A stretch of 64,000 nt of DNA, taken from NCBI GenBank assembly GCA_031253995.1, contig JAIRVG010000055.1, positions 22,983 to 86,982 on the forward strand, given 5' to 3'. Shown piece by piece: positions 1-64,000 of this stretch. A program made the position numbers and the translations under genes. The DNA is from Paucimonas sp. (GTDB lineage: Bacteria > Pseudomonadota > Gammaproteobacteria > Pseudomonadales > Pseudomonadaceae). The stretch's first letter is position 1; the number at the start of each line of letters is the position of its first letter. The notes beneath the pieces were generated by a model. The model did no database searches. It saw nothing but the letters and a program-made list of their open reading frames with translations, and was not told the DNA's origin.

Positions 1-2
1 AG

Positions 3-218
3 GACAGGATCAGCGAACTGCCGCTGGTGGTCAGTCGCCACAAGCAGTACCTGGCGGTACGCCGCAATGCCGGCATGGACCTGCTGGCCCAGCGCTTCGC
101 CGCAGAGCTGCGGCGCTTCAAGCAGGAACCGGCCTACGCCGAGCTGCAGGCGCGCTACGGTCATGTAGCAACGCCGAATACAGAAACCGTTGAGCAGCAG
201 GAAAGCAGCACTCCCTGA
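3..218 (+). CDS. C-terminal fragment, probable periplasmic solute-binding protein
   Basis: The frame is open from the window edge and ends at TGA 216-218, so only about 71 C-terminal residues are visible (DRISELPLVVSRHKQYLAV and onward). The mix of short beta and helical stretches ending in a basic, amphipathic helix (AAELRRFKQEPAYAELQARYG) resembles the end of bacterial extracellular solute-binding (SBP_bac_3-like) proteins. The ORF track starts it at an internal GTG, which is an artefact of truncation. No catalytic motif is visible. The coding call is fairly safe; the family assignment is tentative. Confidence 0.5.
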   Translation, partial: DRISELPLVVSRHKQYLAVRRNAGMDLLAQRFAAELRRFKQEPAYAELQARYGHVATPNTETVEQQESSTP

Positions 219-224
219 TTGCTC

Positions 225-233
225 TGTTATACT
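225..233 (+). promoter_or_regulatory. Extended -10 promoter candidate for rhlE
   Basis: TGTTATACT matches an extended -10 element (TGnTATAAT-like), just after the stop of the upstream gene. No good -35 lies 17 bp upstream, which is tolerable for extended -10 promoters. Transcription from here would give rhlE a GC-rich leader of about 165 nt (about 240-406) with no convincing gene in it. Inference only. Confidence 0.4.
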
Positions 234-406
234 CGGGCCTTTCCGTCAGGCTTACGCCCGGACGCTGGCCCCGATAGACGACATCCCGACCCCCGGATGC
301 GCACCGTGGACCAGCAGGACCGGACGCGACAGCATCGACCCGATGCCCCTCGCGCCAGGCAAGATCATCCCCATCGGGCACAGTCCCCACTAGAACAGGA
401 TTTCTC

Positions 407-2302
407 ATGTCCTTTGCTTCCCTCGGTCTCTCCGAGGCTCTAGTCCGAGCTATCGAGGCTGCCGGCTACACGCAGCCGACTCCGGTGCAACAGCGGGCCA
501 TTCCCGCCGTGTTGCAAGGTCGCGACCTGATGGTCGCGGCACAGACAGGTACTGGTAAAACCGGCGGCTTCGCCCTGCCGATCCTGGAGCGTCTGTTCCC
601 GGGTGGTCACCCCGACAAGTCCCAGCGCCATGGCCCGCGCCAGCCGCGCGTACTGGTCCTGACCCCGACCCGCGAACTGGCCGCCCAGGTCCACGACAGC
701 TTCAAGATCTACGCCCGCGACCTCAAATTCGTCAGCGCCTGCATCTTCGGCGGCGTCGGCATGAACCCGCAGGTCCAGGCCATGGCCCGTGGCGTCGACG
801 TACTGGTGGCCTGCCCCGGCCGCCTGCTCGACCTGGCCGGCCAGGGCAGCGTCGACCTCAGCCACGTCGAGATCCTGGTCCTGGACGAAGCCGACCGCAT
901 GCTCGACATGGGCTTCATCCATGACGTGAAGAAGGTCCTCGCCCGCCTGCCGGCCAAGCGCCAGAACCTGCTGTTCTCGGCGACCTTCTCCAAGGACATC
1001 ACCGACCTCGCCGACAAGCTGCTGCACAACCCCGAGCGCATCGAGGTCACGCCGCCGAACACCACGGTCGAGCGTATCGAGCAGCGCGTGTTCCGCCTGC
1101 CGGCCAGCCACAAGCGCGCCCTGCTGGCGCACCTGATCACCGCTGGCGCCTGGGAACAGGTACTGGTCTTCACCCGTACCAAGCACGGCGCCAACCGCCT
1201 GGCCGAGTACCTGGAAAAGCACGGCCTGACCGCCGCCGCGATCCACGGCAACAAGAGCCAGAATGCCCGCACCAAGGCCCTGGCCGACTTCAAGTCGGGC
1301 GCCGTGCGGATCATGGTCGCCACCGATATCGCCGCCCGCGGCCTGGATATCGACCAACTGCCCCACGTGGTCAACTTCGAGCTGCCCAACGTCGAGGAAG
1401 ACTACGTTCACCGTATCGGCCGTACCGGTCGTGCGGGCCGCTCCGGCGAGGCCATCTCGCTGGTGGCGCCGGATGAAGAGAAGCTGCTCAAGAGCATCGA
1501 GCGCGTCACTCGCCAGAAGATCCCGGATGGCGACCTGATGGGCTTCGACATCTCTGCCGTCGAGGCGGAGAAGCCGGAAGTGCGCGAACCGCGTCCGCAG
1601 AACAACCCGCGCCGTGGCCAGCGCGCCGACGGCAGCAATGCCGGTGGCCGCAAGGACAAGGGCAAGGACAAAGGCCAGGAAAAAGGCAGCAACAAGGACG
1701 CCAAGCCGTCTGGCGAGAAGTCCGCGGAGAAACCTGCTGGCGGTCGCCAGGAACAACGCAAGCCACGGGACAAGAAGCCGCGCCAGCAGCAGAACGCCCA
1801 GCAAGGCGCGCCTGCGGCACCAGCGAACCGTGATCCGGAAGAGTTCCTGGACGACGACGTCGACAACTTCGGCAACCGCGCCGACTACGTCAGCCCGTAC
1901 CAGAACAAGGGCGGCCAGGGTCGCAATCGTCGTCCGGGTGCCCAGGCGGGTGCCGGCAACGGTGGTGGCCAGGCTCGTGGTGGTCAGCCGCGCAGCAATG
2001 GCGGTGGTTCGGGTCAACCGCGCAGCAACAATGGCGGCGGTGCCAATGGCGAGAAGCGTGGTGGTTCGCGCAATGGCGGCGGCCAGGCCCGTCGCGATGG
2101 CAGCAACAACCGCCGTCCGGCCCGTGAAGATCGCCAGGAGCCGGCAGTGCGCAGCCCGCGTGAAGGCCAGCCACAGCAGAACCAGCCGAAGATCATGCAC
2201 AAGGAATCGAAGATCGATCGTTTCCCGTCCATGGAACAGCTGGAGCAACTGCCGAGCCGTCCTCGGGGTGAGAAGCCAGCATTGCTGACGCGCAATCGCT
2301 GA
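407..2302 (+). CDS. rhlE: DEAD-box ATP-dependent RNA helicase RhlE
   Basis: Cytoplasmic ATP-dependent RNA helicase of 631 residues. All family motifs are present in order: Q motif ([10 protein letters not shown], about residues 20-30), Walker A AQTGTGKT (about 45-52), PTRELA, DEAD in [13 protein letters not shown] (about 160), SAT in LFSATF, and [11 protein letters not shown] (about 336). The helicase core ends near residue 385. It is followed by a very long basic, low-complexity tail (about 245 residues) rich in Gly, Asn, Arg, Gln and Lys, with [11 protein letters not shown]-type repeats, probably a disordered RNA-binding and condensate-promoting extension. RhlE proteins act in ribosome assembly and mRNA decay, often in the cold. 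The gene stands alone and ends at a bidirectional terminator shared with the convergent YceI gene. Confidence 0.95.
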
Positions 2303-2312
2303 GTCACAGCCC

Positions 2313-2396
2313 CAAGCTCCAAGCTTTAAGCTGCAAGAAAAAGCAGGCAAGCATCACACCCGCTCTTACTTGCAGCTTATGACTTGCAGCTTACAG
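2313..2396. repeat. AAGCTGCAAG/CTTGCAGCTT intergenic repeat, copy 1
   Basis: Between rhlE and its terminator lie AAGCTGCAAGAAAAAGC and, further right, GCTCTTACTTGCAGCTT, then another CTTGCAGCTT. The same two half-motifs bracket the hairpins near 26.1 kb and 43.7 kb, so this is a dispersed palindromic intergenic repeat, distinct from the GCTGGC-type REPs in this window. Confidence 0.7.
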
Positions 2397-2400
2397 CTAA

Positions 2401-2430
2401 AAAAACGCCGCCCCTGAGGGCGGCGTTTTT
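2401..2430. terminator. Bidirectional intrinsic terminator, rhlE / YceI gene
   Basis: AAAAACGCCGCCC, a CTGA loop, then GGGCGGCGTTTTT: a perfect 13-bp stem flanked by A and T runs. It works in both directions, which suits the convergent rhlE (+) and YceI (-) genes. Confidence 0.93.
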
Positions 2431-2446
2431 GTTGGCAAGGCAGAAA

Positions 2447-3025
2447 TTACTTCTGCTTCACACCTTCAACCGAGATATCCAGATCGAAGGTCTGGGAAGC
2501 CGGGCCCGGGCCTTTGATACCGAAGTCGCCCAGGTTGACGGTGGTGGTAGCGTTGAAGCCGGCACGCTCGCCGCCCCATGGGTCCTTGCCTTCACCGATG
2601 AAGGTAGCCTTGAAGGTCACAGGCTTGGTCACGCCGTGGAAGGTCAGGTCGCCGGTCACGTCAGCGGTTTTCTCGCCGGTGGACTTGACGCTGGTGGAGA
2701 CGAACTTGGCGTCCGGGTACTTCTTCACGTCCAGGAAGTCGGCGCTGGCGATGTGCTTGTCACGCTCGGCGTGGTTCGACCACAGGCTGGCGGTTTTCAC
2801 ATCGACGCTGATCTTGCTGGCTTCAGGCTTGGCCGAGTCCCAGGAGAAGGTGCCGTCGAAGTCCTTGAAGGTACCGTGGATGAAGCTGTAGCCCAGGTGG
2901 CTGATCTTCCAGTCGACGAATGCGTGCTGGCCTTCCTTGTCGATCTTGTAGTCGGCGGCCATGGCCTGACCAGCCGAGAGCAGAGCGGTACCCAGTGCCA
3001 GAGCGGCAAAAGTCTTTTTCAACAT
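2447..3025 (-). CDS. YceI family periplasmic lipid-binding-like protein
   Basis: Protein of 192 residues with a clear Sec signal peptide ([25 protein letters not shown], cleavage after AMA). The mature part has the YceI signatures: [22 protein letters not shown] near the start, then [21 protein letters not shown] and [11 protein letters not shown], a lipocalin-like beta barrel known to bind polyisoprenoids. Located in the periplasm. A cytochrome b561 gene lies 31 bp upstream on the same strand; YceI/b561 pairs are common and are thought to link to quinone or redox stress, but the reaction is not known. The two genes are probably co-transcribed. Confidence 0.93.
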
Positions 3026-3056
3026 TCTTTCGATTCCTTTGAGTTGAGGTTGAACA

Positions 3057-3608
3057 TCAAGCCTTGCGGCCCAGCATGCGCGTCAGGGTCGCATCACGGT
3101 CGATAAAGTGGTGCTTCAGAGCGGCCAGCCCGTGCAGGACGGCAAACACCACCAGTCCCCAGGCCAGATAGAGGTGAACCACACCGGCGATATCAGCCTG
3201 ATCGGGCAGGCCGGAAATCAGTGCCGGTACTTCGAACAGGCCGAACACCGGGATCCCCGCGCCGTCGGCGGTGGAGATCAGGTAGCCGGCGATCAGCACG
3301 CTGAACAGGCCGACATAGAGCAGCAGGTGACCGAACTTCGCCGCGACGCGGGTCAGCGCGCCATGGTTGGCCGGTGCCGGCGGCGGTGGGCTGACGAAAC
3401 GCCAGATCACCCGCAGCAGCATCAGCGCCAGCACGGTCAGGCCAATGCCCTTGTGCAACTCTGGCGCGGTGTGGCGCCAGGAACTGTAGTAGTCCAGGCC
3501 GACCATCCAGAGGCCCAGCCCGAACAGACCGAACACCGCCAGGGCGACGCCCCAGTGCATGACGATGCTGACCAGCCCGTAACGGGAAGATGAATTGCGA
3601 AGCTGCAT
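3057..3608 (-). CDS. Cytochrome b561 family membrane protein
   Basis: Integral inner-membrane di-heme cytochrome of 183 residues with four hydrophobic helices. Candidate heme-ligand histidines sit in [12 protein letters not shown] (helix 1), [10 protein letters not shown] (helix 2) and [25 protein letters not shown] (helix 4), the usual b561/YodB-CybB pattern. It is likely to move electrons between ubiquinol and a periplasmic acceptor such as superoxide. It precedes the YceI gene by 31 bp, probably as a two-gene operon. ATG at 3608 gives a full-length family member. Confidence 0.92.
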
Positions 3609-3895
3609 GTGCCGTGTTCCCCGTAAGAATTGTTGCCAAGACTAACCGGTTATCTATCGATATAAAGCGGAAAATTTCGCTTTGAACTATCAGAAAAATA
3701 GATATTGAGTGTGTCGCAGAGGCGTTAAGGAAACATTAACACTGGGGGAAAGACTGTAGAGGGCAAACACGGGCCTTGCACGTGACGCAGCCAGATCACC
3801 TGATATTTTTGCCAGTAGACAGATTCGTGAGTGAACAACAGGATTCAGGCATGACCCGCCGTATCGATCGGGCAGGCGCTTGAGGAGCTGAATCA
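3609..3895. other. AT-richer divergent intergenic region
   Basis: This 287-bp gap between the divergent cytochrome gene and the unknown gene at 3896 is clearly AT-richer than its surroundings. It holds small inverted repeats: GCGGAAAATTTCGC (about 3667-3680) and GTTAA-N7-TTAAC (about 3724-3740). It presumably carries both promoters. I see no conserved gene in it. Confidence 0.5.
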
Positions 3896-4402
3896 ATGGC
3901 CACTTCGCATAAGGAAAACTTCGAGAAAGTCGATCTGCACGAGTTCAGGTCCTCTGCGCCGATCAAGATAGCCAGCGGCATGAGCATCTATCAAAAGCGA
4001 TTCTTGAAATTACTGTCCGGCATCCGTGCTGCCTCGTCACCCGCCAACGCCAACAGCAAGGACCTGGTAGTGGGCGGCTACAGCATTGTCCGCTTGGTAT
4101 TCGAAAGTACGGTGAAGGACCTTTCGTTCGAGTATCACATGGGTCTCGAAAGCAGCTATCGCGGCATGATCGAAAGAGAGGCCGCGCAGGAAGGGCAACG
4201 GCCCGACGACCGGGTCAAGCTGCGCCTGCGCGAAGTGGCTACCGTGCGATTCCACTCACCGGCTGGAATCAAGGAGCATGTCCTCGGCGGAACGCTGGAC
4301 ACGCTCACGTTCCACCAGGACGTTGGTGAGTTCAATCTGCTGGAAATCGAGTCGCTGACGCAACACGAAGTCCGCCTCGAAATCATCAGCTGGAACACAT
4401 GA
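3896..4402 (+). CDS. Unrecognised 168-residue cytoplasmic protein
   Basis: I do not recognise this protein. ATG 3896 has a good ribosome site (GAGGAG, 8 nt upstream). There is no signal peptide, transmembrane segment, cysteine cluster or nucleotide-binding loop. Residues 1-70 look helical (HKENFEKVDLHEF, IYQKRFLKLLSG). Residues 75-168 look beta-rich (STVKDLSFEYHMGL, REVATVRFHSPAGI, HVLGGTLDTLTFHQ, VRLEIISWNT). Codon use and base composition are visibly less GC-biased than in neighbouring genes, and the upstream region is AT-rich, so it may be accessory DNA. It stands alone and is followed by a REP palindrome. Confidence 0.7.
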   Translation: MATSHKENFEKVDLHEFRSSAPIKIASGMSIYQKRFLKLLSGIRAASSPANANSKDLVVGGYSIVRLVFESTVKDLSFEYHMGLESSYRGMIEREAAQEGQRPDDRVKLRLREVATVRFHSPAGIKEHVLGGTLDTLTFHQDVGEFNLLEIESLTQHEVRLEIISWNT

Positions 4403-4420
4403 CGCCTGCCCGGCCTCCCC

Positions 4421-4449
4421 GCTGGCAAGCCGGCTCGCGGCAAGCCAGC
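4421..4449. repeat. REP-like palindrome
   Basis: GCTGGCAAGCCGG, CTCGCG, then GCAAGCCAGC: an imperfect REP-type palindrome between the convergent unknown gene and the amine oxidase gene. It shares the GCTGGCAAGCCAGC core with the other REPs in the window. Confidence 0.7.
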
Positions 4450-4460
4450 AGGGACCGTCG

Positions 4461-6254
4461 TCAGTTGGCCTTGGCCTGGCTGTTCGTCGCCGGCTTCTTG
4501 GCCGGCTGTGCCTTGGCCTCGGTCTTCTTCACCGGCGCATGGGTGGTGGTCTTCTTCGGCGCAGGCTTGCTTTCCGCCTTCTTCACCGGAGCCGCTTTTG
4601 CCGGGGCCGGCTTGGCTGCCGGTGCGGCCTTGGCCGGTTCTTCCTTGGCCACCGGTGCCGGTGCCGGTGCTGCAGGTGCAGGCGCTGGAGCCGGAGCAGG
4701 CGCAGGGGCTACGGCCGTTTCAGCCGCCTTGGCGGTCTCCGCCGCTGCCGGCTTGTCATCCCCACCACCGAACAGGCGCGAGAAGAAGCCCGGTTTGTCA
4801 TCCTTGCCCTTGCTCGCCACGGCTGCGGCCGCAGCACCGGCCGCCGCTGCGGCTACCGCTGGCTTGGCATCGAAGGACTTGCCCGCCGCCAGGTCCTCGA
4901 CCTGCCCCGCCGCGCGCTTGCCGCTGCGCAACGCGCCTTCCAGGGTGCCGGGGTACAGGGCGTCGGTGTGCTCGCCGGCGAAGGCGATGCGTTGCACCGG
5001 CTTCTCCCACAGGCGCCAGTACTTGCTGATCTGCCCCGGGCCGTAGGCCAGGTACGAACCGCCAGTGCCCACATCGGTGCTGTAGCGACGGATCTCATAA
5101 CCGGTGAACGCTCCACGGGCCTGTGGATAGAAGGCGTGCAGGCGGATCAGTACCTGGTCGACCATCTGCTTGTCGCCGAACGCCTGCATCACCCGCGCGT
5201 TGTCGCCGGACAGGTTGATCACCACGTTGGCGCCGCCCTTCAGCGCCGGTTCGATCCACAGCATGCCGAGGCCGGCGTTGCTGTAGATCTCGCCGGACAT
5301 GCGCGCGCGGCTTTCCCAGACCGGGTTCTTGAACTTCAGCATCAGCTGGTCGCGCCAGCCGTAGTTGGTGCCCTTGAGCGCCGCCAGGTGCAGGTTGTCC
5401 AGGCCGGGGGTCAGCTGGATCCTGGCCAGTGCGCGCAGCGGCACCGCCAGCACCAGGTAGTCGGCCTGGTAGCCGACGCCGCCGACCTTGACGGTGACGC
5501 CGTCCTTGTCCTGGCTGATGGCGGTGACCGGGGAGCTGGTCTTGATGGTCTTCAGCTGCTTGACGAAGGCCTGGGCCAGCACCGGGCTGCCGCCTGGCAG
5601 GCGCGCAGCGCGCAGGTCGCGGTCGTTGACGCCACGGTACACGCGGGTCTGCTGGGCAAAGTACAGCAGCGACAGGCGCGACGGCTCGTCGTAGCGGGTA
5701 CGGATCTGCTGGTTGACCAACTGGCGCGCGGTGGCCGGCAGTTGCAGCTTGTCCAGCCAGGCGGAGACCGTGATCTGGTCGAGGGCGAACAGGGTGCTGT
5801 TGGCCGCCGGGTTCTCCGGGTCGCTGATGGAGGCGGCGAGGTCGTCGAGGGTCTTCTCGTAGCGTTTGAGCGCCTCGGCGGTGGCGGGCTGCTTGGTAGT
5901 CAGGTCGGCGGCGCTGAAATACTCGCCGTCGATCAGGTAGCCCGGCGTACGCACGAATTCCGGTGCCGGCAGCGTGCTGAGCTTGAAGGTATCCAGGTAC
6001 TGGTTGAGTAGCGGCTGCGCCTTGCTGTTGCCGATCCACTCGCTGGTAGCCAGGCCGGAGCGCCCGCCGATCCCGGACCTGGCTTCCAGCAGGGTCACCT
6101 GCCAGCCCTTGTTCTGCAGCTCGTAGGCCGCCGTCAGGCCTGCCAGGCCGCCACCGACCACGATGGCCGTCGGGGTCTTGGTCGCCGCCATCGCCCCCGC
6201 GCTGAACAACCCGATAAACACCAGCGCGCAGCCGCGCAGCCAACCAGCAGACAT
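4461..6254 (-). CDS. Secreted FAD-dependent amine oxidase-like protein with Ala/Pro/Lys tail
   Basis: Start chosen at ATG 6254, where a signal peptide begins (MSAGWLRGCALVFIGLFSAGAMAA). The longer ORF from 6398 adds 48 unlikely residues. The product is 597 residues. A dinucleotide-binding motif follows at once (AIVVGGGLAGLTAAYELQNKGWQVTLLEA), then GIGGRSG, and the C-terminal FAD motif AFAGEHTDALYPGTLEGALRSG, typical of flavin monoamine oxidases. It probably oxidises an amine in the periplasm; the substrate is unknown. From about residue 455 the protein becomes a long low-complexity region: alanine-rich, then an (AP)n run, then a Lys/Ala/Pro tail. An FFSRLFGGGDDKP segment interrupts it. This tail is not part of the oxidase fold. 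The gene is monocistronic and divergent from bioA. Confidence 0.85.
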   Translation of the reverse strand: MSAGWLRGCALVFIGLFSAGAMAATKTPTAIVVGGGLAGLTAAYELQNKGWQVTLLEARSGIGGRSGLATSEWIGNSKAQPLLNQYLDTFKLSTLPAPEFVRTPGYLIDGEYFSAADLTTKQPATAEALKRYEKTLDDLAASISDPENPAANSTLFALDQITVSAWLDKLQLPATARQLVNQQIRTRYDEPSRLSLLYFAQQTRVYRGVNDRDLRAARLPGGSPVLAQAFVKQLKTIKTSSPVTAISQDKDGVTVKVGGVGYQADYLVLAVPLRALARIQLTPGLDNLHLAALKGTNYGWRDQLMLKFKNPVWESRARMSGEIYSNAGLGMLWIEPALKGGANVVINLSGDNARVMQAFGDKQMVDQVLIRLHAFYPQARGAFTGYEIRRYSTDVGTGGSYLAYGPGQISKYWRLWEKPVQRIAFAGEHTDALYPGTLEGALRSGKRAAGQVEDLAAGKSFDAKPAVAAAAAGAAAAAVASKGKDDKPGFFSRLFGGGDDKPAAAETAKAAETAVAPAPAPAPAPAPAAPAPAPVAKEEPAKAAPAAKPAPAKAAPVKKAESKPAPKKTTTHAPVKKTEAKAQPAKKPATNSQAKAN

Positions 6255-6417
6255 TCGTCGAACTCCGGATAAAGGCAGAAAAAACGGGGAGGAAATCCCC
6301 GGTAAAGAAAGGTTGCAGGATACGTCACGGCACATCAGGTCGCCAGCACGGGCGCCAGGCGGGAATGGCGTGAATGACAGAGGAACATTGTCCTGCACCC
6401 TGGCTTTGCTTAGGCTT

Positions 6418-6440
6418 ACGCGGGTTTACCCAACCCGCGT
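6418..6440 (+). promoter_or_regulatory. Perfect inverted repeat in the bioA leader
   Basis: ACGCGGGTT, TACCC, AACCCGCGT: 9-bp perfect arms with a 5-nt loop, ending 18 nt before the bioA ATG and just before its AGGAG. It could be an operator or an RNA hairpin that limits translation. It has no T-tract, so an intrinsic terminator is unlikely. Confidence 0.45.
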
Positions 6441-6458
6441 TGCCAGGAGTACAAGCCC

Positions 6459-7865
<1,407 letters not shown>

Positions 7866-7893
7866 TAGCCCTGTATTGACCTTCAGGGCCCTG

Positions 7894-7911
7894 TCGCTGG
7901 CTTGCCAGCGA
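7894..7911. repeat. Short REP palindrome
   Basis: TCGCTGG, CTTG, CCAGCGA: a perfect 7-bp-arm palindrome in the bioA-rsmE gap, sharing the core of the window's REP family. Confidence 0.7.
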
Positions 7912-7953
7912 TGAGGCTCTCGAATACACCCAAAATTTCATGTCGAGCCCCCA

Positions 7954-8673
7954 ATGAGACTCTCCCGCTTTTTCATCGATGCCCCGCTGAGCCTCGGCGA
8001 GCACGATCTGCCTGAAGCTCAGGCCCACTACATCGGCCGTGTCCTGCGCATGAGCGCCGGCGATGCCGTGCAACTGTTCGACGGCAGCGGCGAGGAATTC
8101 CTCGGCGAGCTGCTCGACGTCGGCAAGAAGACCGTGCGCGTGCGCCTCGACCAGGCCCTCCCCGGCCAGGCCGAATCGCCCTTGCACATCCACCTCGGCC
8201 AGGGCCTGTCCCGCGGCGAGCGCATGGACTGGGCGATCCAGAAGGCCACCGAACTGGGCGTCAACGTCATCACGCCGATCGTCAGCGAACGCTGCGAAGT
8301 GCGCCTCAAGGACGAACGCGCCGACAAGCGCCTGGCCCACTGGCGCCAGGTAGCGATCAGCGCCTGCGAACAATGCGGCCGCTCCAGCGTGCCGCGCATC
8401 GAGGCGCCGGTGACCCTCGCGGAATGGCTGGCCAGCCGCGACGAAGCCCTGAAACTGGTGCTGCACCCGGTGGCCGAGCCGCTGGTGAGCCACGAGCGCC
8501 CGGCCAGCCTGGCCTTCCTGATCGGCCCGGAAGGCGGTCTGTCGGACGCAGAGGTGGAGCAGGCCAAGGCCAGCGGCTTCCATTCTGCCCGCCTCGGCCC
8601 GCGGGTGTTGCGCACGGAAACCGCGCCGGTGGTGGCGCTGGCCGTGGCCCAGCAGCTGTGGGGCGATTTCTAG
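7954..8673 (+). CDS. rsmE: 16S rRNA m3U1498 methyltransferase RsmE
   Basis: SPOUT-fold SAM-dependent methyltransferase of 239 residues that methylates N3 of U1498 in 16S rRNA. It has the N-terminal PUA-like part (MRLSRFFIDAPL, HYIGRVLRMSAGDAVQLFDGSG) and the SPOUT knot motifs: QKATELGVNVITPIVSERCEV, AFLIGPEGGLSDAEV and ARLGPRVLRTETAPVVAL. Length and motifs are canonical. Its stop overlaps the stop of convergent chpC in a single CTAG. A second, much more diverged member of this family lies at 39178-39885. Confidence 0.96.
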   Translation: MRLSRFFIDAPLSLGEHDLPEAQAHYIGRVLRMSAGDAVQLFDGSGEEFLGELLDVGKKTVRVRLDQALPGQAESPLHIHLGQGLSRGERMDWAIQKATELGVNVITPIVSERCEVRLKDERADKRLAHWRQVAISACEQCGRSSVPRIEAPVTLAEWLASRDEALKLVLHPVAEPLVSHERPASLAFLIGPEGGLSDAEVEQAKASGFHSARLGPRVLRTETAPVVALAVAQQLWGDF

Positions 8674-9128
8674 TTCGACGGCAGGAGTTTTTCCAGCGCC
8701 ACCAGGTCCGGCACCCGGGCGACCTGCTCGCCCACCTGCACCGCCGCCAGCTCCAGCGCGCCGAGCGGCACGTCGACATAGTTGAGCTGGCTGTCCAGCT
8801 TGCAGGAGCGCGGAATGCCCTGCACCAGCAGGGCGAAGAAGCTACGCGAGGTACCGCCGAGGGCGTTGAGCACGACGATCCGCGCCCGCTCGCCAACCTG
8901 GGTCTGGCCACCACAGGCCGCCTCGAAACTCAGCAACGGCAGGCGCTGGCCGCGCCAGTCGATCCAGCCCAGCAGCCAGGCCGGCTGGTCGGGCGCAGGC
9001 AGGCAGTGCTGGTAGCCGATCAGTTCGGCCACCGCCACGTTGGGCAGCACCAGGCTGCGGTCGCTCAGCGGCAGCAACAGCCCGGTCAGGCTGCTGCGCC
9101 GGCCGCTGCGGGGGGCTTGTTCAAGCAT
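8670..9128 (-). CDS. chpC: CheW-like adaptor ChpC
   Basis: CheW-domain protein of 152 residues, last gene of the Pil-Chp chemosensory operon. It has the CheW fold landmarks (VAVAELIGYQHCLPAPDQPAWLLGWIDWRGQRLPLLSFEAA) and no transmembrane part. It would couple receptors to the ChpA kinase as a second adaptor beside PilI. The start overlaps the end of chpA by 8 bases, implying translational coupling, with no chpB methylesterase gene between them. Confidence 0.9.
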   Translation of the reverse strand: MLEQAPRSGRRSSLTGLLLPLSDRSLVLPNVAVAELIGYQHCLPAPDQPAWLLGWIDWRGQRLPLLSFEAACGGQTQVGERARIVVLNALGGTSRSFFALLVQGIPRSCKLDSQLNYVDVPLGALELAAVQVGEQVARVPDLVALEKLLPSN

Positions 9129-12100
9129 TGAATTGACTCCAGCGGGCGATGCTCTGCAGCAGCACGGATTCCTGGTACGGCTTGCCCAGGTAGTCGTTGA
9201 CGCCGATGGCCATCGCCCGGTCGCGGTGCTTCTGGCCGGTGCGCGAGGTGATCATGATGATCGGCAGGTGTTTCAGCCGCGGATCCTGGCGCACCTGGGT
9301 CGCCACTTCGAAGCCGTCCATCCGCGGCATCTCGATATCCAGCAGCAGCACGTCCGGGCGGTGTTCGGCCATGACCGCCATGGCATCAACCCCGTCCTTG
9401 GCCGTCAGCACGTGCATGCCGTGGCGTTCCAGCAGGCGCCCGGTGACCTTGCGCACCGTCACCGAATCGTCCACCACCAGCACCAGCAACGGCCCGGCCG
9501 GACCACTGCCGGCCTGTGCCTGCACTTCCCGCTCCGGCCGCCCGGCCTGCTGCGCCAGGCGCAGGTGCAGACTGCGCAGTTGCGTCAGCACATCGAGGAT
9601 CAGCACCACCCGGCCATCGCCCAGCAAGGTCGCCCCGGCCAGGCCCTGTACCGCGGCGAACTGCGGGCCGAGGCTCTTGACCACGATCTCGCGGCTGGCC
9701 GACAGGCTGTCCACCTGCACCGCAAACTGCTGGTCATGGGCGTGCACCAGCAGCACCGGCAACGGCAGGCTCTGCCCGAGCAGGCGCGGCTGGCGCTCGC
9801 CCTGCAGCAGTTCGCCGAGGTAGCGCAGCTCGTAGCGGCGCCCGGCGTATTCGTAGCGCGGGGGATCGAGGCGATAACAGGCTTCCAGCTCCGCCGGCGG
9901 CACTCGCACCACACCGTCGATGGCGTTGAGTGGCACGGCGTACTGTTCCTCGCCGCAATGCACCATCAGCGCGCGGTTGACCGACACGGTGAACGGCAGG
10001 CGGATCAGGAAGCGCGCGCCCTTGCCCGCCACCGAACTGATGACCATCGAGCCACCCAGTTGCTTGACCTCTTCATGGACCACGTCCATGCCCAGCCCGC
10101 GCCCGGAAATCTGGGTGATCTTCTCGGCGGTGGAGAAGCCCGGCTGGAGGATGAACTGCATCACCTCGTGATCGCTCAGCTCGCTACGCGGATCCAGCAG
10201 GCCGCGCTTGATCGCCTTCTTGCGCACCGCTTCCAGGGGCACGCCGGCACCGTCGTCGAACATCTCGATGACGATATCGGCGCCCTCGTGGAGCAGGTTC
10301 AGGGCGATCATGCCCTGCTCCGGCTTGCCCGCGGCCAGGCGCGCTTCGCGGCTTTCCAGGCCATGATCGACGGCGTTGCGCAGCATGTGCTCCAGGGGCG
10401 CCACCATGCGTTCGAGGACGCTGCGGTCCATCTCGCCCTCGGCATTGCCCACCACCAGTTCGACCTGCTTGCCCAGCTCGCTGGCGGTCTGTCGTACCAC
10501 CCGCTGCAAGCGCGGCACCAGCCGCTCGAAGGGCACCATGCGGGTGCGCATCAGGCCTTCCTGCAGTTCGCTGTTGACCCGTGCCTGCTGCGACAACAGG
10601 CTCTGCGCCATCTGGTTGCGGGCGCCGAGGGTCTCCTTCAGGTCGAGCAGGTCCGAGGCCGACTCCGACAGGGCCCGGGACAGCTGCTGGAGCTGCGAGT
10701 GACGGTCCATTTCCAGCGGGTCGAAGTCTTCATAGGCGTCGCCGTCGATCTGCAGGCGCCCGAGCAGGCTGCCCTGGGTCTCGGTGTCGAGACGGCGCAA
10801 CTGGTCGCGCATGCGTTCCAGGGTGGTTTCCATCTCGTTGAGGGCGATCTGGGCGTCGTTGATCTGCTGCTCCAGGCGCCCACGCAGGATCGAGGTTTCG
10901 GCGGCCTGGTTACCGAGGTCGTCGAGCAGTTCGGCGTTGACCTTGACCATGTCCAGCGCGGCCCGCTCCGGCGCCGGTGCCGGGGCTTCAGCGGGCGCAC
11001 TGTCGCTGCCCGGCGCGGTGGCGGCGCTGTCGCTGAGGGCGGCGCTGCTGAAGTTGCGGATGTAGTCGATCAGCGCCGTGGCCGCGTGCAGCGGCTGTTG
11101 CAGGCGCACCGCATCGAGCATGTGGGCGAGGCGGTCGTGGCAGTTCTGCAGCAGGCTGAACAGCGCCGGGCTCGGTTGCAGCTGCCCGGCGGCGAGGTGT
11201 TCGTAGAGGAATTCCAGTTCGTGGGCGAGGTCGCCGATCGGCGCGATTTCCACCATGCGCGCGCCACCCTTGAGGGTGTGCAGGTCGCGCAGCAGGTTCT
11301 CCACCTCGACGCCGTTGCGCGGGTCGGCCTGCCAGCGAGTCAGCGCTGCGGCGGCGCTTTCGACGATATCCACGCCTTCTTCGAGGAAGATATCCAGCAG
11401 TTCCTTGTCGCCTTCCTGCTCCGGCTGCTCGGCCTTGGCCGTGGCCGCCGCCGGCTGGGCGTGATGGCGATACTCGCGCAGGGCGCCGAGGCTTTCCACC
11501 ACCGAGTCCAGCACCTGGCCCTGGCTCAGTTGCGCCAGCAGCCGGGCCAGCAGGGTGTGGCTGCCGCGCAGCAGGCTGGCCAGCTCCAGCGACGGGCTGA
11601 AGCGGCGGTCCACCAGGCCTTCGTAAAGCAGCTCCAGCTCATGGGCGAGCACGTCCAGCGCACCCATCCCGGCCATCTGCGCGCCGCCCTTGAGGGTGTG
11701 CAGGTCGCGCTGCAGGGAAGACAGCACGGAGGGGTTCTCCGGATCGTCGATCCAGCGCTTGAGGGCCTGGTCGGCACTGTCCAGCACGTCGATGGCTTCT
11801 TCGAGGAACAGCGCCACCAGTTCATGATCGGTGTCCTGGCCGGCCAGCTCGCGGGTGACATCATCCAGCGCGACCACGCTGGACGTGCCATCGGCGTGTT
11901 GCCGCACCAGGCCCATGGCGGCGGGATCGAGTCCCTGGTCCAGCAGCTCGCGCAGGGCATGCAGGCGTTCCGGGCAGGGTTCCACTTCCTGGCCGGCGGC
12001 GATCTGGTCGAGCATGTTGATCAAGGCTTCGTGGGCCTGTTGCGCCTCGACGAAGAAGTGTGCATCGGCCGCCAGGCTGCTCTCTTCTACCGCGCCATAC

Positions 12101-14427
12101 AGGTCCAGCAAGGCCTCGCACAGCTCATCGACCTGCCACAGGTTGGCGAGGTGGGCACTCTGGCCCAGGGTGGTCAGTTCGTCCAGCAGCGAGGTGAGTT
12201 CGTGGCGCTCGCCGGGGTGTTCCTGCCAGCGCAGCAGCAGGGATTCGGCGTCCAGCAGGATATCCATGCCCTGTTCGAGGAAGCTGGCGATCAGTTGCGG
12301 GTCGCGCTTGATACGCAGGCTCTGGTCCGGCGAATCGAGCAGCGCCCGGAGCCGAGCCTCGACCACCTGGTCGACCTGCTCGATAAGGATCTCCGCGCCC
12401 TTGATCGGCGCCAGCGGCGTCGTGCCGAGCTGGTCCAGGCCGCGACGCAGCAGGGGCTCGGCCATTTGCAGGAGGTAGACCTCGTCGAGGTCGAAGCCCA
12501 CTTGATGGGCCTTGAACTCGCGGGCCAGCAGGTCCAGGGCGGTGGCCAGCTCGGCGATCGGCGTGACCCCGGCCATCGCCGCGCTGCCTTTGAGGGTGTG
12601 CAGGGCCCGTTGCAGGTCGTCGCTGACCGGCGCCGGCAGGTGCATCTCGGCGCCTTCCAGGAAGGCATCGAGGCTGGCCAGGTGGGTCTGCGCCTCGTTG
12701 CGGAAGATCTCCAGCAGTTGTGGGTCGAGGGCTTCGGCATGTTCCGCGTCACTGGCGCCATCGTTCATCGCCAGGGCGTGCAGGAGGCTGGCCAGGTGCT
12801 CGACATGGGCGTGGGCATGCACCTCGCCGCTGGCGAATTCGGCGACCAGCCCCGGCATCAGGGTCATGGCCTGGCCGATCGCCTTGAGCACGTCGCCGCG
12901 GCGGCCGACACGGCCTTCGAGCATGCGGTTGAGCAGATGTTCGGTGGCCCAGGCCAGTTCGGCCAGGACCAGGGCGCGGACCATCCGCCCGCTGCCCTTG
13001 AGGGTATGGAAACCGCGGCGCAGCTCGATCAGCGCCTCCCGCGGGTGGCCCTCGCCACACCAGCGGCGCCAGTGTTCATCCAACTGCTCCAGGACTTCCT
13101 CGGCTTCTTCGAGAAACACCTCGCGCAATTCGTCGTCCACCGGCTCCGGCGCGGCGATGGCCAGCGGTGCCACTTGCACCGGCCGCGCCAGCACCGGAAA
13201 GCCCAGCGCCGCCAGGGCCCGACGCGCGCGGGCCAGGAGCGCTTCGACATCGGCCTGCAGGTCGATGCTCAGGGCTTGCAGGTAGCAGTCGAGGCTGCCG
13301 ATGACGTCGGCCAGGTGCTCCAGCTCGATGTCACCGGGCAGGGATTCGGCCTGCAGCACATGGGCCTGCAGGTAGTCGGTGCAGCGCTGCACCACGGCGG
13401 CGGGCTGCGGCAGCATGAGCATGGCCAGGGCGCCACGGATCTGTCCGAGCAGGTCGGGCAGCGGTTGCAGGCGCTGGCGTTCCCAGCCGGCTTCGAGGCA
13501 GTCGGCGATCAGGTCGCGGGCCTGCAGCAGCACGCCGTGGGCTTCATCCAGCACCAGCTGGCGGATCTCGCCGATATCGGTGCCGGCCGGCGGGCTCTGG
13601 TTGGCGGACTCCATGGAGCCGACCATGCCGCCAAGGGTCGCCTCGGCGTACTGCAAGGCCCCGGACACGTCCAGCAGCAGCGGCAGTTCCGCGGCGCGCT
13701 GGCCGCTGACCATGCCCTGCAGGGTCGCAACCTGGTCGAGGATCACCCGGCGCGGCTGGTTGAAACCGAGCACCGCGAGGGTATCGGCGATCTGCCGCAG
13801 CGGCGCGAGCAGCGGTTCCAGTTCCTGCACCTGTTGCTGGCCGCCACGGACGAACTGGTCGATGCGTTCCTTGATGCGCAGCAGGTCCTCGCTGATGGCG
13901 CCCATCACCGAACGCATGGCATCGCGGCCGGGCATGTCGGAGAGGCGGCCATGCAGGGCGTCCAGGGACAGTTCGAAGTTTTCCCCGGAGACGCCCAGCG
14001 CGCTTTCACCCAGCGCTTCGACGCCACGGGCGGCGCGCAGCTGGTTGAGCAGTGGCAGGACCAGCAGCGGCAGGTCGCGACGGGCGCCGCGCAGGCGTTC
14101 CAGGTACAGCGGCAACTGGGCCAGCGCGCGCGACAGGGCGGCCTGGGCCTCGCTGCGGGCGGACACACGGCCCTCGGCCAGGGCCCGGGCCAGCAGCTCC
14201 ATTTCTTCGGCAAGCAGGGCCGCGCCCTTGAATTCCAGGAGCACCAGGCAGCCGCCCACCTGGTGCAGCGGCTCGATGCCGTTGTCCAGATGCTCGCTTT
14301 CACCTGCGACGAACTGCTCCAGCGCTTGGCGCGCCTGAGCGAGACTCTCGTCGATCGCCTCCCTGACCCATGCCAGGGCGACGAAATCTTGCCGGTCAGC
14401 CATGTCTGCTTCCAACACATAACTCAT
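9121..14427 (-). CDS. chpA: ChpA hybrid chemotaxis histidine kinase (multi-Hpt, CheW, REC)
   Basis: CheA-type kinase of 1768 residues controlling type IV pili. Four canonical histidine-phosphotransfer motifs are visible: FHTLKGSGRM (about 472), LHTLKGSAAMAG (about 609), LHTLKGGAQMAG (about 909) and LHTLKGGARM (about 1049). A degenerate LHQVGGC lies near residue 54. Then come a dimerisation/HATPase region (LEHMLRNAVDHGLE about 1350; GRGLGMDVV), a CheW domain (about 1475-1610) and a C-terminal receiver domain (VLVVDDSVTVRK about 1645; phospho-Asp in LLLDIEMPRMDG about 1694). P. aeruginosa ChpA is known to be far longer with more transfer domains, so this is a reduced form. The huge opposite-strand ORF is a GC artefact. 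Confidence 0.95.
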   Translation of the reverse strand: MSYVLEADMADRQDFVALAWVREAIDESLAQARQALEQFVAGESEHLDNGIEPLHQVGGCLVLLEFKGAALLAEEMELLARALAEGRVSARSEAQAALSRALAQLPLYLERLRGARRDLPLLVLPLLNQLRAARGVEALGESALGVSGENFELSLDALHGRLSDMPGRDAMRSVMGAISEDLLRIKERIDQFVRGGQQQVQELEPLLAPLRQIADTLAVLGFNQPRRVILDQVATLQGMVSGQRAAELPLLLDVSGALQYAEATLGGMVGSMESANQSPPAGTDIGEIRQLVLDEAHGVLLQARDLIADCLEAGWERQRLQPLPDLLGQIRGALAMLMLPQPAAVVQRCTDYLQAHVLQAESLPGDIELEHLADVIGSLDCYLQALSIDLQADVEALLARARRALAALGFPVLARPVQVAPLAIAAPEPVDDELREVFLEEAEEVLEQLDEHWRRWCGEGHPREALIELRRGFHTLKGSGRMVRALVLAELAWATEHLLNRMLEGRVGRRGDVLKAIGQAMTLMPGLVAEFASGEVHAHAHVEHLASLLHALAMNDGASDAEHAEALDPQLLEIFRNEAQTHLASLDAFLEGAEMHLPAPVSDDLQRALHTLKGSAAMAGVTPIAELATALDLLAREFKAHQVGFDLDEVYLLQMAEPLLRRGLDQLGTTPLAPIKGAEILIEQVDQVVEARLRALLDSPDQSLRIKRDPQLIASFLEQGMDILLDAESLLLRWQEHPGERHELTSLLDELTTLGQSAHLANLWQVDELCEALLDLYGAVEESSLAADAHFFVEAQQAHEALINMLDQIAAGQEVEPCPERLHALRELLDQGLDPAAMGLVRQHADGTSSVVALDDVTRELAGQDTDHELVALFLEEAIDVLDSADQALKRWIDDPENPSVLSSLQRDLHTLKGGAQMAGMGALDVLAHELELLYEGLVDRRFSPSLELASLLRGSHTLLARLLAQLSQGQVLDSVVESLGALREYRHHAQPAAATAKAEQPEQEGDKELLDIFLEEGVDIVESAAAALTRWQADPRNGVEVENLLRDLHTLKGGARMVEIAPIGDLAHELEFLYEHLAAGQLQPSPALFSLLQNCHDRLAHMLDAVRLQQPLHAATALIDYIRNFSSAALSDSAATAPGSDSAPAEAPAPAPERAALDMVKVNAELLDDLGNQAAETSILRGRLEQQINDAQIALNEMETTLERMRDQLRRLDTETQGSLLGRLQIDGDAYEDFDPLEMDRHSQLQQLSRALSESASDLLDLKETLGARNQMAQSLLSQQARVNSELQEGLMRTRMVPFERLVPRLQRVVRQTASELGKQVELVVGNAEGEMDRSVLERMVAPLEHMLRNAVDHGLESREARLAAGKPEQGMIALNLLHEGADIVIEMFDDGAGVPLEAVRKKAIKRGLLDPRSELSDHEVMQFILQPGFSTAEKITQISGRGLGMDVVHEEVKQLGGSMVISSVAGKGARFLIRLPFTVSVNRALMVHCGEEQYAVPLNAIDGVVRVPPAELEACYRLDPPRYEYAGRRYELRYLGELLQGERQPRLLGQSLPLPVLLVHAHDQQFAVQVDSLSASREIVVKSLGPQFAAVQGLAGATLLGDGRVVLILDVLTQLRSLHLRLAQQAGRPEREVQAQAGSGPAGPLLVLVVDDSVTVRKVTGRLLERHGMHVLTAKDGVDAMAVMAEHRPDVLLLDIEMPRMDGFEVATQVRQDPRLKHLPIIMITSRTGQKHRDRAMAIGVNDYLGKPYQESVLLQSIARWSQFNA

Positions 14428-14466
14428 TGAATTTTCGCGGACCCTGTGGGGGCGCGTAACGCTGGA

Positions 14467-16509
14467 TCAACGCGGGTCAGCTGGCAGGGTAAAGCCCGAC
14501 ACCGAGCGCCGCATCTCGCTGGCCATGCGCGCCAGGTCGCCGATGCTCTCGGCGGTGGCTGTGGAGCCGGACGAGGTCTGCGAGGTGATCTGCTGGATGA
14601 TCGCCATGGTGTGGGAGATCTGCCCGGCCGACGAGGTCTGCAACTGCGCCGCGTCGGAAATGCTCAGGATCAGGTCGGCCAGGGTCTGCGACACGCCCTC
14701 GATCTCTTCCAGGGCCACCCCGGCGTCCTGGGCCAGCCGTGCGCCGCGCACCACTTCCGCCGTAGTTTGCTCCATGGAAATCACCGCCTCGTTGGTGTCG
14801 GCCTGGATCGCCCGCACCAGCGCCTCGATCTGCCGGGTGGCCGAGGACGACCGCTCCGCCAGGCGCTGCACCTCATCCGCCACCACGGCAAAACCACGCC
14901 CCGCCTCCCCGGCCATGGACGCCTGGATCGCCGCGTTGAGGGCAAGGATGTTGGTCTGGTCGGCAATGTCGTCGATCAGGCCGACGATATCGCCAATCTC
15001 CTGGGAAGACTCGCCCAGGCGCTTGATCCGCTTGGCGGTGTCCTGGATCTGCTCGCGGATGTTGTCCATGCCGCGGATGGTGTTGTGCACCACCTCGTTG
15101 CCCTTGTTGGCGATGGCCACCGAGCGCTCGGCCACCTTGGCCGACTCGTAGGCATGCCCGGACACCCGGTCGATGGACTCGGCCATGTCGCCCACCGCCA
15201 TCGACGCATCGGCGATCTGCTGGGCCTGGTGCTCGGAGGCCTTGGCCAGCTGGTGCGCGGTGGTCTGCGTGTCTTCCACGGCGGTGGCGACTTCCTCGGC
15301 GCTGAGGTTGATGGTCGCCACCAGGTCGCGCAGCTGATCGATGGAATAGTTGATGGAGTCGGCGATGGCCCCGGTGAAGTCCTCGGTGACCGAGGCGGTG
15401 ACGGTGAGGTCGCCGTCGGCGAGGTCTTCGATCTCGTCCAGCAGGCGCATGATCGCCTGCTGGTTGCGTTCGTTCTTCTGCGCGGTCTCGCTGAGCTGGC
15501 GGTGGGTCTCGCGGACCATCACCAGGCCGATGAGGATGATCGAGGCCAGCGCCAGCAGGCCCAGCACGTAGCCGCCGACGGTGTCCAGGGTACGCCCGCT
15601 GGCCAGGTTCTCGAAGCCGTTGGCCAGGTGCGAGGCTTCGTCCAGCAGGGTCTGCGACAGGCTGAAGATGTTGCCGGCCGCCTTGCGCACGCGGAACAGC
15701 TCCGGCGAGGTTTCGAGGATTTCGTCCACGGAACCGGCGACGAACTGGAACAGCTCGGCGATTTCACCAAGGCGGGCGCGGGCGTCCGGGTCCTGGACGC
15801 GGGTGATCTGCAGGGTCGGGTTGCCACCGAGCATGCCTTCCAGCACCTGGCCGAAGCGGCTGGCATCGCGGCCGAAGGCATCGGCGGCCTGCACCGAGGT
15901 GTCGTCGCCGGCCAGCACGGTGTTGACCGAGCCGAGGATGCGTTCGGCGAGCAGCGCCTGGCGCTGGGCCATGGCCACCTGGTTGGCCGGGGCACCGCTC
16001 TGCAGGAGGATTTCCACCACCTTCTCGTATTCGACCTGCAACTGCGGCACGGTCTCGGCCAGGGTCGCGGCGACCTGGTGCAGGGACAGCACGGTCTGTT
16101 CGCTGGCGAGGATCACGTCGGTGTTCTTGCGCAGGGTTTCCCAGTCGCGCTGCACCGCGTCCATCTCGCCGCGCACCGCCACCGGTGCCGACGGCAGGCC
16201 GGTGCTGCGGTCGCCCTTCTTCAGGTAGCCCCAGCGCTGCTCGAAGTCGTTGCGCGCCTCGCTCAGCAGGCGGAACGCCACGGTCTTGCCGGAGGCCGCC
16301 TCGGTGGCGTTCTTGGCGATGCGCTGGGACAACACCCGCAGCTCGCCGGCGTGGCCGATGTACTGCTTGTCGTGGTTGGCCTGGGTGTTGAGGTAGGCGA
16401 AGTTGGCAAACAGCAGGATGATCGACAGGATCAACACCACGAACAACGCGGCGATCTGCGCACTGCTGCGCGAACCTTTGACTGTACGGGCGGACATGGG
16501 CTGGCTCAC
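14467..16509 (-). CDS. pilJ: PilJ methyl-accepting chemotaxis protein of the twitching system
   Basis: Membrane chemoreceptor of 680 residues that feeds the Pil-Chp pathway. TM1 is near residues 19-38 ([22 protein letters not shown]). It is followed by the PilJ-type periplasmic domain ([31 protein letters not shown]), TM2 ([18 protein letters not shown]), HAMP, and the cytoplasmic signalling hairpin ([42 protein letters not shown]). GTG 16509 is preceded by AAAGGA; an alternative ATG lies 4 codons in. It begins 15 bp after pilI ends. No pilK methyltransferase follows: chpA begins 39 bp downstream. Confidence 0.95.
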
Positions 16510-16524
16510 GGGTCTGGCATTCCT

Positions 16525-17064
16525 TTACAGCGCGACATCGAGAAAGCCCGGGGCCTGGGCCAGGGCGAAGGGGCTGAAGATTCCCCAGCAGTGCTCCCGC
16601 TGGAAATGCCCCTGGATATAGGGCGCGGCGCTGCCCAGCAGGGGCGACGGCGGCGCCAGCTCCAGGCTGTCGAGGGCGAAATGCTGCAGGCCCAGCACTT
16701 CGTCCACCAGCAGGCCGGTGAGCAGTTCGTCATGGTCGACCACCAGTACCCGCCGCTGCTGACGGCCGCTGCCCGGCTCCAGGCCGAGGAAGCCGCCGAG
16801 GTCGGTCACCGGCAGCAACTGCCCGCGCAGGTTGGTGACCCCGGCGACCCATGGCTTGACCCCGGGGATCCGGCTCAGGCGCGGCGCCGTGAGGACTTCG
16901 GCCACCTCGCCCATGGGCGCGACGAAACAGTGCCCGCCCAAGCGAAAACCGATGCCGCTCCAGGTTTGCAGGCGGGTTTCCTGCAGGGGCAGGTCGGCCG
17001 CCAGCAGGCGGCAGCGCCGGTCGATGTCCAGCAGCAGCTCGAAGGCCGTCAGCGACTCGCCCAT
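16525..17064 (-). CDS. pilI: PilI CheW-like adaptor
   Basis: Protein of 179 residues read in the frame of a larger spurious track ORF (16525-17805). The real start is ATG 17064 (MGESLTAFELLLDIDRRCR), 11 bp after the pilH stop. CheW domain: GFRLGGHCFVAPMGEVAEVL, RIPGVKPWVAGVTNLRGQLLPVTDLGGFLG, and VLVVDHDELLTGLLVDEVLG. It links PilJ to ChpA. Length and order match PilI in the pilG-pilH-pilI-pilJ-chpA operon. Confidence 0.93.
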   Translation of the reverse strand: MGESLTAFELLLDIDRRCRLLAADLPLQETRLQTWSGIGFRLGGHCFVAPMGEVAEVLTAPRLSRIPGVKPWVAGVTNLRGQLLPVTDLGGFLGLEPGSGRQQRRVLVVDHDELLTGLLVDEVLGLQHFALDSLELAPPSPLLGSAAPYIQGHFQREHCWGIFSPFALAQAPGFLDVAL

Positions 17065-17075
17065 GGCCCCGCGGG

Positions 17076-17441
17076 TCAAGCGCCGAGGACGTCGTTGAGG
17101 ACGCGGATCAGGTCGTCTTCGTCCACCGGCTTGACCAGGTAGCTCTTGGCGCCCTGGCGGGTGCCCCAGACCTTGTCGGTTTCCTGGTCCTTGGTGGTGA
17201 CGATGACCACCGGGATGTCCTTGGTCGCCGGGTCCTTGCTCAGCTGGCGGGTGGCCTGGAAGCCGTTCATGCCGGGCATGACGATGTCCATCAGCACCGC
17301 GTCGGGCTTTTCCTGGGCAGCCAGGGCCACGCCGTCGGCGCCATTGACCGCCTTGAGCACCTGGTGCCCGTGTTTTTCCAGCATGCCGCTGAGCTTGTAC
17401 ATTTCGGTCGGCGAGTCGTCGACGATGAGAATTCGGGCCAT
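17076..17441 (-). CDS. pilH: PilH single-domain response regulator
   Basis: CheY-like receiver of 121 residues. Start taken as ATG 17441 (MARILIVDDSPTEMYKLSGML), which is family-standard; the ORF track adds seven residues. Acidic pocket VDD, phospho-Asp in VLMDIVMPGMNGFQATRQL, and conserved Lys in SYLVKPVDEDDL. In the twitching system PilH acts downstream of ChpA with PilG; the two regulate the PilT/PilB motors and cAMP. It lies between pilG (45 bp) and pilI (11 bp) in the operon. Confidence 0.95.
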   Translation of the reverse strand: MARILIVDDSPTEMYKLSGMLEKHGHQVLKAVNGADGVALAAQEKPDAVLMDIVMPGMNGFQATRQLSKDPATKDIPVVIVTTKDQETDKVWGTRQGAKSYLVKPVDEDDLIRVLNDVLGA

Positions 17442-17486
17442 CTTGTTCCCCATGAAAGGCAAGACGCCGGCGCACGGGCGCGGGCG

Positions 17487-17897
17487 TCAGGGTGCGTGTT
17501 GTTCTTCGGCGGTGAAACCCGGCACATGGGCACGGATCGCTTCCAGCAGTTCTTCCTTGCTGAACGGCTTGGTGAGGAACTGGTCGGAACCGACGATGCG
17601 CCCGCGGGCCTTGTCGAACAGGCCGTCGCGGGACGAAAGCATGATGACCGGGGTGTCCTTGAAGGCGCTGTTGTGCTTGACCAGCGCGCAGGTCTGGTAG
17701 CCGTCCAGGCGCGGCATCAGCACGTCGACGAAGATGATCCCGGGACGGTGGTCGACGATCTTGGCCAGGGCATCGAAACCGTCGATGGCCGTGATGACCT
17801 CGCACCCCGCTTCGCTCAGGAGCATCTCGGCGGTGCGGCGAATCGTCTTGGAGTCGTCGATCACCATCACTTTCAATGCCGCGTCGGGCTGAACCAT
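17487..17897 (-). CDS. pilG: PilG single-domain response regulator
   Basis: CheY-like receiver, first gene of the minus-strand Pil-Chp operon. I place the start at ATG 17897 (MVQPDAALKVMVIDDSKTIRRTAEM; 136 residues), matching the usual PilG length. An upstream in-frame ATG at 17930 and the longer track ORF are less likely. VIDDSKTIRR, phospho-Asp region IIFVDVLMPRLDGYQTCALVK, and FLTKPFSKEEL are present. Diverges from gshB across about 190 bp that should hold both promoters. Confidence 0.93.
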   Translation of the reverse strand: MVQPDAALKVMVIDDSKTIRRTAEMLLSEAGCEVITAIDGFDALAKIVDHRPGIIFVDVLMPRLDGYQTCALVKHNSAFKDTPVIMLSSRDGLFDKARGRIVGSDQFLTKPFSKEELLEAIRAHVPGFTAEEQHAP

Positions 17898-18090
17898 ATT
17901 CGCTCTACCATTACTGTCGGATAGCGCCATGCCGGCCACCTGCCACGCATTTTTAGCACACTCAGGGGGTGCATTCCATCGAGCCACGCCGGCCGCGTTT
18001 TTCCCTTGACCGCCGGCGTCGCGAGCGCCACCCTGAGCCACTTTTCATTCGAACCACCGCGGCCCCGCGCCGCCGAGAGGATTTACCCCC

Positions 18091-19044
18091 ATGAGCGTTC
18101 GCCTCGGCATTGTCATGGACCCCATCGCGTCCATCTCCTACAAGAAGGACAGCTCGCTGGCCATGCTGCTGGCCGCCCAGGAACGCGGCTGGGAACTGTT
18201 CTACATGGAACAGAAGGACCTTTACCTGGGCGCCGGCCAGGCCCGCGCGCAAATGCGTCCGCTGAAAGTCTTCGCCAACCCGGAGAAATGGTTCGAGCTG
18301 GAGGCCGAGCAGGACAGCGCCCTGGCCGAGCTGGATGTGATCCTGATGCGCAAGGACCCGCCCTTCGACCTGGAATTCGTCTACAGCACCTACCTGCTGG
18401 AGCAGGCCGAGGCCGAGGGCGTGCTGGTGGTCAACCGCCCGCAGAGCCTGCGCGACTGCAACGAGAAGCTGTTCGCCACGCGTTTCCCCGAGTGCATGGC
18501 GCCGACCCTGGTCAGCCGCCGCGCCGACATCCTGCGTGAATTCGCCGCCACCCACGGCGACGTGATCCTCAAGCCGCTGGACGGCATGGGCGGCGCCTCG
18601 GTGTTCCGTCATCGTCCGGGCGATCCCAACCTGTCGGTCATCCTGGAAACCCTGACCCAGCACGGCCACCAGCAGATCATGGCGCAGGCCTTCCTGCCGG
18701 AGATCAAGGACGGCGACAAGCGCATCCTGATGATCGACGGCGAGCCGGTGCCGTACTGCCTGGCGCGCATCCCGGCCAGCGGCGAAACCCGCGGCAACCT
18801 GGCCGCCGGCGGCCGTGGCGAGGCCCGTCCGCTGACCGACCGCGACCGCTGGATCGCCGCCCAGGTCGGCCCGAGCCTGCGGGAGAAGGGCCTGCTGTTC
18901 GTCGGCCTCGACGTGATCGGCGACTACCTCACCGAGATCAACGTCACCAGCCCGACCTGCATCCGCGAGATCGATGCGGCCTACAACACCAACATCGGCG
19001 GGCAGTTGATGGACGCCATCGATCGCCAGTTGAAGGCACGCTGA
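18091..19044 (+). CDS. gshB: Glutathione synthetase
   Basis: ATP-grasp ligase of 317 residues joining gamma-glutamylcysteine and glycine. Motifs: MSVRLGIVMDPIASISYKKDSS, LMRKDPPFDLEFVYSTYLLE, ILKPLDGMGGASVFRH (ATP-grasp lysine and glycine-rich loop), RILMIDGEPVPYCLARIPASGETRGNLAAGGRGEAR, and the C-terminal GLDVIGDYLTEINVTSPTCIREID. Cytoplasmic, full-length. GAGAGG 10 nt before ATG 18091. Followed after 85 bp by a tonB-like gene. Confidence 0.97.
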   Translation: MSVRLGIVMDPIASISYKKDSSLAMLLAAQERGWELFYMEQKDLYLGAGQARAQMRPLKVFANPEKWFELEAEQDSALAELDVILMRKDPPFDLEFVYSTYLLEQAEAEGVLVVNRPQSLRDCNEKLFATRFPECMAPTLVSRRADILREFAATHGDVILKPLDGMGGASVFRHRPGDPNLSVILETLTQHGHQQIMAQAFLPEIKDGDKRILMIDGEPVPYCLARIPASGETRGNLAAGGRGEARPLTDRDRWIAAQVGPSLREKGLLFVGLDVIGDYLTEINVTSPTCIREIDAAYNTNIGGQLMDAIDRQLKAR

Positions 19045-19129
19045 CCGACGACAAGAGGAAACACCGCGGAGTGGGTTATCATGCCGGTCCTTTGCCACCT
19101 GGCTCCCTGCTCCGCCGGTTGTTCTACAG

Positions 19130-20032
19130 ATGACGCGTCCTGCCGATATCCCCGCCGACTTTGCCCCGCCCCGCGTTCGTCCGGCGGACCGCCTGGGCTT
19201 TACCCTGTTCGTGGCGGCGCTGCTGCACCTGGCGCTGATCCTCGGGGTGGGCTTCAGCATGGCCAAGCCGGAAGAGATCCGCCGCACCATGGAAATCACC
19301 CTGGCCACCTTCAAGAGCGAGGTGAAGCCCAGGCAGGCCGATTTCCTCGCCCAGGAAAACCAGCAAGGCAGCGGCACCCTGGACAAGGCGGAAGTACCGA
19401 AGACCACCGAGGTCGCGCCGTTCCAGGACAGCAAGGTGAACAAGGTCACGCCGCCACCGGTATCGCGCAAGGAAGAGGTGCCACCGCCGCCGGCCAAGGC
19501 CGCGGTCACTACCGTCGCGCCGAAGCCGCAGAAAGTGCAGCCGGCGCCCAAGGAAACCAAGCCGCAACAGGCGCCGAAGGCCCAGACCCCGGATTTCGAC
19601 AGCTCGCAGCTGTCCGACCAGATCGCCAGCCTCGAAGCCGAACTGGCCAACGAACAGCAGCTCTACGCCAAGCGCCCGCGCATCCACCGCCTCAGCGCCG
19701 CCTCGACCATGCGCGACAAGGGCGCCTGGTACAAGGACGAGTGGCGCAAGAAGGTCGAGCGCATCGGCAACCTCAACTACCCCGACGAAGCCCGCCGCCA
19801 GCAGATCTACGGCAGCCTGCGACTGATGGTCTCGATCAACCGCGACGGTTCGCTGTACGAAGTGCTGGTGCTGGAGTCGTCCGGCCAGCCGCTGCTGGAC
19901 CAGGCGGCGCAGCGCATCGTGCGCCTGGCCGCGCCTTTCGCGCCGTTCACGGGCGACCTGTCGGACATCGACCGGCTGGAAATCATCCGTACCTGGCGTT
20001 TTGCCCGGGGCGACCGCCTGTCCAGCAATTAA
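19130..20032 (+). CDS. TonB-family energy transducer (TonB3-like)
   Basis: Protein of 300 residues with an N-terminal membrane anchor (LGFTLFVAALLHLALILGVGFSM, about residues 22-44). A Pro/Lys-rich periplasmic spacer follows (VTPPPVSRKEEVPPPPAKAAV and similar), then a C-terminal TonB fold (YGSLRLMVSINRDGSLYEVLVLESSGQPLLDQAAQRIVRLAAPFAPF). Genus knowledge: the equivalent gene beside gshB and pilG in P. aeruginosa is tonB3, needed for twitching. The neighbourhood here is the same, so a pilus-related role is a reasonable inference. No exbBD genes adjoin it. Confidence 0.88.
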   Translation: MTRPADIPADFAPPRVRPADRLGFTLFVAALLHLALILGVGFSMAKPEEIRRTMEITLATFKSEVKPRQADFLAQENQQGSGTLDKAEVPKTTEVAPFQDSKVNKVTPPPVSRKEEVPPPPAKAAVTTVAPKPQKVQPAPKETKPQQAPKAQTPDFDSSQLSDQIASLEAELANEQQLYAKRPRIHRLSAASTMRDKGAWYKDEWRKKVERIGNLNYPDEARRQQIYGSLRLMVSINRDGSLYEVLVLESSGQPLLDQAAQRIVRLAAPFAPFTGDLSDIDRLEIIRTWRFARGDRLSSN

Positions 20033-20080
20033 CGACAGCGCAGCTTGTCAGCCCGCCGCCTCACCGCCACACTACCGGGT

Positions 20081-20650
20081 ATGAAAAATTTCAGCCCGAG
20101 CTACCTCAAGCATCAGTTCCTGATCGCCATGCCGCACATGGCGGACCCGAACTTTGCCCAGACCCTCACCTACATCGTCGAGCACAATGCCAACGGTGCC
20201 ATGGGCCTGGTGGTCAACCGTCCGCAGGAACTGAACCTGGCCGACATCCTCGAACAGCTGCGCCCCGAGGAAGAACCGTCGCCGTCCAGCCTGAACGTGC
20301 CGATCTACATCGGCGGGCCGGTGCAGACCGACCGCGGTTTCGTCCTGCACACCAATGAAAAGGCCTACCAGGCCACCATCCAGCTCGACGACCTGGCGCT
20401 CTCCACCTCGCAGGACGTGCTGTTCGCCATCGCCAACGGCAACGGCCCCCGGCACAGCCTGATCACCCTCGGCTACGCCGGCTGGGAGGCCGGGCAACTG
20501 GAGGCCGAACTGGCCGACAACGCCTGGCTGAACTGCCCGTTCGACCCCGAGATCATCTTCGGCATGGCCACCGAGCTGCGCCTCGATGCCGCCGCCGCGC
20601 GCCTGGGCATCAACCTGCACCTGCTGACCAGCCAGGCGGGGCACGCCTGA
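20081..20650 (+). CDS. algH: YqgE/AlgH family protein
   Basis: Start taken as ATG 20081 (MKNFSPSYLKHQFLIAMPHMADPNFAQTL; 189 residues). The track's earlier TTG adds 12 unlikely residues. UPF0301 signatures: FLIAMPHMADPNFAQTLTYIVEHNANGAMGLVVNRP, IYIGGPVQTDRGFVLH, and NAWLNCPFDPEIIFG. Cytoplasmic; in P. aeruginosa the family was linked to alginate control, but its biochemical role is unsettled. Its stop overlaps the ruvX start (TGATG), so the two are translationally coupled. Confidence 0.94.
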   Translation: MKNFSPSYLKHQFLIAMPHMADPNFAQTLTYIVEHNANGAMGLVVNRPQELNLADILEQLRPEEEPSPSSLNVPIYIGGPVQTDRGFVLHTNEKAYQATIQLDDLALSTSQDVLFAIANGNGPRHSLITLGYAGWEAGQLEAELADNAWLNCPFDPEIIFGMATELRLDAAAARLGINLHLLTSQAGHA

Positions 20651-21081
20651 TGGCCGAGCTTCGTCTGCTGCTGGGTTTCGACTACGGCAGCAAGCAGATC
20701 GGCGTCGCCGTCGGCCAGGTCATCACCGGCCAGGCCCGCGAGCTGTGCACGCTCAAGGCGCAGAACGGCGTGCCGGACTGGAACCAGGTGGAAAAGCTGA
20801 TCAAGGAATGGAAGCCCGACGCCCTGGTTGTCGGCCTGCCGCTGAACATGGACGGCACCCCCAGCGAAATGAGCGACCGCGCCGAAAAGTTCGCCCGCCG
20901 CCTGAACGGCCGCTTCAACCTGCCGGTACACACCCACGACGAACGCCTGACCACCTTCGAGGCCAAGGGCGAGCGCATGGCCCGTGGCGGCCAGCGTGGC
21001 AGCTATCGCGACAACCCGGTGGACGCCATCGCCGCCGCCCTGCTCCTGCAAGGCTGGCTGGAGGCCAATACCGCGTCGTAA
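20650..21081 (+). CDS. ruvX: YqgF/RuvX family pre-16S rRNA nuclease
   Basis: RNase H-fold nuclease of 143 residues that finishes 16S rRNA 5' processing; also described as a Holliday-junction resolvase. First acidic residue in LLLGFDYGSKQIGVAVG, then PDALVVGLPLNMDGTPSEMSDRAEKFARRL, THDERLTTFEA, and the final DNPVDAIAAALLLQGWL. Standard length. One-base overlap with algH. pyrR follows 62 bp later. Confidence 0.95.
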   Translation: MAELRLLLGFDYGSKQIGVAVGQVITGQARELCTLKAQNGVPDWNQVEKLIKEWKPDALVVGLPLNMDGTPSEMSDRAEKFARRLNGRFNLPVHTHDERLTTFEAKGERMARGGQRGSYRDNPVDAIAAALLLQGWLEANTAS

Positions 21082-21143
21082 TCCCCCGAATCTTTGGTTT
21101 CAAGTCGGGCCAGCCCACTGCCCCGGCGTTTTGAGGAGCAAGC

Positions 21144-21662
21144 ATGAGCCTACCCAATCCCGCCGACCTGATCCGGCAGATGGCCGTCGATCTTCGCGCC
21201 CATCTGAGCCGCCGCACCATCGCCGAACCGCGTTTCATCGGTATCCGTACCGGTGGCGTCTGGGTGGCCCAGGCGCTGCTGGACGAACTGGGCAACGACA
21301 GCGCCCTCGGCACCCTCGACGTGTCCTTCTACCGCGACGACTTCAGCCAGAACGGCCTGCACCCGCAGGTGCGCCCCTCGGAGCTGCCGTTCGAGATCGA
21401 AGGCCAGCACCTGGTGCTGGTGGACGACGTGCTGATGAGCGGCCGGACCATCCGCGCCGCCCTCAACGAACTGTTCGACTATGGCCGCCCGGCCAGCGTG
21501 ACCCTGGTGTGCCTGCTCGACCTCGATGCCGGTGAACTGCCGATCCGTCCCAATGTTGTTGGCGCGACCCTGTCGCTGGCCCCCCATGAACGGGTAAAAT
21601 TGCTCGGCCCCGCGCCGCTCGTCCTGGAGCGCCAGGACCTCGCCTCCGCTTCCGCCCTTTAA
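21144..21662 (+). CDS. pyrR: PyrR: pyr regulator / uracil phosphoribosyltransferase
   Basis: PRTase-fold protein of 172 residues. The PRPP-binding loop is clear ([31 protein letters not shown]), with [13 protein letters not shown] upstream. In Gram-positives PyrR is an attenuation protein; in pseudomonads it sits ahead of pyrB and its regulatory activity is less certain, while UPRTase activity is expected. GAGGAG lies 4 nt before the ATG. I see no clear anti-terminator in the 62-bp leader. pyrB follows 12 bp downstream. Confidence 0.95.
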
Positions 21663-21674
21663 GAGTCCCCCGCG

Positions 21675-22679
21675 ATGACGCCAATCGACGCCAAGCGCCC
21701 GCTGCAGCTCAACGATCAGGGCCAGCTGCGCCATTTCCTCTCGCTCGACGGCCTGCCCCGCGAGCTGCTCACCGAAATCCTCGACACCGCCGACTCGTTC
21801 CTCGAAGTCGGCGCCCGGGCGGTGAAGAAAGTCCCGTTGCTGCGCGGCAAGACCGTGTGCAACGTGTTCTTCGAGAACTCCACCCGTACCCGCACCACCT
21901 TCGAACTGGCCGCCCAGCGCCTGTCGGCGGACGTGATCACCCTGAACGTGTCGACCTCCTCGACCAGCAAGGGCGAGACCCTGTTCGACACCCTGCGCAA
22001 CCTCGAAGCCATGGCCGCCGACATGTTCGTGGTGCGCCACGCCGACTCCGGCGCCGCGCACTTCATCGCCGAGCACGTGTGCCCGGACGTGGCGATCATC
22101 AACGGCGGCGACGGCCGCCACGCCCACCCGACCCAGGGCATGCTCGACATGCTGACCATCCGTCGCCACAAGGGCGGCTTCGAGAACCTCTCGGTGGCCA
22201 TCGTCGGCGACATCCTGCACTCGCGGGTGGCGCGCTCGAACATGCTGGCGCTCAAGGCCCTCGGCTGCCCGGACATCCGCGTGATCGGCCCGAAAACCCT
22301 GCTGCCGGTGGGTATCGAGCAGTACGGGGTGAAGGTCTACACCGACCTGGCCCAGGGCCTGAAGGACGTCGACGTGGTGATCATGCTGCGCCTGCAGCGC
22401 GAGCGCATGGCCGGCGGCCTGCTGCCCAGCGAGGGTGAGTTCTACCGCCTGTTCGGCCTGACCACCGCGCGCCTGGCCGGCGCCAAGCCGGACGCCATCG
22501 TCATGCACCCGGGGCCGATCAACCGCGGCGTGGAGATCGAGTCGGCGGTGGCCGACGGCGCCCACTCGGTGATCCTCAACCAGGTCACCTACGGCATCGC
22601 CGTGCGCATGGCGGTACTGTCCATGGCCATGAGCGGGCAGAACGCCCAACGTCAATTCGAGCAGGAGAACGCCCAGTGA
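21675..22679 (+). CDS. pyrB: Aspartate carbamoyltransferase catalytic subunit
   Basis: Enzyme of 334 residues making carbamoyl-aspartate in pyrimidine synthesis. Carbamoyl-phosphate site [65 protein letters not shown] and [13 protein letters not shown] are all intact. An N-terminal extension of about 20 residues precedes the conserved domain, as in the Pseudomonas class A ATCase. There it binds regulatory nucleotides and the PyrC-like partner. Its stop overlaps the start of the next gene (GTGA), consistent with stoichiometric complex formation. Confidence 0.96.
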
Positions 22680-23947
22680 CCCTCAGCATCCTCGGCGCCC
22701 GGGTCATCGACCCCAACAGCGGCCTGGACCAGGTCACCGACCTGCACATCGACGCCGGCAAGATCGCCGCCATCGGCGCCGCGCCCGCCGGCTTCAAGGC
22801 CCTGCGCACCCTCGACGGCAACGGTCTGGTGGTCGCGCCGGGCCTGGTCGACCTCAGCGTCGCCCTGCGCGAGCCGGGCTACAGCCGCAAGGGCACCATC
22901 GCCAGCGAAACCCGCGCCGCCGCCGCCGGTGGCGTCACCAGCCTGTGCTGCCCGCCGCGCACCAAACCGGTGCTGGACACCTCGGCAGTGGCCGAACTGA
23001 TCCTCGACCGCGCCCGCGAAGCCGGCCATGCCAAGGTGTTCCCGATCGGCGCCCTGAGCAAGGGCCTGGAAGGCGAGCAACTGGCCGAGCTGGTGGCCCT
23101 GCGCGACACCGGCTGCGTGGCCTTCGGCAACGGCCTGGAAAGCTTCCGCAACACCCGCACCCTGGCCCGGGCGCTGGAATACGCGGCCACCTTCGACCTG
23201 ACCGTGGTGTTCCACTCCCAGGACCGTGACCTGGCCGCCGGCGGCCTGGCCCACGAAGGCGCCATGGCCAGCTTCCTCGGCCTGCCGGGTATCCCGGAGA
23301 CTGCGGAAACCGTGGCCCTGGCCCGTGACCTGCTGCTGGTCGAACAGACCGGCGTGCGCGCCCACTTCAGCCAGCTGACCAGCGCCCGCGGCGCGCAGCT
23401 GATCGCCCAGGCCCAGGCCCGTGGCCTGCCGGTGACTGCCGATGTGGCGCTGTACCAGCTGATCCTCACCGACGAGGCGCTGGTGGACTTCTCCAGCCTG
23501 TACCACGTGCAACCGCCGCTACGCACCCGCGCCGACCGCGACGGCCTGCGCGAGGCGGTGAAGTCGGGCGTGATCCAGGCGATCTCCAGCCACCACCAGC
23601 CGCACGAGCGGGACGCCAAGCTGGCGCCGTTCGGTGCTACCGAGCCGGGCATCAGCAGTGTCGAAGTATTGCTGCCGCTGGCCCTGACCCTGGTGGAAGA
23701 CGGCCTGCTCGACCTGCCGACCCTGCTCAAGCGCCTGTCCGCCGGTCCGGCCGCGGCCATGCGCCTGCCGGTGGGTGAACTGCGGGTCGGCGCGGCTGCC
23801 GACCTGGTGCTGTTCGATCCGAAGGCGTCCACCGTGGCAGGCGAGCAATGGCGTTCGAAGGGCGACAACTGCCCGTTCATCGGCCACTGCCTGCCGGGTG
23901 CGGTGCGATACACCGTGGTGGACGGCCACATCAGCCACGAGGGCTGA
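22676..23947 (+). CDS. Inactive dihydroorotase-like subunit (PyrC')
   Basis: Amidohydrolase-fold protein of 423 residues, GTG start overlapping pyrB by 4 bases. It aligns with dihydroorotases ([43 protein letters not shown]). The metal-binding DxHxH of active enzymes reads DLSVAL here, so both histidines are gone. The catalytic Asp region ([18 protein letters not shown]) is also altered. This is the known Pseudomonas pseudo-enzyme that scaffolds the PyrB dodecamer; the real dihydroorotase must be encoded elsewhere. Not a pseudogene: the frame is full-length and codon use is normal. Confidence 0.92.
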
Positions 23948-23959
23948 GACTCCAAAAGC

Positions 23960-24041
23960 ATCGCTGGCAAGCCAGCTCCCACAGGTTCACTGCAAGGCTC
24001 AGGCCTGAGGTGATCCCTGTGGGAGCTGGCTTGCCAGCGAT
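23960..24041. repeat. REPIN: paired inverted REPs
   Basis: ATCGCTGGCAAGCCAGCTCC-CACAGG (23960-23985) and its exact reverse complement (24016-24041) form 26-bp perfect arms around 30 nt. This is a Pseudomonas REPIN between the end of the pyr group and the hslV promoter. Confidence 0.9.
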
Positions 24042-24090
24042 TGGGGACACCGCGGTCTCCGACCAAGGTCGCACCACCCGTCCGCCAAGG

Positions 24091-24117
24091 TTGAAATCCT
24101 TCCCCGCACCCCCATAT
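24091..24117 (+). promoter_or_regulatory. RpoH (sigma-32) promoter for hslVU
   Basis: TTGAAA (24091-24096), a 13-nt spacer, then CCCCATAT (24110-24117). This is very close to the heat-shock consensus CTTGAAA-N13-CCCCATnT and lies about 45 nt upstream of the hslV start codon. hslVU is a classical heat-shock operon, so site and gene agree. Confidence 0.85.
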
Positions 24118-24161
24118 GAGTCTGCACAGGCATTTTCGCCCCGCTGCGTGGAGACTCTCCC

Positions 24162-24692
24162 TTGACCACCATCGTTTCTGTTCGTCGCCACGGCAAAGTC
24201 GTCATGGGCGGCGACGGCCAGGTTTCCCTCGGCAACACCGTGATGAAAGGCAACGCCAAGAAGGTCCGTCGCCTGTACCACGGCCAGGTCATCGCCGGCT
24301 TCGCCGGTGCCACCGCCGACGCCTTCACCCTCTTCGAACGCTTCGAAGGCCAACTGGAAAAACACCAGGGCCACCTGATCCGTGCCGCCGTCGAGCTGGC
24401 CAAGGAATGGCGTACCGACCGCTCCCTGAGCCGCCTGGAAGCCATGCTGGCCGTCGCCAACAAGGACGCCTCGCTGATCATCACCGGCAACGGCGACGTG
24501 GTCGAACCCGAAGACGGCCTGATCGCCATGGGCTCCGGTGGCGCCTTCGCCCAGGCCGCAGCCCGCGCCCTGCTGAACAAGACCGACCTGTCGGCCCGGG
24601 AAATCGCCGAGACCGCCCTGAACATCGCCGGTGACATCTGCGTGTTCACCAACCACAACCTGACCATCGAGGAGCAGGACCTGGCCGAGTGA
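24162..24692 (+). CDS. hslV: HslV peptidase subunit of the HslUV protease
   Basis: Proteasome-beta-type peptidase of 176 residues. After removal of the initiator residue the N-terminus is TTIVSVRR, so Thr-1 is the nucleophile. [29 protein letters not shown] and the [14 protein letters not shown] motif are intact. The start codon is TTG, fixed by the requirement for the N-terminal threonine. Forms two stacked hexamers capped by HslU. The heat-shock promoter lies just upstream; hslU follows 76 bp later. Confidence 0.97.
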
Positions 24693-24768
24693 TTCAGCTG
24701 TTCTGGCGCCCGGATACACCGCCGGGCTTTTCCACGCTGAATCCACCGCCACGGGACCACCACATACC

Positions 24769-26106
24769 ATGTCCATGACCCCCCGCGAGATCGTCCACGA
24801 ACTCAACCGCCACATCATCGGCCAGGACGACGCCAAGCGCGCCGTCGCCATCGCCCTGCGCAACCGCTGGCGGCGCATGCAGCTCCCCGCCGAGCTGCGC
24901 GCCGAAGTGACGCCGAAGAACATCCTGATGATCGGCCCTACCGGCGTCGGCAAGACCGAAATCGCCCGCCGCCTGGCCAAGCTGGCCAACGCGCCGTTCA
25001 TCAAGGTCGAAGCGACCAAGTTCACCGAGGTCGGCTACGTCGGCCGTGACGTCGAGTCGATCATCCGCGACCTCGCCGATGCCGCGATCAAGATGCTCCG
25101 CGAGCAGGAAATGGTCCGCGTGCGCCACCGCGCCGAGGACGCCGCCGAGGACCGCATCCTCGACGCCCTGCTGCCACCGGCCCGCGCCGGCTTCAACGAA
25201 GACCCGGCCCCGACCCAGGACTCCAACACCCGCCAGCTGTTCCGCAAGCGCCTGCGCGAAGGCCAGCTGGACGACAAGGAAATCGAGATCGAAGTGGCCG
25301 AAGCCATGGGCGTCGACATTTCCGCGCCGCCGGGCATGGAAGAAATGACCAACCAGCTGCAGAACCTGTTCGCCAACATGGGCAAGGGCAAGCGCAAGAG
25401 CCGCAAGCTCAAGGTCAAGGAAGCGCTCAAGCTGGTGCGTGACGAGGAAGCCGGACGCCTGGTCAACGAGGAAGAACTCAAGGCCAAGGCCCTGGAAGCG
25501 GTCGAGCAGCACGGCATCGTGTTCATCGACGAGATCGACAAGGTAGCCAAGCGCGGCAACGTCGGCGGCGCCGATGTCTCCCGTGAAGGCGTGCAGCGCG
25601 ACCTGCTGCCGCTGATCGAAGGCTGCACCGTCAACACCAAGCTGGGCATGGTCAAGACCGACCACATCCTGTTCATCGCTTCCGGCGCGTTCCACCTGAG
25701 CAAGCCGAGCGACCTGGTACCCGAGCTGCAAGGCCGCCTGCCGATCCGCGTCGAACTCAAGGCACTGAGCCCGGAAGACTTCGAGCGCATCCTGAGCGAG
25801 CCGCACGCGTCGCTGACCCTGCAATACAGCGAGCTGCTGAAGACCGAAGGCCTGAACATCGAGTTCGTCCCCGAAGGCATCAAGCGCCTGGCCGAGATCG
25901 CCTGGCAGGTCAACGAGAAGACCGAGAACATCGGTGCCCGTCGCCTGCACACCCTGCTCGAACGCCTGCTCGAAGAGGTGTCGTTCAGCGCCGGCGACCT
26001 GGCAAGCAGCCAGAGCGAAGCGCCGATCCGCATCGACGCCGAGTACGTCAACAGCCACCTCGGCGAACTGGCCCAGAACGAAGACCTGTCGCGCTACATC
26101 CTCTAA
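24769..26106 (+). CDS. hslU: HslU ATPase subunit of the HslUV protease
   Basis: AAA+ unfoldase of 445 residues. Walker [18 protein letters not shown], the GYVG pore loop ([13 protein letters not shown]), the variable I-domain (about residues 110-235), Walker [12 protein letters not shown], sensor region and arginine finger ([15 protein letters not shown]), and the C-terminal LSRYIL tail that activates HslV. Full-length. Start [16 protein letters not shown] at ATG 24769. It is followed by an AAGCTGCAAG-type hairpin that probably ends the operon. Confidence 0.98.
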
Positions 26107-26124
26107 CCAGCGGCAAGCTTCAAG

Positions 26125-26164
26125 CCGCAAGCTGCAAGCGACCTCGTCGCCTTGCAGCTTGCGG
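26125..26164. repeat. AAGCTGCAAG repeat hairpin, copy 2; probable hslVU terminator
   Basis: CCGCAAGCTGCAAG (26125-26138) and CTTGCAGCTTGCGG (26151-26164) make 14-bp perfect arms, with an inner GCGAC/GTCGC stem, followed by TTCTTTC. More partial copies (CTTGCAGCTTGTAGCTTGAAGCTTG) extend to about 26233. Same family as copies near 2.3 and 43.7 kb. Confidence 0.75.
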
Positions 26165-26251
26165 TTCTTTCAGGAGAGCAGCAAACGCAAGCTCGACACC
26201 GGCCTCTTGCAGCTTGTAGCTTGAAGCTTGAAGCCAAGGAGCCCCGTCGAA

Positions 26252-26629
26252 ATGCACCGCCTGCCCACCGCCATCAACCTGCACAAAGCCTCGAAGACAC
26301 TGAGCCTCAGCTACGGTCCCGACGAGGTCTACACCCTCCCCGCCGAATTCCTCCGCGTCCATTCGCCGTCTGCCGAAGTGCAGGGCCACGGCAATCCGAT
26401 CCTGCAATTTGGCAAGATCGGCGTAGGCCTGGACAAGATCGAACCCGCTGGCCAGTACGCACTGAAACTGAGCTTCGACGATGGCCACGACAGCGGCCTG
26501 TTCACCTGGGAATACCTCGAACAACTCTGCCTGCGCCAGGACGAACTGTGGGCCGAATACCTCAAGGATCTGGCGGCTGCCGGCAAATCCCGCGACCCGT
26601 CCGAGTCTGTCATCAAGCTGATGCTCTAG
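26252..26629 (+). CDS. DUF971 (GBBH-like N-terminal domain) protein
   Basis: Start taken as ATG 26252 with AAGGAG 10 nt upstream (125 residues). The track start at TTG 26228 lies inside the repeat. The protein is a single DUF971 domain: INLHKASKTLSLSYGPDEVYTLPAEFLRVHSPSAEVQGHG, PAGQYALKLSFDDGHDSGLFTWEYLEQLC. This domain is also the N-terminus of gamma-butyrobetaine hydroxylases and is often next to iron-sulfur or hslVU genes. Its function is not established. Conserved position between hslU and phaC1 in pseudomonads. Confidence 0.9.
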   Translation: MHRLPTAINLHKASKTLSLSYGPDEVYTLPAEFLRVHSPSAEVQGHGNPILQFGKIGVGLDKIEPAGQYALKLSFDDGHDSGLFTWEYLEQLCLRQDELWAEYLKDLAAAGKSRDPSESVIKLML

Positions 26630-26690
26630 TCCGGCACTCTCCTGTTTTAGAGCGCATTTTCTAACCCGATCTGCTTGAATGCCTGCGGCA

Positions 26691-26709
26691 CCGGCCAGCA
26701 TGTGGCCGG
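26691..26709. promoter_or_regulatory. Inverted repeat upstream of the phaC1 promoter
   Basis: CCGGCCA, GCATG, TGGCCGG: 7-bp perfect arms, 38 bp upstream of the -24 box. It could be an operator or just a structured element; no regulator can be assigned. The rest of the 343-bp gap 26630-26972 shows no supportable gene. Confidence 0.35.
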
Positions 26710-26746
26710 CTTGCGCATTGATGGAAAGTCGGGTAACCAATGGATC

Positions 26747-26762
26747 TGGCAGGTTCTCTGCA
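26747..26762 (+). promoter_or_regulatory. Sigma-54 (-24/-12) promoter candidate for phaC1
   Basis: TGGCAGGTTCTCTGCA has the invariant GG (26748-26749) and GC (26760-26761) exactly 10 bp apart and matches TGGCAC-N5-TTGCA at most positions. RpoN dependence of phaC1 transcription has been described in pseudomonads. It would leave a leader of about 200 nt before ATG 26973. Confidence 0.6.
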
Positions 26763-26972
26763 TCCTTCTAGCAGAAGATGGGGAACGGACCGGTCGGTCG
26801 AGAACGCGAGCGAAAGCAGGCAGTCTTCACACGCGGCAACTACCCGCAAACGCTCACCGCTGCTCACCACCGGCCGCAGGATCGCAATTCGTTATCACTG
26901 GTCACCCGAGCAGCAGTACCGGGCTTCCAACAGCCGGTCCGGTACTCGTCTCAGGACAACGGAGCGTCGTAG

Positions 26973-28652
26973 ATGAGCAACAAGAGTAACGATGACCTGC
27001 AGCGCCAAGCCTCGGAAAACACTCTGGGTCTGAACCCGGTCATAGGCTTGCGCCGCAAGGATTTGCTGACTTCTGCCCGCATGGTGCTGCGCCAGGCCAT
27101 CCGGCAACCGCTGCACAGCGCCAAGCACGTCGCGCACTTCGGCATGGAGCTGAAGGACGTGATCTTCGGTAAATCCAGCCTGCAGCCGGAAAGCGACGAC
27201 CGTCGCTTCAACGATCCGGCCTGGAGCCAGAACCCCCTGTACCGCCGCTACCTGCAGACCTACCTGGCCTGGCGCAAGGAGCTGCACGACTGGGTCGGCG
27301 ACAGCAGCATGTCCGACACCGATATCAGCCGCGCCCATTTCGTCATCAACCTGATGACCGAGGCCATGGCCCCGACCAACACCATGGCCAACCCGGCGGC
27401 GGTCAAGCGCTTCTTCGAGACCGGCGGCAAGAGCCTGCTCGACGGCCTGTCCAACCTGGCCAAGGACATGGTCAACAACGGTGGCATGCCGAGCCAGGTG
27501 AACATGGACGCCTTCGAGGTCGGCAAGAACCTCGGCACCAGCGAAGGCTCGGTGGTGTACCGCAACGACGTGCTCGAACTGATCCAGTACAGCCCCATCA
27601 CCGAGCAGGTCCACGAACGTCCGCTGCTGGTGGTGCCGCCGCAGATCAACAAGTTCTACGTGTTCGACCTCAGCCCGGAAAAGAGCCTGGCACGCTTCTG
27701 CCTGCGCTCCACCCAGCAGACCTTCATCATCAGCTGGCGCAACCCGACCAAGGCACAGCGCGAGTGGGGCCTGTCCACCTACATCGACGCGCTGAAGGAA
27801 GCGGTGGACGTGGTTCTGGAGATCACCGGCAGCGACGACCTGAACATGCTCGGCGCCTGCTCCGGCGGCATCACCTGCACCGCGCTGGTGGGCCATTACG
27901 CGGCGCTGGGCGAGCGCAAGGTGAATGCCCTGACCCTGCTGGTCAGCGTGCTCGACACCACCCTCGACACCCAGGTCGCCCTGTTCGTCGACGAGCAGAC
28001 CCTGGAAGCCGCCAAGCGCCACTCCTACCAGGCCGGGGTCCTGGAAGGCCGCGACATGGCCAAGGTGTTCGCCTGGATGCGCCCCAACGACCTGATCTGG
28101 AACTACTGGGTCAACAACTACCTGCTGGGCAACGAGCCGCCGGTGTTCGACATCCTGTTCTGGAACAACGACACCACGCGCCTGCCGGCCGCCTTCCACG
28201 GCGACCTGATCGAGATGTTCAAGAACAACCCGCTGACCCGGCCCAATGCCCTGGAAGTCTGCGGCACGCCGATCGACCTGAAGCAGGTGACCACCGACAT
28301 CTTCTGCGTCGCCGGCACCGCCGACCACATCACGCCGTGGCAGTCCTGCTACAAATCGGCGCAGCTGTTTGGTGGCAATGTGGAATTCCTGCTGTCCAAC
28401 AGTGGACACATCCAGAGCATCCTCAACCCGCCGGGCAACCCCAAGGCGCGCTACATGACCAGCAAGGAAATGCCCGTCGACGCCAACGACTGGCAGGAAA
28501 ACTCCAACAAGCACACCGACTCCTGGTGGCTGTACTGGCAGAACTGGCTGGGCGAGCGCTCCGGCGAGCTGAAGCCGGCCCCGGGCGTGCTTGGCAACAA
28601 GGCGTATCCGGCCGGCGAAGCGTCGCCGGGCACCTACGTCCACGAACGTTGA
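26973..28652 (+). CDS. phaC1: Class II PHA synthase PhaC1
   Basis: Polyester synthase of 559 residues polymerising medium-chain 3-hydroxyacyl-CoA on the granule surface. The alpha/beta-hydrolase core has the lipase-like box GACSGG with nucleophile Cys-296. The catalytic Asp is in CVAGTADHITPW and the His in LSNSGHIQSILNPPGN. N-terminal SNKSNDDLQRQASENTLGLNPVIGLRRKDLL and C-terminal PGTYVHER are typical of PhaC1. First gene of phaC1-phaZ-phaC2-phaD. A GC-rich hairpin (28660-28686) precedes phaZ 58 bp on. Confidence 0.98.
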   Translation: MSNKSNDDLQRQASENTLGLNPVIGLRRKDLLTSARMVLRQAIRQPLHSAKHVAHFGMELKDVIFGKSSLQPESDDRRFNDPAWSQNPLYRRYLQTYLAWRKELHDWVGDSSMSDTDISRAHFVINLMTEAMAPTNTMANPAAVKRFFETGGKSLLDGLSNLAKDMVNNGGMPSQVNMDAFEVGKNLGTSEGSVVYRNDVLELIQYSPITEQVHERPLLVVPPQINKFYVFDLSPEKSLARFCLRSTQQTFIISWRNPTKAQREWGLSTYIDALKEAVDVVLEITGSDDLNMLGACSGGITCTALVGHYAALGERKVNALTLLVSVLDTTLDTQVALFVDEQTLEAAKRHSYQAGVLEGRDMAKVFAWMRPNDLIWNYWVNNYLLGNEPPVFDILFWNNDTTRLPAAFHGDLIEMFKNNPLTRPNALEVCGTPIDLKQVTTDIFCVAGTADHITPWQSCYKSAQLFGGNVEFLLSNSGHIQSILNPPGNPKARYMTSKEMPVDANDWQENSNKHTDSWWLYWQNWLGERSGELKPAPGVLGNKAYPAGEASPGTYVHER

Positions 28653-28710
28653 AACCACCGCGCCGTCGGCCTGAAACCGGCGGCGCACCATTAGCCGACA
28701 GGGTCCGCGC

Positions 28711-29562
28711 ATGCCGCAACCGTACATCTTCCGAACCGTCGACCTGGATGGCCAGACCATCCGCACCGCGGTTCGCCCCGGCAAGCCGCACTTGACGCCC
28801 TTGCTGATCTTCAATGGCATCGGCGCCAACCTTGAGCTGGTCTTTCCCTTCATCCAGGCCCTGGACCCGGACCTCGAAGTCATCGCCTTCGACGTTCCCG
28901 GGGTGGGCGGCTCGTCCACGCCCAAGCACCCCTACCGTTTCCCGGGGCTGGCCAAGCTCACCGCGCGCATGCTCGATTACCTCGACTATGGCCAGGTCAA
29001 CGCCATCGGCGTGTCCTGGGGCGGTGCCCTGGCCCAGCAGTTCGCCCACGACTACCCGGAGCGCTGCAAGAAACTGGTGCTGGCCGCCACCGCCGCCGGT
29101 GCGGTGATGGTGCCGGGCAAGCCCAAGGTGCTGTGGATGATGGCCAGCCCGCGGCGCTACGTGCAGCCCTCCCACGTGATCCGCATCGCCCCGCAGATCT
29201 ACGGCGGCGCCTTCCGCCGCGATCCCGAGCTGGCCCTGTCCCACGCGGCCAAGGTGCGTTCGGGCGGCAAGCTCGGCTACTACTGGCAGCTGTTCGCCGG
29301 CCTCGGCTGGACCAGCGCGCACTGGCTGCACAAGATCCAGCAACCGACCCTGGTGCTGGCCGGCGACGACGACCCGCTGATCCCGCTGATAAACATGCGC
29401 TTCCTGGCTTGGCGAATCCCCAATGCCCAGCTACACATAATCGACGATGGACATTTGTTTCTGATTACCCGTGCCGAGGCCGTGGCGCCGATCATCATGA
29501 AGTTCCTCCAGCAGGAGCGCCAACGCGCCGTCATGCACCCTCGGCCCGCCCCGAGCGCCTGA
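28711..29562 (+). CDS. phaZ: Intracellular mcl-PHA depolymerase PhaZ
   Basis: Alpha/beta-hydrolase of 283 residues that releases 3-hydroxyacids from stored PHA. Nucleophile Ser-102 lies in GVSWGGALAQQ; the later Asp (LAGDDDPLIPL) and His (IDDGHLFL) complete a plausible triad. No signal peptide, consistent with action on intracellular granules. It lies between the two synthase genes, so synthesis and turnover are co-regulated. Cap-domain length is normal. Confidence 0.96.
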   Translation: MPQPYIFRTVDLDGQTIRTAVRPGKPHLTPLLIFNGIGANLELVFPFIQALDPDLEVIAFDVPGVGGSSTPKHPYRFPGLAKLTARMLDYLDYGQVNAIGVSWGGALAQQFAHDYPERCKKLVLAATAAGAVMVPGKPKVLWMMASPRRYVQPSHVIRIAPQIYGGAFRRDPELALSHAAKVRSGGKLGYYWQLFAGLGWTSAHWLHKIQQPTLVLAGDDDPLIPLINMRFLAWRIPNAQLHIIDDGHLFLITRAEAVAPIIMKFLQQERQRAVMHPRPAPSA

Positions 29563-29684
29563 ATCGCACCTCATCGCCCGCACGTCCGGCAGGAACGCCG
29601 GAGCACGCGGACGCATGGTCGAGGTGGAGTCGCTCATTTGCCCTGGTTCAGTTTGTCGATGGCTCGACGACGGAGTGTTGCCTG

Positions 29685-31367
29685 ATGAAAGACAAACCAG
29701 TGAAGACGGTGGCCACCAGCCCCGCCACCACGATCAACATCCAGAACGCGATCACCGGCCTGCGCGGCCGCGACCTGATCTCGACCCTGCGCAATGTCAG
29801 CCGTCACGGCCTGCGCCATCCGTTGTACACGGCACGGCACATGCTCGAACTGGGCGGCCAGCTGGGCCGCGTGCTGCTGGGCGACACCCTGCACCAGCCG
29901 AGCCCGCGGGACAGTCGCTTCAGCGACCCGGCGTGGAGCCACAATCCGTTCTACCGCCGTGGCCTGCAGGCCTACCTGAGCTGGCAGAAACAGACCCGCC
30001 AGTGGATCGACGAGAGCCAGCTGGCCGATGACGACCGCGCCCGCGCGCACTTCCTCTTCACCCTGCTCAATGACGCGGTGTCGCCGAGCAATACCCTGCT
30101 CAACCCGGAAGCCGTGAAGGAGCTGTTCAACTCCGGCGGGCTGAGCCTGGTGCGCGGTGTCGGCCACCTGCTCGACGACCTGCGCCACAACAACGGCATG
30201 CCGCGCCAGGTGGCCCGGGACGCCTTCGAGGTCGGCGGCAACCTCGCCACCACGCCGGGGGCGGTGGTGTTTCGCAACGAGCTGCTGGAGCTGATCCAGT
30301 ACCGTTCGATGAGCGAAAAACAGTACGCCCGGCCCCTGCTGGTGGTGCCGCCGCAGATCAACAAGTTCTACGTCTTCGACCTCAAGCCGACCAACAGCTA
30401 CGTGCAGTACATGCTGAAGAACGGCTTGCAGGTGTTCATGGTCAGCTGGCGCAACCCGGACCCGCGGCATCGCGAATGGGGCCTGTCGAGCTATGTCAGC
30501 GCGCTGGAAGAAGCGCTTAACGCCTGCCGCGCCATCACCGGCAGCCGCGACGTCAACCTGATGGGTGCCTGCGCCGGCGGCCTGACCATGGCCGCGTTGC
30601 AGGGGCATCTGCAGGCCAAGCGGCAACTGCGCCGGGTGCACAGTGCCAGCTACCTGGTCAGCCTGCTCGACAGCCAGATGGAAAGCCCCGCCAGCCTGTT
30701 CGCCGACGAACAGACCCTGGAAGCGGCCAAGCGCCGTTCCTACCAGCACGGCGTCCTCGACGGCGCCGAGATGAGCCGGATCTTCGCCTGGATGCGGCCC
30801 AACGACCTGGTGTGGAACTACTACGTCAACAACTACCTGCTGGGCAAGACGCCGCCGCCGTTCGACATTCTCTACTGGAACAACGACAGCACGCGCCTGC
30901 CCGCCGCCTTCCACGGCGACCTGCTGGATTTCTTCAAGTACAACCCGCTGGCCCATGCGGCCGGGCTGGAGGTCTGCGGCACGCCGATCGACCTGCAGAA
31001 GATCACGGTCGACAGCTTCCACGTGGCCGGCCACAACGACCACATCACGCCGTGGGACGCGGTGTATCGCTCGGCCCTGCTGCTGGGTGGCGACAAGCGC
31101 TTCGTACTGTCCAACAGCGGCCACGTGCAGAGCATCATCAACCCGCCGGGCAATCCCAAGGCGCACTACGTGCTCAACCCCAAGCTGAGCGGCGACCCGC
31201 GGGCCTGGTACTACGATGCCGAGAAGACCGACGGCAGCTGGTGGCCATTGTGGCTGGAATGGATTCAGGCGCGTTCCGGCGCCCTGCGTGAACCCGGCAC
31301 CACCCTGGGCAGCGCCAGCTACCCGGCCATGGAACCCGCACCCGGCCAATACGTGCTGGTGCGCTGA
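29685..31367 (+). CDS. phaC2: Class II PHA synthase PhaC2
   Basis: The track ORF begins at 29133 inside phaZ. The true start is ATG 29685 (MKDKPVKTVATSPATTINIQNAITGL; 560 residues). The box is GACAGG with Cys-296, the same position as PhaC1. Asp in VAGHNDHITPW, His in LSNSGHVQSIINPPGNPKAH. Overall it mirrors PhaC1 with many substitutions, a paralogue that usually has somewhat different side-chain preference. The 122-bp gap after phaZ may contain its own promoter. phaD starts 12 bp after its stop. Confidence 0.97.
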   Translation: MKDKPVKTVATSPATTINIQNAITGLRGRDLISTLRNVSRHGLRHPLYTARHMLELGGQLGRVLLGDTLHQPSPRDSRFSDPAWSHNPFYRRGLQAYLSWQKQTRQWIDESQLADDDRARAHFLFTLLNDAVSPSNTLLNPEAVKELFNSGGLSLVRGVGHLLDDLRHNNGMPRQVARDAFEVGGNLATTPGAVVFRNELLELIQYRSMSEKQYARPLLVVPPQINKFYVFDLKPTNSYVQYMLKNGLQVFMVSWRNPDPRHREWGLSSYVSALEEALNACRAITGSRDVNLMGACAGGLTMAALQGHLQAKRQLRRVHSASYLVSLLDSQMESPASLFADEQTLEAAKRRSYQHGVLDGAEMSRIFAWMRPNDLVWNYYVNNYLLGKTPPPFDILYWNNDSTRLPAAFHGDLLDFFKYNPLAHAAGLEVCGTPIDLQKITVDSFHVAGHNDHITPWDAVYRSALLLGGDKRFVLSNSGHVQSIINPPGNPKAHYVLNPKLSGDPRAWYYDAEKTDGSWWPLWLEWIQARSGALREPGTTLGSASYPAMEPAPGQYVLVR

Positions 31368-31379
31368 ACAGAGGACTGG

Positions 31380-31994
31380 ATGAAGACCCGCGACCGCATC
31401 CTCGAATGCGCCCTGCTGCTGTTCAACCAGCAGGGCGAGCCGAACGTCTCGACCCTGGAGATCGCCAACGAGCTGGGCATCAGTCCCGGCAACCTGTACT
31501 ACCACTTCCACGGCAAGGAGCCGTTGGTGCTGGGGTTGTTCGAGCGTTTCGAGGAAGAGCTGACGCCGCTGCTCGACCCGCCGCTGGAGGTGCGCCTGGA
31601 TGCCGAGGACTACTGGCTGTTCCTGCACCTGATCGTCGAGCGCATGGCACAGTACCGTTTCCTGTTCCAGGACCTGTCGAACCTGACCGGACGGCTGCCG
31701 AAGCTGGCGCGGGGCATGCGCAGCTTGCTCAATTCGCTGAAGCGTACCCTTGCCGCGTTGCTCGCCAGCCTCAAGGCCCAGGGCCAGGTGACCAGCGACA
31801 CCCGGGCGCTGGGGCAACTGGTGGAGCAAATCACCCTGACCTTGCTGTTCTCGCTGGATTACCAGCGGGTGCTGGCGCGGGAGGCGGAGGTGGGTGTGGT
31901 GGTGTACCAGATCATGATGCTGGTGGCGCCGCACCTGGAAGCGCCGTCGCGGCAGGCGGCGGAGCAATTGGCCCTGAGATACCTGGAAGGCTGA
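31380..31994 (+). CDS. phaD: PhaD TetR-family regulator
   Basis: Protein of 204 residues with an N-terminal TetR helix-turn-helix (TRDRILECALLLFNQQGEPNVSTLEIANELGISPGNLYYHFHGKEPLVLGLFERFEEEL) and a helical ligand domain. In P. putida PhaD is a carboxylic-type activator of phaC1 and phaI, probably sensing a CoA intermediate of fatty-acid oxidation. Last gene of the + strand pha operon. A CTGACACCGC/GCGGTGTCAG hairpin overlaps its stop. Confidence 0.95.
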   Translation: MKTRDRILECALLLFNQQGEPNVSTLEIANELGISPGNLYYHFHGKEPLVLGLFERFEEELTPLLDPPLEVRLDAEDYWLFLHLIVERMAQYRFLFQDLSNLTGRLPKLARGMRSLLNSLKRTLAALLASLKAQGQVTSDTRALGQLVEQITLTLLFSLDYQRVLAREAEVGVVVYQIMMLVAPHLEAPSRQAAEQLALRYLEG

Positions 31995-32023
31995 CACCGC
32001 TCCCACAAGGTCCGCGGTGTCAG
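31991..32023. terminator. Hairpin overlapping the phaD stop
   Basis: CTGACACCGC (31991-32000) and GCGGTGTCAG (32014-32023) form a 10-bp perfect stem whose left arm contains the phaD stop codon. There is no T-run, so it may stabilise the 3' end or assist the intrinsic terminator 16 bp on. Confidence 0.5.
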
Positions 32024-32039
32024 TTCCAAAGGGGAAAAC

Positions 32040-32068
32040 AAAACGCCCGGCACTGAGCCGGGCGTTTT
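32040..32068. terminator. Bidirectional terminator between phaD and phaF
   Basis: AAAACGCCCGGC, ACTGA, GCCGGGCGTTTT followed by GTTT: a perfect 12-bp stem with A/T flanks, ending the convergent phaC1ZC2D and phaIF operons. Confidence 0.93.
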
Positions 32069-32086
32069 GTTTGCAGCCGCCTGTGA

Positions 32087-32911
32087 TCAGGACTGGCTGG
32101 AGGCTGCTGGCGCTGCTGCCGGCGCCGATGGCGCTGGTGCGCTGCTGGCCGCCGGGGTAGCGGCCGGAGCCGGGGCGCTGGCCGGGGTAGCCAGTTTCAG
32201 CGCTTCCTGCTTCGGTGCCGCAGCCTTCTTCACCGCTGGCTTCTTCGCCGCGGCAGGCTTGGCTGCTGCTGGCTTGGCTGCCGGTTTTGCGGCTGGCTTG
32301 GCAGCAGGCTTCGCCGCCGGTTTGGCCGCCGCGGTTTTCGCCGCAACCGGTTTGGCCGCAGGCTTGGCTGCAGCAGGTTTGGCCGCTGCGGTCTTGGCGG
32401 CCGGCTTGGCGGCTGCAGGTTTCGCAGCCGGTTTCGCCGCAGGCTTGGCCGCAGCCGCCTTGGTGGCCGCCGGAGCGCGCTTGGAGATCGGGGTCACCGA
32501 AGCACCGGTGAGTTTCTCGATCTGCTTGGTCAGGGTGTCGACCTGCTTGTGCAGTGCCTTGACCTCATTGCGGCTAGGGACGCCGAGACGCGAGATCGCA
32601 CTGTTCAGGCGCTTGTCGAAGGCCTCTTCCAGCTCGCTCCACTTGCCCAGGGCACGGTCCTTCACGTCGGTCACCCGCGAGGTGGCTGCCTTGGCGCCGT
32701 CTTTGGCAGTGTCTTTCGCGGTGTCTACGCCTTTCTTGGCCTGCTTCTCGGCCTTTTCGCCATCCTTGACCAGGGTGTCGAACAGCTTGGGGCCGTCCTG
32801 GTCGATCTTCGAGTAGATACCCAGGCCCGCCAGCCAGATCTTGCGGGAGTACTTTTCGATTCCCCCGATCCAGGAGCTGCCTTCTTTTTCAGTTGTCTTC
32901 TTGCCAGCCAT
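32087..32911 (-). CDS. phaF: PhaF phasin with histone-H1-like C-terminal domain
   Basis: Protein of 274 residues. The N-terminal half (1-140) is a phasin domain (SRKIWLAGLGIYSKIDQDGPKLFDTLVKDGEKAEKQ; ALGKWSELEEAFDKRLNSAISRLGVPSRNEVKALHKQVDTLTKQIEKL) that coats PHA granules and ends in a coiled coil. The C-terminal half is made of AAKPAAKPAA repeats, a lysine-rich, DNA-binding histone-like tail known to tie granules to the nucleoid for even segregation. The coding DNA is correspondingly repetitive (about 32210-32470). Co-transcribed with phaI 10 bp upstream. Confidence 0.97.
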   Translation of the reverse strand: MAGKKTTEKEGSSWIGGIEKYSRKIWLAGLGIYSKIDQDGPKLFDTLVKDGEKAEKQAKKGVDTAKDTAKDGAKAATSRVTDVKDRALGKWSELEEAFDKRLNSAISRLGVPSRNEVKALHKQVDTLTKQIEKLTGASVTPISKRAPAATKAAAAKPAAKPAAKPAAAKPAAKTAAAKPAAAKPAAKPVAAKTAAAKPAAKPAAKPAAKPAAKPAAAKPAAAKKPAVKKAAAPKQEALKLATPASAPAPAATPAASSAPAPSAPAAAPAASSQS

Positions 32912-32921
32912 CCCGCTCTCC

Positions 32922-33341
32922 TTATTTTTTGCCCGTAACGCGTTCGAGCAACGCCGTCAGCTCTTCGAGCTTGACGGAAAGTGCCTCCACGTCATGTTTA
33001 GACGGAATGCCGATGCGATTCAAGGCGCTGGCGACCCGCGCGTCGAAAGCCTTTTCGATTTTATCCAGTTGAACTTCGACCTTGCCCTTGACGCTGAGCA
33101 GTTCATCCTTCGCCGAGTCGATCTCGCTGTTGGCCGCTTCGACTTCGCGGTCGATGCGTTTCTTGCCACGTTTCTCGACCTGCTCGCCGGCCTTGATCAG
33201 GTCCTTGACGTAATCGGCGCTCTCCTGGCCCACGCGGGCATAGGCCCCGAGACCGGCCAGCCAGATCTTGCGGGCGTAGCCACGCACTTCACCCAGGCTG
33301 TTCTGAACGTCGTCTTTTTTCTTCAGGATCGCTTTGGCCAT
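32922..33341 (-). CDS. phaI: PhaI phasin
   Basis: Start chosen at ATG 33341 (MAKAILKKKDDVQNSLGEVRGYARKIWLAGLGAYARVG), with GAGG 8 nt upstream; the track's GTG adds three residues. The 139-residue product is an amphipathic phasin matching the PhaF N-terminal half (KVEVQLDKIEKAFDARVASALNRIGIPSKHDVEAL) but lacking the basic tail. It binds the granule surface. First gene of phaI-phaF, which in pseudomonads is activated by PhaD. Confidence 0.96.
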   Translation of the reverse strand: MAKAILKKKDDVQNSLGEVRGYARKIWLAGLGAYARVGQESADYVKDLIKAGEQVEKRGKKRIDREVEAANSEIDSAKDELLSVKGKVEVQLDKIEKAFDARVASALNRIGIPSKHDVEALSVKLEELTALLERVTGKK

Positions 33342-33438
33342 GCTCTGCACCTCGCACTCATGACGGAATGGAAGAACTACCCACGGATCGGGGACTGAGG
33401 GCCAAGTTACGGAGAAAAATTAGAATGGGCACCCTAAA

Positions 33439-33463
33439 GGCGGGACGCATTGCACGCCCCGCC
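33439..33463 (-). terminator. Hairpin after the PHA-system gene, upstream of phaI
   Basis: On the minus strand GGCGGG, GCGTGCAATGCGT, CCCGCC then TTTAGG: a short GC-rich stem with a weak T tract, 10 bp after the 33473 stop. It probably separates that gene from phaIF. The phaI promoter should lie between it and 33342. Confidence 0.5.
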
Positions 33464-33472
33464 GCGACGGAT

Positions 33473-33748
33473 TCAGGCGAGCGCCTTGTCCAGCGCACGC
33501 TCGATCTCGGCCTTGATGGTGCCGCCCATCATCGACAGCATCATGCCCAGCTTCAGCTCGACGCGGATGGTGTCGTCGCCGATCTCCACGCTGCCGTTGG
33601 CGCCGCTGCGCTTGACCTCGACCCGGTCGCCTTTCCATTCGGCCTTGAGGTCGTACTCGCGGGACAGCTTGTCCACCAGGGCTTCGGCCTTCTGGCGGGC
33701 GGCTTCGCGGCCGAGGCCGTGTTTACGTTCAACGCTGATCTGGGTCAT
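33473..33748 (-). CDS. Polyhydroxyalkanoic-acid-system small protein
   Basis: Protein of 91 residues (MTQISVERKHGLGREAARQKAEALVDKLSREYDLKAEWKGDRVEVKRSGANGSVEIGDDTIRVELKLGMMLSMMGGTIKAEIERALDKAL). This matches the family annotated as polyhydroxyalkanoic acid system / granule region protein: a small alpha-beta domain with no known enzymatic role. The position next to phaIF supports a granule link, but no function is proven. Transcribed away from ubiE. Confidence 0.88.
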   Translation of the reverse strand: MTQISVERKHGLGREAARQKAEALVDKLSREYDLKAEWKGDRVEVKRSGANGSVEIGDDTIRVELKLGMMLSMMGGTIKAEIERALDKALA

Positions 33749-33817
33749 TCATCAAGTCCTGGCTGCAAGGGCATACTCGCGCATTATGCCCCCGCCCTCA
33801 GCCGCGACAACCCCGCC

Positions 33818-33846
33818 AAGACAAATGCAGTCGCACGCCCTAGAAT
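33818..33846 (+). promoter_or_regulatory. Sigma-70 promoter candidate for ubiE operon
   Basis: AAGACA (33818-33823), a 17-bp spacer, TAGAAT (33841-33846), about 28 nt before ATG 33875. Moderate match to consensus with ideal spacing. Confidence 0.45.
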
Positions 33847-33874
33847 GGCCAGTAATTTTTCCCGGTGAAGCGAT

Positions 33875-34645
33875 ATGAACGAGCAGCGCAAAGGCGATAA
33901 CGCCGAACCCACCACTCATTTCGGTTACCAGAACGTTCCGGAAAGCCAGAAGGCCGACAAGGTCGCCGAGGTCTTCCACTCCGTAGCCGCCAAATACGAC
34001 CTGATGAACGACGTCCTCTCCGGCGGCATGCACCGCCTGTGGAAACGCTTCGCCATCGAGCTGTCCGGTGTGCGCAGCGGCAACCGGGTGCTGGACATCG
34101 CCGGCGGTACCGGCGACCTGACCCGCAAGTTCTCCCACCTGGTCGGCCCTACCGGCCAGGTCGTGCTGGCCGACATCAACGCCTCGATGCTCAAGGTCGG
34201 CCGTGACCGCCTGCTCGACCTGGGCGTGGCCGGCAACGTCGAATTCGTCCAGGCCGACGCGGAAAAACTGCCGTTCCCGGACAACCACTTCGACTGCGTG
34301 ACCATCGCCTTCGGCCTGCGCAACGTGACCCACAAGGACGAAGCCCTGCGCTCCATGCTGCGCGTCCTCAAGCCAGGCGGCCGCCTGCTGGTGCTGGAAT
34401 TCTCCAAGCCCACCAGCAAGTTCATGTCCAAGGTCTACGACGCCTACTCGTTCGCCTTCATGCCGCTGGCCGGCAAGCTGATCACCAACGACTCGGAGAG
34501 CTACCGCTACCTGGCCGAATCGATCCGCATGCACCCCGACCAGGAAACCCTCAAGGCCATGATGGTCGACGCCGGCTTCGACCGCGTCACCTACCACAAC
34601 ATGACCAACGGCATCGTCGCCCTGCACCGCGGTATCAAGCCCTGA
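33875..34645 (+). CDS. ubiE: UbiE C-methyltransferase (ubiquinone/menaquinone)
   Basis: SAM-dependent methyltransferase of 256 residues acting on the ubiquinone ring. [43 protein letters not shown] and [18 protein letters not shown] (SAM loop) are family signatures, followed by [32 protein letters not shown] and [20 protein letters not shown]. Full-length. Its TGA overlaps the ubiJ start by one base. Confidence 0.98.
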
Positions 34646-35268
34646 TGCTGCTGGCCGGCCTTCTCGCCAGCGTCGAGCACGGCCTCAACCGTGTCCTGCG
34701 CCTGGACAGCACCGCGCTGCCGCGCCTGGCCCCGCTCGACGGCAAGGTGATTGCCATCGACTGCCGCCAGCCGGCCCTGCAGTTGTTCATCCTACCCAGC
34801 GATGAAGGCCTGCTCCTGGCCAGCCAGTGGGCCACCAACGCCGACTGCACCCTGCGCGCCCCGGCCAGCAGCCTGGTGCAACTGGCCCTGAGCCAGGACA
34901 AGACCGCCGTGCTGCACAGCCCGCAGGTCGAACTGGACGGCGACAGCGCCGTGCTGCTCGACCTGGTCGGCGTGCTGCAGGACCTGGAGCTGGACTGGGA
35001 GTACGAAGTCTCCCGCTGGCTCGGCCCGGTGGCCACCCAGTTGCTCAGCGGCCACCTGCGCAGCCGCGCGCGCTGGACCCGGCAGAGCCTGGCCAGCCTG
35101 AGCCGCACCGCCTCCGAGTACCTCGCCGAGGAATCCCGGACCCTGGTGGGCGTGCGCGAGGCCGAGGCCCGCTTCGGCGAGCTCGACAGCCTGAAACTCG
35201 ACATTGAACGCCTTGAGGCGCGCATCGAGCGCCTTGCCCGATCCCTTGAATCCAGCGATAACGCATGA
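34645..35268 (+). CDS. ubiJ: UbiJ, SCP2-domain ubiquinone-synthesis accessory factor
   Basis: Protein of 207 residues with an N-terminal SCP2-like lipid-binding domain (about 20-115: [48 protein letters not shown]) and a C-terminal helical coiled coil ([20 protein letters not shown]). In E. coli UbiJ scaffolds the soluble Ubi complex and binds the quinone intermediates. Its position between ubiE and ubiB, with overlaps on both sides, makes the assignment strong despite low motif content. Confidence 0.93.
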
Positions 35269-36869
35269 AGCTGCTTGCCGTCCGCCGTCTGTTGCGCATC
35301 CAGCGCGTCGTGATCCGCTACCGTCTCGATGACCTGCTGTTCGACCTGCCCCTGCCCTGGTGGCTCGCCTCGCTGCGGCTGCTCATGCCGTGGCGCTGGC
35401 TGCCGCGCAAACAACTCGACCTGAGCCGCGGCGCGCGCCTGCGCCTGGCCCTGCAGGACCTCGGACCGATCTTCATCAAGTTCGGCCAGTTGCTCTCGAC
35501 CCGCCGCGACCTGCTGCCGGCGGACATCGCCGACGAGCTGATGCTGCTGCAGGACCGCGTGCCGCCGTTCGACCCGCAGAAGGCCGTGGCCCTGATCGAG
35601 GAGCAGCTCGGCGCCAAGGTCGGCGAGGTGTTCTCGCGCTTCGACGTCGAGCCGCTGGCCTCGGCCTCGGTGGCCCAGGTGCATGCCGCGCGCCTGAAGA
35701 GCGGCGAAGAAGTGGTGGTCAAGGTGGTACGCCCCGGCCTCAAGCCGGTGATCGCCCAGGACCTGGCCTGGCTGTTCCTGATTGCCCGCGGCGCCGAGCG
35801 AGTCTCCGCCGACGCCCGCCTGCTGCACCCGGTGGAGGTGGTCAGCGACTACGAGAAGACCATCTACGACGAACTCGACCTGCTTCGCGAGGCGGCCAAC
35901 GCCAGCCAGCTGCGGCGCAACTTCGAGGGCTCGGACATGATGTACGTGCCTCAGGTGTACTGGGACTGGTGCCGGCCGAAGGTGCTGGTGATGGAGCGCA
36001 TCTACGGCATCCAGGTCACCGACCTCGCCACCCTCGCCGACCAGCGCACCGACATGAAGATGCTCGCCGAGCGCGGCGTGGAGATCTTCTTCACCCAGGT
36101 GTTCCGCGACAGCTTCTTCCACGCCGACATGCACCCCGGCAACATCTTCGTCAGCACGGTGAAGCCGTGGAGCCCGCAGTACATCGCCATCGACTGCGGC
36201 ATCGTCGGCAGCCTGACCCCGGAAGACCAGGACTACCTGGCCCGCAACCTGTTCGCCTTCTTCAAGCGTGACTACCGTCGCGTGGCGCAGTTGCACATCG
36301 ATTCCGGCTGGGTCCCGGCACAGACCAAGCTCAACGAGTTCGAAGCGGCGATCCGCACCGTGTGCGAGCCGATCTTCGAAAAACCGCTCAAGGACATCTC
36401 CTTCGGCCAGGTGCTGATGCGCCTGTTCCAGACCGCACGGCGCTTCAACATGGAAGTGCAGCCGCAGCTGGTCTTGCTGCAGAAGACCCTGCTCAACATC
36501 GAAGGCCTGGGCCGCCAGCTGTACCCGGACCTCGACCTGTGGACCACGGCGCAGCCGTTCCTGGAACGCTGGATGCGCGATCGGGTCAGCCCCAAGAGCC
36601 TGTTGCAGAACCTGCACAGCCAGGTCGAGCAGGTGCCGCACCTGGCCAACATGACCCGCGACCTGCTCGAACGCATGTCGCAGCCGCACCGCAACGACCC
36701 GCCGCCGCCGTGGAAGCAGCAAGACCACTGGGCCCTGCGCCTGCTCGGCGCGGTGCTGCTCGGTGGCGGCGCCACCCTGGCCAGCGGCGTCGAGAGCCTC
36801 GGTGCCATCGATGCCTGGCCGGCCTGGCTGATGCTGGCTGCAGGGCTCTATCTGGTGGTTCGCCGATAG
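35265..36869 (+). CDS. ubiB: UbiB ABC1/ADCK-family kinase-like protein
   Basis: Atypical kinase/ATPase of 534 residues needed for ubiquinone synthesis. Has the family KxGQ motif ([19 protein letters not shown]), an Ala-rich nucleotide loop ([13 protein letters not shown]), [18 protein letters not shown] and IAIDCGIVG metal/ATP sites, and a C-terminal hydrophobic region ([32 protein letters not shown]) that anchors it to the inner membrane. ATGA overlap with ubiJ. Closes the three-gene operon. Confidence 0.97.
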
Positions 36870-36941
36870 CCAGCCGCGCCATCGGCTGGCACACTAGCCG
36901 ACGGTATCGGCGCGGGGCCGTGGCCTGATTTGGGAGTCAAC

Positions 36942-37334
36942 ATGAAAGACTGGCTGGACGAGATCAAGTGGGACAGCAACGGCCTGGTACCGGCCATCGC
37001 CCAGGACCACAAGACCGGGCGCGTATTGATGATGGCCTGGATGAACCGCGAGTCCCTGGCCCTGACTGCCGCCGAGCAGCGCGCCATCTACTGGTCGCGC
37101 TCCCGTGGCAAACTGTGGCGCAAGGGCGAGGAGTCCGGCCACGTGCAGAAGCTGCACGAACTGCGCCTGGACTGCGACGCCGACGTGATCATCCTGATGG
37201 TCGAGCAACTGGGCCATATCGCCTGCCACACCGGCCGCGAAAGCTGCTTCTACCGCGTCTTCGAGGACGGCCAGTGGAAAATCGTCGATCCGGTCCTGAA
37301 AGACCCGAATGCCATCTATCACGCAGGACACTGA
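36942..37334 (+). CDS. hisI: Phosphoribosyl-AMP cyclohydrolase
   Basis: Stand-alone HisI of 130 residues, third enzyme of histidine synthesis. Start ATG 36942 with GGGAG 5 nt upstream. [98 protein letters not shown] carry the zinc/magnesium-binding Cys, His and Asp residues. In enterobacteria it is fused to HisE; here separate genes lie 1 bp apart. Confidence 0.97.
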
Positions 37335-37335
37335 C

Positions 37336-37671
37336 ATGAGCGACACCCTGAGCCGCCTGGCCGAAGTACTGGAGGCCCGCAAGGGCGCGGCCCCCGACAG
37401 TTCCTACGTCGCCAGCCTGTACCACAAGGGCCTGAACAAGATCCTGGAGAAGGTCGGCGAGGAGTCGGTGGAAACCATCATCGCCGCCAAGGACGCCGCC
37501 GCCAGCGGAGATTACAGCGATGTCATCTATGAAACCGCCGATCTGTGGTTCCATAGCCTGGTCATGCTCAGCGCCCTGGGCCAGCACCCGCAGGCCGTGC
37601 TGGACGAGCTGGAGCGGCGTTTCGGCCTGTCCGGCCACGACGAGAAAGCCGCGCGCCAGCCATCGGCCTGA
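37336..37671 (+). CDS. hisE: Phosphoribosyl-ATP pyrophosphatase
   Basis: All-alpha NTP pyrophosphohydrolase of 111 residues, second step of histidine synthesis. Start ATG 37336 ([54 protein letters not shown]); the MazG-like EExxE metal site lies in VGEESVE and the [12 protein letters not shown] helix. Directly follows hisI (TGACATG), so both are expressed together. tatA follows 25 bp later and may be in the same transcript. Confidence 0.97.
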
Positions 37672-37696
37672 CTGAACACTATTCGAGGAAAGCACC

Positions 37697-37969
37697 ATGG
37701 GTATTTTTGACTGGAAACACTGGATCGTCCTGCTGGTCGTCGTGGTCCTGGTCTTCGGGACCAAGAAGCTGAAGAACTTCGGCAGCGACCTGGGCGAGTC
37801 CATCAAGGGCTTCAAGAAGGCCATGAACGAAGACGAGAAACCGGCGGAGCCAACCGCCCCCACCGCGCAACCGTCCCAGCCGGTCCCACCGCAGTCCGCC
37901 CCGCTGAACCAGCCGCACACCTATGACGGCGAGGTCCAGAAGGTCCAGGAACCTGCAAGGAAAGAGTGA
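37697..37969 (+). CDS. tatA: TatA twin-arginine translocase subunit
   Basis: Protein of 90 residues: a short N-terminal membrane helix ([25 protein letters not shown]), the FGTKKL hinge, an amphipathic helix ([22 protein letters not shown]) and a Pro-rich acidic tail. Oligomerises to form the translocation element for folded proteins. The tail is a bit longer than in minimal TatA. tatB starts 4 bp after its stop. Confidence 0.96.
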
Positions 37970-37973
37970 TTCC

Positions 37974-38393
37974 ATGTTCGGCATCAGCTTCAGTGAGTTG
38001 CTGCTCGTCAGCCTGGTCGCCCTGGTGGTGCTCGGCCCCGAGCGCTTGCCTGGCGCCGCGCGTACCGCCGGCCTGTGGGTCGGGCGGCTCAAGCGCAGCT
38101 TCAACTCGATCAAGCAGGAAGTGGAGCGCGAGATCGGCGCCGACGAGATCCGCCGGCAACTGCACAACGAGCACATTCTCTCGATGGAGCAGGAAGCCCG
38201 GCGCATCCTCAATCCGCAGAGCGTGACGCCCGATCCGGCCACCACGCCGGGCAGCGAGCCGGTTCCACCGGTGGCCGCCGCCACGCCTGAAGCGACGCCG
38301 GTAGCGCCTGTCGCCGCCCCGGTCGCGACGCCTGCCCCGGCGCCAGCCGCACCGACGCCCACCGAACCGACCCAACCGCCGCGAGCCCCATGA
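37974..38393 (+). CDS. tatB: TatB twin-arginine translocase subunit
   Basis: Start ATG 37974 ([66 protein letters not shown]; 139 residues). N-terminal helix with the ELLLV...LGPERLP hinge of TatB, a long amphipathic helix, then a Pro/Ala/Thr-rich tail ([18 protein letters not shown]). Forms the receptor complex with TatC. Overlaps tatC by 4 bases (ATGA). Confidence 0.96.
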
Positions 38394-39181
38394 GCGATAT
38401 CCCGGAAAACGACCAGCCGATGCCGCTGGTCTCGCACCTCACCGAACTGCGTAGCCGCCTGTTGCGCTGCGTCGCCGCGGTGTTCCTGATCTTCGCCGGG
38501 CTGTTCTCCTTCGCCCAGCAGATCTACACCCTGGTCTCGGCGCCACTGCGCGCGCACCTGCCGCCCAACGCGACGATGATCGCCACCGATGTGGCCTCGC
38601 CGTTCCTGACGCCGTTCAAGCTGACCATGACGGTCTCGCTGTTCCTGGCGATCCCCTACATCCTGTTCCAGATCTGGGGCTTCATCGCACCGGGCCTGTA
38701 CCGTCATGAAAAACGCGTCGCGGTGCCGCTGCTGGTCTCCAGCATCCTGCTGTTCTACGCCGGCATGGCCTTCGCCTACTTCCTGGTGTTCCCGCTGATC
38801 TTCGGCTTCTTCGCCGCCGCCACCCCGGAAGGCGTGTCGATGATGACCGACATCGCCAGCTACCTCGATTTCGTCATGACCCTGTTCTTCGCCTTCGGCG
38901 TGGCCTTCGAGATTCCGGTCGCGGTGGTGCTGCTGGTGTGGATCGGCGTGGTCGACGTGCAATACCTGCGCAAGATCCGCCCGTACGTGATCATCGGCTG
39001 CTTCGTGGTAGGCATGGTCCTGACCCCGCCGGACATCTTCTCGCAGACCCTGCTGGCGGTGCCGATGTGGATGCTGTTCGAAGTCGGCGTGCTGTTCGGC
39101 GGCCTGGTGCGCAAGCGCAGCGAGGCTCGCCAGGCCAGCGACGATACCCCTGACGACCAGCCGCCAGCGACGCAACAGTGA
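38390..39181 (+). CDS. tatC: TatC twin-arginine translocase receptor subunit
   Basis: Six-helix inner-membrane protein of 263 residues recognising RR signal peptides. [22 protein letters not shown] is the conserved N-terminal region; [38 protein letters not shown] and the [12 protein letters not shown] and [24 protein letters not shown] segments are typical. A short charged tail follows. Its stop overlaps the GTG start of the next gene. Confidence 0.97.
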
Positions 39182-39885
39182 ACCTGCTGCTGCTCGAAGA
39201 GGCCGACTTCATTGCGGCCGACCGGGCGGTCCTGAGCGACCGCCGTTTCACCCATATGCAGGAAATCCACCGCGTGGCGGTGGGCGACAGCCTGCGCGTC
39301 GGCCGCCTTGGCGGCCTGATGGGCCAGGCCCGGGTCGAACGCCTGGAAGGCCATGAAGCCGAGCTGTCGCTGAGCTTCGACCAGGCGCCGCCGGCCAAGC
39401 TGCCGCTGACCCTAGTGCTGGCCCTGCCCCGCCCGAAGATGCTCCGCCGGGTGTTCCAGACCGTCGCCACCATGGGCGTGGCGAAGCTGGTGCTGGTCAA
39501 CAGCTACCGGGTGGAAAAGAGCTTCTGGCAGACCCCCTTCCTCGACCCCGAGGCCATCCGCGAGAACCTGATCCTCGGTCTGGAACAGGCCCGCGACACG
39601 GTGCTGCCCGAGGTCATCATCGAGAAGCGCTTCAAGCCCTTCGTCGAAGACCGCCTGCCCGCCATCGCCCAGGGCACCCTCGGCCTGGTCGGTCATCCCG
39701 GCAATCACCCGCCCTGCCCCCGTGGCGTCAGCGAACCAGTGACCCTGGCCATAGGTCCGGAAGGCGGCTGGATTCCCTACGAAATCGACCTGCTGGGCAA
39801 GGCTGGTCTCGCGCCAGTACAGCTGGGCGAGCGAATCCTGCGGGTCGAGACGGCCGTGACTGCCCTTCTGGCCCGGCTTTTCTAA
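39178..39885 (+). CDS. RsmE-superfamily SPOUT methyltransferase, diverged paralogue
   Basis: Protein of 235 residues, GTG start overlapping the tatC stop (GTGA). The SPOUT knot is recognisable at the C-terminus: [42 protein letters not shown], parallel to IGPEGG and LGPRVLRTETA of RsmE. The N-terminal [20 protein letters not shown] resembles the PUA-like part. The middle differs strongly from the rsmE product at 7954-8673 (it has [30 protein letters not shown]), so this is an ancient paralogue, not a duplicate. Databases would probably call it 16S rRNA m3U1498 methyltransferase; given the true rsmE elsewhere in the window, its target is open. Confidence 0.85.
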
Positions 39886-40032
39886 GCTCATATCCCTACA
39901 GTCCATAAGACTATTGGCTAGTCCCTCAGCCCCGGTTTAGACGCTTTTGCCACCTTCAGTTTTGTGACGGCAGGCCGATGCAGGAAGACAGAACAAGAAT
40001 CCTGCCCCGCCAGACAGAATTGGAGTGACCGC

Positions 40033-41949
40033 ATGTACCGTTGGATGGCCCAGCACCTTGGAAATGTAAGCGTCAGCCTCAAGTTGGGTATCGGCTTCGG
40101 CATCGTCCTGCTGCTGACCGTGGCGATCACCCTTACCGGCTGGTCCGGTTTGAGCGGCGTGATCGACCGCGGCGACAAGCTCGGCGAAATCTCCGAGGTG
40201 TACCAGGCCACCCAGGTCCTGCGTATTGCCCGCCAGGCCTATGAACACAAGCGTGATGCCGAATCCATCACCCAGGTGGAAAAGGCCTTGGCGGCGCTGG
40301 ATAGCGAAGTGGACAAGGTCGCCCGGCTGATCAGCGAAGGCGACGACCACCGGCGCCTGGTACAGCAGGGCGAGGCCGTGGGCGACTACCAGCGCAGCTT
40401 CGGTGAGCTGAAGCAATCCGCAGACGCCCGCGAAGCAGCGCGTGCCGTGCTCGGCGCCAGTGCCGACCAGGCCGCCGCGCTGATCGCCAAGGTCCAGCAG
40501 GCGCTGCTGCAGGACGGTGACATCCAGGTCTTCAACAGCGTGGTGGAAGCGGCAAGCCTGCTGCAGCAGGCGCGCTTCCAGGTGCGTGGCTACACCTACA
40601 GCGGCGAGGAGAAGTACCAGTCCACCGCCCTGACGGCCATCGACCAGGCCCTGAACCTGCTCAAGGCGCTGCCGGAACGCGTGCCGGCGGCACACCATGG
40701 CGACCTGGGCAGTGCCGCCGAGGCGCTGTCCGCCTACCGGGGCGCCGTGGTGCAGTTCGGCAACGCCCAGGAGCGCAGTGCCAAGGCCCTGGCGCTGATG
40801 GGCCAGCAAGGCACCCGCCTGCTCGACCTGAGCAGCGAGCTGACCCTGTCGCAGACCAAGGTACGCGACGCGGAATCGCAGAACGCCAAGTCGACCCTGG
40901 GCCTGGCCACGGTGCTGGCGCTGTTCTTCGGCATCCTCGCCTCCTGGGCCATCACCCGACAGATCATCGTGCCCCTGCGCCACACCCTGACTGCGGTGGA
41001 CCGCATCGCCGGCGGCGACCTCAGCCACGACCTCGACGAACAGCGCCGCGATGAGCTGGGCCAGTTGCAGCGCAGCATGCAGCGCATGACCCTGAGCCTG
41101 CGGGAGTTGATCGGCGGTATCGGCGATGGCGTCACCCAGATCGCCAGCGCGGCCGAGGAGCTTTCCGCGGTCACCGAGCAGACCAGTGCCGGGGTCAACA
41201 ACCAGAAGGTCGAGACCGACCAGGTAGCCACGGCCATGAACGAGATGGCGGCCACCGTGCATGAGGTCGCGCGCAATGCCGAGGAAGCTTCCGAGGCGGC
41301 GAAGATGGCCGACAACCAGGCCCGCGAAGGCGATCGGGTGGTGGCGCAGGCAATCGCGCAGATCGAGCGACTGGCGGCGGAAGTCGGGCGTTCCAGCGAA
41401 GCCATGGGCCAGCTCAAGACCGAGAGCGGCAAGATTGGCAGCGTGCTCGACGTGATCAAGTCGGTAGCCGAGCAGACCAACCTGCTGGCCCTCAACGCCG
41501 CCATCGAGGCCGCGCGGGCCGGGGAAGCGGGACGTGGTTTCGCCGTGGTCGCGGACGAGGTACGCAGCCTGGCGCAGCGTACGCAGCAGTCCACCGAGGA
41601 AATCGAGCAGTTGATCGCCGGGTTGCAGAACGGTACCCAGCAGGTGGCGGCGGTGATGGACAACAGCCGCAGCCTGACCGACAGCAGCGTCGAGCTGACC
41701 CGCAGTGCCGGGGTTTCGCTGGAGACGATTACCAGGACGGTGTCGTCGATCCAGTCGATGAACCAGCAGATTGCCGCGGCGGCGGAGCAGCAGAGTGCGG
41801 TGGCGGAAGAGATCAACCGCAGCGTGATGAACGTGCGGGATGTGTCGGACCAGACGGCGTCGGCCAGTGAAGAGACGGCGGCGTCCAGCGTGGAGCTGGC
41901 GCGACTGGGGACGCATTTGCAGGGATTGGTATCCCGGTTCCGCCTGTAA
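40033..41949 (+). CDS. Methyl-accepting chemotaxis protein, probable HBM-type sensor
   Basis: Start ATG 40033 ([37 protein letters not shown]; 638 residues). TM1 is about 20-38. A roughly 240-residue all-helical periplasmic domain follows; its length and helix-rich pattern fit a helical bimodular (HBM) sensor, a class that binds organic acids. TM2 is [19 protein letters not shown], then HAMP ([41 protein letters not shown]) and the hairpin tip [41 protein letters not shown]. No C-terminal CheR-docking pentapeptide. Ligand unknown; TCA-type acids are a guess from position and class. Confidence 0.92.
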
Positions 41950-41967
41950 TCCGTCGGTGTGGCTGAT

Positions 41968-41999
41968 GGCCCTGTCGCTGGCAAGCCAGCGATAGGGCC
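41968..41999. repeat. REP palindrome between MCP and ABC genes
   Basis: GGCCCTGTCGCTGG, CAAG, CCAGCGATAGGGCC: 14-bp arms with one mismatch, between convergent genes; may also act as a terminator or mRNA-end protector. Confidence 0.8.
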
Positions 42000-42016
42000 C
42001 GGAAGAGCGATGAAGC

Positions 42017-42751
42017 TTAGAGAACCTGGCGCAGGAAGGCCTGGGCCCGCAGGTCCTTCGGCGCAGTGAAGAACTCCTGCGGCGGCGAATCTTCCAGCAG
42101 CTTGCCGTGATCGAAGAACAGCACCCGATCCGCCACTTCCCGGGCAAAGCCCATCTCGTGGGTCACGCAGACCATGGTCATGCCTTCCTGGGCCAGGGTC
42201 TTCATCACATCCAGCACTTCACCCACCATCTCCGGGTCCAGCGCCGAGGTCGGTTCGTCGAACAGCATCACCTTGGGGTCCATCGCCAGCGCCCGGGCGA
42301 TCGCCACCCGCTGCTGCTGCCCACCGGACAGGCGCGACGGGTATTCGTTGGCCTTCTGGCCGATCCCCACCTTCTCCAGCAACGCCTTGGCCTTGGCCTC
42401 GCGCTCGGCCTTGCCGCGCTTGCGCACGACCTTCTGCGCCAGGCACAGGTTCTCCAGCACGGTCATGTGCGGGAACAGGTTGAAATGCTGGAACACCATG
42501 CCGACTTCACGGCGATAGGCGTTGATGTCGGTCTTCGGGTCCGCCAGTTGCAAACCGTCGATGGCCACGCTGCCGGAATCGAACGACTCCAGGCCGTTCA
42601 GGCAGCGCAGGAAGGTCGACTTGCCCGAGCCGGACGGGCCGAGCACCACCAGCACCTCGCCACGGGCCACCTGGGTGGAAACGTTATCCACAGCCCGCAC
42701 GACCATGCCGCGGGTGTCGAAGACTTTGGTCAGGTCACGGACTTCAATCAC
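42017..42751 (-). CDS. Amino-acid ABC transporter ATP-binding protein
   Basis: ABC ATPase of 244 residues of the polar amino acid family. Start taken as GTG 42751, preceded by GGAGG, giving an 8-bp overlap with the permease gene; the track's TTG 42772 has no ribosome site. Walker [22 protein letters not shown]-loop [20 protein letters not shown], signature [18 protein letters not shown], Walker [15 protein letters not shown], and His-switch VCVTHEM are all present. Energises uptake with the permease and binding protein just upstream. Confidence 0.95.
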
Positions 42752-43706
42752 TTTGCGCAAGCCTCCGCTCAAGCCGGCTGGCGAAGTGCGACAGCGGCAG
42801 GTTGATCAGCAGGTACAGCCCGGCGACGCAGAACCAGATCTCGAAGGTCGAGAACGAGGTGGTGATCGCTTCGCGGCCGCTCTTGGTCAGTTCGGTGATG
42901 GCGATCACCGAGACCAGCGAGGTGTCCTTGACCAGGCTGATGAACTGCCCGGCCAGCGGCGGCAGCACGCGCTTGAACGCCTGCGGCAGGATCACGTGGC
43001 GCATCGACTGGGCCGCATTGAGCCCCAGCGAACGGGCCGCCTCGCCCTGGCCCTTGGCGATGGACTGCACGCCGGCACGGACGATCTCGGCCACGTAGGC
43101 GCCGGTGAACAGCGCCAGCGCCGCCACCCCGGCGAACTCGCGGGACAGGTTGAGCACGGTGCCGATGAAGAAGTAGAAGATGAAGATCTGCACCAGCAGC
43201 GGCGTGCCACGCACCAGCTCGACGTATACCGTCGACAGGTCGCGCAGGGTCGGGTTGCTGGACAGGCGGCAGAGACCGGCGAACAAGCCGATCAGCAGGC
43301 CGGCGGCGCCGGATGCCACGGAAATCCACACCGTGGTCCACAGGCCCCAGGCCAGCGGGCCGGCGGCCCAGTGGTGGGTCAGGCCGACCACGTCGCCTTC
43401 GGACACGTCATCGCCCTTGGACAACTGCAGGGTGCCCTGCTCGACGTCCAGGACCTGTTCGTTGCCGTCTTCGTCACGCAGGGTCACCCGCGCCGTGTCG
43501 CCCTGCTGCACGATGTCCTGCACCGTGCCGTAGGCGGCCGCGCGATGGGCTTCCTCGGCCTGGTAGGCGAAGTACTGGGGTACCCGGTTCCAGCGCCACT
43601 CGTAGGAAATCATCGAGGTGGCGAAATACAGACTCAGCGCCAGTCCCACCAGGACCAGCGCGGTCAGCCCGTGCCAGGGCCACTGGGCTTTCTTGTGTTT
43701 GATCAC
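42744..43706 (-). CDS. Amino-acid ABC transporter permease with N-terminal extension
   Basis: Inner-membrane permease of 320 residues. The C-terminal 210 residues are a standard His/Glu-type permease: [45 protein letters not shown], and the EAA loop ([47 protein letters not shown]). Unusually, an extra N-terminal TM (about 11-31) is followed by some 75 soluble residues ([46 protein letters not shown]) before the usual first helix. It is the only permease gene here, so it is likely to form a homodimer. Substrate not identifiable. Confidence 0.92.
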
Positions 43707-43731
43707 GTGAGGCGTTCCCCATAAAAGCTAA

Positions 43732-43810
43732 AAGCCGCAAGCCACAAGCTGCAAGAAAAAAGCGGGCCGTCTCAGACCCGCTCTTGCTTGCAGCTTGAAA
43801 CTTGCGGCTT
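43732..43810. repeat. AAGCTGCAAG nested palindrome, copy 3
   Basis: Nested inverted repeats: AAGCCGCAAG/CTTGCGGCTT (43732-43741, 43801-43810), CAAGCTGCAAG/CTTGCAGCTTG (43745-43755, 43787-43797) and inner AGCGGG/CCCGCT (43761-43766, 43777-43782). It sits between the binding-protein and permease genes of one transporter, where it could act as a partial terminator to set subunit ratios. Same motif order as the 2.3-kb copy. Confidence 0.85.
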
Positions 43811-43821
43811 GAAGCTGCTGT

Positions 43822-44622
43822 TTATTCCATGTCCTTCAGCCACTCTTTCTTCTTGAACCACTTGTCGTGGATGCGATCGTAGGTGCCGTCGTGCTTGATC
43901 TGGTGCAGGAAGTTGTTGATGAAGTTCAGGCTGTCGTGGTCGCCCTTCTTCAGGCCGAAGGCCAGTGGCTCGTAGGTGAACGGCTCGTCCAGGTAGACCA
44001 GCTTGCCGTTGCCGACCTTCTCCACCGCGACGACGTTGTACGGCGCGTCGTAGACGAAGGCATCGGCCTTGCCGTTGACCACGTCCATCACGCCTTCCTG
44101 CTCGTTGTCGTAGCCGTGGTACTGGGCCTTGCCGATCAGCTTTTTGGCCACCATCTCGCCGGTGGTGCCCAGCTTGGAGGTCAGGCGGTATTCAGCGGTG
44201 TTCAGGTCCTTGTACGACTTGACCTTGTCCGCCAGTTCCTTGCGGATCAGCAGGGTCTGGCCGACGACGATGAAGGGTTCGCTGAAGTTCAGCTTCAGGT
44301 TGCGTTCCTGGGTCAGGGTCATGCCGCTGCCGATCATGTCGAACTTGTCGGTCATCAGCGCCGGGATGATGCCGTCATAGGCGGTGGAGACCAGCTCCAG
44401 CTTGACGCCCATGGACTTGGCCATGGCCTTGAGGATGTCCACTTCGAAGCCGATGATCTCACCGCGCTTGTTGGTCATCTCGAACGGCATGTAGGTCGGG
44501 TCCATGCCCACACGCAGGGTGCCACGCTTGACCGCGTCATCGATCACGCCGGCCTGTGCGGTAGCGACCGCAACGGTGGCCGCGACGCCGGCCAGCAGCA
44601 TCGACAGATACTTTTTGAACAT
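43822..44622 (-). CDS. Periplasmic amino-acid-binding protein of the ABC transporter
   Basis: Start taken as ATG 44622, where a signal peptide begins (MFKKYLSMLLAGVAATVAVATAQA; 266 residues). The longer track ORF adds 58 residues of non-coding character. Bacterial solute-binding family 3: RGTLRVGMDPTYMPFEMTNKRGEIIGFEVDILKAMAKSMG, MTLTQERNLKLNFSEPFIVVGQTLLI, LGTTGEMVAKKLI, GKADAFVYDAPYNVVAV. Binds a polar amino acid or similar compound; identity not deducible. A repeat hairpin separates it from the permease gene. Confidence 0.94.
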   Translation of the reverse strand: MFKKYLSMLLAGVAATVAVATAQAGVIDDAVKRGTLRVGMDPTYMPFEMTNKRGEIIGFEVDILKAMAKSMGVKLELVSTAYDGIIPALMTDKFDMIGSGMTLTQERNLKLNFSEPFIVVGQTLLIRKELADKVKSYKDLNTAEYRLTSKLGTTGEMVAKKLIGKAQYHGYDNEQEGVMDVVNGKADAFVYDAPYNVVAVEKVGNGKLVYLDEPFTYEPLAFGLKKGDHDSLNFINNFLHQIKHDGTYDRIHDKWFKKKEWLKDME

Positions 44623-44780
44623 CACCACTTCCCCCAAAACAAGAAAACGCTCGAATTTTATTGTGTGCGCGAAAAATCCTACAGACATCGCGCAATAGTC
44701 GGGGTGGGATGCTAACGCATGAGCGGCACGGGACCTAGCCTCCGTGACGACTTTGTTACTTATTGATACCAGAAAGAACG

Positions 44781-44807
44781 AACGGGGCGACATCATGTCG
44801 CCCCGTT
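44781..44807 (-). terminator. Terminator after opgH
   Basis: AACGGGGCGACAT, C, ATGTCGCCCCGTT: 13-bp perfect arms starting 5 bp after the opgH stop, followed on the minus strand by CGTTCTTTC. Strong stem with a modest T tract. Confidence 0.85.
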
Positions 44808-44812
44808 GCGGG

Positions 44813-47386
44813 TCAGGCGTTGGCCAGTGCCGGTTGCGCTACCGGCTCGGGGTGGAGCGGCAGCAGCGGCGAGTGCGGGTCATTGGCGATCGACGCGCGC
44901 CAGATGTCCAGCCATGCCGCATTGTGCTCGGCCCAGACACGGTCGTGCAGGCGGGACAACGCCACCGGATCGCTGAGCAGCGCCAGGCGGGTATTGCCGT
45001 CGAGGGCGGACGGGCCGACCTGCAAGGCCTTCTCGATTCGCTCGGCACGCAGGGCCTCGATCGGCTCGGCAACACCGTGGCGTGCAGTGGCCAGGGCACA
45101 GGCCAGGGCGTTCTGCTTCGGATCGACCACGGCGCGGACAAAGCCGTCGTGCAGCGCATGCCAGCGGTTCTCGTGGGTGTACTGGTCGGTGGCCAGCAGT
45201 TCCTGCGGGGTCGAGTATTCCTCGGGGATGAGGAACAGCTTCTCGTCCTTGGCGCGCAGGCCCAGGTTGACCCGGCTGGAGATCACCGAGACCGGGATCG
45301 ACAGGGTCAGCGAACCGACGATAGGCACCAGCCACCACAGGAAGCTCGGGTTCAGCCAGGCCACCAGCAGGGCCCAGGCCACGCCCAGCAGGGTCTGCGG
45401 GCCATGGCGGCGTACCGCTTCGCTCCACGGCGTGGAGTCGTCGTCACGCTGCGGCGAGTTCCAGGTCGCGGCCCAGCCGAGGAACGCGGCGAGGACGAAA
45501 CGGGTGTGGAAGATCATCCGCACCGGCGCCAGCAGCATGGAGAACAGCATCTCCAGCAGCATCGACAGGGTGACCTTGATCCGGCCGCCGAATTCCTTCG
45601 CGCCCTTGGCCCAGATCAGGATGACGCTGAGCAGTTTGGGCAGGAACAGCAGCACGATGGTGGTGGAGAACAGGGCGATGGCCTTCTCTGGGTGCCACTG
45701 CGGCCACAGCGGGTACAGCTGCCGTGGTTCGAGGAAGTACTGCGGCTCCATCAGGGTGTTGGTCGCCAGCAGCGCGGTCGACAGCACCAGGAAGAAGAAC
45801 CACAGCGGCGCCGACAGGTAGGACATCACCCCGGTGAGGAACACCGCGCGGTGCACCGGGTGCATGCCCTTGACCAGGAACAGGCGGAAGTTCATCAGGT
45901 TGCCGTGGCACCAGCGCCGGTCGCGCTTGAGCTCGTCCAGCAGGTTGGGCGGCAGTTCTTCGTAGCTGCCCGGCAGGTCGTAGGCGATCCACACGCCCCA
46001 GCCGGCACGGCGCATCAGCGCGGCTTCGACGAAGTCGTGGGAGAGGATCGCACCGGCGAAGGCGCCCTTGCCCGGCAACGGCGCCAGAGCGCAGTGCTCG
46101 ATGAAGGGCTTCATGCGGATGATCGCGTTGTGGCCCCAGTAGTGCGATTCGCCCAGCTGCCAGAAGTGCAGGCCGGCGGTGAACAGCGGGCCATAGACGC
46201 GGGTGGCGAACTGCTGCATGCGCGCATACAGGGTGTCCATGCCCGAAGCCTTCGGCGCGGTCTGGATGATACCCGCGTCCGGGTTGGCCTCCATGAGGCG
46301 CACCAGGCTGGTGAGGCATTCGCCGCTCATCACGCTGTCGGCGTCGAGCACCACCATGTAGCGGTAGTCGCTGCCCCAGCGGCGGCAGAAGTCGTCGAGG
46401 TTGCCGCTCTTGCGCTTCACGCGGCGGCGGCGGCGGCGGTAGAAGATCCGGCCGAAGCCCTTGGCCTCGCGGCACACGTCCAGCCAGGCCTGTTGCTCGG
46501 CCACGGCGATGTCGGTGTCGTTGGTGTCGCTCAGGACGAAGAAGTCGAAGCGGTCGAGGTCACCGGTGGCGGCCACCGACTCGAAGGTCGCGCGCAGGCC
46601 GGCGAACACTCGTGGCACGTCTTCGTTGCAGATCGGCATCACCAGTGCGGTACGGGCGCCCTTCTCGATCGGCTCGTTGCCGGCGCTGCTTCCGGAGATG
46701 CGGTACTTGTCGCGCCCGGTGAGCAGTTCGAGGAAGCCCATCAGCGCGGTCCAGAAGCCGGCCGAGACCCAGCAGAAGAGGATGCCGAAGAGGATCAGGA
46801 TGCTGGTCTGCAGCGCATACGGCCAGACCTGGGTGGCGGTCTGCAGCAGCGGCTGATGCAGGACCTCGTCGAGGTCGACGAACGACCAGCCCTGGTACGG
46901 CAGGATGCCCTTCATGTACCAGCCGGCGACGAGGGTCTGGCCGATCATCAGCGCCAGCAGGATGTAGCGGCGCATCGAGCCGACCCAGCGCCAGCGCGCG
47001 GCCGGCAGCTCGCGTTTTTCCGGGGCCGGGGCATTGGTGCGCCCGGTCATCCGGCGCCAGGCGCGGATCAGGATGTTGGTCCGCCACGGCTCGGGGATCA
47101 CCCGGGTCCGGCGGATCGGCGGGGTCGCCTTGAGGCAGACCCGGCCGCTGGCGTCGAGGCCGAGCATCTCGGCCTCTTCCATGTCGGTTGCGGTCAGCAG
47201 GTTCAGCCGGCTGCCTACCGAACCCTGGGTGGGCTCGGTATCGGCAGCGGCCGGTTGCGCCGACAGGCGCTGGTGCAGCTCGCTGAACGAGTTGCAGCTG
47301 GCGAGTTCCGCCCGCTGCTCGTCGCTCAGTGGTAGGTGGGCCAGATACTCGACGAGCGGTTCCGGCCGTGCTGAAGAGTTACTCAT
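44813..47386 (-). CDS. opgH: Osmoregulated periplasmic glucan glucosyltransferase OpgH
   Basis: Polytopic inner-membrane GT2 glycosyltransferase of 857 residues that builds the beta-1,2 glucan backbone from UDP-glucose. Catalytic region: [50 protein letters not shown] (metal Asp) and [10 protein letters not shown] (R/QxxRW motif). Several TM segments flank it ([36 protein letters not shown], and a C-terminal cluster). Overlaps opgG by 8 bases (ATGAGTAA), so expressed as one unit; ends at a strong hairpin. Confidence 0.97.
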
Positions 47387-49121
47387 CGGCAGGCAACTGA
47401 TAGCTCCAGGTCTCGGTCAGCACCTGTTCGGTGGTGGCCGGGGCCTCGGGGGTGGGCGCCGCTTCGGCGGCAGGCTGCTCGGCAGGTTGCTCGGCCTTCG
47501 CGGTTTTCGCCGCGGCCTTGTCATGCTTCGCAGGTTTTTCCTGTTTCTTCGGTTCTTCCTGCTTTTCAGGCTTGGCCGGCTCTACCGGCACATCGCGAAC
47601 CAGGGCAGCACGCATTTCCACGGCCTTGCCCGGATCCTTGACCTTCATCCGCAGGGTCAGGCGCCAGCCCTTGATCTCAGGGTTGTAGCGCAGGTTGTTC
47701 TCGACCACCTCGGCGTTGTCGCCGACGCTGATCTGGCTGCGCACCGCGGTGTCTTCCGGCAGCTTGGCCAGGGCCGGGCCTTCGAAGTCGACCAGGAAGG
47801 CGACGCTGCCGTCCGGCTGGCGGATCAGGTTGGACTGCTTGACGTCGCCGGTGGAGCGCATGGTCTGCTTGACCCAGCCGAGGTCCGGCGAGTGGAAGGC
47901 CGACTCGTCCATGGTCCAGTGCAGGCGGTATTCGTAGTCGATCGGGGTACCTGGCTCCGGCAGTTTCTCCGGGCTCCAGAAGGCCACGATGTTGTCGTTG
48001 GTCTCGTCGGCGGTCGGGATCTCGACCAGGTCGACGGTGCCCTTGCCCCAGTCGCCCTTCGGCTCGATCCAGGTGCTCGGACGCTTCTGGTAGTTGTCAT
48101 CCAGGTCTTCGAAGAAGCTGAAGTCGCGGTTGCGCTGCAGCAGACCGAAGCCGCGCGGGTTTTCCACGCTGAAGTTGCTCACGGCCAGGTGTTTCGGGTT
48201 GTTCAGCGGGCGCCACAGCCACTCGCCGTTGCCGGCGTGGATCGACAGGCCTTCGGAGTCGTGCAGCGAAGGACGGTAGTTCGGCACGCGGGACGGCTGG
48301 TTGCTGCCGAACAGGTACATGCTGGTCAGCGGGGCGATGCCCAGGCGGCTGACGTGGTCACGCAGGAACACCCTGGACTGCACGTCGACGATGGTGTCGG
48401 AGCCCGGGCGCAGGATCAGCTTGTAGGCGCCGGTGGAGCGCGGCGAGTCCAGCAGGGCGTAGATCACCAGGTGCTTGTCGGCCGGGTTCGGGCGTTCGAC
48501 CCAGAACTCGGTGAAGCGCGGGAATTCTTCGCCGGACGGCAGCGCGGTGTCGATGGCCAGGCCACGGGCGGACAGGCCATAGACCTGGCCCTTGCCGACC
48601 ACGCGGAAATAGCTGGCGCCGAGCAGGGTCATGATCTCGTCCTGCTTGTCCGCCTTGTTGATCGGGTACAGCACGCGGAAACCGGCGTAGCCCAGCTGTT
48701 CGGTGGCCTTGGCGTCGAACTGCAGGTCGCCGAAGTCGAAGCGGCTCGGGTCGTACTTGATCTCTTCGACGGTGGTGGCGGTGACTTCGTTGATCTTCAC
48801 CGGCGTGTCGAAGTGCATGCCCTGGTGATAGAAGGACAGCTTGAACGGGGTCTTGGCGTCCGCCCACTCGGCTTTTTCCGCGCGGAAACGGATCTTCTGG
48901 TAGTCGCCGAACTTCATGTCGCGGAAGACGGCCGGCAGGTTGCTTTTCGGTGCCTCGTACTTCTGTGCGGCCAGGTCCTTCGCCTTGGCCGCCACGTCGT
49001 CGAGGTTGAACGCCCAGAGCTGGCCGGCGCTGAGCAGGCAGACCAGTGCCGAACCAGCGAGCAGGGCCTTGCGCAACCGGCTGGCAGGCGTTCTTGGAGC
49101 ATCAAAGGGACTAACAATCAC
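47379..49121 (-). CDS. opgG: Periplasmic glucan biosynthesis protein OpgG
   Basis: Start set at GTG 49121 ([55 protein letters not shown]; 580 residues), preceded by GAGGG at 6 nt; the track's TTG two codons upstream leaves no room for a ribosome site. Signal peptide ends near LWA. MdoG-like fold: [36 protein letters not shown]-type [18 protein letters not shown], and [24 protein letters not shown]. It adds or shapes beta-1,6 branches of periplasmic glucans. The last 65 residues are a Lys/Glu/Pro/Ala-rich tail absent from minimal OpgG. Confidence 0.96.
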
Positions 49122-49347
49122 GAGCAACCCTCGCCGAAAACAAATCTAAAGAACCAACGGCCAGCGACACATGCCGGGTTGGCGAGCACTGTTCGGACTC
49201 CGAAAGGGCTCAATGATTCCCCAAACGGTTCCGGACAGTTCTCGAGTCAGAGTGAAACAGGCCGTCGAACGCCGGCCCCATGTAGCGCGCGATTATCTAG
49301 CAGGCAGCGTTACAACGCATCAGGGCCAGCCAACTATTTTTGCTGTG

Positions 49348-49382
49348 AAACCCCTTGTTTTCCTGCAAACAGGGGGTTTTTT
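49348..49382 (+). terminator. Intrinsic terminator-like hairpin between dtd and opgG
   Basis: AAACCCCTTGTTT, TCCTGC, AAACAGGGGGTTT then TTT. It could end dtd on the minus strand, but its T-run is much better on the plus strand, where no gene precedes it. The rest of the 49122-49386 gap (about 265 bp) shows no supportable gene. Confidence 0.7.
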
Positions 49383-49386
49383 GACG

Positions 49387-49824
49387 TCATATTTGTAACA
49401 TAAATGTTACGGGGCCATCATTGACCAGGTGGACCTGCATGTCGGCACCGAAGCGACCGCTGCCGACAGTGCCGTGCTTGAGCCTCGCCTGGGCCAGAAG
49501 GTAGTCGAACAGCTCGGCGCCGAGGGCCGGCGGCGCGGCCGTGGAAAAGCTCGGGCGCAGGCCGCTGCGGGTGTCGGCGGCGAGGGTGAACTGGGACACC
49601 AGCAGCAGGCCGCCGTCGATGTCCTTGAGGGACAGGTTCATCTTGCCCTGGGGGTCGCTGAACACCCGGTAGTTGAGCAATTTGTGCAGGAGCTTGTCGG
49701 CGTGCTCGGGGGTGTCTCCCGGCTCCACCGCGACCAGCACCATCAGGCCCTGGTCGATGGAACCGACGATCTCCCCTTCCACTTCCACCCGCGCGCCACG
49801 CACGCGTTGCAGCAGGCCCTTCAT
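49387..49824 (-). CDS. dtd: D-aminoacyl-tRNA deacylase
   Basis: Enzyme of 145 residues that removes D-amino acids (and glycine from tRNA-Ala) from mischarged t[69 protein letters not shown] (SQFTL motif) and the C-terminal [14 protein letters not shown] (GPVT, here NDGPVT) define the family. Overlaps the pip stop by 4 bases (ATGA), so co-translated with the peptidase. Confidence 0.97.
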
Positions 49825-50795
49825 GCCTCTTCCAGGGGCAGGTCGAGCAGGCGTCGGGCCATCTGGTCGGCGGCGCGCACCAGGGCATCGGTGATACCCG
49901 GCTCGGAGGCAGCGTGACCGGCGTCGCGGATCACCTTCAGTTCGCTGTTCGGCCAGGCCTGGTGCAGTTCCCAGGCGTTGTCCAGCGGGCAGATCACGTC
50001 ATAGCGACCGTGCACGATCACCGCCGGCAGGTGGGCGATCTTCGGCATGTCGCGGATCAGCTGGTTTTCTTCGAGGAAGGCGTTGTTGACGAAGTAGTGG
50101 CATTCGATCCGGGCGATCGACAGCGCGCGCTGCGGCTCGGAGAAGCGGTCGACCACCAGCGGGTTGGGACGCAGCGTGGCGGTGCGGCCTTCCCAGGTGG
50201 ACCAGGCCTTGGCGGCGTGCATCTGGGCGATCTGGTCGTTGCCGGTGAGGCGCTTGTGGAAGGCCTGGACCAGGTCGTTGCGTTCTTCTGCCGGGATCGG
50301 CGCGATGTAGTCCTGCCAGTAGTCGGGGAACAGGCGGCTGGCGCCACCGGTCTGGTAGAACCACTCGATCTCCTGCGGGCGGCAGAGGAAGATGCCGCGC
50401 AGGATCAGGCCGTGGACGCGCTCGGGGTGGGTCTGGGCGTAGGCCAGGGCCAGGGTCGAGCCCCAGGAGCCGCCGAACAGGACCCATTTCTCGATGCCGA
50501 GGTGCTTGCGGATGCGCTCCAGGTCTTCGACCAGGTGCCAGGTGGTGTTGTTTTCCAGGCTGGCGTGGGGGGTGGACCGGCCGCAGCCGCGCTGGTCGAA
50601 GGTGATGATGCGGTAGACCGTGGGGTCGAAGTAGCAGCGGCTCTGGGCATCGCAGCCCGCGCCGGGGCCACCGTGAATGAACACCACCGGCAGACCTTCC
50701 GGGGAACCACTTTCATCGACGTACAGTACATGCGGTGCTTCGACTGCCAGATCGTGCCGGGCGTAGGGTTTGATCTGTGGGTACAAGGTCTGCAT
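49821..50795 (-). CDS. pip: Proline iminopeptidase
   Basis: Alpha/beta-hydrolase of 324 residues (S33) releasing N-terminal proline. [34 protein letters not shown] (oxyanion HGGPG), [13 protein letters not shown], nucleophile elbow [15 protein letters not shown], and the later Asp ([11 protein letters not shown]) and His ([12 protein letters not shown]) complete the triad. Cytoplasmic, full-length. Forms a two-gene operon with dtd. Diverse peptide recycling role. Confidence 0.96.
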
Positions 50796-50913
50796 TACGC
50801 ACTCCGTGTGGGAATTAATCTGCCGTTGGGCATCATAAACCTGAAATGCGCTTTGAGCATGCCCCGTTGGGTCAAGTGTTCTTCAGGTAACCATGTGCTG
50901 CTCTCAGGGGCCC
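50796..50913. other. Short intergenic stretch upstream of pip
   Basis: About 118 bp between the pip start and the REPIN; presumably holds the pip-dtd promoter on the minus strand. I see no gene or clear box. Confidence 0.4.
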
Positions 50914-50985
50914 CATCGCTGGCAAGCCAGCTCCCACAGGTTCAGCGGTGCACGCGAACCTGTGGGAGCTGGCTTGCCAGCGATG
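50914..50985. repeat. REPIN with perfect 30-bp arms
   Basis: CATCGCTGGCAAGCCAGCTC-CCACAGGTTC (50914-50943) and its exact reverse complement (50956-50985) around a 12-nt loop. The same REP type occurs near 24.0 kb and 63.7 kb. It ends 4 bp from the hutG stop and may protect the hut mRNA 3' end. Confidence 0.93.
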
Positions 50986-50988
50986 GCG

Positions 50989-51789
50989 TCAGTCGTATCG
51001 CCGCCGAGCCCAGGCCAGAACCTCTTCGAGCAATCCCCGCAAGACCACTTGGGTAGGCCCTGCCAGATCCTCCCGATAGGCAAACGGCTCCACCTCCTCC
51101 ATATAAGTGCTCTGCGCCAGCTCCAGCTGCACCGCATGGATATCCCTGGCCGGATCCCCGTAATGCCGGGTGATATGCCCGCCCTTGAAGCGCCCGTTCA
51201 GCACATGGGTGTAGTCCGGCGCGCCGGCACACACCGCCTTCAGTCGCTCGGCCAGCTCGGGGTCACAGCTCGCCCCGTTGAACGTCCCAAGGTTGAAGTC
51301 CGGCAGTTTCCCGTCGAACAGATGCGGCACATGGGAGCGGATCGAATGCGCATCCCACAACAGCGCATAGCCGAACTTCTCCTTCAACCGCGCCAGTTCG
51401 TTGCGCAGGGTGTCGTGGTACGGCCGCCAGATGCCCTCCAGATAGCCGGCGCGCTCTGCGGAAGACGGCACCCGCCCCTCCTCGAACAGCGGGCTGCCGT
51501 CGAACAGCGTCGCCGGGTACAACCCGGTGGTCGCGCCCACATATAAAGGCTGGTCATCCTCCGGCCGGTTCAGGTCGATGACGAACCGCGAGTACTCGGC
51601 CGCCACCACGCTCGCGCCCATCTCGCGGACGAAGTCATACAGCTGCGGGATATGCCAGTCGGTATCCGGCAGGCTGCGCGCCGGCGCCACCAGGCCGTCG
51701 CGCACCGCCGGGGTGAGCTTCAGGCCGGCGTGGGGCATGCTGATCAGCAGCGGCAGCGTGCCCTGGTGGAAATTCAGAACCTTGTCCAT
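50989..51789 (-). CDS. hutG: N-formylglutamate deformylase HutG
   Basis: Metal-dependent amidohydrolase of 266 residues, last step of the five-step histidine pathway: N-formylglutamate to formate and glutamate. MDKVLNFHQGTLPLLISMPHAG, LLWDAHSIRSHVPHLFDGKLPDFNLGTF and NGRFKGGHITRHYGDP carry the zinc-site residues of the family. Last gene of the minus-strand hut operon, 10 bp after hutI. A REPIN lies just downstream. Confidence 0.96.
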   Translation of the reverse strand: MDKVLNFHQGTLPLLISMPHAGLKLTPAVRDGLVAPARSLPDTDWHIPQLYDFVREMGASVVAAEYSRFVIDLNRPEDDQPLYVGATTGLYPATLFDGSPLFEEGRVPSSAERAGYLEGIWRPYHDTLRNELARLKEKFGYALLWDAHSIRSHVPHLFDGKLPDFNLGTFNGASCDPELAERLKAVCAGAPDYTHVLNGRFKGGHITRHYGDPARDIHAVQLELAQSTYMEEVEPFAYREDLAGPTQVVLRGLLEEVLAWARRRYD

Positions 51790-51799
51790 CGTCGTTGCC

Positions 51800-53005
51800 T
51801 CAATCAGTCAGTTCGACGCCGTGGCGCACCACGCGCTTGTCCAGTTCGCCGCCCAGCCAGTAGGCAAGGTCGGCCGGACGTTCGATATCCCAGGCGACGA
51901 AGTCGGCGACCTTGCCCACCTCCAGCGAACCATGGCTGTCGCCCAGCCCCAGCGCCGTGGCGGCGTGCAGGGTGACACCCGCCAGCGCCTCTTCCGGGGT
52001 CATGCGGAACAGGGTGCAGGCCATGTTCAGCATCAGGCGCAGGGACAGCCCCGGCGAGGTGCCGGGGTTGAGGTCGCTGGCAATGGCGATCTTCACCCCG
52101 TGCTTGCGCAGGGCGTCCATCGGCGGCAACTGGGTTTCGCGCAGGAAATAGAAGGCACCAGGCAGCAGCACGGCGACGGTGCCGGCGGCGGCCATGGCAA
52201 TGGCGTCGTCCTCGGTCATGAACTCCAGGTGATCGGCGGACAAGCCGTGATACCGCGCCGCCAGGCTGGAGCCGGCCAGCGCAGACAACTGCTCGGCATG
52301 CAGCTTGACCGGCAGCCCCAGTTCCTTCGCCTTGATGAACACCCGCTCGACCTGCGCCGGCGAAAACGCCAGGTACTCGCAGAAGGCATCCACCGCATCC
52401 ACCAGCCCCTCGGCGGCCAGCGCCGGGAGCATGACCTCGCAGATATGGGCGATGTAGTCGTCGCTGCGGTCCTTGTACTCAGGCGGCAGCGCATGGGCCG
52501 CCAGGCAGGTGGCGCGCACGGTCAGCGGCAGGCTCTCGCCCAGGCGCCGGGCGACCTTGAGCATCTTGCGCTCGTTGGCGAGGTCGAGGCCGTAGCCGGA
52601 CTTGATCTCCAGGGTGGTCACGCCATCGCGCATCAACGCCCGCACCCGGCGCAGGGCGCTGGCGTACAGTTCGTCCTCGCTGGCGGCGCGGGTCGCCCGC
52701 ACCGTGCTGGCGATGCCGCCGCCCTGGGCGGCGATCTCGGCATAGCTGACACCCTGCAGGCGCTGCTCGAACTCGCCGCTGCGGTTGCCGCCGAACACCG
52801 CGTGGGTGTGGCAGTCGATCAGGCCCGGGGTGACCCAGGCACCGCCCAGGTCGACCTGCTGCTGCACGTCCAGGTCCGGCAGGGCCTGGCGCGCGCCGAT
52901 CCAGGCGATGCGCCCGGCCTCGGTGACGATCGCCGCGTCCTCGATGATCGAGTAGCTGCCCTGGGCCATGCTCGCCACATGGCAGTGCTGCCAGAGGGTC
53001 TTCAT
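51800..53005 (-). CDS. hutI: Imidazolonepropionase HutI
   Basis: Start at ATG 53005 ([27 protein letters not shown]; 401 residues) with GGAGG 7 nt upstream. Amidohydrolase opening 4-imidazolone-5-propionate to N-formimino-glutamate. Metal ligands: [41 protein letters not shown] (HxH), [15 protein letters not shown] and [10 protein letters not shown] (Asp). Lies between hutH and hutG in the operon. Confidence 0.97.
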
Positions 53006-53019
53006 GTGCGTTCCTCCGC

Positions 53020-54555
53020 TCACGACAGGCTTGGCAGCACGCCGACCGGCAGCAGCGCGGTCAGGCGGTTCTCGGCCAGCAGTTGCACGGCGATCTCGAT
53101 GTCCGGGGCGAAGAAACGGTCCTTGTCGTAGTGCGGCACGCGGTCACGCAGGACCTTGCGGGCGGCCTCCAGCTTGACCGAGGTCTTCAGCCCGGTACGC
53201 AGGTCGATGCCCTGGCAGGCGCCCAGCCATTCGATGGCGAGGATGCCGCGGGTGTTCTCGGCCATCTCCCACAGGCGCTTGCCGGCGGCCGGGGCCATGG
53301 ACACGTGGTCTTCCTGGTTGGCGGAGGTCGGCAGGCTGTCGACGCTGTGGGGATGGGACAGGGCCTTGTTCTCGCTGGCCAGGGCCGCGGCGGTGACCTG
53401 GGCGATCATGAAGCCGGAGTTGACCCCGCCGTTTTCCACCAGGAACGGCGGCAGCTGGGACATGTGCTTGTCCATCATCAGCGAGATGCGTCGCTCGCTC
53501 AGCGAACCGATCTCGGCGATGGCCAGGGCCATGTTGTCGGCCGCCATGGCCACCGGCTCGGCGTGGAAGTTGCCGCCGGAAATCACGTCGCCCTGCTCGG
53601 CGAACACCAGCGGGTTGTCGGAGACGGCGTTGGCCTCGATGGCCAGCACTTCGGCGGCCTGGCGCAGCTGGGTCAGGCAGGCGCCCATGACCTGTGGCTG
53701 GCAGCGCAGCGAGTACGGATCCTGGACCTTGCCGCAATGTTCGTGGGAGGCGGAAACCTCGGTGCCCTCGGTGAGCAGGTCGCGGTAGCAGGCAGCCGCG
53801 TCGATCTGCCCGCGCTGGCCGCGGGCGGCGTGGATGCGGGCGTCGAACGGCGAACGCGAGCCGAGCACCGCTTCCACGGTCAGGCCGCCACAGGCGATGG
53901 CCGCGGCGAACAGGTCCTCGGCTTCGAACAGGCCACGCAGGGCATAGGCGGTCGAGGCCTGGGTGCCGTTGAGCAGCGCCAGCCCTTCCTTGGCCGCCAG
54001 GGTCAGCGGCTCCAGGCCGGCCACGGCCAGGGCGTCCACCGCCGGCAGCCACTCGCCCTTGTAGCGCGCCTTGCCTTCGCCCAGCAGCACCAGCGACATG
54101 TGCGCCAGCGGTGCCAGGTCGCCGGATGCGCCGACCGAGCCTTTGAGCGGGATATGCGGGTAGACCTCGGCGTTGACCAGGGCAATCAGCGCGTCGATCA
54201 CCTTGCGCCGGATGCCGGAGAAACCGCGGCTCAGACTGTTGATCTTGAGCACCATGATCAGGCGCACCATGGCATCGTCCAGCGGCGCGCCGATGCCGGC
54301 GGCATGGGACAGCACCAGCGAGCGTTGCAGGTTTTCCAGATCGTGGCTGGCGATGCGGGTCGAGGCCAGCAGGCCGAAACCGGTGTTGATGCCGTAGGCG
54401 GTGCGGTCCTCGGCGAGGATCTGCTCGACGCAGGCGACGCTGGCATCGATCTGCGCCGCGGCGCTGGCCACCAGGCTCAGGCGCGCCGGCTTCTCGTAGA
54501 CGCCGCGCAGTTCGGCGAGGCTGACCTGGCCGGGAATCAAATTGAAGACTTGCAT
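53020..54555 (-). CDS. hutH: Histidine ammonia-lyase HutH
   Basis: Enzyme of 511 residues that deaminates histidine to urocanate. The MIO-forming triad is intact in [26 protein letters not shown]. Active-site Tyr in [10 protein letters not shown], Asn in [24 protein letters not shown] (Tyr, Arg), SDNPLVF and [10 protein letters not shown] (Glu) are all present. Length typical for HAL. It follows a related but MIO-less paralogue by 21 bp and precedes hutI. Confidence 0.98.
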
Positions 54556-54576
54556 GTTCTGGCTCCTTGTCGTTGT

Positions 54577-56105
54577 TCAGAGCAGCGCCGGCAGTACGTG
54601 CCGGGGCAGTTGCGGCTGTTTGAGCAGGTCGGCGGTGCTGGCGATGTCCGGGGCCAGCCAGCGATCCTGCTGCCAGGCCGGAATCCGTTCGCGCAGCAGT
54701 TGCCAGGCGCGCCCGGTGCCAGCGCCGAAGCGCTGCTCCTTGAGAAATTCGAAGGCCTGGGCCGCCAGCAGGTACTCGATGGCGAGGATCTGCGTGCAGT
54801 TTTCCAGGGACCGATGCAGCTTGAGCGCGGCGCTGGTGCCGAGGCTCAGGTGGTCTTCCTGCAGGCCCGAGGTGACGAAGTTGTCCACCACCGCCGGCTG
54901 CGCCAGCTGGCGGTTCTCGGCGCACAGCGAGGCGGCAACGTACTGGGCGATCATCATCCCGGAGTTGACCCCCGGCTCGGCCACCAGGAACGCCGGCAGC
55001 CCGCTGACATGCGGGTTGACCAGGCGATCCAGGCGGCGCTCGGCGATGGAGCCGATCTCGGCGACGGCCAGCGCCAGCAGATCGGCGGCCATGGCCACGG
55101 ACTGGCCGTGGGGGTTGGCCTGGGACATGACCCGGAAGTCGTCCGGGGTGCCCAGCAGCAGCGGGTTGTCGGTGGCCGAGTTGAGCTCGGTCTCGACCTG
55201 CCGTGCGGCGTGGGCCAGCTGGTCGCGGGAGGCGCCGTGGACCTGCGGGATGGAGCGGATGCTCAGGGCGTCCTGGGTGCGGATGCCCTTGCTGCTGGCG
55301 ATGACCTCGCTGCCTTCGAGCAGCGCCCGGAGGTTGGCACCGACCTGCTGCATGCCCGGATGGGGCTTGAGGGCGATGATGTCCTGGTCGAACGCGGCGA
55401 TCTGCCCGCGCTGCGCCTCGAAGCTCATGGCCGCGATGATGTCGGCCCACTCCAGCAGGTGCGTAGCGTCAGCCAGGGCCAGGCAGCTCAGGCCGGTCAT
55501 GCACGGCGTGCCGTTGACCAGGCACAGGCCGTCCTTGGCACCCAGTTGTACCGGGGCCAGGCCTTCTTCGGCCAGCGCCACGGCAGCATCGACCACCTGC
55601 CCGCGGTAGCTGGCCTTGCCCACGCCCAGCAGGCAGATGGCGACATGGGCCATGTGGGTCAGGTAGCCCACCGAGCCCTGGGACGGCACCTGCGGGGTGA
55701 TGCCGCGTTCCAGCAGGTTGAGCAGCGCCTGTACCACCGGGCGCTGGATGCCGGACTTGCCCTGGCTGTAGTTGACGATGGCGGCGCAGATGATCGCCCG
55801 GGTCTGCTCGTCGCTGAGCACCGGGCCGACGCCGCAGGCGTGGCTGAGCAGGGTGTTGCGCGACAGCTGGGCCAGTTGCTCGCCTTGCAGGGCGACGTTG
55901 CAGAGCGCGCCCAGGCCGGTGTTGACGCCATAGGCGCGCTCGCCGCTGTCAACGATGCGCCGGACGATGGCCTGGGCATTCTCGATCCGCGCCCAGGCGC
56001 TGGGCGACAGCTCCAGGCTGGCGCCGTGGCGGGCCACGGCGACGATGTCCTGCCAACGCAGCGGGGCGTCGGCGATCACGACCTTCTCTTGCGGCATGGC
56101 GGTCC

Positions 56106-56109
<4 letters not shown>
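54577..56109 (-). CDS. HAL/PAL-family protein lacking the MIO Ala-Ser-Gly triad
   Basis: Protein of 510 residues, clearly homologous to HutH along its whole length: RAYGVNTGLGALCN, LLERGITPQVPSQGSVG, LVNGTPCMTG, QDALSIRSIPQVHGA, SATDNPLLLG and SGLQEDHLSL. At the catalytic loop, HutH has [15 protein letters not shown] but this protein has GSVGYLTHM. Six residues including Ala-Ser-Gly are missing, so the electrophilic MIO group cannot form in the usual way. The Tyr of QDPYSLR is also Ala. The gap is in-frame and the rest is well kept, so it is a maintained protein. It overlaps hutV (ATGA) and may act as a scaffold, a regulator, or a lyase on a different principle. Confidence 0.88.
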
Positions 56110-56932
<823 letters not shown>

Positions 56933-56936
<4 letters not shown>

Positions 56937-57784
56937 CTGCTCACCTCATGCCGCGCCCGGCCATAGGCCTGGGTGATGCGGTCGATCACCACTGCGAGAA
57001 TCACGATTGCCAGGCCGGCTTCGAGGCCGCGGCCGACGTTCAGGGTCTGGATGCCCACCAGCACGTCCTCGCCGAGGCCGCGGGCGCCGATCATCGAGGC
57101 GATCACCACCATCGACAGGGCCATCATGGTGGTCTGGTTGATGCCGGCCATGATGCTCGGCAGGGCCAGCGGCAGCTGCACGCCGAACAGTTGCTGCCAG
57201 CGGTTGGCGCCGAAGGCGTTGATCGCTTCCATGACCTCGCCGTCGACCTGGCGGATGCCCAGGTCGGTGAGGCGGATCAGCGGCGGCGCGGCATAGATCA
57301 CCGTGGCGAAGATCGCCGGCACCTTGCCCAGGCCGAACAGCATCAGGACCGGGATCAGGTACACGAAGCTGGGCATGGTCTGCATGATGTCCAGCAGCGG
57401 CATCAGCACCGCCCGCAGGCGGTCGCTGCGCGCCGAGAGAATGCCCAGCGGGATGCCGATCAGCACCGAGATCAGCGTCGCCACCAGCATCAGCGCCAGG
57501 GTCTGCATGAGCTTGTCCCACAGCCCCACCGCCCCTACCAGGAACAGCAGGCCGACGATCACCACGGTGGGCAGCACGCGGCGGGTGGCGTGCCAGGCGA
57601 TCAGCCCGACCACCGCCAGCATCAGCCACCAGGGCGTGGCCCGCAGCAGGCCTTCGAGGTTGACGATGGCCCAGAGCAGGGTGTCGGAGATCTGCCGGAA
57701 CACATCACCGTAGTTGGTCACCAGCGCATCGACCCAGCCGTTGACCCAGTCGGCGATGGAGAAGGTAAAGTTTTCGGGGAACAT
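56933..57784 (-). CDS. hutW: HutW: ABC transporter permease
   Basis: Permease of about 283 residues of the ProW type. I favour ATG 57784 (MFPENFTFSIADWVNGWVDALVTNYGDVFRQISDTLLWAIVNLEGLL); a GTG three codons upstream (57793) is an alternative. Core region: TLALMLVATLISVLIGIPLGILSARSDRLR, MQTMPSFVYLIPVLMLFGLGKVPAIFATVIYAAPPLIRLTDLGIRQV (EAA-type loop, then FGANRWQQLFGVQLPLALPSIMAGI). About six TM segments. Overlaps hutV by 4 bases. Confidence 0.92.
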
Positions 57785-57813
57785 AGGGTTCACTCATCAG
57801 GTGGTAAAGGTAC

Positions 57814-58782
57814 TCAGAGCGCTGCGTCGATCTTCTTCGCCGCGTCTTCGCTCACCCACGCATGCCAGATTTCAGGATGTTCCTTGAGGAAGGCTTTGGC
57901 CAGTTTCGGCGACTCGATGCGTTCCCTGGTCATGCGCGCCAGGTTCTGGTTGAGCACATCGATCGGCAGGTTGACCTTCTCCAGCACCGCCACCAGTTCC
58001 GGGGCACCTTCGTGGAAGGCCTTGGACAGGCCGACCTTGATGCTCACGCTCTTGTCGACACCGGGCTTTTCATCCAGCTTGACCAGGTCCACCTGGCCCA
58101 TCAGCGGGGTCGGGGTCCAGTAGTAGAAGAGAATCGGCTCGCCGCGCTTGTAGCTCGACAGCACCGCCGCATCCAGGGCCGGGCCGGTGCCCGGGCGGAA
58201 GTTGGTGTAGCTGCTTTCCAGGCCGTAGTCCTTGAGCATCTCGCTGTTGTCCAGCTCGCAGGTCCAGCCGGCCGGGCAGTTGTAGAAACGGCCCTTGGAG
58301 GGTTCTTCCGGGTCCTTGAACACCGCCGAGTACTGGCCCAGGTCGGCGATGGCCTTGAGGTTCGGCGCCTTGGCTTCGAGCTTGCGCTTGGCATCGCCCT
58401 CGATCACGTAGCGCGGCACGTACCAGCCTTCCACCGCGCCCACCACCGGGGCACCGACGCCGACCACCTTGCCGGCGGCCTCGGCCTTCTTCCACACCTC
58501 GCTGCGGCCTACCCACTCTTCGGCGAAGACCTGGATGTCATTGGTGCCCAGGGCGTTTTCCATGGTGATGGAGTTGCCCGGCAGGCTGTCGGTCTGGCAG
58601 CCGTAGCCATTCTTCAGGACGAACTGCATGACGTCGGTCAGCAGCATCCCGCTTTCCCAGTTCAGCCCGGCGAATTTCACCGGCTTGCCGGATTCGCACC
58701 AGCCGGCGGCCTGGCTCATTCCGGACAGGCCCATCAGGCCAAGGGCACATAGCGACGCAAGCAGGGTCTTGTTGGTTTTCAT
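57814..58782 (-). CDS. hutX: HutX: periplasmic substrate-binding protein
   Basis: Protein of 322 residues with a signal peptide (MKTNKTLLASLCALGLMGLSGMSQA). Glycine-betaine/quaternary-amine-binding (OpuAC) family: CESGKPVKFAGLNWESGMLLTDVMQFVLKNGYGCQTDSLPGNSITMENAL, DIQVFAEEWVGRSEVWKKAEAAGKV, EGWYVPRYVIEGD, and PILFYYWTPTPLMGQVDLVKL. Cys residues in CESG and GYGCQT may form a disulfide. With HutVW it makes an importer; histidine is the likely ligand given the operon. Follows hutU after a GC-rich hairpin. Confidence 0.92.
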   Translation of the reverse strand: MKTNKTLLASLCALGLMGLSGMSQAAGWCESGKPVKFAGLNWESGMLLTDVMQFVLKNGYGCQTDSLPGNSITMENALGTNDIQVFAEEWVGRSEVWKKAEAAGKVVGVGAPVVGAVEGWYVPRYVIEGDAKRKLEAKAPNLKAIADLGQYSAVFKDPEEPSKGRFYNCPAGWTCELDNSEMLKDYGLESSYTNFRPGTGPALDAAVLSSYKRGEPILFYYWTPTPLMGQVDLVKLDEKPGVDKSVSIKVGLSKAFHEGAPELVAVLEKVNLPIDVLNQNLARMTRERIESPKLAKAFLKEHPEIWHAWVSEDAAKKIDAAL

Positions 58783-58860
58783 TGCATGACGCTCCCAAAC
58801 AGGAAAGTGGATATCGGCAGTTCAGAGGCCTTCCGGTCGTCCCTTCCATGAAACGCCGCA

Positions 58861-58892
58861 GTCGCGGGGGCCGTGTTCGACGGCCCCGCGAC
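58861..58892 (-). terminator. GC-rich hairpin between hutU and hutX
   Basis: GTCGCGGGGGCCGT, GTTCG, ACGGCCCCGCGAC: a stem of about 13 bp with one bulge, 5 bp after the hutU stop and without a T-run. It may attenuate read-through or protect the hutU mRNA end, separating hutU from the hutXWV-HGI part. Confidence 0.6.
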
Positions 58893-58897
58893 GCGGA

Positions 58898-60577
58898 TCA
58901 GCCGGTGATCATCGGCAGGTTCAGGCCCTGCTCTTTGGCACATTCGATTGCAATGTCGTAACCGGCATCGGCGTGACGCATCACGCCGGTGCCCGGGTCG
59001 TTGGTCAGCACGCGGGCGATACGCTCGGCGGCTTCGTCGGTACCGTCGCAGACGATGACCATGCCCGAGTGCTGCGAGAAGCCCATGCCCACGCCACCGC
59101 CGTGGTGCAGGGAAACCCAGGTGGCACCGCTGGCGGTGTTGAGCAGGGCGTTGAGCAGCGGCCAGTCGGACACGGCATCGGAACCGTCCTTCATCGCCTC
59201 GGTCTCGCGGTTCGGGCTGGACACCGAGCCGGAGTCGAGGTGATCGCGACCGATAACGATAGGCGCGGAAAGCTCACCACGACGGACCATTTCGTTGAAC
59301 GCCAGGCCCAGCTTGGCGCGCTGGCCCAGGCCGACCCAGCAGATACGCGCCGGCAGGCCCTGGAAGCTGATGCGCTCGCGAGCCATGTCCAGCCAGTTGT
59401 GCAGGTGGGCGTCGTCCGGGATCAGTTCCTTGACCTTGGCGTCGGTCTTGTAGATGTCCTCGGCATTGCCCGACAGCGCGGCCCAGCGGAACGGACCGAT
59501 GCCGCGGCAGAAAAGCGGACGGATGTAGGCCGGCACGAAGCCCGGGAAGTCGAAGGCATTGGCGACGCCCTCTTCCTTGGCCATCTGGCGGATGTTGTTG
59601 CCGTAGTCGAAGGTCGGGATGCCCTGCTTCTGGAACTCCAGCATGGCTTGCACGTGCACGGCCATGGATTGCTTGGCGGCCTTGACCACCGCAGCCGGCT
59701 CGGTCTTGGCGCGGTCGCGGTACTGGTCCCAGGTCCAGCCGGCCGGCAGGTAGCCGTTGAGCGGGTCGTGGGCGCTGGTCTGGTCGGTGACCATGTCCGG
59801 GCGCACGCCACGCTTGATCAGTTCGGGCAGGATTTCCGCAGCGTTGCCCAGCAGGGCGATGGAGATGGCCTTGCCTTCGGCGGTGTACTTGGCGATGCGC
59901 GCCAGGGCGTCGTCCAGGTCCTTGGCCTGCTCGTCGACGTAGCGGCTGGACAGGCGGAAGTCGATGCGGCTCTGCTGGCATTCGATGTTCAGCGAGCAGG
60001 CGCCGGCCAGGGTCGCGGCCAATGGCTGGGCGCCGCCCATGCCGCCGAGGCCGGCGGTGAGGACCCATTTGCCCTTGAGGTCGCCGTTGTAGTGCTGGCG
60101 ACCGGCTTCGACGAAGGTTTCGTAGGTGCCCTGGACGATGCCCTGGCTACCGATGTAGATCCAGCTGCCGGCGGTCATCTGGCCGTACATGGCCAGGCCC
60201 TTGGCATCCAGTTCGTTGAAGTGTTCCCAGTTGGCCCAGTGCGGCACCAGGTTGGAGTTGGCGATCAGCACGCGGGGGGCGTTGGCGTGGGTCTTGAACA
60301 CGCCGACCGGCTTGCCGGACTGCACCAGCAGGGTCTCGTCGTCGTTCAGGTTGGTCAGGCTCTCGACGATCTTGTCGTAGCACGCCCAGTTGCGCGCCGC
60401 ACGGCCGATACCGCCATACACCACCAGCTCTTTCGGGTTTTCCGCCACTTCCGGGTCGAGGTTGTTCATCAGCATGCGCAGCGGGGCTTCGGTCAGCCAG
60501 CTCTTGGCGGTGAGCTTGTTGCCGCGGGGGGCGCGGATTTCGACGTCACGGAATTTGTTCAGGTTGTTGTCAGTCAC
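58898..60577 (-). CDS. hutU: Urocanate hydratase HutU
   Basis: NAD-dependent enzyme of 559 residues converting urocanate to imidazolonepropionate. GTG start. Conserved regions: [56 protein letters not shown] (NAD site), [89 protein letters not shown]. First gene of the operon, about 120 nt downstream of the predicted sigma-54 start site. Confidence 0.98.
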
Positions 60578-60688
60578 GAAAAGGGCTCCTCAAGCGATCC
60601 ATCCAATCCCAACCCAGGCAGTGGGCCAGCGGTGTTTGCGAACAGCGCGGAGGGGACGGCCTATCCACTCATACGCACACATATTTAC

Positions 60689-60700
60689 TTGTACATACAA
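60689..60700. promoter_or_regulatory. HutC operator at the hutU promoter
   Basis: TTGTACATACAA, a near-perfect palindrome of the TGTA-N2-TACA form that HutC of pseudomonads is reported to recognise. It lies 6-17 nt downstream of the -12 box, so a bound repressor would sit on the predicted start site. A second copy lies in the hutC-hutF gap. Confidence 0.8.
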
Positions 60701-60705
60701 GCATA

Positions 60706-60721
60706 TGCAATTGGATTGCCA
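60706..60721 (-). promoter_or_regulatory. Sigma-54 promoter of hutU
   Basis: Read on the minus strand: TGGCAATCCAATTGCA. GG and GC are 10 bp apart, and both boxes (TGGCA, TTGCA) match the -24/-12 consensus. In Pseudomonas hutU is known to need RpoN with CbrB or NtrC, so the match is expected. Leader to GTG 60577 about 118 nt. Confidence 0.85.
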
Positions 60722-60844
60722 ACCCGCGAAACGGCTTCATGAAAAAACATGCGGCATGGCTGTAGCCCTTGTGGAACAAGGCCTGGAAATCTTGCAGGAG
60801 GAAGTGGGGAGATCAGGCGGGAGGTGCGACAACCAAGGCGGCAT

Positions 60845-60896
60845 TGCGCCACCTTGGGGCATTCGGTAACAAAATGTGCGCGAGTGGTGCGTTACC
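60845..60896. promoter_or_regulatory. Candidate enhancer region for hutU
   Basis: Two palindromic motifs lie 125-175 bp upstream of the -24 box: TGCGCC-N5-GGGGCA (60845-60861, NtrC-like, imperfect) and GGTAAC-N20-GTTACC (60865-60896, perfect 6-bp arms, ending over the hutD stop). The distance suits sigma-54 activator sites (NtrC or CbrB); identity is inferred. The 314-bp gap 60578-60891 holds no gene. Confidence 0.4.
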
Positions 60897-61470
60897 CGGA
60901 AACAGCGATGAGTTCGATCAGGCAGCAGCGGCCGGTGATGTCCAGGGTGCGCAGTTGATCGTTGTCTTTCAGATAGAGGCAGTCATACAGGCCCAGGGTC
61001 TGTTCGGCCTGGCCGCTGACGCCGACCTGCTGCGCGGCCTGGGCGCTGAACAGCAGCACGGTGCTGGCCGAGGTGAAGACCCGGCTGTGCCCGCTGAACC
61101 ACTGCAGCCGCGCGCGGTAACGCTGCGGCGCGTAGATCAGGTTGAAGTCGCGGATCGGCCCGCCCAGCAGGCGGCAACTGACCTGGCTTTCGCCACTGAA
61201 CACGTAGGCATCGAACGGCAGCAGCGCGCGGCTCGGCTGGCCGTCCACCTGCAGGACCATGCCGTCACCCTGCAGCACGCTGATGATCCGCTGGTAGCCG
61301 GCGAAGCTGGAGAAGTCGCCGGACTCGCCGATGTCCGCGATCGACAGGCGCCAACCAAAACCGTCGAGGCCCTGGCCCGCGTCGCGGGTGATCTCTTCGG
61401 TGCTGCCGCCGCCGTTCTTCCACGGCATGCGCGGGTAATCGGCGGCACGTAACAGGGTCAACTCGGTCAT
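60892..61470 (-). CDS. hutD: HutD family protein
   Basis: Start ATG 61470 (MTELTLLRAADYPRMPWKNGGGSTEEITRDAG; 192 residues), overlapping the hutC stop by 4 bases. Double-stranded beta-helix (cupin-like) HutD family: MPWKNGGGSTEEI and FGWRLSIADIGESGDFSSFAGYQRIISVLQGDGMVL are hallmarks. Studies in P. fluorescens suggest it limits hut expression or urocanate level; the exact role is unsettled. Co-transcribed with hutC. Confidence 0.95.
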   Translation of the reverse strand: MTELTLLRAADYPRMPWKNGGGSTEEITRDAGQGLDGFGWRLSIADIGESGDFSSFAGYQRIISVLQGDGMVLQVDGQPSRALLPFDAYVFSGESQVSCRLLGGPIRDFNLIYAPQRYRARLQWFSGHSRVFTSASTVLLFSAQAAQQVGVSGQAEQTLGLYDCLYLKDNDQLRTLDITGRCCLIELIAVSG

Positions 61471-62213
61471 TTGCTGAAGCGTCCTTCGAGGCGATGGCGG
61501 GAACCGGGGTGGATCAGCCGCGCCGCCGTGACCGGCTGGCGGCCGGACCAGGTGCGGCGGCGGATCAGCAGGCAAGGCTCGCTGTGCTCGATCTGCAGCA
61601 GGCTGCATTCATAGGCGTCGGCGAGGATCGCCTCGACCACGTGCTCGCCTTCGGTCAGCGGCGCAACCTGGGACAGGTAGGCATAGGGCGTCTGCCGGGT
61701 GAAATCCTGGTTGAGGTAGTCCGGGGCGATCTGCGCGTTGACGTAGCGGTCCTCGATCTGCACCGCGACGCCGTTCTCGTAGTGCACGATCAGCGAATGG
61801 AAGACCCGCTGGCCTTCGCGCACGTCCAGGGCCAGGGCGCGCTCGGAACCGGCGGCTTCCTCGGCCAGGGTCACTACCTGGCAAGTGTGCTGGTGGCCGC
61901 GGGCGGCGATCTCGTCGGCGATGTTGTGCACGTCGAACAGCGCCGAATGGGTCTTCGGCTCGGCGACGAAGGTACCAACGCCTTGCATGCGCACCAGCAG
62001 CCCCTCGGCGGTCAGTTCGCGCAGGGCACGGTTGATGGTCATGCGGCTGAAGCCCAGTTCGTTGACCAGCTCGCTTTCCGAGGGCACCCGATGGTGCGGC
62101 GGCCAGGTGCCGCTCTCGATCTGCTGGATGATCATCTGCTTGACCCGGGCATACAGCGGCGCCGGCCCCTCGCCCATCTGGGCAACCAGCTTGGAGACAG
62201 GAGGTTTCGGCAC
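61467..62213 (-). CDS. hutC: HutC GntR-family repressor of histidine utilisation
   Basis: Protein of 248 residues: N-terminal winged HTH (PLYARVKQMIIQQIESGTWPPHHRVPSESELVNELGFSRMTINRALRELTAEGLLVRMQGVGTFVA) and a UTRA ligand domain (HICQ-like HQHTCQVVTLAEEAAGSERALALDVREGQRVFHSLIVHYENGVAVQIEDRYVN). Urocanate is the known inducer. It presumably binds the TGTA-N2-TACA sites at 60689 and 62285, repressing hutU and hutF and itself. Divergent from hutF. Confidence 0.96.
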   Translation of the reverse strand: MPKPPVSKLVAQMGEGPAPLYARVKQMIIQQIESGTWPPHHRVPSESELVNELGFSRMTINRALRELTAEGLLVRMQGVGTFVAEPKTHSALFDVHNIADEIAARGHQHTCQVVTLAEEAAGSERALALDVREGQRVFHSLIVHYENGVAVQIEDRYVNAQIAPDYLNQDFTRQTPYAYLSQVAPLTEGEHVVEAILADAYECSLLQIEHSEPCLLIRRRTWSGRQPVTAARLIHPGSRHRLEGRFSK

Positions 62214-62257
62214 AGGAAAAGTCCTTGTTCTATTGAATGAACGGTAGCTTGCCGGAG

Positions 62258-62294
62258 TTTACCCAGCAGGCAAACGTCTGTATATGTATATACA
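62258..62294 (+). promoter_or_regulatory. hutF promoter with overlapping HutC operator
   Basis: TTTACC (62258-62263), a 17-bp spacer, TATATG (62281-62286): a sigma-70-like promoter 35 nt before hutF. The HutC-type palindrome TGTATATACA (62285-62294) overlaps the -10, so repression would be direct. It may also control divergent hutC. Confidence 0.65.
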
Positions 62295-62320
62295 AATAAA
62301 CAGAACGAGGTGCCGTGTCG

Positions 62321-63685
62321 ATGTCTGTCTTCTTTGCCGAACGTGCGCTGTTGCCCACAGGCTGGGCTGAAAACGTCAGGATCGAGGTCGGCGCCGATGG
62401 CTTGCTGGCATCGATCGAGGCCAACGCTTCGTCGGACGGCGCGGAAAAACTCGCCGGACCGCTGCTGCCAGGCATGCCCAACCTGCACTCCCACGCCTTC
62501 CAGCGCGCCATGGCCGGGCTGGCGGAAGTGGCCGGCAACCCCAACGACAGCTTCTGGACCTGGCGCGAGCTGATGTATCGCCTGGTGGGCAAGGTCAGCC
62601 CGGAACAGCTGGAAGTGATCGCCCGCCAGCTGTACATCGAGATGCTCAAGGCGGGCTACACCTCGGTCGCCGAATTCCACTACGTGCACCACGACACCCA
62701 GGGCCAGGCCTACGCCGACCCGACCGAACTGTCCCGGCGCATCAGCGCGGCGGCCAGCCGCAGCGGCATCGGCCTGACCCTGCTGCCGGTGCTCTATAGC
62801 CATTCCGGCTTTGGCGGCCAGGCGCCGAACGACGGCCAGCGGCGCTTCATCAACGGCACCGAGCAGTACCTCGACCTGCAAGCCCGGCTCAAGCCGATGC
62901 TCGCCGCGCAACCGGCGCAAGCGCTGGGGCTGTGCTTCCACTCGCTGCGCGCGGTGACGCCGGAGCAGATCGCCACGGTGCTGGCCGCCAGCGACAAGGC
63001 CTGCCCGGTGCATATCCACATCGCCGAGCAACAGAAGGAAGTCCAGGACTGCCTGGCCTGGAGCGGGCGTCGGCCGATCCAGTGGCTGTACGACAATGTC
63101 GAGGTGGACCAGCGCTGGTGCCTGGTGCATGCCACCCATGCCGAAGCCGATGAAGTGACGGCGATGGCCAGGAGCCGGGCGATTGCCGGGTTGTGCCTGA
63201 CCACCGAAGCGAACCTGGGGGACGGTATCTTCCCGGCCGTGGAGTTCCTTGCCCAGGGTGGGCGCATGGGGATTGGGTCGGACAGCCATGTGTCGTTGAG
63301 CGTGGTGGAGGAATTGCGCTGGCTGGAATATGGCCAGCGGCTGCGGGATCAGCGGCGCAACCGCCTGTATGGGGCGAATCAGCCGATGGTCGGGAGGACG
63401 CTGTTCGATGCAGCGCTGGACGGCGGGGCGCAGGCGCTGGGGCAGCCGATAGGCGAGTTGGCCGTGGGCAAGCGTGCGGACTGGCTGGTGCTGGATGGCG
63501 TGGACCCGTATATCGCCACGGCCGAGGGCGACAGCATTCTCAACCGTTGGCTGTTTGCCGGTGGGGATCGGCAGGTGCGGGATGTGATGGTGAATGGGGT
63601 TTGGGTGGTGCAGCAGGGGCGGCATGCCGGTGAAGAGGACAGTGCCGAGGCGTTTGGCCGGGTACTGAAGGAATTACTGGGTTGA
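62321..63685 (+). CDS. hutF: Formimidoylglutamate deiminase HutF
   Basis: Amidohydrolase of 454 residues converting N-formimino-glutamate to N-formylglutamate and ammonia, so Pseudomonas uses the five-step route with HutG. Start ATG 62321, GAGG 10 nt upstream; the track GTG at 62315 sits too near the ribosome site. LLPGMPNLHSHAFQRAMAGLAE (HxH), VHIHIAEQQKEVQDCL, LVHATHAEADEV and IGSDSHVSLSVVEELRWLEYGQR carry the zinc ligands. Followed by REP-type repeats. Confidence 0.97.
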   Translation: MSVFFAERALLPTGWAENVRIEVGADGLLASIEANASSDGAEKLAGPLLPGMPNLHSHAFQRAMAGLAEVAGNPNDSFWTWRELMYRLVGKVSPEQLEVIARQLYIEMLKAGYTSVAEFHYVHHDTQGQAYADPTELSRRISAAASRSGIGLTLLPVLYSHSGFGGQAPNDGQRRFINGTEQYLDLQARLKPMLAAQPAQALGLCFHSLRAVTPEQIATVLAASDKACPVHIHIAEQQKEVQDCLAWSGRRPIQWLYDNVEVDQRWCLVHATHAEADEVTAMARSRAIAGLCLTTEANLGDGIFPAVEFLAQGGRMGIGSDSHVSLSVVEELRWLEYGQRLRDQRRNRLYGANQPMVGRTLFDAALDGGAQALGQPIGELAVGKRADWLVLDGVDPYIATAEGDSILNRWLFAGGDRQVRDVMVNGVWVVQQGRHAGEEDSAEAFGRVLKELLG

Positions 63686-63698
63686 ACTTCAGGGCCTT

Positions 63699-63724
63699 AT
63701 CGCTGGCAAGCCAGCTCCCACAGG
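63699..63724. repeat. Single REP downstream of hutF
   Basis: ATCGCTGGCAAGCCAGCTCC-CACAGG, identical to one arm of the REPIN at 23960, 13 bp after the hutF stop; no paired second arm is visible within 60 bp. Confidence 0.88.
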
Positions 63725-63787
63725 GTCAGCACAACCCTTGAGATCTGTGCAGTACCTGCGGGAGTCCACCCAGCCCGCTGGGCTGCG

Positions 63788-64000
63788 CTGTCGCGTAGAG
63801 AACTAGACCGCGAGAGCGCCGCGGTCGGCGTGGGAGCGGATTCATCCGCGATTGGGCGCGAAGCGGCCATAAAACCTGAGTCCGCGGTGTGTCCGGAGAC
63901 CTCGGGAGTTAGGTTTTACGACGGCTTCGCCGCCGATCGCGGATGAATCCGCTCCCACGCCGACCGCGGCGCTCTCGCGGTCTAGTTCTCTGCGCGACAG
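63788..64000. repeat. Large near-perfect palindrome (65-bp arms) at the right edge
   Basis: The left arm 63788-63852 (from CTGTCGCGTAGAGAAC to TTCATCCGCGAT) is the reverse complement of 63936-64000 with one mismatch in 65. Inside the 83-bp centre a further inverted pair (GCGAAGC..TAAAACCT / AGGTTTTA..GCTTCGC) continues the symmetry. Each arm contains a GTGGGAGCGGATTCATCCGCG motif, a second Pseudomonas REP type. It encodes no protein and may extend beyond the window. Confidence 0.92.

Follow-up and report, generated by a model that had tools for sequence, protein, structure and literature searches.

IS110 elements are RNA-guided and often seek out REPs, and to our knowledge the movement of REPINs themselves has hardly ever been seen. 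ISPpu9 and ISPpu10, two members of the IS110 family, insert at a single fixed position of the REP with a two-base direct repeat, which is AG for ISPpu9 (PMC1525189, PMC8450116). ISPpu9 was also described to have a 41-nt A box, joints of the form B-AG-A and orphan A-B segments without a transposase, and the orphan ssr9 segments were reported to lie outside REPs (PMC1525189, PMC8450116). Here we analysed a stretch of 64,000 nt (the window), which ends in a long palindrome behind hutF, and compared it with the rest of its genome and with other Pseudomonas genomes (G numbers; C numbers are contigs).

The palindrome is present at positions 63788-64000. Its inverted-repeat arms (63788-63883 and 63905-64000) are 91% complementary and are separated by a 21-nt spacer. 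Base-by-base comparison showed a single mismatch in the outer 65 pairs, at 63796, and matches in 69 of the first 73 pairs, and the single-strand DNA fold reached -120.5 kcal/mol, compared with -51.7 +/- 3.7 for shuffles (z = -18.8), none of 200 of which folded as well. Both results bear out the first-pass annotation, which had described a long palindrome with 65-bp arms and one mismatch; the extra symmetry that it reported in the centre is there in part, but the centre is only partly symmetric. Position 64000 is the final base of contig C102 (86,982 bp, in a draft assembly of 108 contigs), so the right arm cannot be traced outward, and the length of at least 213 bp is fixed by the contig end. 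Rfam matches to the palindrome (MIR8670, MIR918 and Mcr7) were all far below cut-off, and these identities were rejected as generic long-hairpin scores, the two miRNA models scoring alike on both strands.

Most likely, the palindrome is a rearranged copy of a composite element in which IS110-type ends enclose a REPIN. A search of the own genome gave 82 matches with both strands combined, which, sorted by module, fell at about 70 places carrying parts of one composite, a few of which may pair up as the halves of a single copy broken across two contigs. The other arm copies for which the first-pass annotation had proposed a whole-genome search were thus found, and the reading of a unique palindrome was ruled out. 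The composite consists of three modules: arm A, initially delimited at 72 nt, a core of 129 bp that contains two GTGGGAGCGGATTCATCCGCGA REPs in inverted orientation, and arm B of 45 nt. In most full copies the order is A-core(-)-B, whereas the window copy reads A-core(inverted)-A'. Two copies, at C60:42302 and C36:14160, have a flipped core, and A is found at both ends at C93:14089-14295 (interior, with unique flanks), at C44:11800-11996 (with a short second arm) and in the window copy. As in REPINs, there are many dispersed copies with two inverted REPs forming a hairpin (63830-63852 against 63936-63958); unlike the terminal inverted repeats of classical MITEs, the A and B ends of normal copies are not inverted copies of each other. 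The palindrome as a query matched no plasmid, and arm A matched a single P. aeruginosa plasmid fragment that carries no transposase. Exact A-arm patterns had no match in the GTDB contig collection, which may leave out the source genome and near ones, and the arm sequences were not found as text in the literature. The parts of the window copy are as follows.

63698-63724, no strand: first REP, of the TATCGCTGGCAAGCCAGCTCCCACAGG class, of the REPIN resident behind hutF; the same class as the REPs around the syntenic RAYT of G009 and G007 and as the REPIN at the hutF site in G007, and lacking at the hutF site in G009.
63757-63764, plus strand: head TGCGGGAG of the second, interrupted REP, with the AG joint at 63763-63764; GTRGGAG/AG precedes A arms elsewhere.
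63765-63805, plus strand: outer arm A, the 41-nt left end, IS110/ISPpu9-like; conserved to about here across REPIN classes and species, with a match of ~95% at the G117 IS110 relic.
63806-63829, plus strand: inner part of arm A, which tracks the REPIN class; it varies by class, and a similar CGCGGTCGG also borders armless cores in G009 and G334.
63830-63852, plus strand: left REP of the core REPIN, the same REP as that flanking the RAYT gene at C58:91111-91563.
63853-63935, plus strand: middle of the REPIN, in the opposite orientation to that of most copies whose left arm is A, as seen from the copy catalogue and from flanks in register.
63936-63958, minus strand: right REP of the core REPIN, the exact complement of the left REP.
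63959-63982, minus strand: inner arm A' (inverted) in place of arm B; 24/24 complementary to 63806-63829, where normal copies have GCCGTCCCTGCTAAATCAATGAG.
63983-64000, minus strand: first part of an outer arm A' in inverted orientation, truncated where C102 ends at 64000; 17/18 complementary to 63788-63805.

The flanks of the copies place the unit inside REPs. Among 71 unique ends, AG stood before arm A in 64 and GTRGGAG in 53. Behind arm B (..TATGAGAG), a headless REP remainder, defined by a pattern written after inspection of the flanks, was found at 39 of 80 ends compared with 45 of 37219 control positions (0.12%); about half of the B ends have no recognisable REP behind them. Arm B ends in GAG-AG ahead of the REP remainder, and joining the flanks across the unit restores a whole REP or REPIN. 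The insertion is at one fixed REP position with an AG direct repeat at both joints, as for IS110/ISPpu9-type elements. In the window, the REPIN behind hutF is of the TATCGCTGGCAAGCC class and its second REP houses the unit; G009 has neither the unit nor the REPIN there. At C62:155141-155584 and C9:20728, units stand in tandem with B-AG-A joints, as known from ISPpu9; here later units have inserted into the AG of those already present.

An IS110 transposase relic in G117 has arm A some 170-240 bp upstream, behind a GTGGGAG head, with a match of ~95% over 41 nt, so that the left end is shared with an IS110 element in one case; arm B was not recognised at this degraded relic. The single IS110 transposase gene in the draft of the own genome (C53:42718-43146) has neither arm nearby, and no active partner transposase with matching ends was thus found in that draft. 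Taken together, we consider it probable that A and B are the ends of a transposase-less, ISPpu9-like IS110 element, inserted behind AG in REP heads and carrying a REPIN of the class of a single RAYT, and that the window copy is a rearranged form of it. The outer arms would be the two ends of such an element minus its transposase; the unit would insert behind the AG of a REP head, here that of the second REP of the hutF-side REPIN; its cargo would be a REPIN of the class belonging to the single RAYT of the genome; and its movement may be driven by an IS110-type recombinase acting in trans.

The arms and the core are separate modules. Armless cores with 83-90% identity were found in G009, G334, G347 and G144, and the RAYTs of these four genomes were among the nearest found to that of the own genome. 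Tens of copies of the arms are present in G024, G071, G086, G117, G171, G273 and G383, and two in G009; the same arm search among other Pseudomonas genomes did not find them in G334, G062 or G316. In other genomes the arms enclose other REPINs, with several REPIN classes within G273 and within G009, and the constant part of arm A ends near nt 48, the rest tracking the REPIN class. The earlier suggestion that the outer arm is a separate module is supported by these same arms around other REPINs in other species. Copies in which A and B are joined without a core were considered as ancestral empty sites. This was ruled out, since their joints lie at short direct repeats (CCGC, CTCC, GGCT, GCCG), and they are better read as products of slippage that deleted the hairpin.

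The REP core is linked to the sole PF01797 (Y1_Tnp) gene of the genome (C58:91111-91563), whose 151-aa protein resembles TnpAREP 4er8 and carries the motif MPDHVHWLV. A full B-core-A copy lies upstream of this RAYT gene and half a core downstream, so that the gene is flanked by the same REP as in the window core, as expected of a cognate RAYT. The RAYT locus is at the same place in relatives (permease - RAYT - efflux gene), but the protein at G009:C36:430938-431387 is only ~63% identical, and the syntenic RAYTs of G009 and G007 have a different REP class at their flanks. From these comparisons, the RAYT at the shared locus may have been replaced or may have co-diverged quickly with its REPs; a RAYT REP-class switch of this kind has been described before in Pseudomonas (PMC3686654).

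In another reading, the whole of A-core-B or A-core-A' is one large REPIN, its arms are part of the RAYT substrate and the RAYT is the sole mover. The RAYT gene is indeed flanked by the same REP and a full unit, and the insertion joint lies directly behind the GTRG head recognised by RAYTs. We nevertheless regard this as distinctly improbable, given that the core exists armless in four genomes and the arms surround other REPIN classes, that the insertion position and AG joints fit IS110 elements, and that an IS110 relic carries the A end. The first-pass annotation had proposed a non-autonomous element mobilised by a RAYT, or a target for one; the link of the core to the single genomic RAYT stands, but the unit as a whole need not be moved by this RAYT, because the outer arms look like IS110/ISPpu9-type ends in resident REPs.

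Template switching between inverted repeats has been reported to homogenise arms and invert spacers together (PMC8604942). Both signatures are found in this family, in the flipped cores at C60 and C36 and in the A-core-A' layouts at C93, at C44, in the window and in G273. Starting from A-core(-)-B, replication would switch strands at the left REP, copy the core and A backwards, and then return at another inverted stretch. One such switch between the inverted REPs would yield A-core(+)-A', with B replaced by an inverted A and the core flipped, and the window palindrome probably became more symmetrical in this way, by one end being copied over the other.

The right arm could instead be an artefact, the true copy being A-core-B and A' having been joined in the draft or by fold-back copying during library preparation. 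Such an artefact is possible for the window copy, since only 42 nt of its second arm are covered before the contig ends. The last 92 nt of C102 also recur, reverse-complemented, at the end of contig C53, and about 30 of the 216 contig ends fall in the composite, one copy of which has an unreadable homopolymer as its core. This copy, at C92:26666-26803, has intact A and B arms around homopolymer runs of the right length, which reflect failed base calling or gap filling in the hairpin, so sequencing suffers at the REPIN hairpin. C102 itself is bounded by the composite repeat at both ends, and the repeat is a main cause of fragmentation in the draft assembly. However, nine pairs of contig ends share exactly 119 nt and other ends overlap by exactly 119 nt, from which it follows that the contigs follow 119-mers, as left by an assembly with k = 119; the last 119 nt of C102 hold private core bases along with A'. 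In addition, the right arm shows the family base at a position where the left arm carries a private T, which is unexpected from fold-back copying. Finally, the A-REPIN-A' form occurs in two interior copies of the own genome and in the finished genome G273, where one unit, built around a REPIN of a different class, is bounded by A on either side over 264 bp and a further unit shows a partial second A, so it is not merely an assembly artefact. A contig-end artefact, which the first-pass annotation had itself raised, is thus conceivable for the right arm of this copy, which ends with C102 at 64000, but we judge it unlikely, and the palindromic A-core-A' is a rare rearrangement of the normal A-core-B unit.

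The composite lies between the convergent genes hutF and a lipocalin gene. The first-pass annotation had proposed to compare the syntenic hutF 3' region in relatives, and the closest relative searched, G009, has no palindrome or unit at this site. Most relatives carry a different REPIN or a terminator-like hairpin in the hutF-lipocalin gap (window 63686-63760) and G009 carries nothing; the gap is a recurrent landing site between convergent genes. On its lipocalin side the gap continues at the start of contig C58, behind ~230 bp (C58:1-230) that match neither the element nor the spacer of relatives and in which an open frame had no Pfam hit; this stretch may reflect a chimeric contig end or a further insertion. 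Selection for a long terminator or an RNA hairpin between the two genes would suit the tail-to-tail site and the presence of some REPIN or hairpin in most relatives, and P. fluorescens repeats favour tail-to-tail sites (PMC2718517). With a sequence that varies among relatives, none at all in G009, and Rfam scores that are generic, far below cut-off and equal on both strands, this explanation is highly improbable.

The interest of the locus lies in the coupling of the REPIN and IS110 systems and not in the palindrome itself. As a tentative and possible generalisation, two unrelated transposition systems may be coupled in Pseudomonas: IS110-type ends would land in REPs and carry REPINs as exchangeable cargo, RAYT hairpins would spread with an RNA-guided recombinase and supply its targets, and double-A copies would be a side product of template switching. 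The finding ties REPINs to IS110 elements and offers a testable route for REPIN spread between sites and classes, and the copies form a natural set for the study of how long hairpins flip, gain symmetry and are lost by slippage.

Among described systems, the window family shares with ISPpu9/ISPpu10 and the A-ssr9-B segments of P. putida KT2440 the fixed REP site, the AG repeat, a left end of ~41 nt, transposase-less A-B segments and B-AG-A joints (PMC8450116, PMC1525189), ISPpu9 having been compared by description only. It differs from them in holding a REPIN and not a transposase or ssr9 gene, and in its tens of copies. Dispersed intergenic repeats of 100-350 bp are likewise shared with R26, R178 and R200 of P. 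fluorescens (PMC2718517), again compared by description only. BIMEs also combine alternately oriented palindromic units with other repeated motifs, whereas in this family the additional motifs resemble the ends of an insertion sequence that sits within a REP. With the REPINs and RAYTs of fluorescent pseudomonads, the family shares two inverted REPs, GTGG heads, dispersed copies and one RAYT flanked by the same REP (PMC3116915; Nunvar 2010, 2013). In contrast to known REPINs, the 129-bp core here is enclosed by constant outer arms, between which REPINs of other classes are found as well, and in some copies the two ends are inverted copies of a single arm.
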